Shown: positions 1-39,476 of the stretch, piece by piece
Numbering within the stretch: position 1 is the stretch's first letter
Layout of the letters: each line of letters begins with the position of its first letter
IMG/VR virus record: IMGVR_UViG_3300031857_000500
Location: 1-39,476 of that record
Length of the DNA stretch: 39,476 bases
Source: a virus
Direction: 5' to 3' (one strand)
The notes under the pieces: generated by a model
What the model was told of the DNA's origin: nothing
Database searches by the model: none
The model's input: only the letters and a program-made list of their open reading frames with translations
Translations under genes and position numbers: made by a program

Positions 1-96
1 CAGGTGGAGAGACTTCAGTATCTGGAACAGATGCTAATGGTCTAACACTTTCATACCTAGCAGGTAAAGAGCAGGTATATCTAAATGGTGTTCTAT
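1..96. repeat. Left copy of the 96-bp end overlap (circular contig)
   Basis: The first 96 bases match the last 96 bases of the window (39381-39476) exactly, and the match stops where the window ends. The tail-fibre frame entering here is the one leaving at the right end, so the two copies are one locus in a circle of 39380 bp. The simplest reading is an assembly overlap of a circularly permuted genome. A true short terminal repeat cannot be excluded from sequence alone, but a physical end inside a fibre gene would be unusual. Confidence 0.93.
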
Positions 97-404
97 TACT
101 TCGTGGTACAGATTACACAGCATCTAACGGAACTAGCATTACATCTTTGGCAGCATTGGCTGCATCTGATGTACTTGAGGTAATTACCTTTACCGCATTT
201 GATTTGGCTACAGCAATTTCTAATACAGTCTTTGACGCTAAAGGCGATTTGATTGTAGCAACTGCTGCTGATACACCTGGCAAACTAACAGTGGGAACAA
301 ATGGATTTTACCTATCAGCAGATTCCTCAACAGCGACTGGTCTAAAATGGTCAGCCGTAACAACAGACCCAACCCCAACAGCATTTATGCTAATGGGTGC
401 TTAA
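1..404 (+). CDS. Tail fibre protein, C-terminal part (gene begins at 37625 across the junction)
   Basis: This is the C-terminal 133 codons of a 719-residue tail fibre whose start is at 37625 near the right end. Codons begin at position 3, and the frame matches once 39380 is added. The stretch contains a segment of the type GGETSVSGTDANGLTLSY followed by KEQVYLNGVLL, the small beta module typical of phage fibres that precede a receptor-binding tip. It ends in a domain with FDAKGDLIVATAADTPG, also recurrent in tail fibres, and the terminal FMLMGA. The next gene follows 21 bp after the stop with its own Shine-Dalgarno, so this is the first of a run of tail-tip genes. Confidence 0.88.
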   Translation, partial: GGETSVSGTDANGLTLSYLAGKEQVYLNGVLLLRGTDYTASNGTSITSLAALAASDVLEVITFTAFDLATAISNTVFDAKGDLIVATAADTPGKLTVGTNGFYLSADSSTATGLKWSAVTTDPTPTAFMLMGA

Positions 405-425
405 CCAACACTAAGGAGAATATAA

Positions 426-755
426 ATGCCAACAACTTACAAGGTGCTTGGTCAAAGTAACCCAAGCGCAACAACAGCAACAACTCTATATACAGTACCC
501 TCAAGTACTTCAACGGTAGTATCTACCATTACAGTAGCAAACCTTGCTGGTACTTCTGCTACATATCGTATCTCTGTTAGACCTGCTGGTGCATCACAGA
601 CTAATGCAATGTATCTTGCTTATGATGTAACTGTAGGTGCTCTTGATACAACAACAATAACTCTTGGTGTAACATTGGCAACAACTGATGTTATTACAGT
701 TTATGCTTCAACAGCCAATTTAGCATTTCAAGCATTTGGAAGCGAGATTTCTTAA
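426..755 (+). CDS. Small beta-rich tail-associated protein (copy A)
   Basis: A 109-residue Thr/Ser/Ala-rich protein with no recognised enzymatic motif. The ATG follows AAGGAG at 413-418. The sequence alternates short hydrophobic strands with Thr/Ser turns (LYTVPSSTSTVVSTITVANLAG), the pattern of a small jelly-roll or Ig-like virion protein. It is a paralogue of the 100-residue protein at 2505: both share VLY/TLYTVPS at the start, a central strand ending in ATYRI/ATYEL, then VTVGALDTT/VTVGSLDST. Each copy sits directly before a glycine-rich adhesin, so it probably attaches or caps that adhesin on the fibre. Its stop overlaps the next start (TAATG). The function is inferred from context. Confidence 0.75.
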   Translation: MPTTYKVLGQSNPSATTATTLYTVPSSTSTVVSTITVANLAGTSATYRISVRPAGASQTNAMYLAYDVTVGALDTTTITLGVTLATTDVITVYASTANLAFQAFGSEIS

Positions 756-1942
756 TGACAGTCAAAAGCGTAAAGACAGGTAACTCTACTTCTTTAGCCG
801 TAGGTAATACTAGTGTTGCCAAACCCAACACACCTACCATTGGCACTGCGACTAAAACTGGTTCTACATCAGCAACAGTCACTTATACTGCCGCTACTTT
901 AGGTGCTACAGCAACCACATTTACTGCAACATCTACACCAGGTTCTGTTACTGCAACTGGTTCATCTCCAATTACGGTTACTGGTTTAACTGGGAGTACT
1001 AATTATACTTTTAAAGTTAAAGCAAGTAATGCTAATGGTGATTCGTTAGAATCTTCAGCAAGCAATTCTATTACTACTGATGTAGCACAAACTATTGAAT
1101 ATCTCGTCGTTGCTGGTGGTGGAGGAGGCGCCTCAGGAAGCAGTGGTGGTGGTAATGGCGGTGGTGGTGGAGCAGGTGGACTTCGCTCTACGGTTACCGC
1201 AACAGGCGGTGGTGGCTCTCTAGAATCTGCATTAAATATTGATTTATCTACTAATTATACAGTTACCGTTGGTGCTGGTGGTGCTGCTGGTCCGATTAGT
1301 AGTTTTGATGATTCAAGGGGTGCTAACGGTAGCAACTCAGTATTTTCTACAATTACTTCAACTGGTGGTGGAGGAGGCGGTTCCTTCCAGCGAAATGGTT
1401 ACTCTGGCGGTTCAGGTGGTGGCGCTGGTCAATCTCCTGGTAATGCTGGTGGTGCTGGAACTACTAATCAAGGTTATGCTGGCGGTACGACAACTGGTGG
1501 CTCAGGTATTGGTGGCTCAGGTGGCGGTGGTGCTAATGCCGTAGGTGGAAACTGTACAAATGCCAATGGTGGTGCAGGTGGTAACGGTGTTGCAACTAGT
1601 ATTACAGGTTCATCAGTTACTTATGCTGGTGGTGCTGGTGGTTCAACACATAGTGATGGAACTAGTTATGCTGCAGGAGGAACAGGCGGCGGTGGTAATG
1701 GTAGAGATAAAAGTGGAAGTCCCGCAGCAACTGCTGGTACTGCTAATAGAGGCGGTGGCGGTGGTGGAAGCGGTGAAGGCGGTAATGCTGCAGCAGGTGG
1801 TTCTGGTGTAGTTATTTTAAGATACCCAACTGCTTTAGGTACTATTACAATAGGTGCTGGATTAACGGGAAGTACAGCAACTGATGGTTCATACAAGGTA
1901 ACAACATTAACAGCAGGCACAGGAAACGTATCCTGGGCTTAA
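755..1942 (+). CDS. Glycine-rich tail adhesin with fibronectin type III domain
   Basis: 395 residues. After a short leader, residues about 22-108 form a fibronectin type III-like domain (TPTIGTATKTGSTSATVTY, ending in TNYTFKVKASNANGDS). Residues about 113-355 are a glycine-rich domain beginning EYLVVAGGGGG, with many runs of four to six Gly broken by Ala, Ser and Asn. Such runs recall the polyglycine II helices that build receptor-binding tips in T-even gp38 adhesins; the comparison is by pattern only. The last 33 residues (TITIGAGLTGST to VSWA) are identical to the end of the protein at 2810. A role in host-surface binding is inferred. The start overlaps the upstream stop (TAATG), implying coupled translation. 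Confidence 0.8.
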   Translation: MTVKSVKTGNSTSLAVGNTSVAKPNTPTIGTATKTGSTSATVTYTAATLGATATTFTATSTPGSVTATGSSPITVTGLTGSTNYTFKVKASNANGDSLESSASNSITTDVAQTIEYLVVAGGGGGASGSSGGGNGGGGGAGGLRSTVTATGGGGSLESALNIDLSTNYTVTVGAGGAAGPISSFDDSRGANGSNSVFSTITSTGGGGGGSFQRNGYSGGSGGGAGQSPGNAGGAGTTNQGYAGGTTTGGSGIGGSGGGGANAVGGNCTNANGGAGGNGVATSITGSSVTYAGGAGGSTHSDGTSYAAGGTGGGGNGRDKSGSPAATAGTANRGGGGGGSGEGGNAAAGGSGVVILRYPTALGTITIGAGLTGSTATDGSYKVTTLTAGTGNVSWA

Positions 1943-1962
1943 ATATAGAAAAGGAAAATATA

Positions 1963-2346
1963 GTGGCACACTACGCATTCTTAGATAACAACAATGTAGT
2001 TACTGAAGTAATTACAGGAGTTGATGAAAACATAATTCAGACCGATACTGATGGTACTCAGGTAGGTGGTAACACTGAAGCCTGGGAAGCATTCTATGGT
2101 AACTTCAGAGGTCAAGTATGTAAGAGAACATCCTACAATGGCAACATCCGTAAGAACTATGCAGGCATTGGGTTTACCTATGATGCTGCAAGAGATGCTT
2201 TTATTCCACCTAAACCCTTTAACTCTTGGGTATTAGACGAGACTACTTGCCAATGGCAAGCACCTACTCCTATGCCTACAACAGAAGGTAAAGTCTACTA
2301 CTGGTCAGAGGATGACCTATCTTGGAGAGAAGTAACTAATGTCTAA
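1963..2346 (+). CDS. Conserved small phage tail-region protein (AHYAFLDNNN family)
   Basis: 127 residues from a GTG start preceded by AAGGAAAA. It belongs to a family common in aquatic phages, recognised by the N-terminus AHYAFLDNNNVVTEVI, the middle CKRTSYNGNIRKNYAGIGF, and the motif FIPPKPFNSWVLDE followed by a Trp/Pro-rich end. The family is usually annotated only as hypothetical or tail-associated, and no catalytic motif is visible. It lies between the two adhesin cassettes and overlaps the next small gene by 8 bp. A structural or fibre-accessory role is inferred from position only. Confidence 0.78.
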   Translation: MAHYAFLDNNNVVTEVITGVDENIIQTDTDGTQVGGNTEAWEAFYGNFRGQVCKRTSYNGNIRKNYAGIGFTYDAARDAFIPPKPFNSWVLDETTCQWQAPTPMPTTEGKVYYWSEDDLSWREVTNV

Positions 2347-2482
2347 AGCAAGAGACCTAGCAACATTGGCTGGTTCAGCCACAGTATTAGCAACAGATTC
2401 AGAAGTATCAGCAGCGATTGCTGCTATTCCAACCCCAGATTTATCAGCATTAGAAATTGCTGATGTAATGGATTCACTCTAA
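2339..2482 (+). CDS. 47-residue fibre-type peptide
   Basis: A 47-residue ORF starting inside the end of the previous gene. It begins MSKARDLATLAGSATVLATDSEV, a beginning familiar from phage tail-fibre proteins, and continues with an Ala/Ile-rich helix and DLSALEIADVMDSL. It may be a free-standing remnant of a fibre N-terminus or a small assembly factor. The 8-bp overlap suggests translational coupling. It ends 22 bp before the next gene. Confidence 0.6.
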   Translation: MSKARDLATLAGSATVLATDSEVSAAIAAIPTPDLSALEIADVMDSL

Positions 2483-2504
2483 CAATAATGAAAGGTAGTA
2501 ACTA

Positions 2505-2807
2505 ATGGCTACAACTTCAAAGGTGCTCTTTAGAGGAGCAGCATCAACATCAAGCGCAACACTATACACAGTCCCTTCAGCAACTACAACTATCGTAACC
2601 GATATTGTTATTACTAATACAGTAGGTTCTTCCGCTACATACGAACTACTACTTAATGATGTAGTTTTAGCAAAGACCGTGACTGTTGGTTCTTTAGATT
2701 CAACTATTATTCAACTTAAACAACCTTTAACTGCTGCTCAAACTATTAAAGGATTAGCATCTGCTACTACTGTTAACTTTCACATCAGTGGAGTGGAGAT
2801 AGCCTAA
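2505..2807 (+). CDS. Small beta-rich tail-associated protein (copy B)
   Basis: 100 residues, paralogous to the protein at 426: a start of the form TSKVLFRG, then LYTVPSATTTIV, then SATYELLLNDVVLAKTVTVGSLDSTIIQL, matching the strand order and turns of copy A. The ATG is preceded by AAAGGTAG. No enzymatic motif is present. As with copy A, the downstream neighbour is a glycine-rich adhesin, so the pair looks like a duplicated two-gene unit. Likely a virion component of the tail tip. Confidence 0.74.
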   Translation: MATTSKVLFRGAASTSSATLYTVPSATTTIVTDIVITNTVGSSATYELLLNDVVLAKTVTVGSLDSTIIQLKQPLTAAQTIKGLASATTVNFHISGVEIA

Positions 2808-2809
2808 CA

Positions 2810-3760
2810 ATGGGTGTTTACAAACTTTCTAGTGCTGGTGGCATAACTACACCTAGAACTAATTATTCCAGTTTTTTGGCTGGCAATCCTGCTTTTATAC
2901 CTACTGTCACAATAGATTATTTAGTTGTTGCTGGCGGAGGTAGTGGTGGTAGAGAAGATTATGGCTCAGGTCTTGGTGGTGGAGGCGGTGCTGGTGGATT
3001 ACGTTCAACCGTAACTGCAACTGGTGGAGGCGGTAGTTTAGAGACTGCATTAACTTTAAATCAAGGAACCTCTTATACAGTAACCGTAGGTGCTGGAGGC
3101 GCAAGTCGCACTACTGGTTTTGTAGGTAATAATGGTAATGATTCAGTATTTTCTACTGTTACTTCTACTGGTGGTGGTGGCGGTGCTGGTGGTAGTTCAG
3201 GAAATACATTTGCTGGACAAGTTGGTGGCTCTGGCGGCGGTGGTGAAGGTGGGTCCTCACCATATAACGCTGGTGGCGCAGGAACTGCTAATCAAGGTTA
3301 CGCAGGTGGTAATTCTATTGGTGGAACTGGTGGCGGTACTGGTGGCGGTGGTGGTGCTGGTGAAGCAGGTAATACTGATGGTGGCTCAGAAGGTGGAGAT
3401 GGTGTAGCAGTATCTATTACTGGCTCTTCAGTTACTTACGCAGGCGGTGGCGGCGGTGCAAACTACGATGCAGTATATGTAGGCGGTACTGGCGGTGGTG
3501 GAAATGGTTCCCATTACACAGTAAGTGCCGCAACAAACGGAACTGTAAACACAGGTGGAGGTGGAGGTGGAGGTGGTAATAATACTTCTCCCAATACTAA
3601 AACAAGTGGCGCAGGTGGTAGCGGTATAGTAATCCTTAAATACTTAACTTCTCAAGGCACAATTACAATAGGTGCTGGATTAACTGGTTCAACAGCCACT
3701 GATGGTTCATACAAAGTTACAACATTAACTGCTGGTACTGGCAACGTAAGTTGGGCTTAA
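2810..3760 (+). CDS. Glycine-rich tail adhesin (second copy, no FN3 domain)
   Basis: 316 residues. A short leader (about 35 residues) leads straight into the glycine-rich domain starting DYLVVAGGGSGG, without the fibronectin-like domain of the 395-residue paralogue. The Gly-rich core runs to about residue 275 with repeated GGGG, GGTGG and GAGG blocks. A landmark shared with the paralogue is LRSTVTATGGGGSLE followed by a TYTVTVGAGGA-type strand. The C-terminal 33 residues are identical to those of the other adhesin. The core differs in insertions and run lengths, as expected of a variable receptor-binding surface. Function inferred from composition and from clustering with the tail fibre. Confidence 0.79.
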   Translation: MGVYKLSSAGGITTPRTNYSSFLAGNPAFIPTVTIDYLVVAGGGSGGREDYGSGLGGGGGAGGLRSTVTATGGGGSLETALTLNQGTSYTVTVGAGGASRTTGFVGNNGNDSVFSTVTSTGGGGGAGGSSGNTFAGQVGGSGGGGEGGSSPYNAGGAGTANQGYAGGNSIGGTGGGTGGGGGAGEAGNTDGGSEGGDGVAVSITGSSVTYAGGGGGANYDAVYVGGTGGGGNGSHYTVSAATNGTVNTGGGGGGGGNNTSPNTKTSGAGGSGIVILKYLTSQGTITIGAGLTGSTATDGSYKVTTLTAGTGNVSWA

Positions 3761-3795
3761 ATATTATTTTAATCAATTTTTAATTAAGGAGCACT

Positions 3796-6012
3796 GTGGC
3801 TGGTCGTGATATAACCGAAGGTCGTTCTAGTAGAGCAATTGCGGTTGACTTAGGTATTGTATCTTCATCTGCAGTATGGCAAAATACTGCTGAAGCATAC
3901 GATGTAGCAATTGGTGGCTTGCCATTCTTCTTTGCTATATCAGATAGTAAACCATACTTAAGACAGACTGCACCGTTCCGTAAAGACCAATTTGATAATG
4001 GTTCAGAACCAGGTGAGCAATCACTTGCTGGTTGGTGGCTTCGTTCTCAGTCATCATTTCATAGTGGTACTGGCATTAAGTTCTACGACCCATCTGCTGG
4101 TGAAACTGTAGCACATAGGTTTACCGATAGTAAAGGTGTTAATGTTTGGACTAAGGGTGAGGCAACTCTACTTAAATCTACAGCATCAGCCCATTATACA
4201 ACTGGTGACATTGAGGCCAATAAAAAACCATTTCAACAAATGCGCTCTATTCAATGGAGTAATACCAATGGTGTATTGTTACATGATGAGTATGATGTTG
4301 ATAAAATTGCAATAGATGGAACAGAGACTCACTTCATAGACAATGCAGCAGGTACTGACTACCCTGTATTTGCTATCTGTGATGATGGTATTAATGCTTA
4401 TTGGGTTACACGTATTCTAGATTCAGGTGTAGATAAATCTGCTGTATATAAGAAACCTTTAGTTGGAGACGCATCCACTTCAGCCACCTTACTATTTAGT
4501 AGCAGTTCTATTGTAGTATCTAAGGGTACAATGGAGTATATTAAAGACCGTATTGTTATGGCTATTAATAATAAGATATTTGAATTTGCTCCTTCCGCAT
4601 CAGCATTACCAACAGCACTATACACTCATGCTGATACAGATGTAGTTTTTACATCTATCACAGCATCTGGCCCCGCTATATATATTGCTGGCTATAGTGG
4701 CATCCAATCATTTATTTATAAGTTTACCCTTAATACATCAGGTGTAATGCCTACCCTTACTACAGCAATTACTGCAGCAGAAATGCCAGTAGGTGAAATC
4801 ATCCACAAGATTTATTACTATTTAGGTTATATGATGATAGGGACGAACAAGGGAATCCGTGCAGCAGTTGTCTCAGACCAAGACGGCTCCATCCAATATG
4901 GTCCACTAATTGTGGAAACAACACAGCCTTGCTATGACTTTGCTGCACGTGACAGATTTATCTGGTGTGCAACTGGTGTAGATGGAGCGCCAGGTGTTAT
5001 CCGTATTGATTTAAGTAATGAGATTGAAACCTTACGCTTCGCTTATGCTAATGACCTATATGTATCTACTATATCTGGATATAAAACTACGGCCTGTGCA
5101 TTTGCTGGTGATACTAATAGACTTGTATTTTGTACTACAGCCAATAATGCTGGCACAATTACTAACAAAGCAAAAACATCTAGTGTCGCTACGCTTACTA
5201 CCTCTGCAGTACACGGCTTAGCCGTTGGTGATTCTATTTGGGTAGAGGGTGTTGCTGCTGTATCTAGTTCTGTATTCAACGGAAAATACACAGTTGCTAG
5301 TGTTCCATCTACTACTACATTTACCTACTCTGTAACAGGTGCTGATGTTGCATCAACTGCGGTATCATCTGCCACAGCATTGGTTAATAAAACTGGAACA
5401 ATTAATATTGAAGCAGAATCTACATTACGTGAAGATGGATATATTACTACAGGCTACATTCGCTATGGAACTTTAGAACCAAAGAACTTTAAACGCTTAC
5501 TTGGTCGTGGAGACTTTACCTATGGTTCACTCACTCTTGAAACTGTAGATAAAAACAATACAGAGTATGACCATATTGCGTATACTGTTAATGTTCCTCC
5601 TGTAGAAGTAACTACATCTCAGCCTGAAACAGCGCAAGAGTATGTAGCATTTAAGTTTTTATTCGCAAGAGATACTACTGATACAACTAAGGGTCCAGTA
5701 TTTAAAGGATATCAATCTAAGGCTACTATTGCTACACCTCGCCAACAGGTTATGAGATTCCCATTATACTGCTTTGATGTTGAAACAGATAAGTACAATG
5801 TACAAACTGGATATGAAGGCAGAGCCTTTGCTAGAATTCAAGCGTTGGAAAATATAGAGGAGGATGGTGACGTCGTCACTATGCAAGACTTTACAACAGG
5901 AGAACAGCGTCAAGTTGTTATAGAACAATTGGCGTTTACAAGAGCAACTCCACCAGACAGAGGATTCTCTGGCTTCGGTGGCATTATCGAAATCACTATC
6001 AGAACGGTATAA
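3796..6012 (+). CDS. Large beta-rich tail protein, candidate tail nozzle
   Basis: 738 residues from a GTG with AAGGAG just upstream. It starts GRDITEGRSSRAIAVDLGI and is beta-strand-rich throughout, with repeated strand-turn units between residues about 150 and 430 that look like a beta-propeller. Residues about 445-535 carry a module seen in many phage tail proteins, with TTSAVHGLAVGDSIWVEG and YTVASVPSTTTFTY. The C-terminus, after DVVTMQDFTTGEQ, is typical of tail proteins that interact with a fibre. No tape-measure gene is present and the adaptor at 36696 resembles podovirus adaptors, so a nozzle role analogous to T7 gp12 (which has a propeller) is the best guess. A minor tail protein of a siphovirus is the alternative. 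Confidence 0.7.
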   Translation: MAGRDITEGRSSRAIAVDLGIVSSSAVWQNTAEAYDVAIGGLPFFFAISDSKPYLRQTAPFRKDQFDNGSEPGEQSLAGWWLRSQSSFHSGTGIKFYDPSAGETVAHRFTDSKGVNVWTKGEATLLKSTASAHYTTGDIEANKKPFQQMRSIQWSNTNGVLLHDEYDVDKIAIDGTETHFIDNAAGTDYPVFAICDDGINAYWVTRILDSGVDKSAVYKKPLVGDASTSATLLFSSSSIVVSKGTMEYIKDRIVMAINNKIFEFAPSASALPTALYTHADTDVVFTSITASGPAIYIAGYSGIQSFIYKFTLNTSGVMPTLTTAITAAEMPVGEIIHKIYYYLGYMMIGTNKGIRAAVVSDQDGSIQYGPLIVETTQPCYDFAARDRFIWCATGVDGAPGVIRIDLSNEIETLRFAYANDLYVSTISGYKTTACAFAGDTNRLVFCTTANNAGTITNKAKTSSVATLTTSAVHGLAVGDSIWVEGVAAVSSSVFNGKYTVASVPSTTTFTYSVTGADVASTAVSSATALVNKTGTINIEAESTLREDGYITTGYIRYGTLEPKNFKRLLGRGDFTYGSLTLETVDKNNTEYDHIAYTVNVPPVEVTTSQPETAQEYVAFKFLFARDTTDTTKGPVFKGYQSKATIATPRQQVMRFPLYCFDVETDKYNVQTGYEGRAFARIQALENIEEDGDVVTMQDFTTGEQRQVVIEQLAFTRATPPDRGFSGFGGIIEITIRTV

Positions 6013-6016
6013 TACT

Positions 6017-6220
6017 ATGACGCCTAACGACTGGGCTGCACTTGCTGTGGCTGCAACTACTTTAATGGGAACACTAGCATTGGGAGTAAGACACTTAGTT
6101 AAACACTACTTGTCAGAACTTCGCCCAAACGGTGGCTCAAGTGTAAAGGACCAGGTCAATAGGCTAGAAGAAAAAGTAGAATTCTTAACCGAGTTTGTAT
6201 TACAAGCACTTAAGAAATGA
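6017..6220 (+). CDS. Small membrane protein with coiled coil, lysis-region
   Basis: 67 residues. The ATG at 6017 is chosen because it lies just after the upstream stop and gives the natural N-terminus TPNDWAALAVAATTL; a longer in-frame version from 5978 would overlap the tail gene. One transmembrane helix (about residues 6-25) is followed by a basic segment and a C-terminal coiled coil (KDQVNRLEEKVEFLTEFVLQ). The one-TM-plus-coiled-coil layout and its position two genes before the endolysin suggest a holin-like or holin-accessory protein. The end overlaps the next gene by 4 bp (ATGA). Confidence 0.68.
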   Translation: MTPNDWAALAVAATTLMGTLALGVRHLVKHYLSELRPNGGSSVKDQVNRLEEKVEFLTEFVLQALKK

Positions 6221-6795
6221 AGACCGATAACTTTCCTAAATGGTTTTATGACAATGCTACAGTCGCTGATTTCGAATCAGGGTTAGCAGAGTTTAAAGGT
6301 AAAAAGAATCTTAAGTTCCTACAGATAGGTGTCTTCACTGGCAACGCATCTGCTTGGTTACTAGAGAATATACTTACTGACCCATCATCATTACTGGTAG
6401 ATATAGACCCTTGGTGTGGTAACCTACCTCATGAGTCAGTATATGACTGGGATGATATACAAGAAGCCTATAAAGAACAGATAGCACCATACGGTAAAAA
6501 GGTGCAACCGCATAAAGCATTCAGTGGCGACTGGTTAAAAGAACACCGTGAACTTAAGTATGATTTTATTTATATTGATGGAGACCATCTACCCGAATCA
6601 GTAACATTAGATGCTGACTTATCTTGGGACTTACTAAAGTCTGGTGGAGTTATGGCATTTGATGATTATGAATGGGACCATCCAGATGGCACAGATAAGA
6701 ATCCTAAACCAGCAATAGATGTTTGGTTAAATAAACATAAAGATGAATTTGAATTAATCCGTAAGGGATGGCAAGTATGGATAAGAAAGAAGTGA
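6217..6795 (+). CDS. Class I SAM-dependent methyltransferase
   Basis: 192 residues with a Rossmann methyltransferase pattern: motif I FLQIGVFTGNAS (about 34-46), an acidic strand end LLVDIDPW (about 60-67) for the ribose hydroxyls, DFIYIDGDH (about 116-124), and FDDYEW (about 148-153) in the motif-IV region. This resembles the Methyltransf_24 group, which acts on small molecules, sugars or proteins; there is no DNA target-recognition domain. The end DVWLNKHKDEFELIRKGWQVWIRKK is the usual closing beta hairpin. It overlaps the upstream gene by 4 bp and precedes the endolysin by 3 bp. The substrate is unknown; glycan or cap modification of the virion or host is possible. Confidence 0.8.
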   Translation: MKTDNFPKWFYDNATVADFESGLAEFKGKKNLKFLQIGVFTGNASAWLLENILTDPSSLLVDIDPWCGNLPHESVYDWDDIQEAYKEQIAPYGKKVQPHKAFSGDWLKEHRELKYDFIYIDGDHLPESVTLDADLSWDLLKSGGVMAFDDYEWDHPDGTDKNPKPAIDVWLNKHKDEFELIRKGWQVWIRKK

Positions 6796-6798
6796 GTA

Positions 6799-7248
6799 AT
6801 GAAAACTGTTGTCAAGAGAGCCACGCCTGCTGCAATTGCTGTACTGCGCCAAGCGACGGCATTAAGACCGAAGCGCAAGAAAGCCAGCGATGGTCTGCTA
6901 CCATCTGCTGCTCACCTAACACAGAGTCCTAACTCAGACCACAATACTGGGTATGCAGTAGACTTAACTCATGACCCAGACAATGACATTAATTGTCATG
7001 AGGTATACGCACATCTTAAGTCTGATAAGCGTGTCAAGTATTTAATTTTTAAAGGTAAAATTTGGTCAGCCGAAAAGGGTGACAGAGAATATACTGGCAG
7101 TAATAAACATAATAAACATATACATATTTCCATTAAAGATAACTGTGGTAATGATACATCACCTTGGTTTCCTTGGATGGGAAGTGCAACAACACTCAAC
7201 AAGGTAAAGGCATCAGTCAAGCCGTTGCCAAAGAAGGAGAACAAATGA
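6799..7248 (+). CDS. Endolysin, peptidase M15-like (D-Ala-D-Ala carboxypeptidase fold)
   Basis: 149 residues. The Zn-peptidase signature of the M15/VanY-like fold is clear: SDHNTGYAVDLT (S46, H48, G51, D55) and, about 50 residues later, NKHIHISI (H107, H109). H48, D55 and H109 are the expected zinc ligands. The N-terminal LRQATALRPKRKKASDGLLPSAAH is the usual lead-in of actinophage endolysins of this type. No separate cell-wall-binding domain and no signal peptide are seen, so export would depend on the holin. It overlaps the holin-like gene by 4 bp. Expected to cut peptide cross-links in peptidoglycan. Confidence 0.85.
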   Translation: MKTVVKRATPAAIAVLRQATALRPKRKKASDGLLPSAAHLTQSPNSDHNTGYAVDLTHDPDNDINCHEVYAHLKSDKRVKYLIFKGKIWSAEKGDREYTGSNKHNKHIHISIKDNCGNDTSPWFPWMGSATTLNKVKASVKPLPKKENK

Positions 7249-7457
7249 AAGACTTAATCGCTAAGTTAAAAGACCCTAAGACAAAGGCTGCTTTTAAATC
7301 ATATGTACGTGCAGTACTAGCATCAGCAATCACAATGGGACTAGCACTTGCTGCTGACCTTGCCCCTGAACAGGCAATCCTGATAGGTGCATTGGCTGCT
7401 CCATTGGCTAAATGGGCTGATAAGACTGAAAAAGAGTACGGCATAGGAGCCGAATAG
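7245..7457 (+). CDS. Holin-like small membrane protein
   Basis: 70 residues from the ATG at 7245, which has AAGGAG 9 bp upstream and overlaps the endolysin stop; a longer in-frame form from 7164 would lie inside the endolysin gene. Residues about 20-37 (YVRAVLASAITMGLALAA) and about 42-57 (PEQAILIGALAAPLAKW) form two hydrophobic helices, followed by a charged tail (DKTEKEYGIGAE). Size, two helices and position after the endolysin fit a class II holin. It is the last gene before a terminator. Confidence 0.75.
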   Translation: MKDLIAKLKDPKTKAAFKSYVRAVLASAITMGLALAADLAPEQAILIGALAAPLAKWADKTEKEYGIGAE

Positions 7458-7499
7458 ATACCCCTAATTAGCCTTTAAAGGCCCATTAGAGACACTAAT

Positions 7500-7540
7500 A
7501 CCCCCCGACCTGGTAGAGATACTGGGAAGGGGGGTCTTTT
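7500..7540 (+). terminator. Rho-independent terminator after the lysis genes
   Basis: ACCCCCC (7500-7506) pairs with GGGGGGT (7529-7535) and is followed by CTTTT. The loop is 22 nt and can form a few inner pairs. It lies 42 bp after the holin-like gene and would end the late (tail plus lysis) transcript. The poly-C/poly-G stem is strong despite the long loop. Confidence 0.75.
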
Positions 7541-7566
7541 GTCGTTCTATCTCTAGGTTATATATC
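7539..7566 (+). promoter_or_regulatory. Possible promoter for the DNA-metabolism genes
   Basis: TTGTCG (7539-7544), a 16-bp spacer and TATATC (7561-7566) form a weak sigma-70-like match in the only sizeable gap on the plus strand between the lysis and replication genes. The surrounding sequence is very AT-rich, so TATA-like matches are expected by chance. The region 7458-7709 holds no convincing ORF. Confidence 0.28.
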
Positions 7567-7587
7567 TCTATATAGTATATATATTAT

Positions 7588-7604
7588 AGACCCCAGAGGG
7601 GTCT
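7588..7604 (+). terminator. Perfect short hairpin, second terminator-like element
   Basis: AGACCCC (7588-7594) pairs perfectly with GGGGTCT (7598-7604) around a 3-nt loop, flanked on both sides by TATA-rich tracts. It sits 50 bp after the first terminator. The symmetric flanks would let it act on either strand, but the run after it (TATATATT) is not a clean U-tract. Confidence 0.5.
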
Positions 7605-7709
7605 TATATATTATATATACAATTATACACTTAGTAATTATTATAGTAGGAACGACTGACTATAACTACGTACCCACAGTAACCTGTGGATAGATGTAAG
7701 ATATATCCC

Positions 7710-7901
7710 ATGACTATACAACTAGGTGAATACACCTTACCAGAACATATATCTTACTCTGCGTTTACTACTTACATCGACTGTGGTTATCAGTACTACT
7801 TAGGTCGACTACTTAACTTACCTGAACAACCATCCGTTTGGTCGGTAGGTGGGTCATCATTCCATACCGCAACCGAGATGTGGGACTTGGAGAATCTATG
7901 A
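7710..7901 (+). CDS. Cas4/RecB-like nuclease, N-terminal piece
   Basis: 63 residues from the ATG at 7710; an upstream GTG at 7686 gives 71 residues but has no better Shine-Dalgarno. HISYSAFTTYIDCGYQYYLGR followed by VWSVGGSSFHTATEMWD is the N-terminus of phage PD-(D/E)XK exonucleases related to Cas4 and AddB: Cys25 corresponds to the single N-terminal Cys of their 4Fe-4S site, and GGSSFHTATE to the conserved helix after it. The frame then ends at TGA (7899-7901), and the catalytic part is a separate ORF from 8106 in the same frame phase. The next gene starts in the 4-bp overlap ATGA. Probably half of a two-piece enzyme, or a broken gene. Confidence 0.65.
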   Translation: MTIQLGEYTLPEHISYSAFTTYIDCGYQYYLGRLLNLPEQPSVWSVGGSSFHTATEMWDLENL

Positions 7902-8134
7902 TTAATATTGTTAATGAGAAAGACCAAGCCACTACTATAACGTGGGAAACTTACAATGAGATTATGCGTGAGCGTTATCTAAATGGATTACAAGAAACCT
8001 GGGCTGTTGCCGTTGGTTCTATTGATTCTCTTATAGATAAGACTATTGATGAAACTGAATTGATTGGATTACTCAGTGCTAAATTAGTACTTAAGGAGGC
8101 ACTACGTGAGCACCGCTCAAAGTTTATGGGATAA
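7898..8134 (+). CDS. Small ORF lodged between the two nuclease pieces
   Basis: 78 residues, beginning MINIVNEKDQATTITWETY, mostly helical and amphipathic, ending LREHRSKFMG. The start has a good Shine-Dalgarno (GGAG, 5 bp before ATG) and overlaps the stop of the upstream piece by 4 bp. The end overlaps the start of the catalytic piece by 29 bp. No family is recognised. In homologous one-piece nucleases, as I recall them, the flanking pieces are joined by a short linker here, so this looks like an inserted small gene. A nuclease-assembly or inhibitor role is possible but has no direct support. Confidence 0.55.
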   Translation: MINIVNEKDQATTITWETYNEIMRERYLNGLQETWAVAVGSIDSLIDKTIDETELIGLLSAKLVLKEALREHRSKFMG

Positions 8135-8711
8135 GGCTTGGACTAAAGAAGCAGAAGGCGTTGACTTAACCTTTGCTCGTGTTGGTGGTAGAACATCTAA
8201 AGCATTTCCTAATAGGGAGAATGTAGATTTCTGGCAGCACACAGGACCTGAATGGGTTCAGGCATATATTGATTGGCGGAAAGCCAATACCGATTGGAAG
8301 ATTTGGCACACTCCTGAAGGCGCACCCGCCGTAGAGTTGGGGTTAACTCCAGTCTTTGCTGACGTACCAGTGAAGATGGTTCTCGATAGAGTGTTTGAAG
8401 TCAATGGTGAGTTAGTCGTGGTTGACCTCAAGACTTCACAACAAACCCCAACTAGTACCTTACAACTTGGATTCTATAAGTTAGGACTTAAACAAGTCTT
8501 AGGTATAGATGTTAAGTATGGTGCATACTGGATGGCAAGACAAGAGGGTACATCTGCTATGGTAGACCTTAGTGATTACACTGAAGAGAAACTTGAGTAC
8601 CTAGTACGTGCCTTTGATAAAGCACGTAAGGCTGGTATATTTATTCCTAATACAAATAACTGCAATCGTTGTGGGTTAACAGAGTACTGTCAATTCACTT
8701 CGAAGAAATGA
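8106..8711 (+). CDS. Cas4/RecB-like PD-(D/E)XK nuclease, catalytic piece
   Basis: 201 residues from a GTG with a near-perfect AAGGAGG 6 bp upstream. Expected nuclease residues are present: E77 in PAVELGL, D94 in MVLDRVFE, D107-x-K109 in VVVDLKTS, and Q120 in TLQLGFY. Near the end is C186-x2-C189-x5-C195, the three-Cys half of the Cas4/AddB iron-sulfur site; the fourth Cys would come from the separate 63-residue piece at 7710. Family members are 5'-3' single-strand exonucleases used in phage recombination. The strong ribosome site argues that this piece is genuinely translated on its own. Confidence 0.8.
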   Translation: MSTAQSLWDKAWTKEAEGVDLTFARVGGRTSKAFPNRENVDFWQHTGPEWVQAYIDWRKANTDWKIWHTPEGAPAVELGLTPVFADVPVKMVLDRVFEVNGELVVVDLKTSQQTPTSTLQLGFYKLGLKQVLGIDVKYGAYWMARQEGTSAMVDLSDYTEEKLEYLVRAFDKARKAGIFIPNTNNCNRCGLTEYCQFTSKK

Positions 8712-8718
8712 GGTAACA

Positions 8719-9108
8719 ATGGCAAATGAAGACTGGAAACTACAGGTTTCCTATAAGACACCATCAGGTGATATGATAAACGTACGTGCTAATACTGCTG
8801 ATGAACTATCAGTATTGTTAGAGGGCGTAGGAGATTACTCTCCACAAATTGCTGCAACACAACAGAAGGTTGTAGGTGCTTATAACCTCAGCCCTTTATC
8901 GACATCGAGTTCCACTACAAACACAAAGCCCTCGAGTTACTCCGCACCAACCCCAGTGTCGCCAGCATCAGGTACAGCAGCGCCAGTGTGCAAGCACGGA
9001 GGCCGTATATGGAGAGAGGGAATAAGTAAGGCAAGTGGAAAACCTTATGCCTTTTGGTCTTGTCCTTCACCTCAAGGAACACCTGACCAATGCAAACCAG
9101 TAAACTAA
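8719..9108 (+). CDS. Zinc-binding DNA-metabolism protein of actinophages
   Basis: 129 residues. The N-terminal part (DWKLQVSYKTPSGDMINVRA) is a small beta domain, then a Ser/Thr/Pro linker (about 55-88), then a C-terminal zinc-ribbon-like unit CKHGGRIWREGISKASGKPY with FWSCPS and DQCKP. This architecture recurs in actinophages between a RecB-like nuclease and a RecA/DnaB-like ATPase, as here, and is often annotated as hypothetical or ssDNA-binding. The latter is plausible but unproved. The ATG is preceded by GAGGTAAC. Confidence 0.7.
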   Translation: MANEDWKLQVSYKTPSGDMINVRANTADELSVLLEGVGDYSPQIAATQQKVVGAYNLSPLSTSSSTTNTKPSSYSAPTPVSPASGTAAPVCKHGGRIWREGISKASGKPYAFWSCPSPQGTPDQCKPVN

Positions 9109-9151
9109 AAGACTGGCATAAATCTTTTTTCGGAACTAGAAAGGAACCTGG

Positions 9152-9934
9152 ATGCGTACACTTATCCGCTCAGTTGGTCGTGCCAGTATTGGTGGGGAAC
9201 CATTACCATCTTGCTTTAAAGCATTCGAGTCGAACAAGATTATCATCCGTCGCTCCGAAGTTTCTATGTTCGCTGCAGCACCAGGAGTTGGAAAATCCAC
9301 ACTTGCATTAGCACTAGCATTAAAGATGAAGGTGCCTACACTTTACATCTCTGCTGATACTAATGCACATACAATGGCTATGCGATTAGCCTCTATGATT
9401 TCTGGAAAGAATCAAACAGATGTAGAAGGAATGTTGCAATCTGATATAGGTTGGACTAAGGCTACTCTATCAAAGAGTAATCACATAGTCTGGTCATTTG
9501 AATCAGCACCAACACTACAAGACATCGATGAAGAGGTTCAATCTTTTGAAGAACTGTGGGGTTGTTCTCCCACACTTATCATAGTTGATAACTTAATGGA
9601 TGTAGCCACAGATGGTGGCGAGGAGTTCGCCTCTATGAGGGCGATAATGAAGGAGTTAAAATATCTTGCTCGTGCTACTAATTCGGCTGTTGTCGTTCTT
9701 CATCATACTAGTGAGGCTGTTCTTGGGACACCGTGTCAGCCACGCTCTGCTATCCAGGGTAAAGTGGCACAACTTCCAGCGCTTATATGTACACTTGGTG
9801 TTGTCGGAACTTCAATGGGTGTTGCTCCCGTCAAGAATAGATACGGAAGGGCGGATGCAGGAGGAGCATTAATGACTTGGATTGCATTTAATCCTGAGTA
9901 TATGTTCGTCGATGATATCCCAGAGAACCACTGA
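9152..9934 (+). CDS. RecA/DnaB-like AAA ATPase
   Basis: 260 residues. Walker A APGVGKST is at 43-50, Walker B LIIVDNL at 142-148, and the RecA-type strand with VVVLHHTSE is near 183-191, so the protein is a single RecA-fold core without the DnaB N-terminal domain. Homologues in small actinophages are described as DnaB-like helicase or RecA-like ATPase. Context (nuclease, primase, resolvase) supports a role as replicative helicase/helicase loader or recombinase. The ATG follows AGAAAGGAAC. Its stop overlaps the next ATG (TGATG). Confidence 0.82.
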   Translation: MRTLIRSVGRASIGGEPLPSCFKAFESNKIIIRRSEVSMFAAAPGVGKSTLALALALKMKVPTLYISADTNAHTMAMRLASMISGKNQTDVEGMLQSDIGWTKATLSKSNHIVWSFESAPTLQDIDEEVQSFEELWGCSPTLIIVDNLMDVATDGGEEFASMRAIMKELKYLARATNSAVVVLHHTSEAVLGTPCQPRSAIQGKVAQLPALICTLGVVGTSMGVAPVKNRYGRADAGGALMTWIAFNPEYMFVDDIPENH

Positions 9935-10146
9935 TGCAAAAAGATATTAATAATTATACTATAACTATAAGCAGGAATACTCTGGATTGCTGGGGTATAG
10001 GAATGGAGTACTATGGATTACTGGAATTTTATAATGCTGATGTTCCATCAGTTGTCGCTAGAGTTATTAGGTTTGATTTCATTTTTTTCTTTATTAATTT
10101 AACTAAGTTTCCTAAGGTAAAATGGCGTGATAATAACCCTAAGTAA
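9934..10146 (+). CDS. Hypothetical protein, weakly supported
   Basis: A 70-residue ORF whose ATG overlaps the upstream stop and whose end overlaps the next gene by 20 bp. It has no recognised motif and a poor Shine-Dalgarno. The middle contains FDFIFFFINL, a short hydrophobic run. The same DNA encodes a 29-residue hydrophobic peptide in another frame with a better ribosome site (10013-10102). At most one is likely to be the main product. Confidence 0.35.
   Translation: MQKDINNYTITISRNTLDCWGIGMEYYGLLEFYNADVPSVVARVIRFDFIFFFINLTKFPKVKWRDNNPK
10013..10102 (+). CDS. Candidate 29-residue membrane peptide
   Basis: ATG with GGAG 4 bp upstream opens 29 codons starting MDYWNFIMLM, nearly all hydrophobic, ending FFSLLI then TAA. 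It would be a single transmembrane peptide. It lies in a different frame from the 70-residue ORF covering the same stretch. Tiny membrane peptides are common in phage early regions, but nothing beyond the ribosome site and composition supports this one. Confidence 0.35.
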   Translation: MDYWNFIMLMFHQLSLELLGLISFFSLLI

Positions 10147-10609
10147 AGATGAAGTGAGAGTCTGCACTATGCTTGCAGTAGAAAGATGGTTGGCTAAGTT
10201 TGGTTCTACTGACCAACCTAACTACGCACAGGGTAAAGCAGATGGTAAGTTAGAGCCTGAGATTAATGCCAACATACGTGCTAATGTATGTGAGTGGGCT
10301 GTTGCTAAGCACTATAATCTTGCTTGGAATAATCCTTGGTACCCTAATGTGCTACATAAGAAGCGTCACTCATTACCAGATGTTGGTAATAATGTAGAGG
10401 TAAGGTCTATCAGAACTCAAGACAGCATACCATTCTGGCGTAAAGATGAAGGTAAGGTTATCATTGGTACTAAATGTTTAGACCTAGAATATTTTTCTGA
10501 GGTAGAAATATTTGGTGCTGCATATCCTGAAGAGTTTACTAAGCCTGAGTATTATGATTCATATATAAATGGTTGGCGTATACCTATAAGTGGGTTCACT
10601 CATGAGTAG
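10127..10609 (+). CDS. Putative PD-(D/E)XK-like nuclease
   Basis: 160 residues from a GTG with AAGGTAA upstream. The pattern is that of small restriction-endonuclease-fold proteins of phages: a helix with ANVCEWAVAKHYNL (catalytic Glu candidate), then LPDVGNNVEVRSI, where Asp and E-x-R replace the usual D...ExK, then strands KVIIGTK and EVEIFGAAY and a closing GWRIPISGF. Arg in place of the usual Lys could mean altered or lost activity. It lies between the ATPase and the resolvase. Assignment is by fold pattern only. Confidence 0.55.
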   Translation: MIITLSKDEVRVCTMLAVERWLAKFGSTDQPNYAQGKADGKLEPEINANIRANVCEWAVAKHYNLAWNNPWYPNVLHKKRHSLPDVGNNVEVRSIRTQDSIPFWRKDEGKVIIGTKCLDLEYFSEVEIFGAAYPEEFTKPEYYDSYINGWRIPISGFTHE

Positions 10610-10955
10610 TTATGGCAAACGTAAAGGTTCAGCATTTGAAACTGGTGTAGTTAGATGGCTTAGGTCTAAAGATATATTAGCCGAGAGATTGACTAAGGCT
10701 GGCGCAAAAGATGAAGGTGATGTAGTTGCTTTCTTAGAAGGAGAAGCAATTATATTAGAATTAAAAGCAACAAAGAAGTTAGACTTACCACAGTTCTGGC
10801 GAGAAGCACAAGTAGAAGCAGAGAATTATGCTAAGGCTAGGGGATTAAAAGAAGTACCATATAAGTTTGTAATAGTTAAACGTAGACAGGCAGGAATAGA
10901 TAAGGCTTGGGTGGTGGAAGACTTTGAACAGTGGACTAAGAGGGCAGGCAAATGA
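10602..10955 (+). CDS. Holliday junction resolvase-like nuclease
   Basis: 117 residues from the ATG at 10602, overlapping the upstream stop; a GTG at 10590 would add four residues. GKRKGSAFETGVVRWL (E13), GAKDEGDVV (D40) and IILELKAT (E53, K55) form the complete PD-(D/E)XK active site in the spacing of Hjc-type resolvases, and FWREAQVEAENYAK is the following helix typical of the family. Expected to resolve branched DNA before packaging. It is the last clean gene before the primase frames. Start choice is slightly uncertain because no strong ribosome site is seen. Confidence 0.78.
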   Translation: MSSYGKRKGSAFETGVVRWLRSKDILAERLTKAGAKDEGDVVAFLEGEAIILELKATKKLDLPQFWREAQVEAENYAKARGLKEVPYKFVIVKRRQAGIDKAWVVEDFEQWTKRAGK

Positions 10956-11313
10956 CTTACCAGATATTAGAGAAGTACTTATACACTACGGAGCACAAGT
11001 ACGACAAGGACACGGGCAAGTTAATCTCAAGTGTCCATTCCACTCCGACACACACCAGTCGGGAAGTGTTAATCTCGACAATAACATATACATCTGCTTC
11101 GCCTGCGGAGTCCAGGGTAACAGTTTACAAATTATCGCACAGCAGGAAAGGGTAGATATACGTGAAGCAAAGTCAATCGCAGAGAGAATTGTTGGACCAA
11201 GCAACTCAGAGATACGCGGCAAACATTTATCAGGCAGAGGATTACCTAAGAAGCAGAGGTATCTCAATGGAGGCAGCACGTCTGGCTCGATTAGGCGTAG
11301 TAGGGGAGCCTGA
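10924..11313 (+). CDS. DNA primase, CHC2 zinc-finger part
   Basis: 129 residues. C37-x2-H40 (CPFHSDTH) and C58-x2-C61 (CFACGVQGN) form the CHC2-type zinc ribbon of bacterial and phage primases, with SGSVNLDNNIYICFACG as the usual core. No ATG or GTG fits, so a TTG at 10924 is taken as start. Native-looking sequence continues to about IAERIVGPSN and then becomes unlike primase (GGSTSGSIRRSRGA), while the Toprim half is read in the next frame from 11162. Either two overlapping genes or one primase with a +1 shift near 11200. Confidence 0.7.
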   Translation: MNSGLRGQANDLPDIREVLIHYGAQVRQGHGQVNLKCPFHSDTHQSGSVNLDNNIYICFACGVQGNSLQIIAQQERVDIREAKSIAERIVGPSNSEIRGKHLSGRGLPKKQRYLNGGSTSGSIRRSRGA

Positions 11314-11785
11314 AATTGGACATGATTCTTTTCAAGGAAGATTATCTATACCTTACATCACTAAGACTGGTGTCGTTGACCTGCGGTTTCGTTCTCTTAA
11401 TCCAGCAGTTGAACCAAAGTATATGGGTATGACTGGTGCGGAAACAAAGATGTTTAATGTATTAGATATAGAACGAGCAGGAGATTTCATAGGTGTATGT
11501 GAAGGAGAGTTAGACACAATTACTTTATCTAGTTGTGTTGGTATTCCTTGTATCGGTGTACCTGGTGCTAATAGTTGGAAGAAACATTACACTAGATTAC
11601 TTGCCGACTTCGAAAGAGTATTCGTATTTGCAGATGGCGACCAACCAGGAAAAGAATTTGCTAATAGTTTAGCAAGAGAACTACCAGTTACTATCGTACA
11701 ACTACCAGACGGAGAAGATGTTAATAGTGCATATGTTAAATACGGTGCAGATTACATAAGAGAGAAGGCAGGACTTAATGAATAA
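11162..11785 (+). CDS. DNA primase, Toprim catalytic part
   Basis: 207 residues from a GTG with AGGAAAGG about 9 bp upstream. YQAEDYLRSRGIS and GRLSIPYITKTGVVDLRFRS are typical of the region before Toprim in phage primases. The Toprim residues are E114/E116 in VCEGELD and D158-x-D160 in VFADGDQPG. It overlaps the zinc-finger ORF by 152 bp in another frame, so the catalytic centre and the template-reading zinc ribbon are on different ORFs. It ends 4 codons into the following gene. Synthesises replication primers if complexed or fused with the upstream part. Confidence 0.78.
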   Translation: MKQSQSQRELLDQATQRYAANIYQAEDYLRSRGISMEAARLARLGVVGEPEIGHDSFQGRLSIPYITKTGVVDLRFRSLNPAVEPKYMGMTGAETKMFNVLDIERAGDFIGVCEGELDTITLSSCVGIPCIGVPGANSWKKHYTRLLADFERVFVFADGDQPGKEFANSLARELPVTIVQLPDGEDVNSAYVKYGADYIREKAGLNE

Positions 11786-12119
11786 AGAGATTCCTCCATG
11801 CCCTCAGTGTGGTGAGCGATTCGAAAATGTGTTCGAAGCAACTGACCATTTATTAGAAGATGATGAAGAGTTTGACCCAGCCTTGGTTCTACCTAATGGT
11901 GCAAGATTAATGATAGGTTCTTTACTTAGATGTTTATTTAAGTATGCTGATAAACCTGAACAGATAAAGTCAATAACCCAGTCTACATATATGACATTGT
12001 TTACGGCTGAGACACAGCCCGAAGCAATCAAAGATATAGTGGAAGAGATGATAGTCGAATCACAGATGATGGAAATAGATGATGAGATTAAACAACTACT
12101 CGAAGGGGGAAAGCAATGA
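11778..12119 (+). CDS. Zinc-finger protein, hypothetical
   Basis: 113 residues. The N-terminus has a C2H2-like unit CPQCGERFENVFEATDHLL (C9, C12, H25), followed by an acidic segment and a helical domain to the end (DIVEEMIVESQMMEIDDEI). Similar small proteins sit beside the primase in actinophages; a DNA-binding role is possible. It overlaps the upstream Toprim ORF by 8 bp and the next ORF by 4 bp. Confidence 0.65.
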   Translation: MNKEIPPCPQCGERFENVFEATDHLLEDDEEFDPALVLPNGARLMIGSLLRCLFKYADKPEQIKSITQSTYMTLFTAETQPEAIKDIVEEMIVESQMMEIDDEIKQLLEGGKQ

Positions 12120-12238
12120 CAAGAATAGAAGAACTTGATAGGCAAGAACAATGGAATATGTGGTACTATGAACGACTACAACAGTCAGTCAACAAAGTAA
12201 TAAGTTCAATACCTGAAGAGGGGAATAACAGTGAGTAA
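12116..12238 (+). CDS. 40-residue hypothetical protein
   Basis: ATGA overlap with the previous gene, GGGGGAAAGC just upstream, and an 8-bp overlap with the next gene make this a well-embedded small gene. The product begins MTRIEELDRQEQWNMWYYER and is predicted helical and aromatic-rich. No family recognised. Confidence 0.55.
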   Translation: MTRIEELDRQEQWNMWYYERLQQSVNKVISSIPEEGNNSE

Positions 12239-12545
12239 AGAATGGGAACTTAGGCAACCGCCAAGTGCTGATTCATTTGAAGTATCAGTAGCACATACAT
12301 TTCAAGAACTATTAGATTTACTTTTATCTAAGCATAAAGATTACGGACCAAAGAATATATCTGATTCACCTGGTGGACCAGTCAATGGATTAAGAGTTCG
12401 TATGCATGATAAGTTGGCACGGATTAATAACTTAGTAGACAATGGCAAAGAACCTGAGCACGAAAGCCTTGAAGATTCCTTTAAGGACATGGCGAACTAT
12501 GCAATCATAGGGTTGTTAGTTCTTAGAGGAAAGTGGGACAGATGA
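12231..12545 (+). CDS. MazG-like / DUF1599-type nucleotide-metabolism protein
   Basis: 104 residues from a GTG. Features of the all-alpha NTP-pyrophosphatase-like group are visible: LLDLLLSKHKDYGPKNI, then VRMHDKLARINNLV, then EDSFKDMANYAIIGLLVLRG. These acidic helix pairs bind Mg2+ in MazG relatives. Phage homologues are usually labelled nucleotide modification or DUF1599. The gene may clean up or redirect nucleotides during replication. It overlaps the metallophosphoesterase start (ATGA). Confidence 0.7.
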   Translation: MSKEWELRQPPSADSFEVSVAHTFQELLDLLLSKHKDYGPKNISDSPGGPVNGLRVRMHDKLARINNLVDNGKEPEHESLEDSFKDMANYAIIGLLVLRGKWDR

Positions 12546-13282
12546 AGGTTATAGTCTGCGTGTCTGATTTGCAGGTACCATACCATGACAGGAAGGCAGT
12601 CTCCGTACTGTCTAAGTTTATAAAACAATATAAACCTGACGAGGTAGTATCGGTTGGGGATGAAATGGATATGCAGACTATTTCAAAATGGAGTAGGGGT
12701 ACTGACCTAGAGCATGAGAAGTCTATTGCTAAGGATAGAGATGAAACCTACCGAGTACTTGAATCATTAAAAATTAAACATATGATTCGTAGTAATCACA
12801 CAGATAGATTATTTAATACAATTAAAACAAGAGCACCAGGTCTTGCTGGATTGCCCGAACTAGAGTTAAAGAACTTCTTAAAACTTGACAACTTGGGCAT
12901 TACTTACCATGAAAAACCATATGAACTAGCACCTAACTGGTTGTTACTGCATGGTGATGAGGGTAATGTGCAACCTACTGCAGGTGCTACTGCATTAGGA
13001 CTAGCGAAGAGAGCGGGCATGAGCGTAGTCTGTGGGCATACTCACCGTATGGGTCTAACACATTACACACAGTCATACTTTGGCGGACATCCTAAAACTT
13101 TATGGGGCTTAGAGGTCGGTTGCTTAATGGACTTTAAGTTTGCTAAGTATGTAAAGGGTGGATTATTTACATGGCACAAAGGATTTGGTGTGCTATATGT
13201 AGACGGAAATAAAGTTATACCCCATCTTGTTCCAGTTAATATGGATGGTTCATTTGTGTTTGATGGGAAGGTTTGGAAGTAG
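12542..13282 (+). CDS. Calcineurin-like metallophosphoesterase
   Basis: 246 residues from the ATG at 12542, which overlaps the upstream stop; an in-frame GTG at 12533 adds three residues. The dimetal motifs are in order: SDLQVPYHD (D9, H14), VSVGDEMD (D40, D43), RSNHTDR (the GNH-type motif with Ser for Gly, near 85), LLLHGDE (near 137), and VCGHTHR (near 160). Phage homologues are annotated as phosphoesterases; the substrate could be a nucleotide or a nucleic-acid end. No membrane segment. Confidence 0.82.
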   Translation: MKVIVCVSDLQVPYHDRKAVSVLSKFIKQYKPDEVVSVGDEMDMQTISKWSRGTDLEHEKSIAKDRDETYRVLESLKIKHMIRSNHTDRLFNTIKTRAPGLAGLPELELKNFLKLDNLGITYHEKPYELAPNWLLLHGDEGNVQPTAGATALGLAKRAGMSVVCGHTHRMGLTHYTQSYFGGHPKTLWGLEVGCLMDFKFAKYVKGGLFTWHKGFGVLYVDGNKVIPHLVPVNMDGSFVFDGKVWK

Positions 13283-13283
13283 T

Positions 13284-13994
13284 ATGGATTTTGAACGCAT
13301 TGAAAGGTGGGACTATATAGTAGTCGCTGTATCCTCTGAGTATCATAAGAAGTTTTCTATGGTTGAACTAGAGGATATAAAGCAATCACTCTATCAATGG
13401 TTCGTAGAACATCCTAATAAATTAAATGAATGGGAAGCGATAGGTGAGAAGGATGCAAAGAATTTAATCTATCGTAGCCTACGCAATCAAGCATTAGATT
13501 ATTGTCAAAGATGGAAAGCCAAGTCTGTTGGCTATGATACAGGTGATTTATATTACTATGAACCTGATATGGTGGAAGCAATTCTTCCAGCAGTATTGCG
13601 TGGTGATTATGGTGTAACTCACAAGTTAAATCTAGGTCGTCCAGGTCGTCCATCTGCACCTAGTGAGGGTGGTAATCTTACAATAATTATGTTAGAGGTG
13701 GACGCTGCGTATTGGAAGTTGAGTAAAGACGACAAGAAGATACTTTTCTTCCGACACGCAGAGTCCCTTGACTTCAAAGAGATAGCAAATCTCCTTGAGT
13801 TATTCAGCGAGGACACAGCACGCATGAGACATAAGCGTGCAATTAAAAGATTAATAAACAAAATGGGTGGCTTCAAGCCATATAGAGATAACGACTTCTC
13901 AGATAAAGAGCATGAAGAAGAAGATACCATAGAAGAGACAGACAATAGCACTCACAGCGAGAGTGGGAATGAGAATGGGAGCGATGAAGAATAA
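13284..13994 (+). CDS. RNA polymerase sigma-factor-like protein
   Basis: 236 residues from the ATG at 13284; a longer in-frame form from 13227 would overlap the previous gene. The N-terminal half (VELEDIKQSLYQWFVEH, then NLIYRSLRNQALDYCQRWKAK) resembles a divergent sigma region 2. The C-terminal half has a helix-turn-helix of region 4 type (LDFKEIANLLELFSEDTARMRHKRAIKRLI), then a strongly acidic, low-complexity tail (about 200-236). Such proteins are common in actinophages and may direct late transcription. Here the late genes lack clear TTGACA/TATAAT promoters, which fits but does not prove that role. Confidence 0.68.
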   Translation: MDFERIERWDYIVVAVSSEYHKKFSMVELEDIKQSLYQWFVEHPNKLNEWEAIGEKDAKNLIYRSLRNQALDYCQRWKAKSVGYDTGDLYYYEPDMVEAILPAVLRGDYGVTHKLNLGRPGRPSAPSEGGNLTIIMLEVDAAYWKLSKDDKKILFFRHAESLDFKEIANLLELFSEDTARMRHKRAIKRLINKMGGFKPYRDNDFSDKEHEEEDTIEETDNSTHSESGNENGSDEE

Positions 13995-14014
13995 TCCTTT
14001 AAAGAAAATTCTTC
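13986..14014. terminator. Hairpin between convergent operons
   Basis: GAAGAAT (13986-13992) pairs with ATTCTTC (14008-14014) across the 4-bp gap between the converging plus- and minus-strand gene sets. The loop contains the palindrome CTTTAAAG. No proper U-tract follows on either strand, so terminator activity is uncertain. Confidence 0.35.
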
Positions 14015-14127
14015 TCATACCATAACTCTTCCTGCTCTGCTGGGTCTACCCACATAGTCTCACCATAGTCAGCCCAGAACTTTGCTAGCATTTCATCTTG
14101 TTCATCTTGTTCTGTAATGTCAGTCAT
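13999..14127 (-). CDS. 42-residue acidic hypothetical protein
   Basis: Start taken at 14127 (or 14130, giving MM), where GGGGAG lies just upstream and the gene overlaps the stop of its neighbour; a GTG at 14187 would run through the whole upstream gene. The product begins MTDITEQDEQDEMLAKFWADY, is very acidic and aromatic, and has no recognised family. It is the last gene of the minus-strand operon, ending 4 bp from the convergent plus-strand gene. Confidence 0.55.
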   Translation of the reverse strand: MTDITEQDEQDEMLAKFWADYGETMWVDPAEQEELWYEKNFL

Positions 14128-14245
14128 CATCTCCCCACATTCTATCAGGTTCAAAGCATACACAATCAATCTCATCACAGTTGTCACAGGTTTGGTTAAT
14201 ACCTAGTGCAACATCATCACCCATTAAATACATAGGCTCACTCAT
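14120..14245 (-). CDS. Small Cys-cluster protein
   Basis: 41 residues (42 from the adjacent ATG at 14248). The core CDNCDEIDCVCFEPD holds four Cys in a tight CxxC...CxC arrangement suited to one zinc ion. Similar mini-proteins are frequent in actinophage operons. It overlaps both neighbours by a few bases, so translation is coupled. Confidence 0.6.
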   Translation of the reverse strand: MSEPMYLMGDDVALGINQTCDNCDEIDCVCFEPDRMWGDDD

Positions 14246-14321
14246 CATCGTCCTCCTCTATGCCAAACATGTCAGCAAATACTTTGTTTGCTTCTTTAAG
14301 TATTTGAATTGCATCTTCCAT
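14238..14321 (-). CDS. 27-residue acidic peptide
   Basis: ATG with a perfect AGGAGG 5 bp upstream on the minus strand; the peptide begins MEDAIQILKEANKVFADMFG and ends in a run of acidic residues. It is one amphipathic helix with an acidic tail. The strong ribosome site and the overlap with the next start are the evidence; no family recognised. Confidence 0.5.
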   Translation of the reverse strand: MEDAIQILKEANKVFADMFGIEEDDDE

Positions 14322-14322
14322 G

Positions 14323-14499
14323 CTAACCTCCTGTTGAATAGAACCCAGTACCCTTAAAGATAACAGGGTTTGCTTGATACTCTCTTACCATTTCTCTATT
14401 ACATTGTGGACACTCAACTAAGTCATCTCGGTTATCAACGCTACGACTTAATTCTAATAGTGCCTTGTCATCATTACATCTATATGAATAAGTTGGCAT
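14323..14499 (-). CDS. FmdB-like zinc-ribbon protein
   Basis: 58 residues beginning MPTYSYRC, the hallmark start of FmdB-family putative regulatory zinc ribbons, with C8 and then ECPQC (C30, C33) as ligands. The canonical fourth ligand is absent or displaced, so the ribbon is reduced. The start overlaps the upstream stop (TGATG) and has GGAGAT in front. Bacterial relatives are small regulators of unclear mechanism. Confidence 0.72.
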   Translation of the reverse strand: MPTYSYRCNDDKALLELSRSVDNRDDLVECPQCNREMVREYQANPVIFKGTGFYSTGG

Positions 14500-14672
14500 C
14501 ATATCTCCTCGTCATCTGGTGTTGGTGCTGTTGCAAGAGTGCCACATAAAGCACACTCCATATCTAGAAAGTACATATCAATCTCACCTGTCTCCTCATC
14601 GAAGATAGTCTTTAAGTTCCATACATTACAACCACATGGACATAAGGTAGTGGCTCTACCTCTGATGTCCAT
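14499..14672 (-). CDS. Zinc-ribbon protein of actinophage type (start uncertain)
   Basis: 57 residues from the ATG at 14672, with LCPCGCNVWNLKTIF and MECALCGTLATAPTP giving a two-knuckle zinc ribbon. The ATG has no Shine-Dalgarno. The same frame is open further upstream through KHITELKPDYKSA, sequence that looks native to this family, and an ATT codon at 14720 has AGAAGGG 8 bp before it and overlaps the upstream stop. The true product may therefore be 73 residues from a rare ATT start (14499-14720). Confidence 0.65.
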   Translation of the reverse strand: MDIRGRATTLCPCGCNVWNLKTIFDEETGEIDMYFLDMECALCGTLATAPTPDDEEI

Positions 14673-14719
14673 AGCGGATTTGTAATCAGGCTTAAGTTCT
14701 GTAATGTGTTTAGGTTTAA

Positions 14720-15160
14720 TTAGTAGTACCCTTCTTTAGTAAAGAACTTCCACGCTAGACAAGGGGTGTGGTATCTGTTATAGATATAATCCAACCCTCG
14801 TTCTATCTGTCTAGGCGCAGGAGTCTTTGGGTCAAGCCCTAATAATTGTGGAATACCTCCAGCATTCTTACCCATTACTTTAATTTTATTGTATGCATTG
14901 GGTCTCCAATTGCTTTCTTTAGTCCACAATTTATTAAGGCATGACCATTGTTTATATTGCCACTCGTATAACTTATCCTGAGCATAAGACTTACTGTCCA
15001 TTACTGTCCAGCCCTTCGAAACTTCTTGCGGAGTTGGTTCGGGTTGACCAGTTGGTATAGCAAATCTGATACCAAGCATAAGCAATATCCCCATGCCGAG
15101 CACCAATATAAATACTTTTCTCATATCAAACCTTTTCTTCTTTCGTCTACTCGTATTCAT
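14720..15160 (-). CDS. Membrane-anchored lytic transglycosylase-like protein
   Basis: 146 residues. A basic N-terminus (NTSRRKKKRFDMRK) precedes one hydrophobic helix (about 16-33, VFILVLGMGILLMLGIRF), giving an N-in anchor. The C-terminal domain (about 55-146) has the lysozyme-like pattern of small actinobacterial transglycosylases: CLNKLWTKESNWRPNAYN with the candidate catalytic Glu, NAGGIPQLLGLDP, and QIERGLDYIYNRYHTPCLAW. Two Cys (in WSCLNK and TPCLAW) may form the disulfide common in this group. Being in the minus-strand operon and not the lysis cassette, it may act on the wall early. Not a typical endolysin. Confidence 0.75.
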   Translation of the reverse strand: MNTSRRKKKRFDMRKVFILVLGMGILLMLGIRFAIPTGQPEPTPQEVSKGWTVMDSKSYAQDKLYEWQYKQWSCLNKLWTKESNWRPNAYNKIKVMGKNAGGIPQLLGLDPKTPAPRQIERGLDYIYNRYHTPCLAWKFFTKEGYY

Positions 15161-15323
15161 TGTCGAATAGTCCTTCTATATCTTCTCTGTCGCTAGATAA
15201 TTCTTCGTATGTAATGTATACCAAGTCGTCAAGTTCTCTGATAAGTGTACTTACTTTATCAGCAGACCAACCTGCTACCATATCACTAGTAATTATCCCT
15301 TGCCAGATTATATTACTATCCAC
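15147..15323 (-). CDS. 58-residue hypothetical protein
   Basis: GTG start with AAAGGGG upstream. The product begins MDSNIIWQGIITSDMVAGWS and continues with ADKVSTLIRELDDLVYITYEELSS, helical and acidic. The start overlaps the end of the WhiB gene by 8 bp and the end overlaps the transglycosylase start by 14 bp. No family recognised. Confidence 0.58.
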   Translation of the reverse strand: MDSNIIWQGIITSDMVAGWSADKVSTLIRELDDLVYITYEELSSDREDIEGLFDNEYE

Positions 15324-15741
15324 TTATTCCCCTTTCTATCATAGTCTTTCTTACCTTTCTTGCAAAGTTAACCTTGTTAGCAAGCGTTGCTTTCTTTATA
15401 CTCTTGCCAAGCATAAGCAATCTTTCGCCAGGCATTGTACCACCATATATACCATAGTGCAACTGTGGTCCACGCTTACCTAGTTCTAAACAATTAACTT
15501 TGGCAGGACAATTCTTACATATAGACAGGGCAGCAACAGCCTTATCTACCTCTGCTTGCGCTCTCTGTCTCTGCTCTGTGGTATTAGTCCACTTCTCGCC
15601 AAACTCTTTCTCGGCTTCACCACCGAACCATAGGTCAGGGTCATCATGCCCAACACATAGACCATTACTTACATCAAGGTCTAGGTCGTCAGATATATAA
15701 CCAAATGAACTATAAGTTAATCCTGAACCCCAACCACCCAT
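15316..15741 (-). CDS. WhiB-family Fe-S transcriptional regulator
   Basis: 141 residues. The four Wbl cysteines are C29 (NGLCVGHDDPDLWF), C75, C78 and C84 (ICKNCPAKVNCLELG), followed by the turn GIYGGTMPGERL, the Wbl G[VI]WGG equivalent, and a basic C-terminal stretch for DNA contact. WhiB proteins bind a 4Fe-4S cluster, partner with host sigma-A and reprogramme transcription; phage copies can interfere with host WhiB2. The family is confined to Actinobacteria and their phages, so this is the strongest host marker in the window. It sits in the minus-strand operon whose promoters look like host sigma-A promoters. Confidence 0.93.
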   Translation of the reverse strand: MGGWGSGLTYSSFGYISDDLDLDVSNGLCVGHDDPDLWFGGEAEKEFGEKWTNTTEQRQRAQAEVDKAVAALSICKNCPAKVNCLELGKRGPQLHYGIYGGTMPGERLLMLGKSIKKATLANKVNFARKVRKTMIERGISG

Positions 15742-15884
15742 TAGTTATGTATTCCATGAGTAAAGCAGATAGCCTGAACTGCCATCTGTAGTTCTGATGT
15801 CATCTCTTTTAACTCATCATCTGATAAGTGTTGAGCGTCAGCCTTTCGTATGAAGCAAGTCCATACATAATTATTTTCTAACAT
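15741..15884 (-). CDS. 47-residue hypothetical protein
   Basis: The ATG at 15884 is chosen because AGAGAGGAT precedes it; a longer frame from 15929 would run through a hairpin. The product begins MLENNYVWTCFIRKADAQHL, helical, with ELKEMTSELQMAVQAIC after it. Its last base overlaps the WhiB start codon. No family recognised. Confidence 0.55.
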   Translation of the reverse strand: MLENNYVWTCFIRKADAQHLSDDELKEMTSELQMAVQAICFTHGIHN

Positions 15885-15906
15885 GCTATCCTCTCTTGTT
15901 AGCGTA

Positions 15907-15926
15907 GGTGGGGCAATCTCCCCACC
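15907..15926 (-). promoter_or_regulatory. Stable mRNA hairpin upstream of the WhiB pair
   Basis: GGTGGGG (15907-15913) pairs perfectly with CCCCACC (15920-15926), loop of 6. It lies in the 59-bp gap between two minus-strand genes. No U-tract follows on the minus strand, so it is more likely an mRNA processing or stability element than a terminator. Confidence 0.5.
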
Positions 15927-15943
15927 CACAATTAACTAGTTTA

Positions 15944-16234
15944 TTATGGGCGGAATACTACTGAAGTGTATCCATCGAGTCGTGAGTGCTTAGCAACTAA
16001 GCCCTTCTCACCAGTTAGATGTTGGTACTTACCATTACCTAACGATACCCATACTGACTTAGGCTTGAACCTAGTCTGATTAGGTAGTGCTTTAAGTACT
16101 GTGCCTCTTGGTTCATATCCGTCAGCGTCCTCTAGGTCAAACTGAATTGTTGCCAACTCATCTGATAGGTCTGCTAATGTTAGCGATATGCTAGCCAAGT
16201 AGTTTTCTATCTGTTCTGCTGTCGTGGTTGTCAT
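15944..16234 (-). CDS. Hypothetical protein, early operon
   Basis: 96 residues with AAAGGTAAAG before the ATG. The N-terminal helix (EQIENYLASISLTLADLSDELATIQ) could form a coiled coil; the C-terminal half is beta-rich, with VWVSLGNGKYQHLTGEKGLVAKHSRLD. The combination resembles small phage proteins found beside amidotransferase genes, but no function is known. It has its own consensus promoter at 16288-16316. Confidence 0.6.
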   Translation of the reverse strand: MTTTTAEQIENYLASISLTLADLSDELATIQFDLEDADGYEPRGTVLKALPNQTRFKPKSVWVSLGNGKYQHLTGEKGLVAKHSRLDGYTSVVFRP

Positions 16235-16287
16235 ACTTTACCTTTCATTGTTAAACGCTCAGCAATTTACCAAGCGTACCGATAGTG

Positions 16288-16316
16288 ATTATATCACTAC
16301 CAATTCTAGAAGTCAA
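16288..16316 (-). promoter_or_regulatory. Minus-strand promoter P5, TTGACT-N17-TATAAT
   Basis: Read on the minus strand: TTGACT (16316-16311), exactly 17 bp, then TATAAT (16293-16288). It overlaps the last codons of the amidotransferase gene and would drive the 96-residue protein and downstream genes including WhiB. It shares hexamers and spacing with the promoters at 18727, 19403 and 19473. Confidence 0.72.
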
Positions 16317-17181
16317 GTGGTTCTTTACTGTACCACTTATTACTTAAGTATCCATACTCCTCGCCTATCACCTTCTTTTGATTAGGGTGATAGCATAGGC
16401 AATCTAAGAAGTTTGCTTGACAATCAAAGCAACTCTCACACATCTGACAATAGTATTCGTTCTCCCATAGGTCTACTATTGACTCGCAACTAGGACACTC
16501 GAACTTGTTGTCCTCATATAGCGAAGGGTTGAAGTGGTCATCTGATACCACAATATCATACACACTAGGCTCATCACCATAGGTATAATTATAGGTGCTA
16601 GTGCGTGGCGTGGATACGATAGGCTTATGAGAGTTATTACTCCACCATACACCATTGTCGTCCCAACTACCTAAACTTTCGTTGATAATATAAATCTTAT
16701 ACTGTGCGCTAGGGTCATTGGTCATGATAGCAACCTTGTTGCCACTAGCCCATGAACTAATCATATCATATACATAGTCGTCATCTAACGCAGACACACC
16801 ACCTAGTCTAGGCAATAACTCCTCTGCCATAATCCTAGTGTCGCTACGCTTATCACCTTTAGGTATATGAATATCTAACACACCATTGTGCGCTAAGTAA
16901 GTATCGTGCTCACCCACTACCTTAAATGGGTGGCAATTAAGTTCGTTCTTAACCCCATGAGTAGCATACCTAGCGTGCCACATAGCGTAGCCATTAGGGT
17001 ACTGCTCTCTAAGTTCTAAGAACCTAGCAATAGACTTCTTAGCGGACATACTGCGCTCTGATATAATACCATCACCAGTATCTATCGCAAAGCCAAAGCC
17101 ATGTGGGTTCTTACAAGCACCCATGCTTAGGTCATCTTTACTAGGTGTGGAATTAGGATTACACACTACTAGCAGACACAT
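16306..17181 (-). CDS. Class II glutamine amidotransferase-like protein with zinc ribbon
   Basis: 291 residues. After removal of Met1, Cys2 would be the N-terminal nucleophile (CLLVVCNPN). Other Ntn-amidotransferase landmarks are WHARYATHG (R71, H75), LAHNGVL (N99, G100) and SDTRIMAEEL (D114). Residues about 230-262 form a Cys-rich ribbon (CPSCESIVDLWENEYYCQMC and more Cys). Class II enzymes release ammonia from glutamine for a partner ligase. The gene directly downstream of the amidoligase (12 bp apart) makes that partner obvious. The ATG has GGAGAT 5 bp upstream. Confidence 0.83.
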   Translation of the reverse strand: MCLLVVCNPNSTPSKDDLSMGACKNPHGFGFAIDTGDGIISERSMSAKKSIARFLELREQYPNGYAMWHARYATHGVKNELNCHPFKVVGEHDTYLAHNGVLDIHIPKGDKRSDTRIMAEELLPRLGGVSALDDDYVYDMISSWASGNKVAIMTNDPSAQYKIYIINESLGSWDDNGVWWSNNSHKPIVSTPRTSTYNYTYGDEPSVYDIVVSDDHFNPSLYEDNKFECPSCESIVDLWENEYYCQMCESCFDCQANFLDCLCYHPNQKKVIGEEYGYLSNKWYSKEPLDF

Positions 17182-17193
17182 ATATCTCCTCTC

Positions 17194-18408
17194 TTACGCA
17201 TTGACTAACTCATTACTGTTGATACTTAATGAGCGTACTTTGGACATACGCTCATATAAGTCAGAGTAAAAGCCATTGTTGGCTTCTACATAATCATAGA
17301 ACCAATCCCAACCTAGCATACCTAACTTAACATCAGACAGCGTGAGGTTGCGAGTATATTCTATACTAGCGTGTGCTAATTGTATAGCACTACGAACACC
17401 GCTTGGCTTAGTAGTCCCTCTAAAGAACCTAAGTTCTAGCGTGTGTTCGTTCTGCGTATTTACCGCAGAATATCTCTCGGTCATGGCTTCTCTAGGCGAC
17501 TTGACCTTATCGGCTAGAGTGAAGTATGGTCTATCGTACTCATCATACTTCCATACATCATTGAACTTGGCGTAGTCTGACTTACGACCCGCAAATCTCA
17601 TCATATCGGGTGCGTTCTTGTACACTAATGCTAACCATCTATGTACATGTGCGCCACTCTTAAACCCTGCTCGACTTACATGTATATGTAGTCCGCAACT
17701 CTTAGCGTCCCATGCCCTTGCTTCTTGGTGTTCTCTTAGATAGTCTAAGGTCTTATCGAATAGTGGGAAGTCAGACCAACTACTAAAGGATATAGGGTGA
17801 GATACTAACTCAAAGCCACGATAGCCACCTTGATTTATACTACTATCCTGCTTCATATAAACCCACTCGCCTATATTTTCTGCTACATATTTAGCACTAT
17901 TGTCTAGTTCACCCGACCTAATCTCCATCTCTAATTCTATCCCAAAGTATAGGTTATTCTTATCTTTACCTATAAACTTAGGGTCGGGCTTGTAAGAGTA
18001 GTCGTTGATAAGTCTAGAACCCCTACCACCCTCACCACAATTAGTACACCCTCTAGCATAATACTGGTCGCACTCCTCGCAGTATGAACCTTCATGCTCA
18101 TAGCAATTTTCGCACCAATACTCACCCCTATCCTCGATATTGTACATGCTCTCGTTCTCGGAATATGTACAACTACATCTCTCGCAATAGTGAGTGTGGT
18201 TCTCCCAACAACTCTCACAATAATCACCGATACCCTCTACATAATGGGTATTCTCATTGTGGCAATACTCCTCACAATAATTACACCATGAGCGACAATC
18301 CTCGCATAGTAGGTCATCACCCACCAGCATGTAATCGTCCTCATTAGTAGAACGATAATCACATGTGGCACAACCATACTCGGTGTCCTCATCATCATCT
18401 ATCGGCAT
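17194..18408 (-). CDS. Amidoligase with N-terminal zinc-ribbon array
   Basis: 404 residues. Residues about 13-125 hold at least eight CxxC knuckles (CATC, CEDC, CNYC, CESC, CERC, CENC, CEEC, CTNC), a chain of small zinc ribbons. Residues about 150-400 match the amidoligase family of COOH-NH2 ligases with a glutamine-synthetase-like fold: FGIELEMEI (156-163), KQDSSI (186-191), FELVSHP (199-205), CGLHIHVS (238-245) and LELRFFRGT (324-332) supply the Glu, Asp, His and Arg positions for ATP, Mg2+ and substrate. Family members were predicted to make isopeptide bonds in peptide or wall modification, often with a class II amidotransferase in phages, exactly the pairing here. Substrate unknown. Confidence 0.82.
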   Translation of the reverse strand: MPIDDDEDTEYGCATCDYRSTNEDDYMLVGDDLLCEDCRSWCNYCEEYCHNENTHYVEGIGDYCESCWENHTHYCERCSCTYSENESMYNIEDRGEYWCENCYEHEGSYCEECDQYYARGCTNCGEGGRGSRLINDYSYKPDPKFIGKDKNNLYFGIELEMEIRSGELDNSAKYVAENIGEWVYMKQDSSINQGGYRGFELVSHPISFSSWSDFPLFDKTLDYLREHQEARAWDAKSCGLHIHVSRAGFKSGAHVHRWLALVYKNAPDMMRFAGRKSDYAKFNDVWKYDEYDRPYFTLADKVKSPREAMTERYSAVNTQNEHTLELRFFRGTTKPSGVRSAIQLAHASIEYTRNLTLSDVKLGMLGWDWFYDYVEANNGFYSDLYERMSKVRSLSINSNELVNA

Positions 18409-18419
18409 ATCATCACCCC

Positions 18420-18599
18420 CTATTTTATAGGTAGTTCTAGTTCTATCATTATATCATTTATTTTATTGCGTAGCAAGTTAGTAGCCATAGCCATACTCTT
18501 AAAGTCTGACCTAGTATACCAACCCTCTTGAGTTCTCAAGGATTTTCTTATTAGTTCTAAGTCGTCCTTGCTAATCTCGATTACGATATTTTCGTCCAT
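18420..18599 (-). CDS. 59-residue hypothetical protein
   Basis: Begins MDENIVIEISKDDLELIRKS and continues with a helical, charged sequence (WYTRSDFKSMAMATNLLRNKI). The start overlaps the upstream stop (TAATG), and the gene ends 11 bp before the amidoligase. No family recognised; part of the transcription unit from promoter P4. Confidence 0.58.
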   Translation of the reverse strand: MDENIVIEISKDDLELIRKSLRTQEGWYTRSDFKSMAMATNLLRNKINDIMIELELPIK

Positions 18600-18700
18600 T
18601 AGCGACCTCTATACTCTAGGCGACCTTGTAATCTATTTACTCTAGCAACTAAACCGATAATCGCTAAAGTCTGGACTACCACCAGTATCTCTAATAGCAT
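18599..18700 (-). CDS. 33-residue single-pass membrane peptide
   Basis: ATG with AGAGAGG upstream on the minus strand. The peptide begins MLLEILVVVQTLAIIGLVAR, a clean transmembrane helix, then a basic tail (VNRLQGRLEYRGR). It is the first ORF after promoter P4 and overlaps the next start by TAATG. Small membrane peptides in this position are common in phage early operons. Confidence 0.55.
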   Translation of the reverse strand: MLLEILVVVQTLAIIGLVARVNRLQGRLEYRGR

Positions 18701-18726
18701 ACTCTTATCCTCTCTACTTATACCTA

Positions 18727-18755
18727 AGTATAGCATACTTAGGGCTACAAGTCAA
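18727..18755 (-). promoter_or_regulatory. Minus-strand promoter P4, TTGACT-N17-TATACT
   Basis: On the minus strand: TTGACT (18755-18750), 17 bp, TATACT (18732-18727), about 27 bp upstream of the 33-residue membrane peptide. The bases after the -35 box (TGTAG) are the same as in promoter P3 at 19473. It would drive the amidoligase/amidotransferase genes. It starts 20 bp downstream of the tRNA-like element. Confidence 0.7.
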
Positions 18756-18774
18756 GTACCCTCGACTTATGGCG

Positions 18775-18825
18775 TGTCCTAGTGGGGTATCGAACCCCAT
18801 AGACACCCGACCTACGGGCTAGGAC
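18775..18825 (-). ncRNA. tRNA-like element lacking normal D and anticodon arms
   Basis: On the minus strand GTCCTAG (18825-18819) pairs perfectly with CTAGGAC (18782-18776) as a 7-bp acceptor-like stem followed by an unpaired A (18775) at the discriminator position. Abutting the 3' strand with no gap is a perfect T-arm: TGGGG, loop TTCGATA (fits TTCRANY), CCCCA. Between the 5' acceptor strand and the T-arm there are only 19 nt, enough for one small hairpin (CCCG-TAGGT-CGGG) and a 6-nt linker, so it is not a normal tRNA. It starts 8 nt after the stop codon of the upstream gene. It could be an RNase P/RNase Z processing site, an aminoacylation or elongation-factor decoy, or a degenerate tRNA. 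Confidence 0.6.
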
Positions 18826-18833
18826 TATCGGCA

Positions 18834-19160
18834 CTAATTATAGTTGCCGACTAATTTACGATAATTTTCTGCTTGATTAGCCTCGAACTCACGCCTACGC
18901 TCATCTAAGGCAATAGTACGCAATTCTAAATCGGTTAAGGGTTTAGGGCTAGTATCTTTAGGCTTAGCGTTCTTAATTGTACGCCTAGCAAGTTTAACCG
19001 CTTGACTATCCTCGATAGCCACGATTATATTGCCCGCCTTATCACGCACCACTAGATTACTAAATCGCTTAGAGCGTGAGCCATGCCACGCCTTAGACGA
19101 CCTAACATCTCTAGGGGGTGTGATGATACTACCGCTAACCCCATAGGGGTTGTACGGCAT
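18834..19160 (-). CDS. Hypothetical basic protein, first sizeable gene of the minus operon
   Basis: 108 residues with AGAGAGGTAAGATA before the ATG. The N-terminus (YNPYGVSGSIITPPRDVRSS) is extended and basic; the middle has a beta pair (FSNLVVRDKAGNIIVAIED); the C-terminus is a charged helix (LELRTIALDERRREFEANQAENYRK). No family recognised. Being first behind three tandem promoters, it is probably among the earliest and most abundant phage products, a position where host-takeover proteins are often found. Confidence 0.65.
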   Translation of the reverse strand: MPYNPYGVSGSIITPPRDVRSSKAWHGSRSKRFSNLVVRDKAGNIIVAIEDSQAVKLARRTIKNAKPKDTSPKPLTDLELRTIALDERRREFEANQAENYRKLVGNYN

Positions 19161-19237
19161 TATCTTACCTCTCTAGTAGGGGCTAGATTACCTAGTGAGT
19201 AGTCTAGTAAGTATCCCGCCAGCGCACCCGCCAGCAT
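19160..19237 (-). CDS. Possible 25-residue leader peptide
   Basis: ATG at 19237 opens a 25-codon frame, MLAGALAGYLLDYSLGNLAP and five more residues, whose TAA overlaps the ATG of the 108-residue gene. The sequence is small-residue-rich and hydrophobic. No Shine-Dalgarno is visible, so translation is doubtful; the exact TAATG junction is the main support. Confidence 0.3.
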   Translation of the reverse strand: MLAGALAGYLLDYSLGNLAPTREVR

Positions 19238-19278
19238 AACTAGGGGCGTATCTCGCTAGGCTACTTACTAAGTAATCT
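19184..19278. repeat. Two-part inverted repeat in the minus-operon leader
   Basis: TAGTAAGTA (19205-19213) is the exact inverse of TACTTACTA (19262-19270), and AGATTAC near 19184 is the inverse of GTAATCT near 19272. Together they can fold the leader RNA downstream of promoter P1 into a long interrupted stem enclosing a GC-rich loop. The fold would place the possible leader peptide inside the structure. Confidence 0.5.
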
Positions 19279-19293
19279 AACCTTGTAGAACTA

Positions 19294-19322
19294 ATACTAT
19301 CACAAGTTTAGGCGGGTGTCAA
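19294..19322 (-). promoter_or_regulatory. Minus-strand promoter P1, TTGACA-N17-TAGTAT
   Basis: On the minus strand: consensus TTGACA (19322-19317), 17-bp spacer, TAGTAT (19299-19294). A palindrome TGTC-N6-GACA (19317-19330) straddles the -35 box and is a natural operator position. Nearest promoter to the first genes of the operon. Confidence 0.72.
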
Positions 19323-19378
19323 GTTCGACACGCCCTAAGTTCTAAGATAGTTCTAGTTCTTTATTTAGTTGTATCAAG

Positions 19379-19394
19379 TCAAGTTCTAACTTGA
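19379..19394. promoter_or_regulatory. Palindrome at the predicted P2 start site
   Basis: TCAAGTT-CT-AACTTGA is a perfect 7+7 inverted repeat with a 2-bp centre, lying just downstream of the expected P2 transcription start (about 19396). The CAAGTTC half also occurs in the palindrome over the P1 -35 box, so one repressor could bind both. Confidence 0.45.
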
Positions 19395-19402
19395 TAAGGA
19401 TA

Positions 19403-19431
19403 ATACTACCACGCTCACCAGCACAAGTCAA
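19403..19431 (-). promoter_or_regulatory. Minus-strand promoter P2, TTGACT-N17-TAGTAT
   Basis: On the minus strand: TTGACT (19431-19426), 17 bp, TAGTAT (19408-19403). A perfect TGTGA-N6-TCACA site begins 10 bp upstream of the -35 box (19442-19457). Confidence 0.72.
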
Positions 19432-19441
19432 GTCGTGTCGG

Positions 19442-19457
19442 TGTGAGATACATCACA
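19442..19457. promoter_or_regulatory. Crp/GlxR-type operator
   Basis: TGTGAGATACATCACA is a perfect match to TGTGA-N2-TA-N2-TCACA, the consensus of the actinobacterial Crp-family regulator GlxR and compatible with E. coli CRP. One more base on each side also pairs (GTGTGA...TCACAC). Its centre is about 53 bp upstream of the expected P2 start. Confidence 0.65.
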
Positions 19458-19472
19458 CGCAAGGCGGGCGGG

Positions 19473-19501
19473 ATTATACCATAAGCCTATCTACAAGTCA
19501 A
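19473..19501 (-). promoter_or_regulatory. Minus-strand promoter P3, TTGACT-N17-TATAAT
   Basis: On the minus strand: TTGACT (19501-19496), 17 bp, perfect TATAAT (19478-19473). A weaker Crp-like match (AGTGG-N6-TCACA, 19512-19527) begins 10 bp upstream of the -35 box, the same spacing as at P2, and is directly followed by the LexA-type box. Confidence 0.75.
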
Positions 19502-19527
19502 TAGGTAAGTGAGTGGTGTCTATCACA

Positions 19528-19541
19528 CGAACAGATGTTCG
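19528..19541. promoter_or_regulatory. LexA (SOS) box-like operator
   Basis: CGAAC-AGAT-GTTCG matches the Gram-positive/actinobacterial SOS box CGAAC-N4-GTTCG in all ten fixed positions. It lies 26 bp upstream of the P3 -35 box and abuts the second Crp-like site. By rough count, ten fixed bases are expected about 0.04 times in a random 39-kb sequence. Confidence 0.6.
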
Positions 19542-19641
19542 ATTACTGATGAGTAATATATTTAGGGTTAGCCTCTAGATATTCATAATTAAAATACCCC
19601 CACCCCTAGAACTTATAGTGTCGGGAGATAGTCAAGCACCG

Positions 19642-19669
19642 ATTATATCTCTAGGCGTTAAATTGTCGA
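19642..19669 (-). promoter_or_regulatory. Weaker minus-strand promoter P0, TCGACA-N16-TATAAT
   Basis: On the minus strand: TCGACA (19669-19664), 16 bp, perfect TATAAT (19647-19642). The -35 box is itself part of the first of three TGTCGATA repeats, so a protein binding those repeats would control it. Confidence 0.45.
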
Positions 19670-19695
19670 TAAATCTATATGTCGATATGTCGATA
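19664..19695. repeat. Three TGTCGATA direct repeats
   Basis: Exact copies at 19664-19671, 19680-19687 and 19688-19695, so start spacings are 16 and 8 bp, multiples of the repeat length. The array overlaps the -35 box of P0. It could be an operator array or a small iteron-like origin element. Confidence 0.6.
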
Positions 19696-19725
19696 TTATG
19701 ACCCTAGGGTTATTAAAGAAGGGTG

Positions 19726-19779
19726 CGGGGGGCGTATATAGTATCCCATAAAATATTTCTGTTATATAATAGCCCCCCG
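19726..19779. terminator. GC-rich hairpin in the control region
   Basis: CGGGGGGC (19726-19733) pairs perfectly with GCCCCCCG (19772-19779). The 38-nt loop is AT-rich and can form further TATA pairs. It is followed by an alternating TA tract on the plus side. It may insulate the divergent transcripts or mark a packaging or replication structure. Confidence 0.5.
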
Positions 19780-19815
19780 TATATATATACAAATAGGACA
19801 TATTATAAGTATTTT

Positions 19816-19836
19816 ACCGAACTTTGTTCGGTTTCT
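19816..19836 (+). terminator. Terminator-like hairpin
   Basis: ACCGAAC (19816-19822), TTT loop, GTTCGGT (19826-19832), then TTTCTGTATTT. A perfect 7-bp stem with a U-rich tail on the plus strand, about 170 bp before the terminase gene. It would stop read-through entering from the left. Confidence 0.55.
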
Positions 19837-19882
19837 GTATTTGAACAGGTTATCTATATATGTAATAGTAATTCCATATATA

Positions 19883-19913
19883 GGGAGTTGGCTCCCTTTT
19901 ATTCCGCCAACTC
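19883..19913 (+). promoter_or_regulatory. Terminator with mutually exclusive alternative hairpin ahead of terminase
   Basis: GGGAG (19883-19887), loop TTGG, CTCCC (19892-19896), then TTTT: a compact rho-independent terminator. The overlapping segment GAGTTGG (19885-19891) can instead pair with CCAACTC (19907-19913), a 7-bp stem that destroys the terminator. This is the arrangement of a transcription attenuator, about 90 bp before the terminase start. Confidence 0.5.
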
Positions 19914-20004
19914 TTATAGGGTATATAATATATATTATATATATAATGGGTGAGTTATGTCCGTTTATACTTACCGTTAAATCACCGTTTTACTAGGAGG
20001 CTTC

Positions 20005-21873
20005 ATGGGACGAAAGCCTGGCAAACAAGACATACCCAAGGAGGCTGCTAAGAAGCAGGTCCTGGAACTCTTGACCCAGGGTAGCACCATCACTGACGCC
20101 ATGAAGGCTGTTGGTCGCAATGATGTTACCTTCCGCCAGTGGTCAATGTCTGACCCTGAGTTTAAGGCTGAGGCCGACAAATCAAGACTTGCTGGTAAAG
20201 GTGTTAAGGCTGACCTTGCCAATCTAAAGGATATCTCGTTTGAGGAGTTCTCCGAGCAATTCCTAGACACCAAGTTGTTCGACCACCATAAAGACTGGGT
20301 GGACCTTATTGAAGGTCGGGAACCCCGTTGGTTACATCCATCTATGACCTATGAGCCTGCGGCCAGCAACCGAGTTCTAATTAACGTACCACCTGAGCAC
20401 GCCAAGTCTACAGTCATCACAATCAACTATGTGACCTATCGCATAGCAGTAGACCCTAACGTAAGAATCATTATCGTCTCTAAGACTCAGGGTATGGCTA
20501 GAAAATTTTTAAGTGCAATCAAGACCCGTATGTCTCATCCAAACTGGACTAAGTTACAGATGTCCTTTGGACCTAACGGCGGATACAAGGCTGACTCACC
20601 TACTTGGTCAGCAGATATGATTTACCTAGGTACTGGACGCGACTCTGGCGAAAAGGACCCTACGGTTCAAGCATTAGGATTCGGGTCTCAGATTTACGGT
20701 GCTCGCGCCGACCTGATTATCCTAGACGATGTGGTGATGAACTCAAACTCACATGAGTGGGAAAAGCAAATTGAATGGCTTCAGAAAGAAGTCATCACCC
20801 GTTTGGGACGGCACGGAAAACTACTTATAGTAGGAACCCGTGTCGCCCCTATAGATTTATATAAGATGATTCGAGATGGCGAGCAATGGACAGGCGGCAA
20901 ATCTCCCTTCACTTACTTCTCCCAACCAGCGGTTCTAGAGTTTGACGAGAATCCAAATAACTGGAGAACATTGTGGCCTTGGACGGATAGGGCTGAGGGG
21001 GAGCAGGATGAAGCAAATGAAGAAGGATTATTTCCAAAGTGGGATGGACCCTCGCTCTTTACTAGAAGGTCTGAGGTTGCTCCGTCAGTATGGGCAATGG
21101 TCTACCAACAAGAAGATGTTGTCGAAGACGCAATCTTCCCACCAACAGTTGTCGCAGGATGTGTTAATGGAATGCGAAAGCGCGGACCTCTCAAGGCTGG
21201 AACACCAGGCCATCCAAGCCGCGTTGAAGGTACTTACACAGTTATAGGTTTTGACCCTGCCGTATCAGGCAGGTCTGCTTTCGTAGCGGTTACATTTAAC
21301 CGAGGTGACGGCAAAGTTTATGTTTTAGATTGCGTAAACATGGTTGACCCTACTCCACAAAAAGAGCGTGCTCTAATTGAAGAGTGGGTAGAAAGATACT
21401 CTCCTCAAGAGTTTCGAGTTGAAATCAACGCCCATCAAAAGGCGTATCAGATGGACACTGACTTAGTTCAGTATTTAGCCCAGTATGGTTGTAAGTTAAA
21501 TCCACACTTTACTGGTAAGAATAAATGGGACACATCATTTGGTGTGGCCTCTATGTCCGCCCTATTTGGCGGTCTGAGGGACGGCAGATTTCAAGATAAC
21601 AACCTAATAGAACTTCCATCTAATGAAGGTTCTGAAGGGTTAAAGTCTCTGGTGCAACAATTGATTACTTGGAAGCCAGATACCAAGAACCCAACCGACT
21701 GTGTGATGGCCCTATGGTTTGCTATCATTCGAGTACGTGAACTAATGCAACAGACATCCTTTGCTACTAAGTATGCTAACAATAGGTGGGCAACTAGACG
21801 TCAAAAGGAAATGCGACACTCAATCAATTTAGATGATGCCTTTGCAGAGCAATGGGCTGAAACTTACGGATAA
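20005..21873 (+). CDS. terL: Terminase large subunit with N-terminal DNA-binding extension
   Basis: 622 residues; AGGAGG lies 5 bp before the ATG. Motifs: Walker A variant PPEHAKST (129-136), Walker B LIILDD (237-242), C-motif region LLIVGTR (273-279), nuclease Asp417 in VIGFDPAVSG, a second acidic site in FRVEINAHQ, and a third in TDCVMALWF. This is the usual ATPase-plus-RNaseH-fold nuclease that packages DNA into the prohead. Residues 1-65 are extra: EAAKKQVLELLTQGSTITDA then VGRNDVTFRQWSMSDPEF is a helix-turn-helix like that of small terminase subunits, and no separate small-subunit gene was found, so the two functions may be fused. Confidence 0.93.
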   Translation: MGRKPGKQDIPKEAAKKQVLELLTQGSTITDAMKAVGRNDVTFRQWSMSDPEFKAEADKSRLAGKGVKADLANLKDISFEEFSEQFLDTKLFDHHKDWVDLIEGREPRWLHPSMTYEPAASNRVLINVPPEHAKSTVITINYVTYRIAVDPNVRIIIVSKTQGMARKFLSAIKTRMSHPNWTKLQMSFGPNGGYKADSPTWSADMIYLGTGRDSGEKDPTVQALGFGSQIYGARADLIILDDVVMNSNSHEWEKQIEWLQKEVITRLGRHGKLLIVGTRVAPIDLYKMIRDGEQWTGGKSPFTYFSQPAVLEFDENPNNWRTLWPWTDRAEGEQDEANEEGLFPKWDGPSLFTRRSEVAPSVWAMVYQQEDVVEDAIFPPTVVAGCVNGMRKRGPLKAGTPGHPSRVEGTYTVIGFDPAVSGRSAFVAVTFNRGDGKVYVLDCVNMVDPTPQKERALIEEWVERYSPQEFRVEINAHQKAYQMDTDLVQYLAQYGCKLNPHFTGKNKWDTSFGVASMSALFGGLRDGRFQDNNLIELPSNEGSEGLKSLVQQLITWKPDTKNPTDCVMALWFAIIRVRELMQQTSFATKYANNRWATRRQKEMRHSINLDDAFAEQWAETYG

Positions 21874-21881
21874 GGAAACTA

Positions 21882-23645
21882 ATGGCTATTACCATTGAAC
21901 AAATTGCAGCACGGGTTGAATCCCTTAAATATCGTGCATCAGAGCGTGATGCTCGTGCAGGTGATGTGCTATCTGTACGTCAGGGTAATATTTCCCAAGT
22001 CTATCCAGATTTCTTTCCTGAGGGTGTAGACGCAAACGTAGTTGCAAACTTTATCGATATCGTAGCCCGTGACTTATCTGAGGTTATGGCACCACTACCT
22101 GCAGTTAACTGCTCTAGTGCATCACAAACCAATGACCGTGCTCGTCGCTTTGCTGACAATAGAACACGCATTGCTTCTAATTATTTTAACCACTCTGACC
22201 TTCAGGTATCTATGTATACTGGAGCAGATTATTATGTGACATATGGTTTCGTCCCATTCATTATTGAACTGGACGACGAAGCAAAGATGCCTCGTATACG
22301 CGTAGAAAACCCAAGGATGGCTTATCCTGAATTTGACCGCTACGGACGATGCATTTCTTTTGCAAAGGTATATTCATTAACTCTTGGAGAGTTAGTTGCT
22401 CAATTCCCCGAATACGAAGTAGAACTACTTGGTCGTTCAGGTTTCAAAAAAGACACTAACACTCTAACAGAAATCGTACGTTATTACGATAAAGACCAAT
22501 CTGTGGTCTATGTACCTAGCCGTGACAATTTAGTTTTATCCCGTGCAAAAAATCCAATAGGTAAGATGATGGTTGTAATAGCCAAGCGTCCTACTATTGA
22601 TGGGGAGATGCGAGGACAGTTTGATGATGTTATTGGTATTCAGTTGCTTCGCAATCGTTTCGCTATGCTTGCTATGGAGGCTGCAGAAAAATCTGTACAA
22701 TCTCCTATCGTCGTTCCAATGGATGTTCAGGAACTGCAACTCGGCGGAGACTCAGTTATCAGAACAAATACTCCAGGTGGAGTTAGAAGAGTCGAACTCA
22801 ATATTCCGCAAGGTGCGTTCACAGAACAAAACTTGCTCAATCAAGAACTTAGAATTGGTGCTCGTTATCCAGAGGGACGAACAGGTAACGTCAATGCGTC
22901 TATTGTCACGGGTCAAGGTGTCCAGGCTCTCATGGGAGCATTCGATACTCAGGTTAAGTCAGCCCAAGCAATATTTGCGTCAGCACTTAGAGATGTAATT
23001 GGTCTTTGTTTTGAAATTGATGAATCTATATTTGATATTCAAAAGACAATTCGTGGTGTAGATGCTGGTTCACCTTATGCATTAGAGTACAAACCAAGCA
23101 AAGACATTAAGGGAGATTACTCCGCAGATGTTCGTTATGGTATGTTGGCTGGTTTAAATCCAGCACAAGGATTAATATTTATGTTACAGGCTCTTGGAGG
23201 CAAGTTAATCTCCAAGGATATGGCGATGAGAGAGTTACCATTTAATGTTAATGTTAGCCAAGAGCAAGAGAAGATTGAAATTGAAGATATGCGTAATGCT
23301 CTTATCTCTTCACTTCAAGCATACACCCAAGCCATTCCACAAATGGCCGCACAAGGACAAGACCCTTCAGATATTGTTACAAAGATTGCTAACGTTATTA
23401 AGTCACGACAAAAGGGACAGAGCATCGAAGACGCAATAGAGCAAACCTTTGCGCCTAAAGAACAAGTTCCTCCTGCTGGTGCTCCAATGGTTGAGCAACC
23501 GTCCCCTGCTCCCGCTGCGCCAGTAGGAGGTCTACCTCCAATGGAAGCAGAAGGTCAAGGAGTTCCTGACGTTCAAAGTTTATTATCTAGTTTAACTTCA
23601 GGCGGAGCGGCAAACGCAAGCGTAAGAACAATTCGTAGACGATAA
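21882..23645 (+). CDS. Portal protein
   Basis: 587 residues, 8 bp after terminase. The pattern is that of a portal: an N-terminal wing (VVANFIDIVARDLSEVMAPLP), the stem region with NRFAMLAMEAAEKS, the helix with TGQGVQALMGAFDTQVKSAQAIF, and an acidic to Pro/Ala-rich C-terminus (about 530-565). The dodecameric portal forms the packaging channel and receives the adaptor at 36696. Size and position after terminase agree. No frameshift seen. Confidence 0.87.
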   Translation: MAITIEQIAARVESLKYRASERDARAGDVLSVRQGNISQVYPDFFPEGVDANVVANFIDIVARDLSEVMAPLPAVNCSSASQTNDRARRFADNRTRIASNYFNHSDLQVSMYTGADYYVTYGFVPFIIELDDEAKMPRIRVENPRMAYPEFDRYGRCISFAKVYSLTLGELVAQFPEYEVELLGRSGFKKDTNTLTEIVRYYDKDQSVVYVPSRDNLVLSRAKNPIGKMMVVIAKRPTIDGEMRGQFDDVIGIQLLRNRFAMLAMEAAEKSVQSPIVVPMDVQELQLGGDSVIRTNTPGGVRRVELNIPQGAFTEQNLLNQELRIGARYPEGRTGNVNASIVTGQGVQALMGAFDTQVKSAQAIFASALRDVIGLCFEIDESIFDIQKTIRGVDAGSPYALEYKPSKDIKGDYSADVRYGMLAGLNPAQGLIFMLQALGGKLISKDMAMRELPFNVNVSQEQEKIEIEDMRNALISSLQAYTQAIPQMAAQGQDPSDIVTKIANVIKSRQKGQSIEDAIEQTFAPKEQVPPAGAPMVEQPSPAPAAPVGGLPPMEAEGQGVPDVQSLLSSLTSGGAANASVRTIRRR

Positions 23646-23662
23646 TAGCAGAAGGGGACATT

Positions 23663-24232
23663 ATGACAACACTTGCTGCTATACAGGGCGATGGATGGTG
23701 TGTAATCGGAAGCGATTCACGTTCATCTGATGATTCTGGTCGTCCGATTGAAATGGCAACACATAAGATTGTTGAAAACAATGGAGTGTTGATTGCAGGT
23801 TCTGGTTCTGGTAGAGGTTCAAACTTATTACAGTTTGGATGGAAACCACCAAGACCTAAGTTAAGTGAAGACTTAGATGTCTTTATGACAAAAAGATTTA
23901 TACCATCTATGAGAAAATTATTTATAGATGCAGGTTATGACATGAAAGAAGACGGGGACTATGCTTCACATGATTCACAATTTATTATTGCAATTCGTGG
24001 CATTCTGTATCCTATTTTTGAGGATTACAGTTGGGACCGTGATGTTCGTGGTATCTATTATTCTGGTTCTGGTAGCGATATTGCCCTTGGTGCTATGGAG
24101 GCTTATAGAGTACGCAGCACTAATGATGCTGATAAAGCAGAAAAGATTATCAGAAAGTCAATTGAAATAGCAACCAATTGGGATATATACTCAAGTGGTC
24201 CAATTATAACTAAAATACAATATTCTAAGTAG
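23663..24232 (+). CDS. Proteasome-beta/HslV-like Ntn hydrolase
   Basis: 189 residues; AGAAGGGG precedes the ATG. With Met1 removed the chain starts TTLAAIQGDGWCVIGSD, the N-terminal threonine-protease start. Numbering from that Thr: Thr1, Asp17 (GSDSR), Lys34 (canonical Lys33), the SGSG turn at 46-49, the YSGSGSD segment near 133-138, and Asp173 with Ser176 (NWDIYSSG), the D-x2-S pair that supports Thr1 in proteasomes. All catalytic positions are therefore kept. No alpha-subunit or unfoldase gene was seen. It lies directly after the portal, where many phages carry the prohead protease, so a maturation protease is a reasonable hypothesis; interference with or substitution for host proteolysis is the alternative. 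Confidence 0.78.
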   Translation: MTTLAAIQGDGWCVIGSDSRSSDDSGRPIEMATHKIVENNGVLIAGSGSGRGSNLLQFGWKPPRPKLSEDLDVFMTKRFIPSMRKLFIDAGYDMKEDGDYASHDSQFIIAIRGILYPIFEDYSWDRDVRGIYYSGSGSDIALGAMEAYRVRSTNDADKAEKIIRKSIEIATNWDIYSSGPIITKIQYSK

Positions 24233-24240
24233 GAGGAACA

Positions 24241-24696
24241 ATGGCTGAGAATCGTGGAGGGCCTCGCCCAACAGCACCACAGAATAATCCCGCTAATGTT
24301 TCTGCAACTGGTGGAGCAGGACAATCTGGTACACAAGGTGCTAAATATTATTCAGGTTTGCCATATGGACAGGGACAAGCAATGATGGCGCAACAACAAG
24401 CAGCACCTATGGCTGCTGGAAGACCTGCACCAATTATGAATCCTATTGAATCTTTTCCTGCACCTATGCCATTATCTGAGCCATCAACAATGCCAGATGT
24501 TCCAGTAACTGATGGAGCAACAATGGGCGCTGGTGCTGGCATGGAGGCTTTGACATTGCCTGGCGTACAAGACAACGATGTTGAGAAACAAAGATTATTA
24601 TCTTACTTACCAGCACTGGAGGCAGCCGCACAAAGCCCAAATTCATCACAGGCATTCCGTAATTATGTGAGAATTCTAAGGGCTAACCTTCTATGA
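24241..24696 (+). CDS. Low-complexity structural-region protein
   Basis: 151 residues with a perfect AGGAGG before the ATG. Residues 1-100 are rich in Gly, Ala, Pro, Gln and Met (PYGQGQAMMAQQQAAPMAA), probably disordered. The last 40 residues form a helix (EKQRLLSYLPALEAAAQS, then FRNYVRILRANLL). It overlaps the following 1545-residue gene by 4 bp, so it may be a chaperone or partner of that protein. No family recognised. Confidence 0.62.
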   Translation: MAENRGGPRPTAPQNNPANVSATGGAGQSGTQGAKYYSGLPYGQGQAMMAQQQAAPMAAGRPAPIMNPIESFPAPMPLSEPSTMPDVPVTDGATMGAGAGMEALTLPGVQDNDVEKQRLLSYLPALEAAAQSPNSSQAFRNYVRILRANLL

Positions 24697-27600
24697 CAGA
24701 GAAGAATCCTTCAGCATTTGACACAATGGGTTCCTTCAACAGATATTATGCTGGCTGGAACGTTAACATGGCTAACTCTTTGCCAATGGATATGGGTAAA
24801 TCTATACCAGCAAAGGATAGAGCAGAGGCTATAAATGCCTTCAACAGGTATCTTGCAAAGCCAGGTACACCTCCTGCTCTAACACCACAACCTGAAGAAC
24901 AAGGATTTTTTTCCAGAGCATTTGAAAAAGTTGAGAAGGCTTACAACTTTACAACACAGGCTGTTTCATTTGGTTTAACATTACCAGAAAAGAATAATCC
25001 TATTTGGCAAGGTGATTTTTCAGTAGACAAAGTCAAGAGTGCCTGGGAACAATCAAGAGATATTTCTGCTGGTCGTTCAATTATGCGTACCATGATTGGA
25101 AGACCACTTGATACATTTGAAGATGCATTTAGTGGACTAGTTAAAACTGTAAGTTTTGGAAAACTATCTGGGGCAGATAAGTTTTTGCAAGAGCATTTAT
25201 TATTTGCTGCTAATGACTTTGATATCTTTGACAAGAAACAAAGAGAAGAAGCATTCCGTGAACAAAACGTTGGACGCTACACATCATTCGGTACAGATGT
25301 AGTAGCCCGATTTGTTCTGGACCCAACCATTGTAGTTGGTAAAGCCATTAAAGTATATAAGGGTATTACCTATGGTGTTAAAGGTTTAAATGATTTAAAT
25401 GCTATCTTGGCTGGAGAAAAAACTGGATTCAAAGCCAATAAGGTAAAAGCAACCTTTAATGACTTTATTGTCAAAACAGATGGTATGGATGCTGCTGATT
25501 TATTTAGAGTTAAAGCCATTCGAGAATCTGCAAACCCTGCATCATTTGCTGATATTATGGCAGATGCAAATAAGATTGAAGACATAACACTTCGTCATGC
25601 TGCTAAAGCAGATATTATTAAAATGGCTATGGGAGATGCTGGCGCAGCATCAAGATTAATGGACACTAATCGTGCTTTGGCCACAAAGATTGCTAACCTT
25701 GAAGACGAGGTTACTGATGCTAAGTACTTTGGTGCTGGATTAGATAGGGCTACTGGTCAACTTACATTTGATTTAGTTAACAAGGGACCTGATTTAGAGA
25801 AGGCTGTTGAGAATGCAGCACTTTATTCTGACGAATTAGCCGAGTTAACACAAAAATTAAATGCTGAGGCTATCCTAGACCCAACAAGAGTACCTCAATT
25901 TAATCAAGTTTCCAAACTTAGACAAGCGATTTCTGGAAGCCAGAAGTTTATTGACCTACGTGCTGGCGCAGCAGGTGCCCCTATGCGTGTTTTAACTGGA
26001 TTTGCCTATAAGCGTCCTAAAGGTTGGATTGATTTTACTGATAATCAGTCGGTTCAAACTGTAGATAACTTGCTAAGTCGTGTTCGTGGTGTGGCAAATA
26101 AACAAGAACAGGCCTATACTACACAGATTACATCTCTCAAGAATAGACTTAATACACAAACCCTTGCCCCTACAGAAGTTAAATCACTTAAGACTCAAAT
26201 TAAAGGTCTAGAAGATGATTTAAAAAAGGCTTCGTTTACAGTTGAACGCAAAAATTTATTATTTAATGAGTATGTTGCTGCTACAAATGCGGCAGAGCGT
26301 GCCAATGCTTTTCAAAAGATTGAACAAGAACTGTTTAATACAGTTGCTAAACAATTTGGATTTGACGAGAGCGACATTCGTGAGGCCTGGTCTTTGTTTT
26401 CAGGTGGGCGTGCCAGAGCACACAACATTATTCGTGAAAGAGCATATACTGGTGCTACAAAAACTCTGCCAGATGGAAGAGTTGTACCAGTAGGTTCTAA
26501 GGTTACACCTATTCTTGGGTCAGAGGACTTAAAATATATTATTCCTATGCCATTAAACGAGACTCAACTAGTAAAACAGTTACCAGTTCTTGACATTGAT
26601 ACTATGTACAATGCTTTAACTCGTTTAACTAGAGCACGTCGCTCAGATGCTGCTGGTGTATATTATAAAGGCAAGGCTGGAACAACAGACCTTATTGATG
26701 GTCTAGATTCCTTAATTAAGTTTGAGGTTCTTGCTCGCCTTGGTTACCCTGTACGTAACGTATCAGAGGGAATCATGCGTATCCTTACTACAACTGGTCC
26801 AATGGCCATTGTTGCTGGGTTAAAAGAGTCTAGTCGAAAACTAATTACCAATAGATTCTCTGGTGCATCGCTAGATGATATATATCGCTGGTCAGATGAT
26901 GTTAAACTTCAGACATACCGCGATGAATTAGACGCAATGCGTGACCTTGCTGATGACCCAGACCTAATCGATTCTCAAATTAAAGAGATTGATGGTATGT
27001 TAGATGGTACTATTAAGGTACAAGATAAGTTTGGTTTAGGTCTACGTGAAGTAGATGGCATAACCTACGAGGATGCATTAGGTGCCACACCTGAACGTGC
27101 AGAGTTTATTAAGAATAAGTTTATTGCTGAGTCTGCGAAGATTGTTGATGCACACTTATCAAATAGCAGAAACAAACTAAACAATGTGTTTGAGTCTACT
27201 GGAGATTTCGTAGTAATAAAAGGCGATGACCCTAACTGGACACAGGCCTATGAGAGAGTTGTAAACCGTCAGGTTCGTAACTCTAAGATTACCCAAATAT
27301 TACTACAGGATAAGCCAAGAGAGCAACTAATTGATGAGGCTGAATACTTCCTATTAAAGACTAAAGAGGGTAGAGATATCCTTAGAGTACTTGCTATGGG
27401 TAGAGATGCTCGTTCTATCGCAGAAGCCAATATGGATAACATTGATGAGTTATTCCCAGCATTTGCAACTGGTCTAAAAGAAATTGCTAAGACCCGTAAG
27501 ATTACACCAGATGATATTAAGAAGGCATTTGGTACAGATACCCTAAATTTCCCAGCAGTTAATGCTGCTCAGGTTGGTGCCGCTAACGGTACACATCAGG

Positions 27601-29330
27601 TGGTAAGATTCTTTGCAGGTCAAAGAGATAAGTTCTACAAGTTATTTGGTGAAATTCCAGAATCTAATCTTGTTCGCCATCCTATGTTTGTTGATTTATA
27701 CCGCAAACGCATGGATGCTACTATCAGAAATGCTATTGATACTTATCCTGGAGATACAATTCCACCAGAGTATATCCGCAAACTAGAGTTTAATGCACGT
27801 CAATGGGCAAGAGCAGAACTGCGTCGCTCACTTTATGATACATCTGAAAGAGTAGATGCTGCCTATACACTAAAATACGCATTCCCATTCTTTGGTGCAT
27901 ACACAGATGTTCTTCAAAAATGGGGTCGTATTGTAGTAAATGACCCATCAGCATTTGGTAAACTACAAACTGTATATAACTCTCCAGACCGTGTTGGTAT
28001 AACCGAAGAACGCGACGGCAGAACATTTATTAATGTTCCTGGTGAATGGGTAAAGCGTGGTTCATTTGGTCTAGTAGATAGACCTTTGGCTATTCCTAAA
28101 ACAAGTCTTGACTTGCTATTCCAGGGTAATGCCTGGTGGAACCCAGGTGCTGGATGGTTCGTTCAGATAGGTGCATCCCAGTTAATCAAGGCTATTCCTG
28201 ATTTAGAAGCCACTAACCTAGTTAAAACAATATTACCTTATGGTCCAACTGGTACAAGTCCAGGAGAATTTACTAAGGATTTATTCATTCAAAACCAGGC
28301 ATTGCGTAAAGCATGGGCTATTTGGTTTGAAAACGACCCAACACGTCGCAACCTTACAGTTCTTATTGCTATGGAAGAGAACCATAAGTTTGATAATGGA
28401 CTAAGGACTTCTCAACCATCTGCTAAAGAGATTGATGATAAGGTTAAAAAGATACTTGCTATGGAGGTCGCTGCAAGAGCAGTACTTCCTTTCGCTACAA
28501 ACCTACGTTCTCCTTATCAATTCTATATTGATGAGTTCCAAAGATTACGTGAAGAAGACCCACAAACAGCATCTGAAAAATTCTATGATGCTTATGGTGA
28601 GGAATACTTCCTATTTTCTACCAGCCTATCTAAGAACAATACAGGTATCGCTGCTACTGTAGAGGCAGAAAAACGTTCTAGAGAACTATCTGATTTAATT
28701 GCCAAGAATCCTGACTATGGATGGTTCGTCGTCGGAGATGTTAACGCTGGAGAATTCTCACCTAGTGTTTATCAAAGCCAGCGTAATACTCCAGTTGCTC
28801 CAGGAAGCACAAAGAAGTTTCGTGAATCTCAAGACCCATATGAGGCAGTTGATGCTACTCAGGCTGAAAAGGGATGGATTACCTATAATAAAGGTATCGA
28901 TATCCTTGAGGCTGAGCGTATAGGAAGAGGTTTATCTAGCCTTAATGTTGCAGATGCTGCAGATTTAAAAGAACGCAAGCGTCAATTTATAGAGCAACTA
29001 GAAGATGAGAACCCAGCATGGGCTGAAGTTCGCGGAAAGATTGATACAAACAAAGTAATCAACTTCTTAAAGTTTGCAAACCAAGTAGTTAGTGACCCTA
29101 GAACTAAAGGTCGTAGTGACATGCAAGGCATGGCAGACTACCTAGAGGGTAGAGAATATCTTCGCCAAATGCTAGCAGAAAGAGACAGTAAGTCTATAGA
29201 TGCTGTTGGTAATGCTGACCTTAAAGAAATGTGGGATACATTTACTAGTGGATTGCTAGATGAATACATTTCATTCAGTAGAGTATACTCAAGAATACTT
29301 GAAAAAGATGACCTTACGAAAGGCTTATAG
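24693..29330 (+). CDS. Giant helical virion protein, probable DNA-ejection protein
   Basis: 1545 residues, the largest gene in the genome and uninterrupted. Predominantly helical and charged, with a moderately hydrophobic segment near 200-220 (DVVARFVLDPTIVVGKAIK), a coiled-coil stretch near 468-524 (ITSLKNRLNTQTLAPTEVK), and a Trp/Gly-rich region near 1145-1165 (FQGNAWWNPGAGWF). It lacks the repeated hydrophobic core of a tape measure and sits before the scaffold and capsid genes. With the next three genes it forms a block of helical proteins, reminiscent of internal virion proteins of podoviruses (T7 gp14-gp16). No enzymatic motif recognised. Confidence 0.65.
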   Translation: MTEKNPSAFDTMGSFNRYYAGWNVNMANSLPMDMGKSIPAKDRAEAINAFNRYLAKPGTPPALTPQPEEQGFFSRAFEKVEKAYNFTTQAVSFGLTLPEKNNPIWQGDFSVDKVKSAWEQSRDISAGRSIMRTMIGRPLDTFEDAFSGLVKTVSFGKLSGADKFLQEHLLFAANDFDIFDKKQREEAFREQNVGRYTSFGTDVVARFVLDPTIVVGKAIKVYKGITYGVKGLNDLNAILAGEKTGFKANKVKATFNDFIVKTDGMDAADLFRVKAIRESANPASFADIMADANKIEDITLRHAAKADIIKMAMGDAGAASRLMDTNRALATKIANLEDEVTDAKYFGAGLDRATGQLTFDLVNKGPDLEKAVENAALYSDELAELTQKLNAEAILDPTRVPQFNQVSKLRQAISGSQKFIDLRAGAAGAPMRVLTGFAYKRPKGWIDFTDNQSVQTVDNLLSRVRGVANKQEQAYTTQITSLKNRLNTQTLAPTEVKSLKTQIKGLEDDLKKASFTVERKNLLFNEYVAATNAAERANAFQKIEQELFNTVAKQFGFDESDIREAWSLFSGGRARAHNIIRERAYTGATKTLPDGRVVPVGSKVTPILGSEDLKYIIPMPLNETQLVKQLPVLDIDTMYNALTRLTRARRSDAAGVYYKGKAGTTDLIDGLDSLIKFEVLARLGYPVRNVSEGIMRILTTTGPMAIVAGLKESSRKLITNRFSGASLDDIYRWSDDVKLQTYRDELDAMRDLADDPDLIDSQIKEIDGMLDGTIKVQDKFGLGLREVDGITYEDALGATPERAEFIKNKFIAESAKIVDAHLSNSRNKLNNVFESTGDFVVIKGDDPNWTQAYERVVNRQVRNSKITQILLQDKPREQLIDEAEYFLLKTKEGRDILRVLAMGRDARSIAEANMDNIDELFPAFATGLKEIAKTRKITPDDIKKAFGTDTLNFPAVNAAQVGAANGTHQVVRFFAGQRDKFYKLFGEIPESNLVRHPMFVDLYRKRMDATIRNAIDTYPGDTIPPEYIRKLEFNARQWARAELRRSLYDTSERVDAAYTLKYAFPFFGAYTDVLQKWGRIVVNDPSAFGKLQTVYNSPDRVGITEERDGRTFINVPGEWVKRGSFGLVDRPLAIPKTSLDLLFQGNAWWNPGAGWFVQIGASQLIKAIPDLEATNLVKTILPYGPTGTSPGEFTKDLFIQNQALRKAWAIWFENDPTRRNLTVLIAMEENHKFDNGLRTSQPSAKEIDDKVKKILAMEVAARAVLPFATNLRSPYQFYIDEFQRLREEDPQTASEKFYDAYGEEYFLFSTSLSKNNTGIAATVEAEKRSRELSDLIAKNPDYGWFVVGDVNAGEFSPSVYQSQRNTPVAPGSTKKFRESQDPYEAVDATQAEKGWITYNKGIDILEAERIGRGLSSLNVADAADLKERKRQFIEQLEDENPAWAEVRGKIDTNKVINFLKFANQVVSDPRTKGRSDMQGMADYLEGREYLRQMLAERDSKSIDAVGNADLKEMWDTFTSGLLDEYISFSRVYSRILEKDDLTKGL

Positions 29331-30055
29331 TGACTCAGAAAAAAGGCGGGGCTTTAGATACTCTAAAATCTAGTAGTGGAAATACTACTGGTGTTGCTGG
29401 TCAGGTATATATTGGCCCAGGAACTGGTACAAAGCAGGTAGATATTCCAGGTGCTGGTACTTCCGTTGTAGTTCCCTCAGATACAATGACCACTTTTAAT
29501 GCCAAGAAAAGATATCTTGAAGACCCTAAGGTTGAAACAGGTTGGTTATTTACTTTAAAGAAAAATGGATATGGGGATGTAAGTCCAGCAAAAGCAAAGG
29601 TTTTATACGAACTCGCTATTGATGAGGCTGGTAAATGGTATCAACAATCTGGCGGAACTAGAAAGATATCACCTGAACAATATATTCAATGGTATGCTAA
29701 AGACCAAGGACTTCTTGGTGGTGGTGGACCATCTGTATCAGTACAGAAATATCTATTTCAACCAGAAGAGATTCAATCTTTAATTGATGATACTCTTAAG
29801 GGCGTCCTAGGACGTAAGGCTACGCAGGCTGAGAGCAAAGAGTTTTACACTGCTATTCAGGGTATGATTGATAAGGGAACCGTTACTACAACCAAAAAGG
29901 TAGGCGGTAAAACTATTACTGAAATCAAACCTGGTTATAGTAAAGAAAAAGCAGAGGCTATGATTACCGAAAAGGTTAAAGCCCAGTCACCACAGGACTA
30001 TGAAGAGGCACAAAGTTTAGGCTTTGCTGATTTCCTAGGAAAGTTGAAGGGTTAA
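29330..30055 (+). CDS. Structural-region helical protein (ejection complex candidate)
   Basis: 241 residues from a GTG that shares its G with the upstream TAG. The N-terminal 50 residues are Gly/Thr-rich; then come helices with PEEIQSLIDDTLKGVLGRK and ESKEFYTAIQGMIDKGTVT, and a C-terminus with KAQSPQDYEEAQSLGFADF. The LGRKATQAE-type helix pair also occurs in neighbouring ejection-type proteins. It is followed by the next gene after 1 bp. Function inferred from position. Confidence 0.58.
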   Translation: MTQKKGGALDTLKSSSGNTTGVAGQVYIGPGTGTKQVDIPGAGTSVVVPSDTMTTFNAKKRYLEDPKVETGWLFTLKKNGYGDVSPAKAKVLYELAIDEAGKWYQQSGGTRKISPEQYIQWYAKDQGLLGGGGPSVSVQKYLFQPEEIQSLIDDTLKGVLGRKATQAESKEFYTAIQGMIDKGTVTTTKKVGGKTITEIKPGYSKEKAEAMITEKVKAQSPQDYEEAQSLGFADFLGKLKG

Positions 30056-30056
30056 T

Positions 30057-30890
30057 ATGGCAGAGTCAGCAGCAACGGCATACGGTCTTACAGCCGATTT
30101 AATCAAAGCATTCCCAGAACTACAGAAGGTTTATGATTTATACAAGGCTGGAGATACTACTCAGGCCGAACTAGAGTATTATAAGACTGGATATTATAGG
30201 GGTCTTACTACTACATCCAAGAATAGAGCGCAGCAAAAGGCTTCTCAACCTGGTGTATATACACAGGGATTGGAAGCATTTAAGGTAGAACAACGTAAGC
30301 GTCTTATTGCTAAGGGTATTAACCTAGATGAAACTACTTTTAATTCTGTAATTCAAGATGCTTATGATAAAGGTCTCGATGATAGTCAAATAGATTTACA
30401 AGCATTAAGTAGATTTAAGGGTACTATTGGTGGAGAAACCTTAGGCAGGGTACAAACCCTAGAAGAATATGCTAAGTCATTTGGTATGGCTTACTCATCA
30501 ACTACATTAAACTCTTGGTCTCAAGGCATAATTTCTGGGACAAACACAGTATTTGATATACAAGAAAAAATTCGTAGGGATTCGGCTAGTGCATATCCCG
30601 TATTCGCAGATGATATTAATAAAGGAACCAGCGTTGATGCACTTGCATCCGCATACAAATCTTCCATGTCTAGTATATTAGAAATAGATGCAGACACTAT
30701 ATCTTACAATGACCCTACATTTCGTAAAGCATTACAGTATGTAGGTCCAGATGGTAAGCCTGCACTCAAACCAATATGGCAATTCGAAGCAGAGTTACGT
30801 CAAGACCCTCGTTGGGATTTGACAGATAATGCTAGAGCAACAGTTGATTCACTATCATTAAAAGTTCTTCGTGATTATGGGGTAGCATAG
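30057..30890 (+). CDS. Structural-region helical protein (ejection complex candidate)
   Basis: 277 residues, all-helical and soluble. Landmarks: DLIKAFPELQKVYDLYKAG, FKVEQRKRLIAKGINLDE, YPVFADDINKGTSVDALAS and a C-terminal PIWQFEAELRQDPRWDLTDN. No catalytic motif or membrane segment. It is spaced 1 bp from both neighbours in the block between portal and scaffold, so it is probably a virion protein that is packaged and ejected with the DNA. Confidence 0.58.
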   Translation: MAESAATAYGLTADLIKAFPELQKVYDLYKAGDTTQAELEYYKTGYYRGLTTTSKNRAQQKASQPGVYTQGLEAFKVEQRKRLIAKGINLDETTFNSVIQDAYDKGLDDSQIDLQALSRFKGTIGGETLGRVQTLEEYAKSFGMAYSSTTLNSWSQGIISGTNTVFDIQEKIRRDSASAYPVFADDINKGTSVDALASAYKSSMSSILEIDADTISYNDPTFRKALQYVGPDGKPALKPIWQFEAELRQDPRWDLTDNARATVDSLSLKVLRDYGVA

Positions 30891-30891
30891 T

Positions 30892-32268
30892 ATGGCCGAA
30901 AAAGTAACGGTTAAATCAGGGCAAACATTATCAAGTATTGCTAAGGCTAATAATACCACAGTTGCTGCTATTAAAGCAGCCAACCCCGTATTAACTACTA
31001 ACCCTAAATATCAGGGCGGAAATGTAATATTTTCTGGAACTAAAATTACTCTTCCAACAACTGTAACACCTGCTGCTCCCGTAGGAACTCCATTCGGACA
31101 GGCTGGTGGGACTACACCTGCAAGTTCTGGTGCTAGTGATGCAGCAACAGCAGCAGCATTAGCAGAGGCACAACGTAGGGCTGCAGAAGAAGCCAGACTA
31201 AGAGCAGAGGCAGAGGCTAGAGCAAAGGCTGCACAAGATGCTTTAATCAAAGCACAAGCAGACGCCTTAGCAGCAGCCAATGCAAACAATGCAGCAGCAC
31301 TGGCAGCAGCACAAGCAGCATTAGCACGGGCTCAAGAAGCAGCAAACGCAGCAGCAGCATCGGCTGCGGCAACTGAGGCAACTACTGCACAAAATGACGC
31401 AGCAATAGCAGCGGCAAATGCAGCAGCAGAGGCTGAAAGAATAGCAGCGCAACGTGAGTCTATTGGTAAAATTGTTGCAGATAGATTTGCTCAATACGGA
31501 TTATCATCACTTGGTACTAAGGTTTTAGACCTTGCACGTAAAGGATATACTGAGGCTACAATTACTTTAGAGTTACAGAATAGTGATGAGTATAAGGCTA
31601 GATTTGCTGCTAATGCAGAGAGACAGAAAAAAGGTTTAGCAGTTCTAAGTCCAGCAGAGTACTTGAGTGTGGAAGATGCCTATCGTCAAACACTTAGAGC
31701 ATATGGATTAAATCAATTTGATAACGATACATATGTTCGTCAATTTATTTCTAACGATGTATCTCCATCAGAACTATCTACTCGTGTAATCACAGCGGTT
31801 CAAAGAGTTCAGAATGCTGACCCAGCAATTGCTAGAACACTAAGAGATTACTATGGTATTGGTTCTGCTGATATGGTTGCTTATGTTCTTGACCCTAATC
31901 AACAACTACCTAAGATTCAACGTCAAGTTGCAGCAGCAGAGATTGGTGCAGCAGCAAGACTACAAGGCCTTGAGGCTGGTGTATCTGTATCAGAACAACT
32001 TGCATCACAAGGTATTACTCAAGCAGAAGCACAAAAAGGATACGCAACTATTGCAGATATCCTACCTACTGCAGAGAAGTTAAGTTCCATTTATGGAAAC
32101 CAACTAGAAGGATACAATCAAGTAGAGGCAGAGCAAGAAGTATTTAATACTTTAGCATCTGCACAACGTAAGCGTAAAGCGCTTATCGAAAGAGAGACCA
32201 GTGCATTTGGTGGTAGGTCTGGAATATCCAGAGCATCACTTTCAACTGGACTAGGCGGACAAATATAG
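30892..32268 (+). CDS. LysM-domain virion protein with alanine-rich coiled coil
   Basis: 458 residues. Residues 1-53 are a LysM repeat (VKSGQTLSSIAKANNTTVAAIKAANP, ending GTKITLP) that binds peptidoglycan glycan chains. Residues about 82-188 are an Ala/Glu/Arg/Gln-rich coiled coil. Residues about 190-440 are helical, with YAARF- and QYGLSSLGTK-type helices. A wall-binding module on a packaged helical protein suits a factor that crosses the cell wall during genome entry. A free lysin is less likely, as no hydrolase domain is visible. It is the last of the ejection-type block. Confidence 0.68.
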   Translation: MAEKVTVKSGQTLSSIAKANNTTVAAIKAANPVLTTNPKYQGGNVIFSGTKITLPTTVTPAAPVGTPFGQAGGTTPASSGASDAATAAALAEAQRRAAEEARLRAEAEARAKAAQDALIKAQADALAAANANNAAALAAAQAALARAQEAANAAAASAAATEATTAQNDAAIAAANAAAEAERIAAQRESIGKIVADRFAQYGLSSLGTKVLDLARKGYTEATITLELQNSDEYKARFAANAERQKKGLAVLSPAEYLSVEDAYRQTLRAYGLNQFDNDTYVRQFISNDVSPSELSTRVITAVQRVQNADPAIARTLRDYYGIGSADMVAYVLDPNQQLPKIQRQVAAAEIGAAARLQGLEAGVSVSEQLASQGITQAEAQKGYATIADILPTAEKLSSIYGNQLEGYNQVEAEQEVFNTLASAQRKRKALIERETSAFGGRSGISRASLSTGLGGQI

Positions 32269-32278
32269 AATCCTGACA

Positions 32279-32308
32279 TTGACCCATCGGCCCAATGCAG
32301 CGTATAAG
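32279..32308 (+). promoter_or_regulatory. Candidate promoter for scaffold and capsid genes
   Basis: TTGACC (32279-32284), 18-bp spacer, TATAAG (32303-32308), in the 121-bp gap before the scaffold gene. It is the best sigma-70-like match on the plus strand among the structural genes and is well placed to boost capsid production. Confidence 0.42.
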
Positions 32309-32389
32309 ACCGATAGCAAGAGCCAACCAATTTCCCCGAATTGAATTGAGGCTTGCGACTAACAACGAATAGAAGGGTGGATAGTTGCT

Positions 32390-32872
32390 ATGAGCAACAA
32401 CTACTGGGAAGACGAAGACGAAGACCTAGATACCGACCAAGGATTTTCTGGTGATGGTAGTGACTTAATTAAGAAACTACGTAAAGCCAAGAGAGCCGAC
32501 GAGAAGCGTATTAAGGAACTCACTGAGCAACTTGAGGGTTTATCCAAAGTGCAGCGTGAGCGAACTGTCAAAGAAGTCCTAGAAAAGAAGGGCGTAAACG
32601 CTAAGGCTGCACGCTTAATTCTTAAGGACATTGATGATGTTAACGAGGAGTCAGTTTCTAATTGGCTCGATGATAACGCAGATTTGTTTGGAATACAGGT
32701 GCAGGAAAATGAGCCTAAGATGGGAGAACAAGACCGTGCTGCTCTAAGACAGCAGGATGTTCTAACACAGGCCGCGTTCACTCCTGACAGAATGGAAGAA
32801 ATCAATTCAAGAATAGACAATGCAGATTCTATGGATGCATTGCTAGATGTCCTCCGTTCACAACAACAATAA
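32390..32872 (+). CDS. Capsid scaffolding protein
   Basis: 160 residues. Very acidic N-terminus (EDEDEDLDTD), then a coiled coil (LIKKLRKAKRADEKRIKELTEQ) and a helical C-terminus (RMEEINSRIDNADSMDALLDVL), the usual composition of scaffolds. It is immediately before the major capsid protein (29 bp). Scaffolds copolymerise with capsid protein and leave or are cut during maturation. The upstream proteasome-like hydrolase could be the protease for this step. Confidence 0.8.
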   Translation: MSNNYWEDEDEDLDTDQGFSGDGSDLIKKLRKAKRADEKRIKELTEQLEGLSKVQRERTVKEVLEKKGVNAKAARLILKDIDDVNEESVSNWLDDNADLFGIQVQENEPKMGEQDRAALRQQDVLTQAAFTPDRMEEINSRIDNADSMDALLDVLRSQQQ

Positions 32873-32901
32873 TCATAGTTTCTAGTCACTGGAGGTGACG
32901 A

Positions 32902-33849
32902 ATGGCATATGTATCAACAGACTCCGCTTCTTTAGGCGGAACCGCTGGTGGTGCTGGTCTAGTACAGAAGGCGTATGACCGTCTTCTAGAATTCGCTCTC
33001 CGCTCTGAACCACTAATTCGTTCAGTCGCAGATAAGCGTCCAGCACGTCAAGCAATCCCTGGCTCAACCGTTGTATTACAACGTTATGTTGACCTATCAG
33101 TAGCAACAACTGCTCTGACAGAGACAACTGACCCAGATGCAGTAGCAATGTCAACACCAACATCAGTAACCATTACTCTTAACGAGTACGGTAACTCAGT
33201 GTTGGTAACACGTGCATTAGAGTTATTCTCTCTTGCAGATGTTGACCCTGCAATCGCAAATATTATTGCATTCAACCTAGCAGATTCTATTGACTCCGTA
33301 GCAATGACAACATTGCGTGGCGGTTCAAATGTAATCTACTCAGGTTCAACTGCAACTTCAACAGCAACAATTACTGCTGCTGCAACACTATCTTCAGCAA
33401 ACATCCGTAGGGCTGTTGCTAAGTTACGTGCTAACAAGGCACTTGGACGTAAGGGTTCACTATTCTGGGCTGGAGTACACCCAGAGGTATCCCACGACCT
33501 ACGTGCTGAGACAGGTTCAGCAGGATGGTTGCTTCCTAACCAATATGGTGCTTCACAGGACCGTATCTGGGCAGGAGAAATCGGAACATACGAAGGTGCA
33601 TACTTCGTAGAGTCTCCACGTCTGTACACAGCAACTGACGGTTCTTCATCTGCAAAGGTGTACCGCACAATTATTGCTGGACAACAGGCATTGGCTGAGG
33701 CAGTTGCCGAAGAGCCACATGTAGTTATCGGACCAGTAGTTGACCGCTTGATGCGTCACCGCCCAATGGGTTGGTACGGCGTACTAGGCTTTGCTCGCTA
33801 CCGCGAAGAGGCACTATTTAGAATCGAATCAGGTTCTTCAATCGCTTAG
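32902..33849 (+). CDS. Major capsid protein
   Basis: 315 residues after a strong GGAGGTGACGA. It fits the HK97-fold group often called N4 gp56-like: an N-arm with GLVQKAYDRLLEFALRSEP, the E-loop/P-domain strands TVVLQRYVDLSVATTAL and VTITLNEYGNSVLVTRA, the spine helix, FWAGVHPEVSHDLRAETG, and the C-terminal GWYGVLGFARYREEALFRIE. Codon use is the most regular in the window, as expected for a highly expressed gene. It has a strong hairpin just downstream. Position after the scaffold completes the assignment. Confidence 0.9.
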   Translation: MAYVSTDSASLGGTAGGAGLVQKAYDRLLEFALRSEPLIRSVADKRPARQAIPGSTVVLQRYVDLSVATTALTETTDPDAVAMSTPTSVTITLNEYGNSVLVTRALELFSLADVDPAIANIIAFNLADSIDSVAMTTLRGGSNVIYSGSTATSTATITAAATLSSANIRRAVAKLRANKALGRKGSLFWAGVHPEVSHDLRAETGSAGWLLPNQYGASQDRIWAGEIGTYEGAYFVESPRLYTATDGSSSAKVYRTIIAGQQALAEAVAEEPHVVIGPVVDRLMRHRPMGWYGVLGFARYREEALFRIESGSSIA

Positions 33850-33863
33850 TTGATTGACGGCTT

Positions 33864-33889
33864 AGCAGGGAGCACACGTGTTTCCTGCT
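33864..33889 (+). terminator. Strong hairpin after the capsid gene
   Basis: AGCAGG (33864-33869) pairs with CCTGCT (33884-33889), and pairing continues inward through GAGCAC and GTGTTT with wobble pairs to a tight loop. No U-tract follows, so it is probably a partial terminator or an mRNA 3'-end stabiliser that raises capsid protein output relative to the downstream genes. Confidence 0.5.
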
Positions 33890-33915
33890 TGGCAGTAAGT
33901 TCATTAAGGAGAACA

Positions 33916-34185
33916 ATGACAGATTATATCTTTACTACACCAGTTGTAGAAGAAGGACCTATAGGTAAACACCGTCTATTTTATTTCTATAAAATGGATA
34001 AGGGAGTATCTGTAGCAAAGAATGGTGGGACTTATTCTAAAGTAAGATTCCCGCTAGATGAATCTATTGCTACATATGATGAGTTTTATTTAGGTGGGCA
34101 TAAACATATAGTAAATGACGTTACAAAAGCAGCACTTATCGCATCTGGATTAGGAATAACAGAGGCTAATTTTACACTAGCATAA
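33916..34185 (+). CDS. Small head-region protein
   Basis: 89 residues from the ATG at 33916, chosen because AAGGAG lies 4 bp upstream; a TTG at 33850 would run through the post-capsid hairpin. Sequence landmarks: IFTTPVVEEGPIGKHRLFYFY and KVRFPLDESIATYDEFYLGGH, beta-rich. Position after the capsid gene suggests a head decoration or completion protein. No family name recalled. Confidence 0.6.
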   Translation: MTDYIFTTPVVEEGPIGKHRLFYFYKMDKGVSVAKNGGTYSKVRFPLDESIATYDEFYLGGHKHIVNDVTKAALIASGLGITEANFTLA

Positions 34186-34194
34186 GGGACGAAT

Positions 34195-34506
34195 ATGGCG
34201 TATCACTGGCAAGACCATCCTGTAGAAGTTGAAGGATGTTTTGGATGCAAGGTAATGAATTTACAAGTTAATGCAGGAGATGCTAAAAGAGATATTCCAG
34301 ATAAAAAATGGAATGCAGAATTGCAGGCTTATAGAGATGCAAGAGCACAAGGTATTCAACCAGCAGGTACAACTATGCGTCATGTAGAAGAAGCGCATAA
34401 AGCATCAGAGATTTTAGGCAAAGCGTATAATGCGGACACTATGCCTAAGACGAAAGATATCACCCCAAAAGCCGCAGCCGTAATGAAAGAGATAGGACAA
34501 GTATAA
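34195..34506 (+). CDS. Hypothetical head-region protein with CxxC
   Basis: 103 residues starting AYHWQDHPVEVEGCFGCKVMNLQVN, with GCFGCK as a possible metal site or redox pair, then WNAELQAYRDARAQGIQPAGTT and a helical end. Related proteins with the GCFGCK and AYRDARAQGIQP segments are familiar from actinophage structural regions, without known function. It overlaps the next start (TAATG). Confidence 0.62.
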   Translation: MAYHWQDHPVEVEGCFGCKVMNLQVNAGDAKRDIPDKKWNAELQAYRDARAQGIQPAGTTMRHVEEAHKASEILGKAYNADTMPKTKDITPKAAAVMKEIGQV

Positions 34507-34640
34507 TGCCAAAAGTAGGAAAAATGGAATTCCCTTACACTTCAAAAGGTAAGGCTATGGCCAAGAAGGCAGCAAAGAAAGTAGCAAAAAAGGCTGCCGC
34601 TAAGAAAATGGTTATGAAGAAAATGGGCAAGAAGAAGTAA
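34506..34640 (+). CDS. 44-residue lysine-rich DNA-binding-type peptide
   Basis: Begins MPKVGKMEFPYTSKGKAMAK and then consists almost wholly of AKKAAKK-type repeats and KKM motifs (about 45% Lys). Such histone-H1-like tails occur in many aquatic phages near capsid genes and may neutralise packaged DNA. It overlaps the preceding stop and ends 1 bp before the next gene. First of six consecutive tiny basic genes. Confidence 0.7.
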   Translation: MPKVGKMEFPYTSKGKAMAKKAAKKVAKKAAAKKMVMKKMGKKK

Positions 34641-34641
34641 T

Positions 34642-34830
34642 ATGAATAACCCTAAGGCTAAAATATTAAAAGGCCAAGCGGCTATTAAAGAGTTTCAAAA
34701 ACAAATATCTCCTCAAGGTATGGCAGCAGCAGAGGCTGCCGCTAAAAAAGCACTAGAACAAAGATACCCAGGAATGTTTGTACCTCAAACTCGTACTGCT
34801 CCTGGAGTAGTTAAAAGAAAATCTAGATAA
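34642..34830 (+). CDS. 62-residue basic hypothetical protein
   Basis: Begins MNNPKAKILKGQAAIKEFQK, with a central helix (MAAAEAAAKKALEQRYPGMF) and a basic end (VVKRKSR). Short and positively charged like its neighbours; the next gene starts inside its stop (TAATG). No family recognised. Confidence 0.58.
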   Translation: MNNPKAKILKGQAAIKEFQKQISPQGMAAAEAAAKKALEQRYPGMFVPQTRTAPGVVKRKSR

Positions 34831-34973
34831 TGTCATCGGGTCAACGCAAACGTCATGACGGTTGGAATAAATCAATTATACGGGACGGTCTAGTTGTTAT
34901 TCTCCGAAAGGATGGGACCGAAAAAGTCCGCCTTGACCCTAAGACAAAAGAAGTAATTAAGGGGAATAAATGA
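34830..34973 (+). CDS. 47-residue basic hypothetical protein
   Basis: Begins MSSGQRKRHDGWNKSIIRDG; the middle GLVVILRKDGTEKVRLDPKTK looks like a beta hairpin. Overlaps the stop of the preceding gene and the start of the next (AATGA), so it is embedded in a coupled series. No family recognised. Confidence 0.56.
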   Translation: MSSGQRKRHDGWNKSIIRDGLVVILRKDGTEKVRLDPKTKEVIKGNK

Positions 34974-35251
34974 AAGATTCAGTTCTGAAAAGAGTCGGAG
35001 TATCTGGTTACAATAAACCAAAACGTACTCCTAGTCACCCTAAAAAGTCACACGTAGTTGTGGCTAAGGTTGGTGATAAAGTAAAGACTATCCGATTTGG
35101 TGAGCAAGGTGCTAAGACAGCAGGTGCTCCTAAGGCTGGTGAGTCTGAGCGCATGAAGATGAAACGTAAATCTTTTAAAGCAAGACATCAAAAGAATATT
35201 TCTAAAGGTAAAATGTCTGCAGCATATTGGGCGGATAAAGTTAAATGGTAG
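34970..35251 (+). CDS. Conserved basic phage protein (KTIRFGEQGAKTAG family)
   Basis: 93 residues. The segment VKTIRFGEQGAKTAGAPK, then RMKMKRKSFKARHQKNISKG and MSAAYWADKVKW, is highly conserved in cyanophages, pelagiphages and other aquatic phages, where it is a domain of unknown function; I do not assign a number with certainty. Strongly basic, probably virion- or DNA-associated. It overlaps both neighbours. Confidence 0.7.
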   Translation: MKDSVLKRVGVSGYNKPKRTPSHPKKSHVVVAKVGDKVKTIRFGEQGAKTAGAPKAGESERMKMKRKSFKARHQKNISKGKMSAAYWADKVKW

Positions 35252-35433
35252 CAAAGAAAAAGGCTAAGTCTAAAGTTAATGCTGCTGGTAACTATACTAA
35301 ACCTACCATGAGGGCAGCACTATTCAAGAAGATTAAGGCTGGGTCTAAGGGTGGAGACCCTGGAGAATGGTCAGCCCGCAAAGCACAATTGCTTGCTGTT
35401 CAATACAAAAAGGCTGGCGGAGGATATAAGTAA
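35245..35433 (+). CDS. Conserved basic phage protein (KSKVNAAGNYTKP family)
   Basis: 62 residues: SKVNAAGNYTKPTMRAALFK then IKAGSKGGDPGEWSARKAQLL and YKKAGGGYK. This is the second of a recurring trio of small basic proteins in aquatic phages. The function is unknown; the compact conserved core suggests a folded domain more than a simple tail. It overlaps the previous gene by 7 bp and shares one base with the next. Confidence 0.7.
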   Translation: MVAKKKAKSKVNAAGNYTKPTMRAALFKKIKAGSKGGDPGEWSARKAQLLAVQYKKAGGGYK

Positions 35434-35669
35434 TGGCACTTGCTAAATCTCAAAAGTCTTTAAAAGATTGGACTAAACAGAAGTGGAAAACTTCTGATGG
35501 TAAACCATCTAAAGGTAAGAAAAGATATTTACCTGAGAAAGCATGGGCAGCATTAAGCCCTGCCGAGAAAGCGGCTACTAATAAAGCCAAGGCTGCAGGT
35601 AATGCTAAGGGAAAACAGTTTGTGAAACAACCTAAATCAATAGCCAAAAAAGCAGCAAAGTACAGATAG
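35433..35669 (+). CDS. Conserved basic phage protein (SLKDWTKQKWKTSDG family)
   Basis: 78 residues. SLKDWTKQKWKTSDGKPSKG, then KKRYLPEKAWAALSPAEKAA and a Lys/Ala-rich end. The family occurs in both bacteria and phages, with function unknown. It is the last of the six-gene basic series. One-base overlap with the preceding gene. Confidence 0.7.
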   Translation: MALAKSQKSLKDWTKQKWKTSDGKPSKGKKRYLPEKAWAALSPAEKAATNKAKAAGNAKGKQFVKQPKSIAKKAAKYR

Positions 35670-35683
35670 GGACACAGGGGACT

Positions 35684-36424
35684 ATGAGTAATAAAGATTC
35701 TGTAGCACTAGTATGGTGCGATAATGGAATGGTAGATGGTAAGTTTATGCAAGGCGTAGCAGATGTAATGCTAAAGTCTGGTATAGAATTTGCTACAACA
35801 TTAAGAAGTCAAGGCAATCAAATTGCTAGACAAAGACAAACAACCATTGACTACTGGTATGATAAAACTGAACACGAGTGGTTATTATGGATAGATTCAG
35901 ATGTGGTAATTAGTCCAGAAAAGTTTAAGTTATTATGGGACAATAGAGACGTAGAGAAACGTCCACTAATTACGGGAGTATATTTTACTACAGATACACC
36001 AGAGGAACCCTTAATGGCTCCTCTACCTACAGTGTTTAACTTTGTTAATAATGGTGATGGTGGCTTTGGTTTAACCAGAGTACATCCTTTACCAGTTAAT
36101 CAGTTAATAAAAGTAGATGCAGCGGGTATGGGATTTGTCCTAATGCACCGTAGTATAGTTCCAAAACTTCGTGAGATAGCACCAGATGGTCAGTTATTTA
36201 TGGAGATGGGACGAGGAAATAAGTTCATAGGTGAAGATATATTCTTCTTTGCCCTATGTGATAAGGCTGAAGTTCCATTATATTGCCATACTGGAGCAAC
36301 TGTTCCACATATGAAACGGTTCTCATTTGATGAACATTATTATCGAGCATTCTTTGGTAAGCCAAAAGAAGAACCTAAATCAAAATTAGTTACACCTAAT
36401 AAGAAAATCATTACACCTAGATAG
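35684..36424 (+). CDS. Glycosyltransferase-A-fold protein
   Basis: 246 residues. The GT-A core is recognisable: an N-terminal strand (VALVWCDNGMVD), helix region QGNQIARQRQTTIDYW, the metal-binding D-x-D in LLWIDSDVVI (near 67-74), VDAAGMGFVLMHRSIV, and FIGEDIFFFALCDKA with a second acidic site. This matches phage-encoded family 2-like transferases. It could decorate virion proteins, or host surface sugars to block superinfection. It lies between the basic series and the adaptor gene, in the structural region, which favours virion glycosylation. The basic tail (KEEPKSKLVTPNKK) is probably disordered. Confidence 0.75.
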   Translation: MSNKDSVALVWCDNGMVDGKFMQGVADVMLKSGIEFATTLRSQGNQIARQRQTTIDYWYDKTEHEWLLWIDSDVVISPEKFKLLWDNRDVEKRPLITGVYFTTDTPEEPLMAPLPTVFNFVNNGDGGFGLTRVHPLPVNQLIKVDAAGMGFVLMHRSIVPKLREIAPDGQLFMEMGRGNKFIGEDIFFFALCDKAEVPLYCHTGATVPHMKRFSFDEHYYRAFFGKPKEEPKSKLVTPNKKIITPR

Positions 36425-36432
36425 GATAAACA

Positions 36433-36696
36433 ATGGCACTTGGTAAAGTAGGTAGCAGTCTGACAGCAGAACTCAATCGTCTTGCTGGCATAACTGATGT
36501 GGCACAGTATCTTGATGAGCAAGGGGCCGCTAATGTTTATGCTGGTACTACTGGACTTGCAACCGTTGGTGCATTAAATGTGTTGGCTGGTAAATCATCT
36601 CCTGCTGATTATAAAGACATTGATGGTATCTGTAATGAACTTGCTTCAACAACTGGCCTAGCAGCACCTGCTGCATTACGGAGTATCGACGCCTAA
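36433..36696 (+). CDS. Small structural-region protein
   Basis: 87 residues starting ALGKVGSSLTAELNRLAGIT, helical, with a Gly/Ala-rich middle (GAANVYAGTTGLATVGALNV) and the end LASTTGLAAPAALRSI. Similar short proteins precede head-tail adaptors in related phages. It shares its last base with the adaptor start. The exact role is unknown. Confidence 0.6.
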   Translation: MALGKVGSSLTAELNRLAGITDVAQYLDEQGAANVYAGTTGLATVGALNVLAGKSSPADYKDIDGICNELASTTGLAAPAALRSIDA

Positions 36697-37616
36697 TGAC
36701 AACTACTTTATCTAATATGATTGATGAACTATCAACTAATCTATCTGGTTATACTTATCAACAAGAAAGAACTACATACTTAAGAAGCAGTGTTACTACT
36801 ACTGTATCAACATCTGCATCTCCTACAATTTTATCCCTTGGCTCTACAGAGAATGTTGGTAAGGGTGTTGTAGAAATTGGTGAAGAATTACTATGGGTTG
36901 ATACATTTGATAGGGTTGGTAATACAGCAACAGTATCTCCATATGGAAGAGGATATCTGGGTACAACTGCATCGCAACATGCAGCAGATTCAAGGGTTAC
37001 TATATCTCCAATCTTCCCACGCTCAACAATTAAAAGAGCAATTAACGATACTATTCGTGCAGCAGGTTCTATGATATTTGCTGTAAATAGCACATCATTT
37101 ACTTTTAATGCAGCCGAAACAACTTATGCTTTCAACAATTTAAACATATCAAATATCCTTAGCCTTATGTGGCAAGAGGTTGGACCATCTAAAGAATGGC
37201 GACCAGTGCGTCGTTGGTCTTGGGATTCTGCAGCCGACACCACAGAGTTTGGTTCAGGAGCACAGACAGTAACAATAGGGGACTACATTACACCAGGAAG
37301 AACCGTTAAGGTTATATATGCTACTGACCCAGTAGCCTTTACAACTAACGCACAGGACTTTGCAACACAAACTGGATTACCAGAGTCTTGCAAAGATGTG
37401 ATAATTCTTGGTGCATCTTATCGTTTGCTAACATATCTAGACCCTGCACGTGCTGCTCAAGTATCACCACAGGCTGACGAGACTGATAGCAAGCGACCTT
37501 ACGGAGCATCACAGAGTGCTACAAAACAACTCTATGCTTTGTATATACAACGCCTACAAGAGGAAACTCAAAGGCAACAAAATCAATACCCAATCCGTGT
37601 CCACTACAGCCGATAG
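36696..37616 (+). CDS. Head-to-tail adaptor (gp11-like) with inserted beta domain
   Basis: 306 residues. The N-terminal segment and the helices RSTIKRAINDTIRAAGSMIF and LPESCKDVIILGASYRLLTY with a C-terminal YIQRLQEETQRQQNQ resemble the helical bundle of podovirus adaptors. Residues about 40-105 are an inserted beta module (VVEIGEELLWVDTF, then YGRGYLGTTASQHAADSRVT). A close relative of this module is at the start of the tail fibre (TRGIDGSTAVGHSAGAVVR). The C-terminal beta region (VKVIYATDPVAF) completes the fold. It would seal the portal and carry the nozzle protein at 3796. Confidence 0.72.
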   Translation: MTTTLSNMIDELSTNLSGYTYQQERTTYLRSSVTTTVSTSASPTILSLGSTENVGKGVVEIGEELLWVDTFDRVGNTATVSPYGRGYLGTTASQHAADSRVTISPIFPRSTIKRAINDTIRAAGSMIFAVNSTSFTFNAAETTYAFNNLNISNILSLMWQEVGPSKEWRPVRRWSWDSAADTTEFGSGAQTVTIGDYITPGRTVKVIYATDPVAFTTNAQDFATQTGLPESCKDVIILGASYRLLTYLDPARAAQVSPQADETDSKRPYGASQSATKQLYALYIQRLQEETQRQQNQYPIRVHYSR

Positions 37617-37624
37617 GTAAATAA

Positions 37625-39476
37625 ATGACAGTACGTAAATATTCTTCTCGTTCTCAACAAACGACTTTAGCATCAGCAATTTCAGCAGGTGATTTAACCA
37701 TGACTGTAATTTCTGGCTCACAATTAATGGGTGGTAAGACACCATCATCTACTCAAACATATACAGTTGTTATCGACCCAGATACAGCGCTTGAAGAAAT
37801 TGTAGATGTAAGTAACTACTCATCTGGAAACACACTAACTATTACTCGCGGTATAGATGGCTCAACGGCTGTAGGTCACTCCGCTGGAGCAGTAGTTCGA
37901 CATATGATTATTGGTCGAGACCTAACCGAGTCTAATGACCATATTAATGAGACTACAACAGCACACGGAATTACTCTTGCCAATATAGTTCAAACTGGTA
38001 CTACTGGTACAGTAACAAGTGGTATGATTCTTGACGGCACTATTGTTAATGCTGACATCAATGCAAGTGCTGCTATCGCAGACACTAAGTTGGGAACTAT
38101 CTCAACTGCTGGTAAAGTATCTAACTCTGCTACAACTGCTACATCTGCCAATACTAACTCGGCTATCGTAGCCCGTGATTCTTCTGGTAACTTTTCTGCA
38201 GGTACTATTACTGCTAATCTTACAGGTACTGCTAGCACAGCAACTACCGCTACTACTGCTAGTGCCTTAAGCACAGCCCGTAACTTCCAATTAACTGGAG
38301 ATGTAGAAGCATCAGCCGTATCCTTTGATGGTACTGGCAACGTAAGCCTAACTACTGTTATTGGTACAGGTGCTATTGTTAACGCAGATGTTAATGCATC
38401 TGCTGGTATTACTTATGGCAAGTTAAGCCTTAACAGTTCTATTACCTCTGCTGATATAGTAGATGGAACTATCGTTAATGGCGATATTAGTGCTAGTGCT
38501 GCTATTGCGCTTAGCAAGTTAGCAACTGACCCACTAGCCCGTGCTAACCATACAGGTACTCAGACTGCTTCAACTATCTCAGACTTTGACACACAGGTAC
38601 GTACATCTCGTTTAGACCAGATGGCAGCACCTACCGCTTCTGTAGCATTAAACTCTCAGAAGATTACAGGTCTTGCTGACCCTACATCTAATCAAGATGC
38701 AGTAACATTAAAATATCTTACAGACCAAAAGGGTGCAGTAAGTGGTATCGCATCCCTAGATGGTTCTGGATTAATTCCTACTAATCAGTTGCCTGCCCTT
38801 GCTATTACTACTACACAGGTAGTTAACTCACAGGCTAATATGCTTGCCTTAACCGCACAGACTGGTGACGTTGCAGTTCGTACAGATGTCAACAAATCAT
38901 TTATTCTTACTGCCTCACCTGCTACTACATTAGGTAACTGGCAAGAACTATTAACCCCAACAGATGCAGTTCTATCTGTTGATGGTAACACTGGTGCTAT
39001 TAGCCTTTCAGGTACATATCTAAATAGAACTACTGGTCAACTACTAGGTAACCTAGATGCTAATAACTTTAAAGTAACTGGATTAGGAACTCCTACAAGT
39101 AATGCTGACGCTGCAACTAAGGTCTATGTAGACACAGTTGCAGGTTCTGCTACTGCTGCTGCAGCCTCCGCTGCTGCCGCTGCTACAACCTATGATAACT
39201 TTGATGATAGATACCTAGGTGCTAAGTCATCTGCTCCATCTGTAGATAATGATGGCGATGCATTAGTAACTGGTGCTCTATATTGGAACTCAGTATCTAA
39301 TACTATGTTTGCTTGGTCAGGTTCTGCTTGGGGTTCAATCTCCTCAACTGCAGAAATCTTCCGCTATAAATTCGTAGCATCAGGTGGAGAGACTTCAGTA
39401 TCTGGAACAGATGCTAATGGTCTAACACTTTCATACCTAGCAGGTAAAGAGCAGGTATATCTAAATGGTGTTCTAT
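37625..39476 (+). CDS. Tail fibre protein, N-terminal part (continues at 1-404)
   Basis: 617 of 719 residues are in this part. The start ATG has AGGTAAATAA upstream. Order: a collar-type beta module (about 1-100, ending GHSAGAVVRHMIIGRDL), repeated strand units such as GMILDGTIVNADINASAAIADTK and its variant near 255, a linker ARANHTGTQTASTISDF that is a hallmark of phage fibres, two copies of the sequence type KITGLADPTSNQDAVTLKY (near 345 and 475), an Ala-rich coiled segment (ATAAAASAAAAA), and FDDRYLGAKSSAPSVDNDGD. The gene supplies the trimeric shaft on which the downstream adhesins would sit. Cut by the arbitrary contig junction. Confidence 0.9.
   Translation, partial: MTVRKYSSRSQQTTLASAISAGDLTMTVISGSQLMGGKTPSSTQTYTVVIDPDTALEEIVDVSNYSSGNTLTITRGIDGSTAVGHSAGAVVRHMIIGRDLTESNDHINETTTAHGITLANIVQTGTTGTVTSGMILDGTIVNADINASAAIADTKLGTISTAGKVSNSATTATSANTNSAIVARDSSGNFSAGTITANLTGTASTATTATTASALSTARNFQLTGDVEASAVSFDGTGNVSLTTVIGTGAIVNADVNASAGITYGKLSLNSSITSADIVDGTIVNGDISASAAIALSKLATDPLARANHTGTQTASTISDFDTQVRTSRLDQMAAPTASVALNSQKITGLADPTSNQDAVTLKYLTDQKGAVSGIASLDGSGLIPTNQLPALAITTTQVVNSQANMLALTAQTGDVAVRTDVNKSFILTASPATTLGNWQELLTPTDAVLSVDGNTGAISLSGTYLNRTTGQLLGNLDANNFKVTGLGTPTSNADAATKVYVDTVAGSATAAAASAAAAATTYDNFDDRYLGAKSSAPSVDNDGDALVTGALYWNSVSNTMFAWSGSAWGSISSTAEIFRYKFVASGGETSVSGTDANGLTLSYLAGKEQVYLNGVL
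39381..39476. repeat. Right copy of the 96-bp end overlap
   Basis: Identical to bases 1-96. Joining the copies gives a circle of 39380 bp with one continuous tail-fibre gene. The overlap lies wholly inside the coding frame. Confidence 0.93.

Follow-up and report, generated by a model that had tools for sequence, protein, structure and literature searches.

A compact tRNA-like element after stop codons in phage operons, a probable signal for intercistronic mRNA processing

The element and its surroundings

The window analysed here is the whole 39,476-nt stretch of DNA of IMG/VR virus record IMGVR_UViG_3300031857_000500. It bears a 96-bp end repeat, by which the genome is probably circular or terminally redundant, at about 39.4 kb. 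A WhiB domain suggests that the host belongs to the actinobacteria, as does the terminase, whose closest annotated relatives are those of Streptomyces phages. Integrase was absent among the window proteins examined, and the region around the element described below had no convincing DNA similarity to known phages.

Between two ORFs of the leftward strand (Table 1) lies a 51-nt RNA element, hereafter the tRNA-like element or TLE, whose minus-strand sequence from 18825 to 18775 is GTCCTAG-CCCGTAGGTCGGG-TGTCTA-TGGGG-TTCGATA-CCCCA-CTAGGAC-A. Its acceptor stem (7 bp) encloses a D-like hairpin of 4 bp, a linker of 6 nt and a T-arm of 5 bp with a 7-nt loop. All seven acceptor pairs and all five T-stem pairs are formed, and the discriminator position is A. 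The original prediction had described these two stems, the TTCGATA loop, the discriminator and a 19-nt insert separating acceptor from T-arm, and the minus-strand sequence confirms each of them, as it does the placement of the element 8 nt after a stop codon and shortly before a promoter (P4), the -35 of which starts at 18755, 19 nt downstream of the TLE. The accompanying statement that there is no room for D and anticodon arms was half right: an anticodon arm is indeed missing, but the insert is made up of a 4-bp hairpin that covaries and has GG in the loop, together with the linker. This hairpin is best read as a D-like arm, which leaves the anticodon arm alone absent. No terminator-like site was found near the TLE. 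Because a promoter directly follows it, cutting at this site would be unnecessary for expression of the downstream genes in the window.

A strict descriptor (12/12 Watson-Crick pairs, a TTCRA loop and an insert of 15-45) matched the window once, at the TLE, and matched none of 60 Markov-simulated windows; a search of the genome against itself likewise found a single copy. A canonical tRNA was rejected because acceptor and T-arm are only 19 nt apart, a cloverleaf with an anticodon arm is lacking, and ARAGORN called no tRNA in the window, in answer to a check that the original prediction had suggested. Fold energy gives a modest z of -2.0, and a competing fold that includes the flanks comes close in energy; since fold energy by itself is therefore unconvincing, the proof of the element is comparative.

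Several other features of the leftward strand deserve mention. Four extended -10 promoters with a -35 of TTGACT or TTGACA are distributed along the leftward control region, at 19294-19501(-) and 18727-18755(-), and several promoters of that region lie inside AAGTC/GACTT inverted repeats. At 16306-18408(-), two adjacent genes encode proteins that resemble a class II glutamine amidotransferase and an amidoligase. Right at the stop of the glutamine-amidotransferase-like ORF begins a second intercistronic structure, at 16235-16305(-), composed of two near-perfect 10-12-bp hairpins that are not tRNA-like and that close relatives keep; it is possibly another processing or stabilising module. At the junction after the amidotransferase-like ORF, relatives L043, L034, L010, L067 and L087 have a different conserved and seemingly structured sequence of ~90 nt (TAGTATTCCTTCTAGCCCTTGA...CTGCTCACC), which had no Rfam match in L043, L034, L010 and L087.

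Table 1. Features at the element, and hammerhead ribozymes and TLEs at ORF ends in relatives
Feature	Location	Strand	Basis
Whole TLE (acceptor stem, D-like hairpin, linker, T-arm, discriminator A)	18775..18825	(-)	Sequence; covariation; covariance model R1, 73.7 bits
Acceptor 5' strand GTCCTAG; G1 is the predicted RNase P cut	18819..18825	(-)	Pairs with 18776-18782; double changes in 4/7 pairs in the near group
D-like hairpin CCCG-TAGGT-CGGG	18806..18818	(-)	CCCG/CGGG to CCGA/TCGG, compensatory, in relatives
T-arm TGGGG-TTCGATA-CCCCA	18783..18799	(-)	TGGGG/CCCCA to TAGGG/CCCTA in relatives; 3/5 pairs with double changes
Acceptor 3' strand CTAGGAC	18776..18782	(-)	Covariation in relatives
R73-C74 (discriminator A and C74)	18774..18775	(-)	R73 in 42/42 and C74 in 42/42 distinct elements
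3' hairpin, begins 1 nt past discriminator, overlaps P4 -35	18744..18773	(-)	Predicted fold; offset in relatives
Upstream ORF, 108 aa, function unassigned	18834..19160	(-)	Stop 8 nt before TLE; orthologues precede TLE in relatives
Promoter P4, TTGACT-17-TATACT, TG extended -10	18727..18755	(-)	Promoter reading of the sequence
Downstream small ORF; likely start ATG 18700, SD AGAGAGG	18599..18700	(-)	Read from sequence; ORF list gives 18599-18736
Type II hammerheads at leftward-operon ORF ends	L167 5045-5109; L172 1451-1517, 1698-1762	(-)	Rfam; descriptor
Type II hammerheads at leftward-operon ORF ends	L166 4116-4178; L163 2294-2360; L169 1248-1312	(-)	Rfam; descriptor
Hammerhead after orthologue of the 207-aa metallopeptidase-like ORF	L162, L163, L164, L166, L167, L169, L172, L245, L250, L253		
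TLE after orthologue of the 207-aa metallopeptidase-like ORF	L195, L280, L302, L304, L306		

Conservation and covariation in relatives

Queries with the 108-aa ORF before the TLE and the amidoligase-like ORF after it yielded about 20 IMG/VR contigs, and a DNA pattern search yielded 41 stretches; nearly all of those covering the junction retain the TLE in the same place. The original prediction had proposed a search for compensatory changes, and these were found in every stem. In the acceptor, for example, GTCCTAG/CTAGGAC is replaced by GTCGTAG/CTACGAC and by GTCCTGC/GCAGGAC.

We assessed pairing in three independently aligned classes. Among the near relatives of the window (class A1, 12 distinct sequences), 9/16 pairs had changed on both sides, 96.9% of cells were paired, and sliding the pairing partner abolished the signal. 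Class A2 had changes on both sides in 6/14 pairs with 99.4% of cells paired, and class A4 (8+4 bp) had double changes in 8/15 pairs with 92.7% paired, the latter in an alignment of a subset of the 8/4-class sequences, the mixed set A3 having been misaligned by MAFFT. For each of the three classes, 0/500 shuffles matched either the score or the number of paired cells. The TLE is thus conserved with compensatory changes in all of its stems.

A family defined by geometry and position

As terminase (TerL) relatives of lower identity were included, a second class was found after a different ORF (GCCCAC...GTGGGC, 6+6 bp), and moving the TerL query further outward gave more classes, including 8+4 bp (GTCGCGCA..., GCCCCCGC..., GCCCCGCA...) and 6+6 bp (GGCGTG...). 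In total the family comprises about 99 distinct copies in at least four structural classes; 84 of the 99 lie at ORF ends, a count that, like the others given here, does not represent independent events, the sequences being related. The 15 others include several that are chance matches, real tRNAs of phage Immanuel3 or contig-end sites. Covariance models R2 and R3, which were built without the window's class, recovered the window TLE as their sole match in the window, at E of about 0.5. Because cross-class detection is this weak, no single covariance model unites the TLEs; the family is united by the descriptor plus position.

The sum of acceptor and T-stem is almost always 12 bp, split as 8+4, 7+5 or 6+6. 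When the total length was left free, elements after stops had a sum of 12 in 39 cases, 11 in 11 and more than 12 in 1, and loop-permuted controls gave 1-5 elements at a sum of 12. As the sum is constant while the split varies, what is kept is the geometry of the tRNA top half. A true T-loop also goes with position: among 50 distinct, well-paired cores that have one, 34 start 3-14 nt past the stop of an ORF of at least 30 codons, compared with 0-5 cores after stops for five controls with altered, non-T loops.

Few nucleotides are fixed besides this geometry. Across 42 distinct cores, three of which were admitted by the nucleotides after the helix and so bias the position counts slightly, R73 (A or G) and C74 were each present in all 42, and A(-1) and G1-C72 in 41 each, with acceptor pairs 2 and 4-7 varying freely. 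Every class has about 6-11 nt of unpaired spacer ahead of G1. We rejected GG in the D-loop as evidence of a D/T contact, in that its 42 occurrences against 36.6 expected from composition are no enrichment.

The sequence that follows the element differs between groups. Within the ~39-kb clade, a 3' hairpin of unrelated sequence begins 1 nt past the discriminator in 31/40 cases and within 2 nt in 36/40. Instead of this hairpin, L130, L135 and L097 (about 96 nt) and L128, L140 and L143 (about 55 nt) have a larger structured RNA with a long closing stem, which begins 1-2 nt past the discriminator; an Rfam scan of L143 gave sub-threshold matches only. In the far group the TLE is only ~40 nt from the next ATG, with an SD and no promoter apparent by inspection, from which the downstream gene is probably read through the TLE; the mRNA that contains these elements would then extend into the next gene.

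Copies in GC-rich and other phages

A DNA pattern also led to G029, a phage contig of 89,220 bp and 66% GC with 38 ordinary tRNA genes by ARAGORN. Model R3 found 12 TLEs in it, all on one strand at 56-78 kb and away from most of the tRNA genes. Ten of the 12 start 5-9 nt past a stop, and most have an SD and ATG 27-38 nt further on. At the DNA level, neighbouring genes resemble sequences of actinobacterial phages and plasmids. These elements are not consistently followed by a 3' hairpin; we therefore rejected the hairpin as a universal part of the TLE and consider it a feature of the ~39-kb clade. TLE copies number 12 in G029, where they lie between genes, three in G031 and one in the window.

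R3 also gave three matches in OX376640 and a match in phage MO526 at E = 0.38 only, and a possible TLE of 39.7 bits was found at G039 75545-75590, which the descriptor did not recover. Matches of R1 at 7-18 kb of G029 were rejected as real tRNA genes, and a match of R3 in phage ScoobyDoobyDoo was rejected for its overlap with an annotated tRNA-Asp. R3 had no match in the named phages E3 and Immanuel3, and the GC-rich pattern matches L340-L349 contained no convincing further TLEs. Streptomyces phage JustBecause (MH744418.1) has an unannotated 46-nt tRNA-like element at 122849-122894(+), with 12/12 pairs, between its tRNA-Arg and tRNA-Asp genes (ACCTCCGG...CGGG ttcaaat CCCG CCGGGGGT), which is a possible TLE in a cultured phage.

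A scan of bacterial and archaeal genomes found a TLE on one contig only. This 3.3-kb contig (L241, RFQY01000240.1) belongs to a MAG labelled Rhodobacteraceae, and its sequence is of the phage-clade type; it is probably a mis-binned phage contig.

Hammerhead ribozymes at the same gene boundaries

Rfam identified type II hammerheads above cut-off in TLE-bearing relatives and in a neighbour (Table 1), with up to three per contig. The window, its operon included, has no type II hammerhead (RF02276; CUGANGA/GAAA core). The hammerheads of the relatives have that core. Of the 26 that a hammerhead descriptor found, 25 lie where an ORF ends; the start of each individually listed one falls -1 to +4 nt from the stop. 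In the case that we inspected, L167, loop I is complementary to the downstream tail, as has likewise been described for phage and bacterial hammerheads (PMC3088659). By its sequence, the ribozyme would leave a hairpin at the upstream 3' end.

Clustering of the ORFs that precede these elements gave one mixed cluster of hammerheads and TLEs. The junction after a 207-aa metallopeptidase-like ORF holds a hammerhead in 10 phages and a TLE in 5; the proteins of L162 (hammerhead) and L195 (TLE) are 48% identical. A second exchange occurs after an ORF of 52-56 aa (L172 hammerhead versus L202 TLE, 45% identical). Both come from a sister clade in which TerL is about 80-83% identical to that of the window. 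The presence of a self-cleaving ribozyme in the same slot is what most strongly suggests that the TLE functions in RNA cleavage.

Proposed function and alternatives

We believe that the TLE is probably an intercistronic processing signal in polycistronic phage mRNA, cut by host RNase P and presumably RNase Z. The leftward transcript would fold into a tRNA top half, with a coaxial acceptor/T helix of 12 bp, a T-loop and a D-like hairpin. Host RNase P would recognise this geometry and cut at G1, so that the upstream mRNA would end 8 nt past its stop; RNase Z would probably cut past the discriminator A and free the downstream mRNA. The 5' end so created would, in the ~39-kb clade, lie one nucleotide ahead of the hairpin, and a hairpin at the 5' end is known to be able to stabilise mRNA (PMC3997798). 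For the TLE, we infer that the site is transcribed through, which enzymes act and where they cut, and that mRNA levels are affected.

RNase P uses the acceptor/T stack as a ruler (PMC4919913), and its RNA contacts R73-C74 by pairing with the 3' RCC of the substrate (PMC12710915). The ruler, an unpaired A(-1), R73 and C74 are all present in the TLEs, in which position 75 is mostly G; encoded C75-A76 being missing, only part of the RCCA contact is possible. No CCA follows the discriminator, and most TLEs read A73-C-G at this point. CC after the discriminator is an anti-determinant of RNase Z, and this anti-determinant is accordingly absent from most TLEs. There are precedents for both enzymes: mascRNA, which has a reduced D arm and is not aminoacylated, is cut by RNase P and then by RNase Z (PMC11693755), and the known non-tRNA substrates of RNase P include phage and operon RNAs (PMC11143913). 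Three explanations had been offered in the original prediction, and the RNase P/RNase Z site is the best supported of them, by virtue of the 12-bp ruler, R73-C74, the position after stops and the replacement by hammerheads.

Two other explanations are, in our estimation, unlikely to a similar degree. The first is that excision of the tRNA-like RNA yields a trans-acting small RNA as the actual product, serving, for example, as a decoy for a tRNA-binding host enzyme or a tRNA-sensing defence factor. A stable, compact and conserved fold is compatible with this, and mascRNA is a precedent for an excised tRNA-like RNA with a fate of its own (PMC11693755). However, stem sequences are wholly divergent between relatives, which keep the geometry alone; a genome can have several differing copies, as many as 12 in one contig; and linkage to stop codons is strict, while the hammerheads found in exchange yield no such RNA. 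The second is a 3'-end module, in which RNase Z or another nuclease would act alone and the upstream mRNA would keep the fold as a 3'-terminal cap that blocks 3' exonucleases; CCA might be added to it, by analogy to the tRNA-like 3' ends of plant viruses. That every TLE lies directly past a stop codon, that the hammerhead counterpart also leaves an upstream 3' hairpin, and that the surroundings lack a terminator-like site all speak for such a module, yet the invariant A(-1) and R73-C74 and the free 5' side, including the spacer before G1 in every class, suit entry of RNase P as well.

A feature acting at the DNA level, such as an operator or a replication hairpin, might be suspected in the window, where a promoter adjoins the TLE and the 3' hairpin overlaps its -35. 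We regard this as very improbable: the elements always lie in coding-strand orientation past stops, also far from promoters, and the T-loop is specific when compared with permuted loops. Less probable again is mimicry of an aminoacyl-tRNA or of a ligand of EF-Tu or the CCA-adding enzyme, the second of the explanations originally offered. The T-loop and acceptor are there, and CCA could be added after RNase Z, but nothing points to such a role: no identity element is conserved besides G1-C72 and A/G73, and the similar mascRNA is not aminoacylated (PMC11693755). The third, a tRNA gene remnant, has next to no chance of being correct, and neither has an attP core taken over from a host tRNA, despite the resemblance to a tRNA 3' half, given that covariation extends to both strands of the acceptor as well as to the D-like arm and T-arm, that the 12-bp sum is invariant across many unrelated acceptor sequences with many copies at ORF ends, and that bacterial and archaeal genomes yielded one contig and the proteins examined no integrase.

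Turning from the single element to the family, we lean, with somewhat less assurance, towards the view that a family of actinophages splits its polycistronic operons by means of interchangeable elements, namely hammerheads and minimal tRNA mimics that have no anticodon arm and rely on the host's RNase P and RNase Z. If true, DNA viruses would have tRNA punctuation of their own, with the smallest natural tRNA mimic employed for that job. The TLEs would constitute a natural family of minimal RNase P/RNase Z substrates, as predicted here, in which geometry and not sequence is kept across dozens of phages, and the replacement of a TLE by a hammerhead at the same gene boundary serves as an evolutionary test of function. 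The family also suggests that phage operon mRNAs have designed cut sites more commonly than one would conclude from terminators and RNase III sites, and TLEs would be a source of short, portable cassettes for operon splitting.

Comparison with known systems

Rfam gave no match in the window at the gathering score. At a permissive threshold the nearest model was mascRNA-menRNA (RF01684), which aligned end to end at 22.1 bits versus a cut-off of 42.5; membership was rejected because of this score and because a 6-nt linker replaces the anticodon-like second stem. The open-access literature that we searched contained no description of such a phage TLE family, in agreement with the original prediction, whose author knew of no described phage element of exactly this layout.

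With canonical tRNA the TLE shares the 12-bp coaxial acceptor/T stack and the TTCRA T-loop. The closest likeness is to mascRNA and menRNA, from the 3' ends of MALAT1 and MEN beta, which also have a 7+5 bp acceptor/T stack, a reduced D arm and a T-loop within a longer transcript; mascRNA, however, keeps an anticodon-like stem and derives from a vertebrate nuclear lncRNA, whereas the TLE is shorter, has no such arm and lies between phage genes. tmRNA and other anticodon-less tRNA-like domains present an acceptor and T-arm that RNase P recognises, as proposed for the TLE, but alanine charging and an mRNA portion are features of tmRNA that the TLE does not possess. Among non-tRNA RNAs cut by RNase P are the his operon, T4 gene 32 mRNA, phi80 M3 RNA and the P1/P7 C4 antisense RNA (PMC11143913). 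These operon and phage sites are single cases, in contrast to a covarying family at successive ORF boundaries. Type II hammerheads (RF02276), with phage precedents (PMC3088659), provide intercistronic cleavage in the same slot after stops and are interchangeable with TLEs in relatives; they cleave themselves, while the TLE would need host enzymes. In mitochondrial tRNA punctuation, finally, tRNA structures between reading frames mark the release of mRNAs by RNase P and RNase Z, as we propose for the TLE, but that system uses real, functional tRNAs, and the TLE is a minimal element that is unable to decode.
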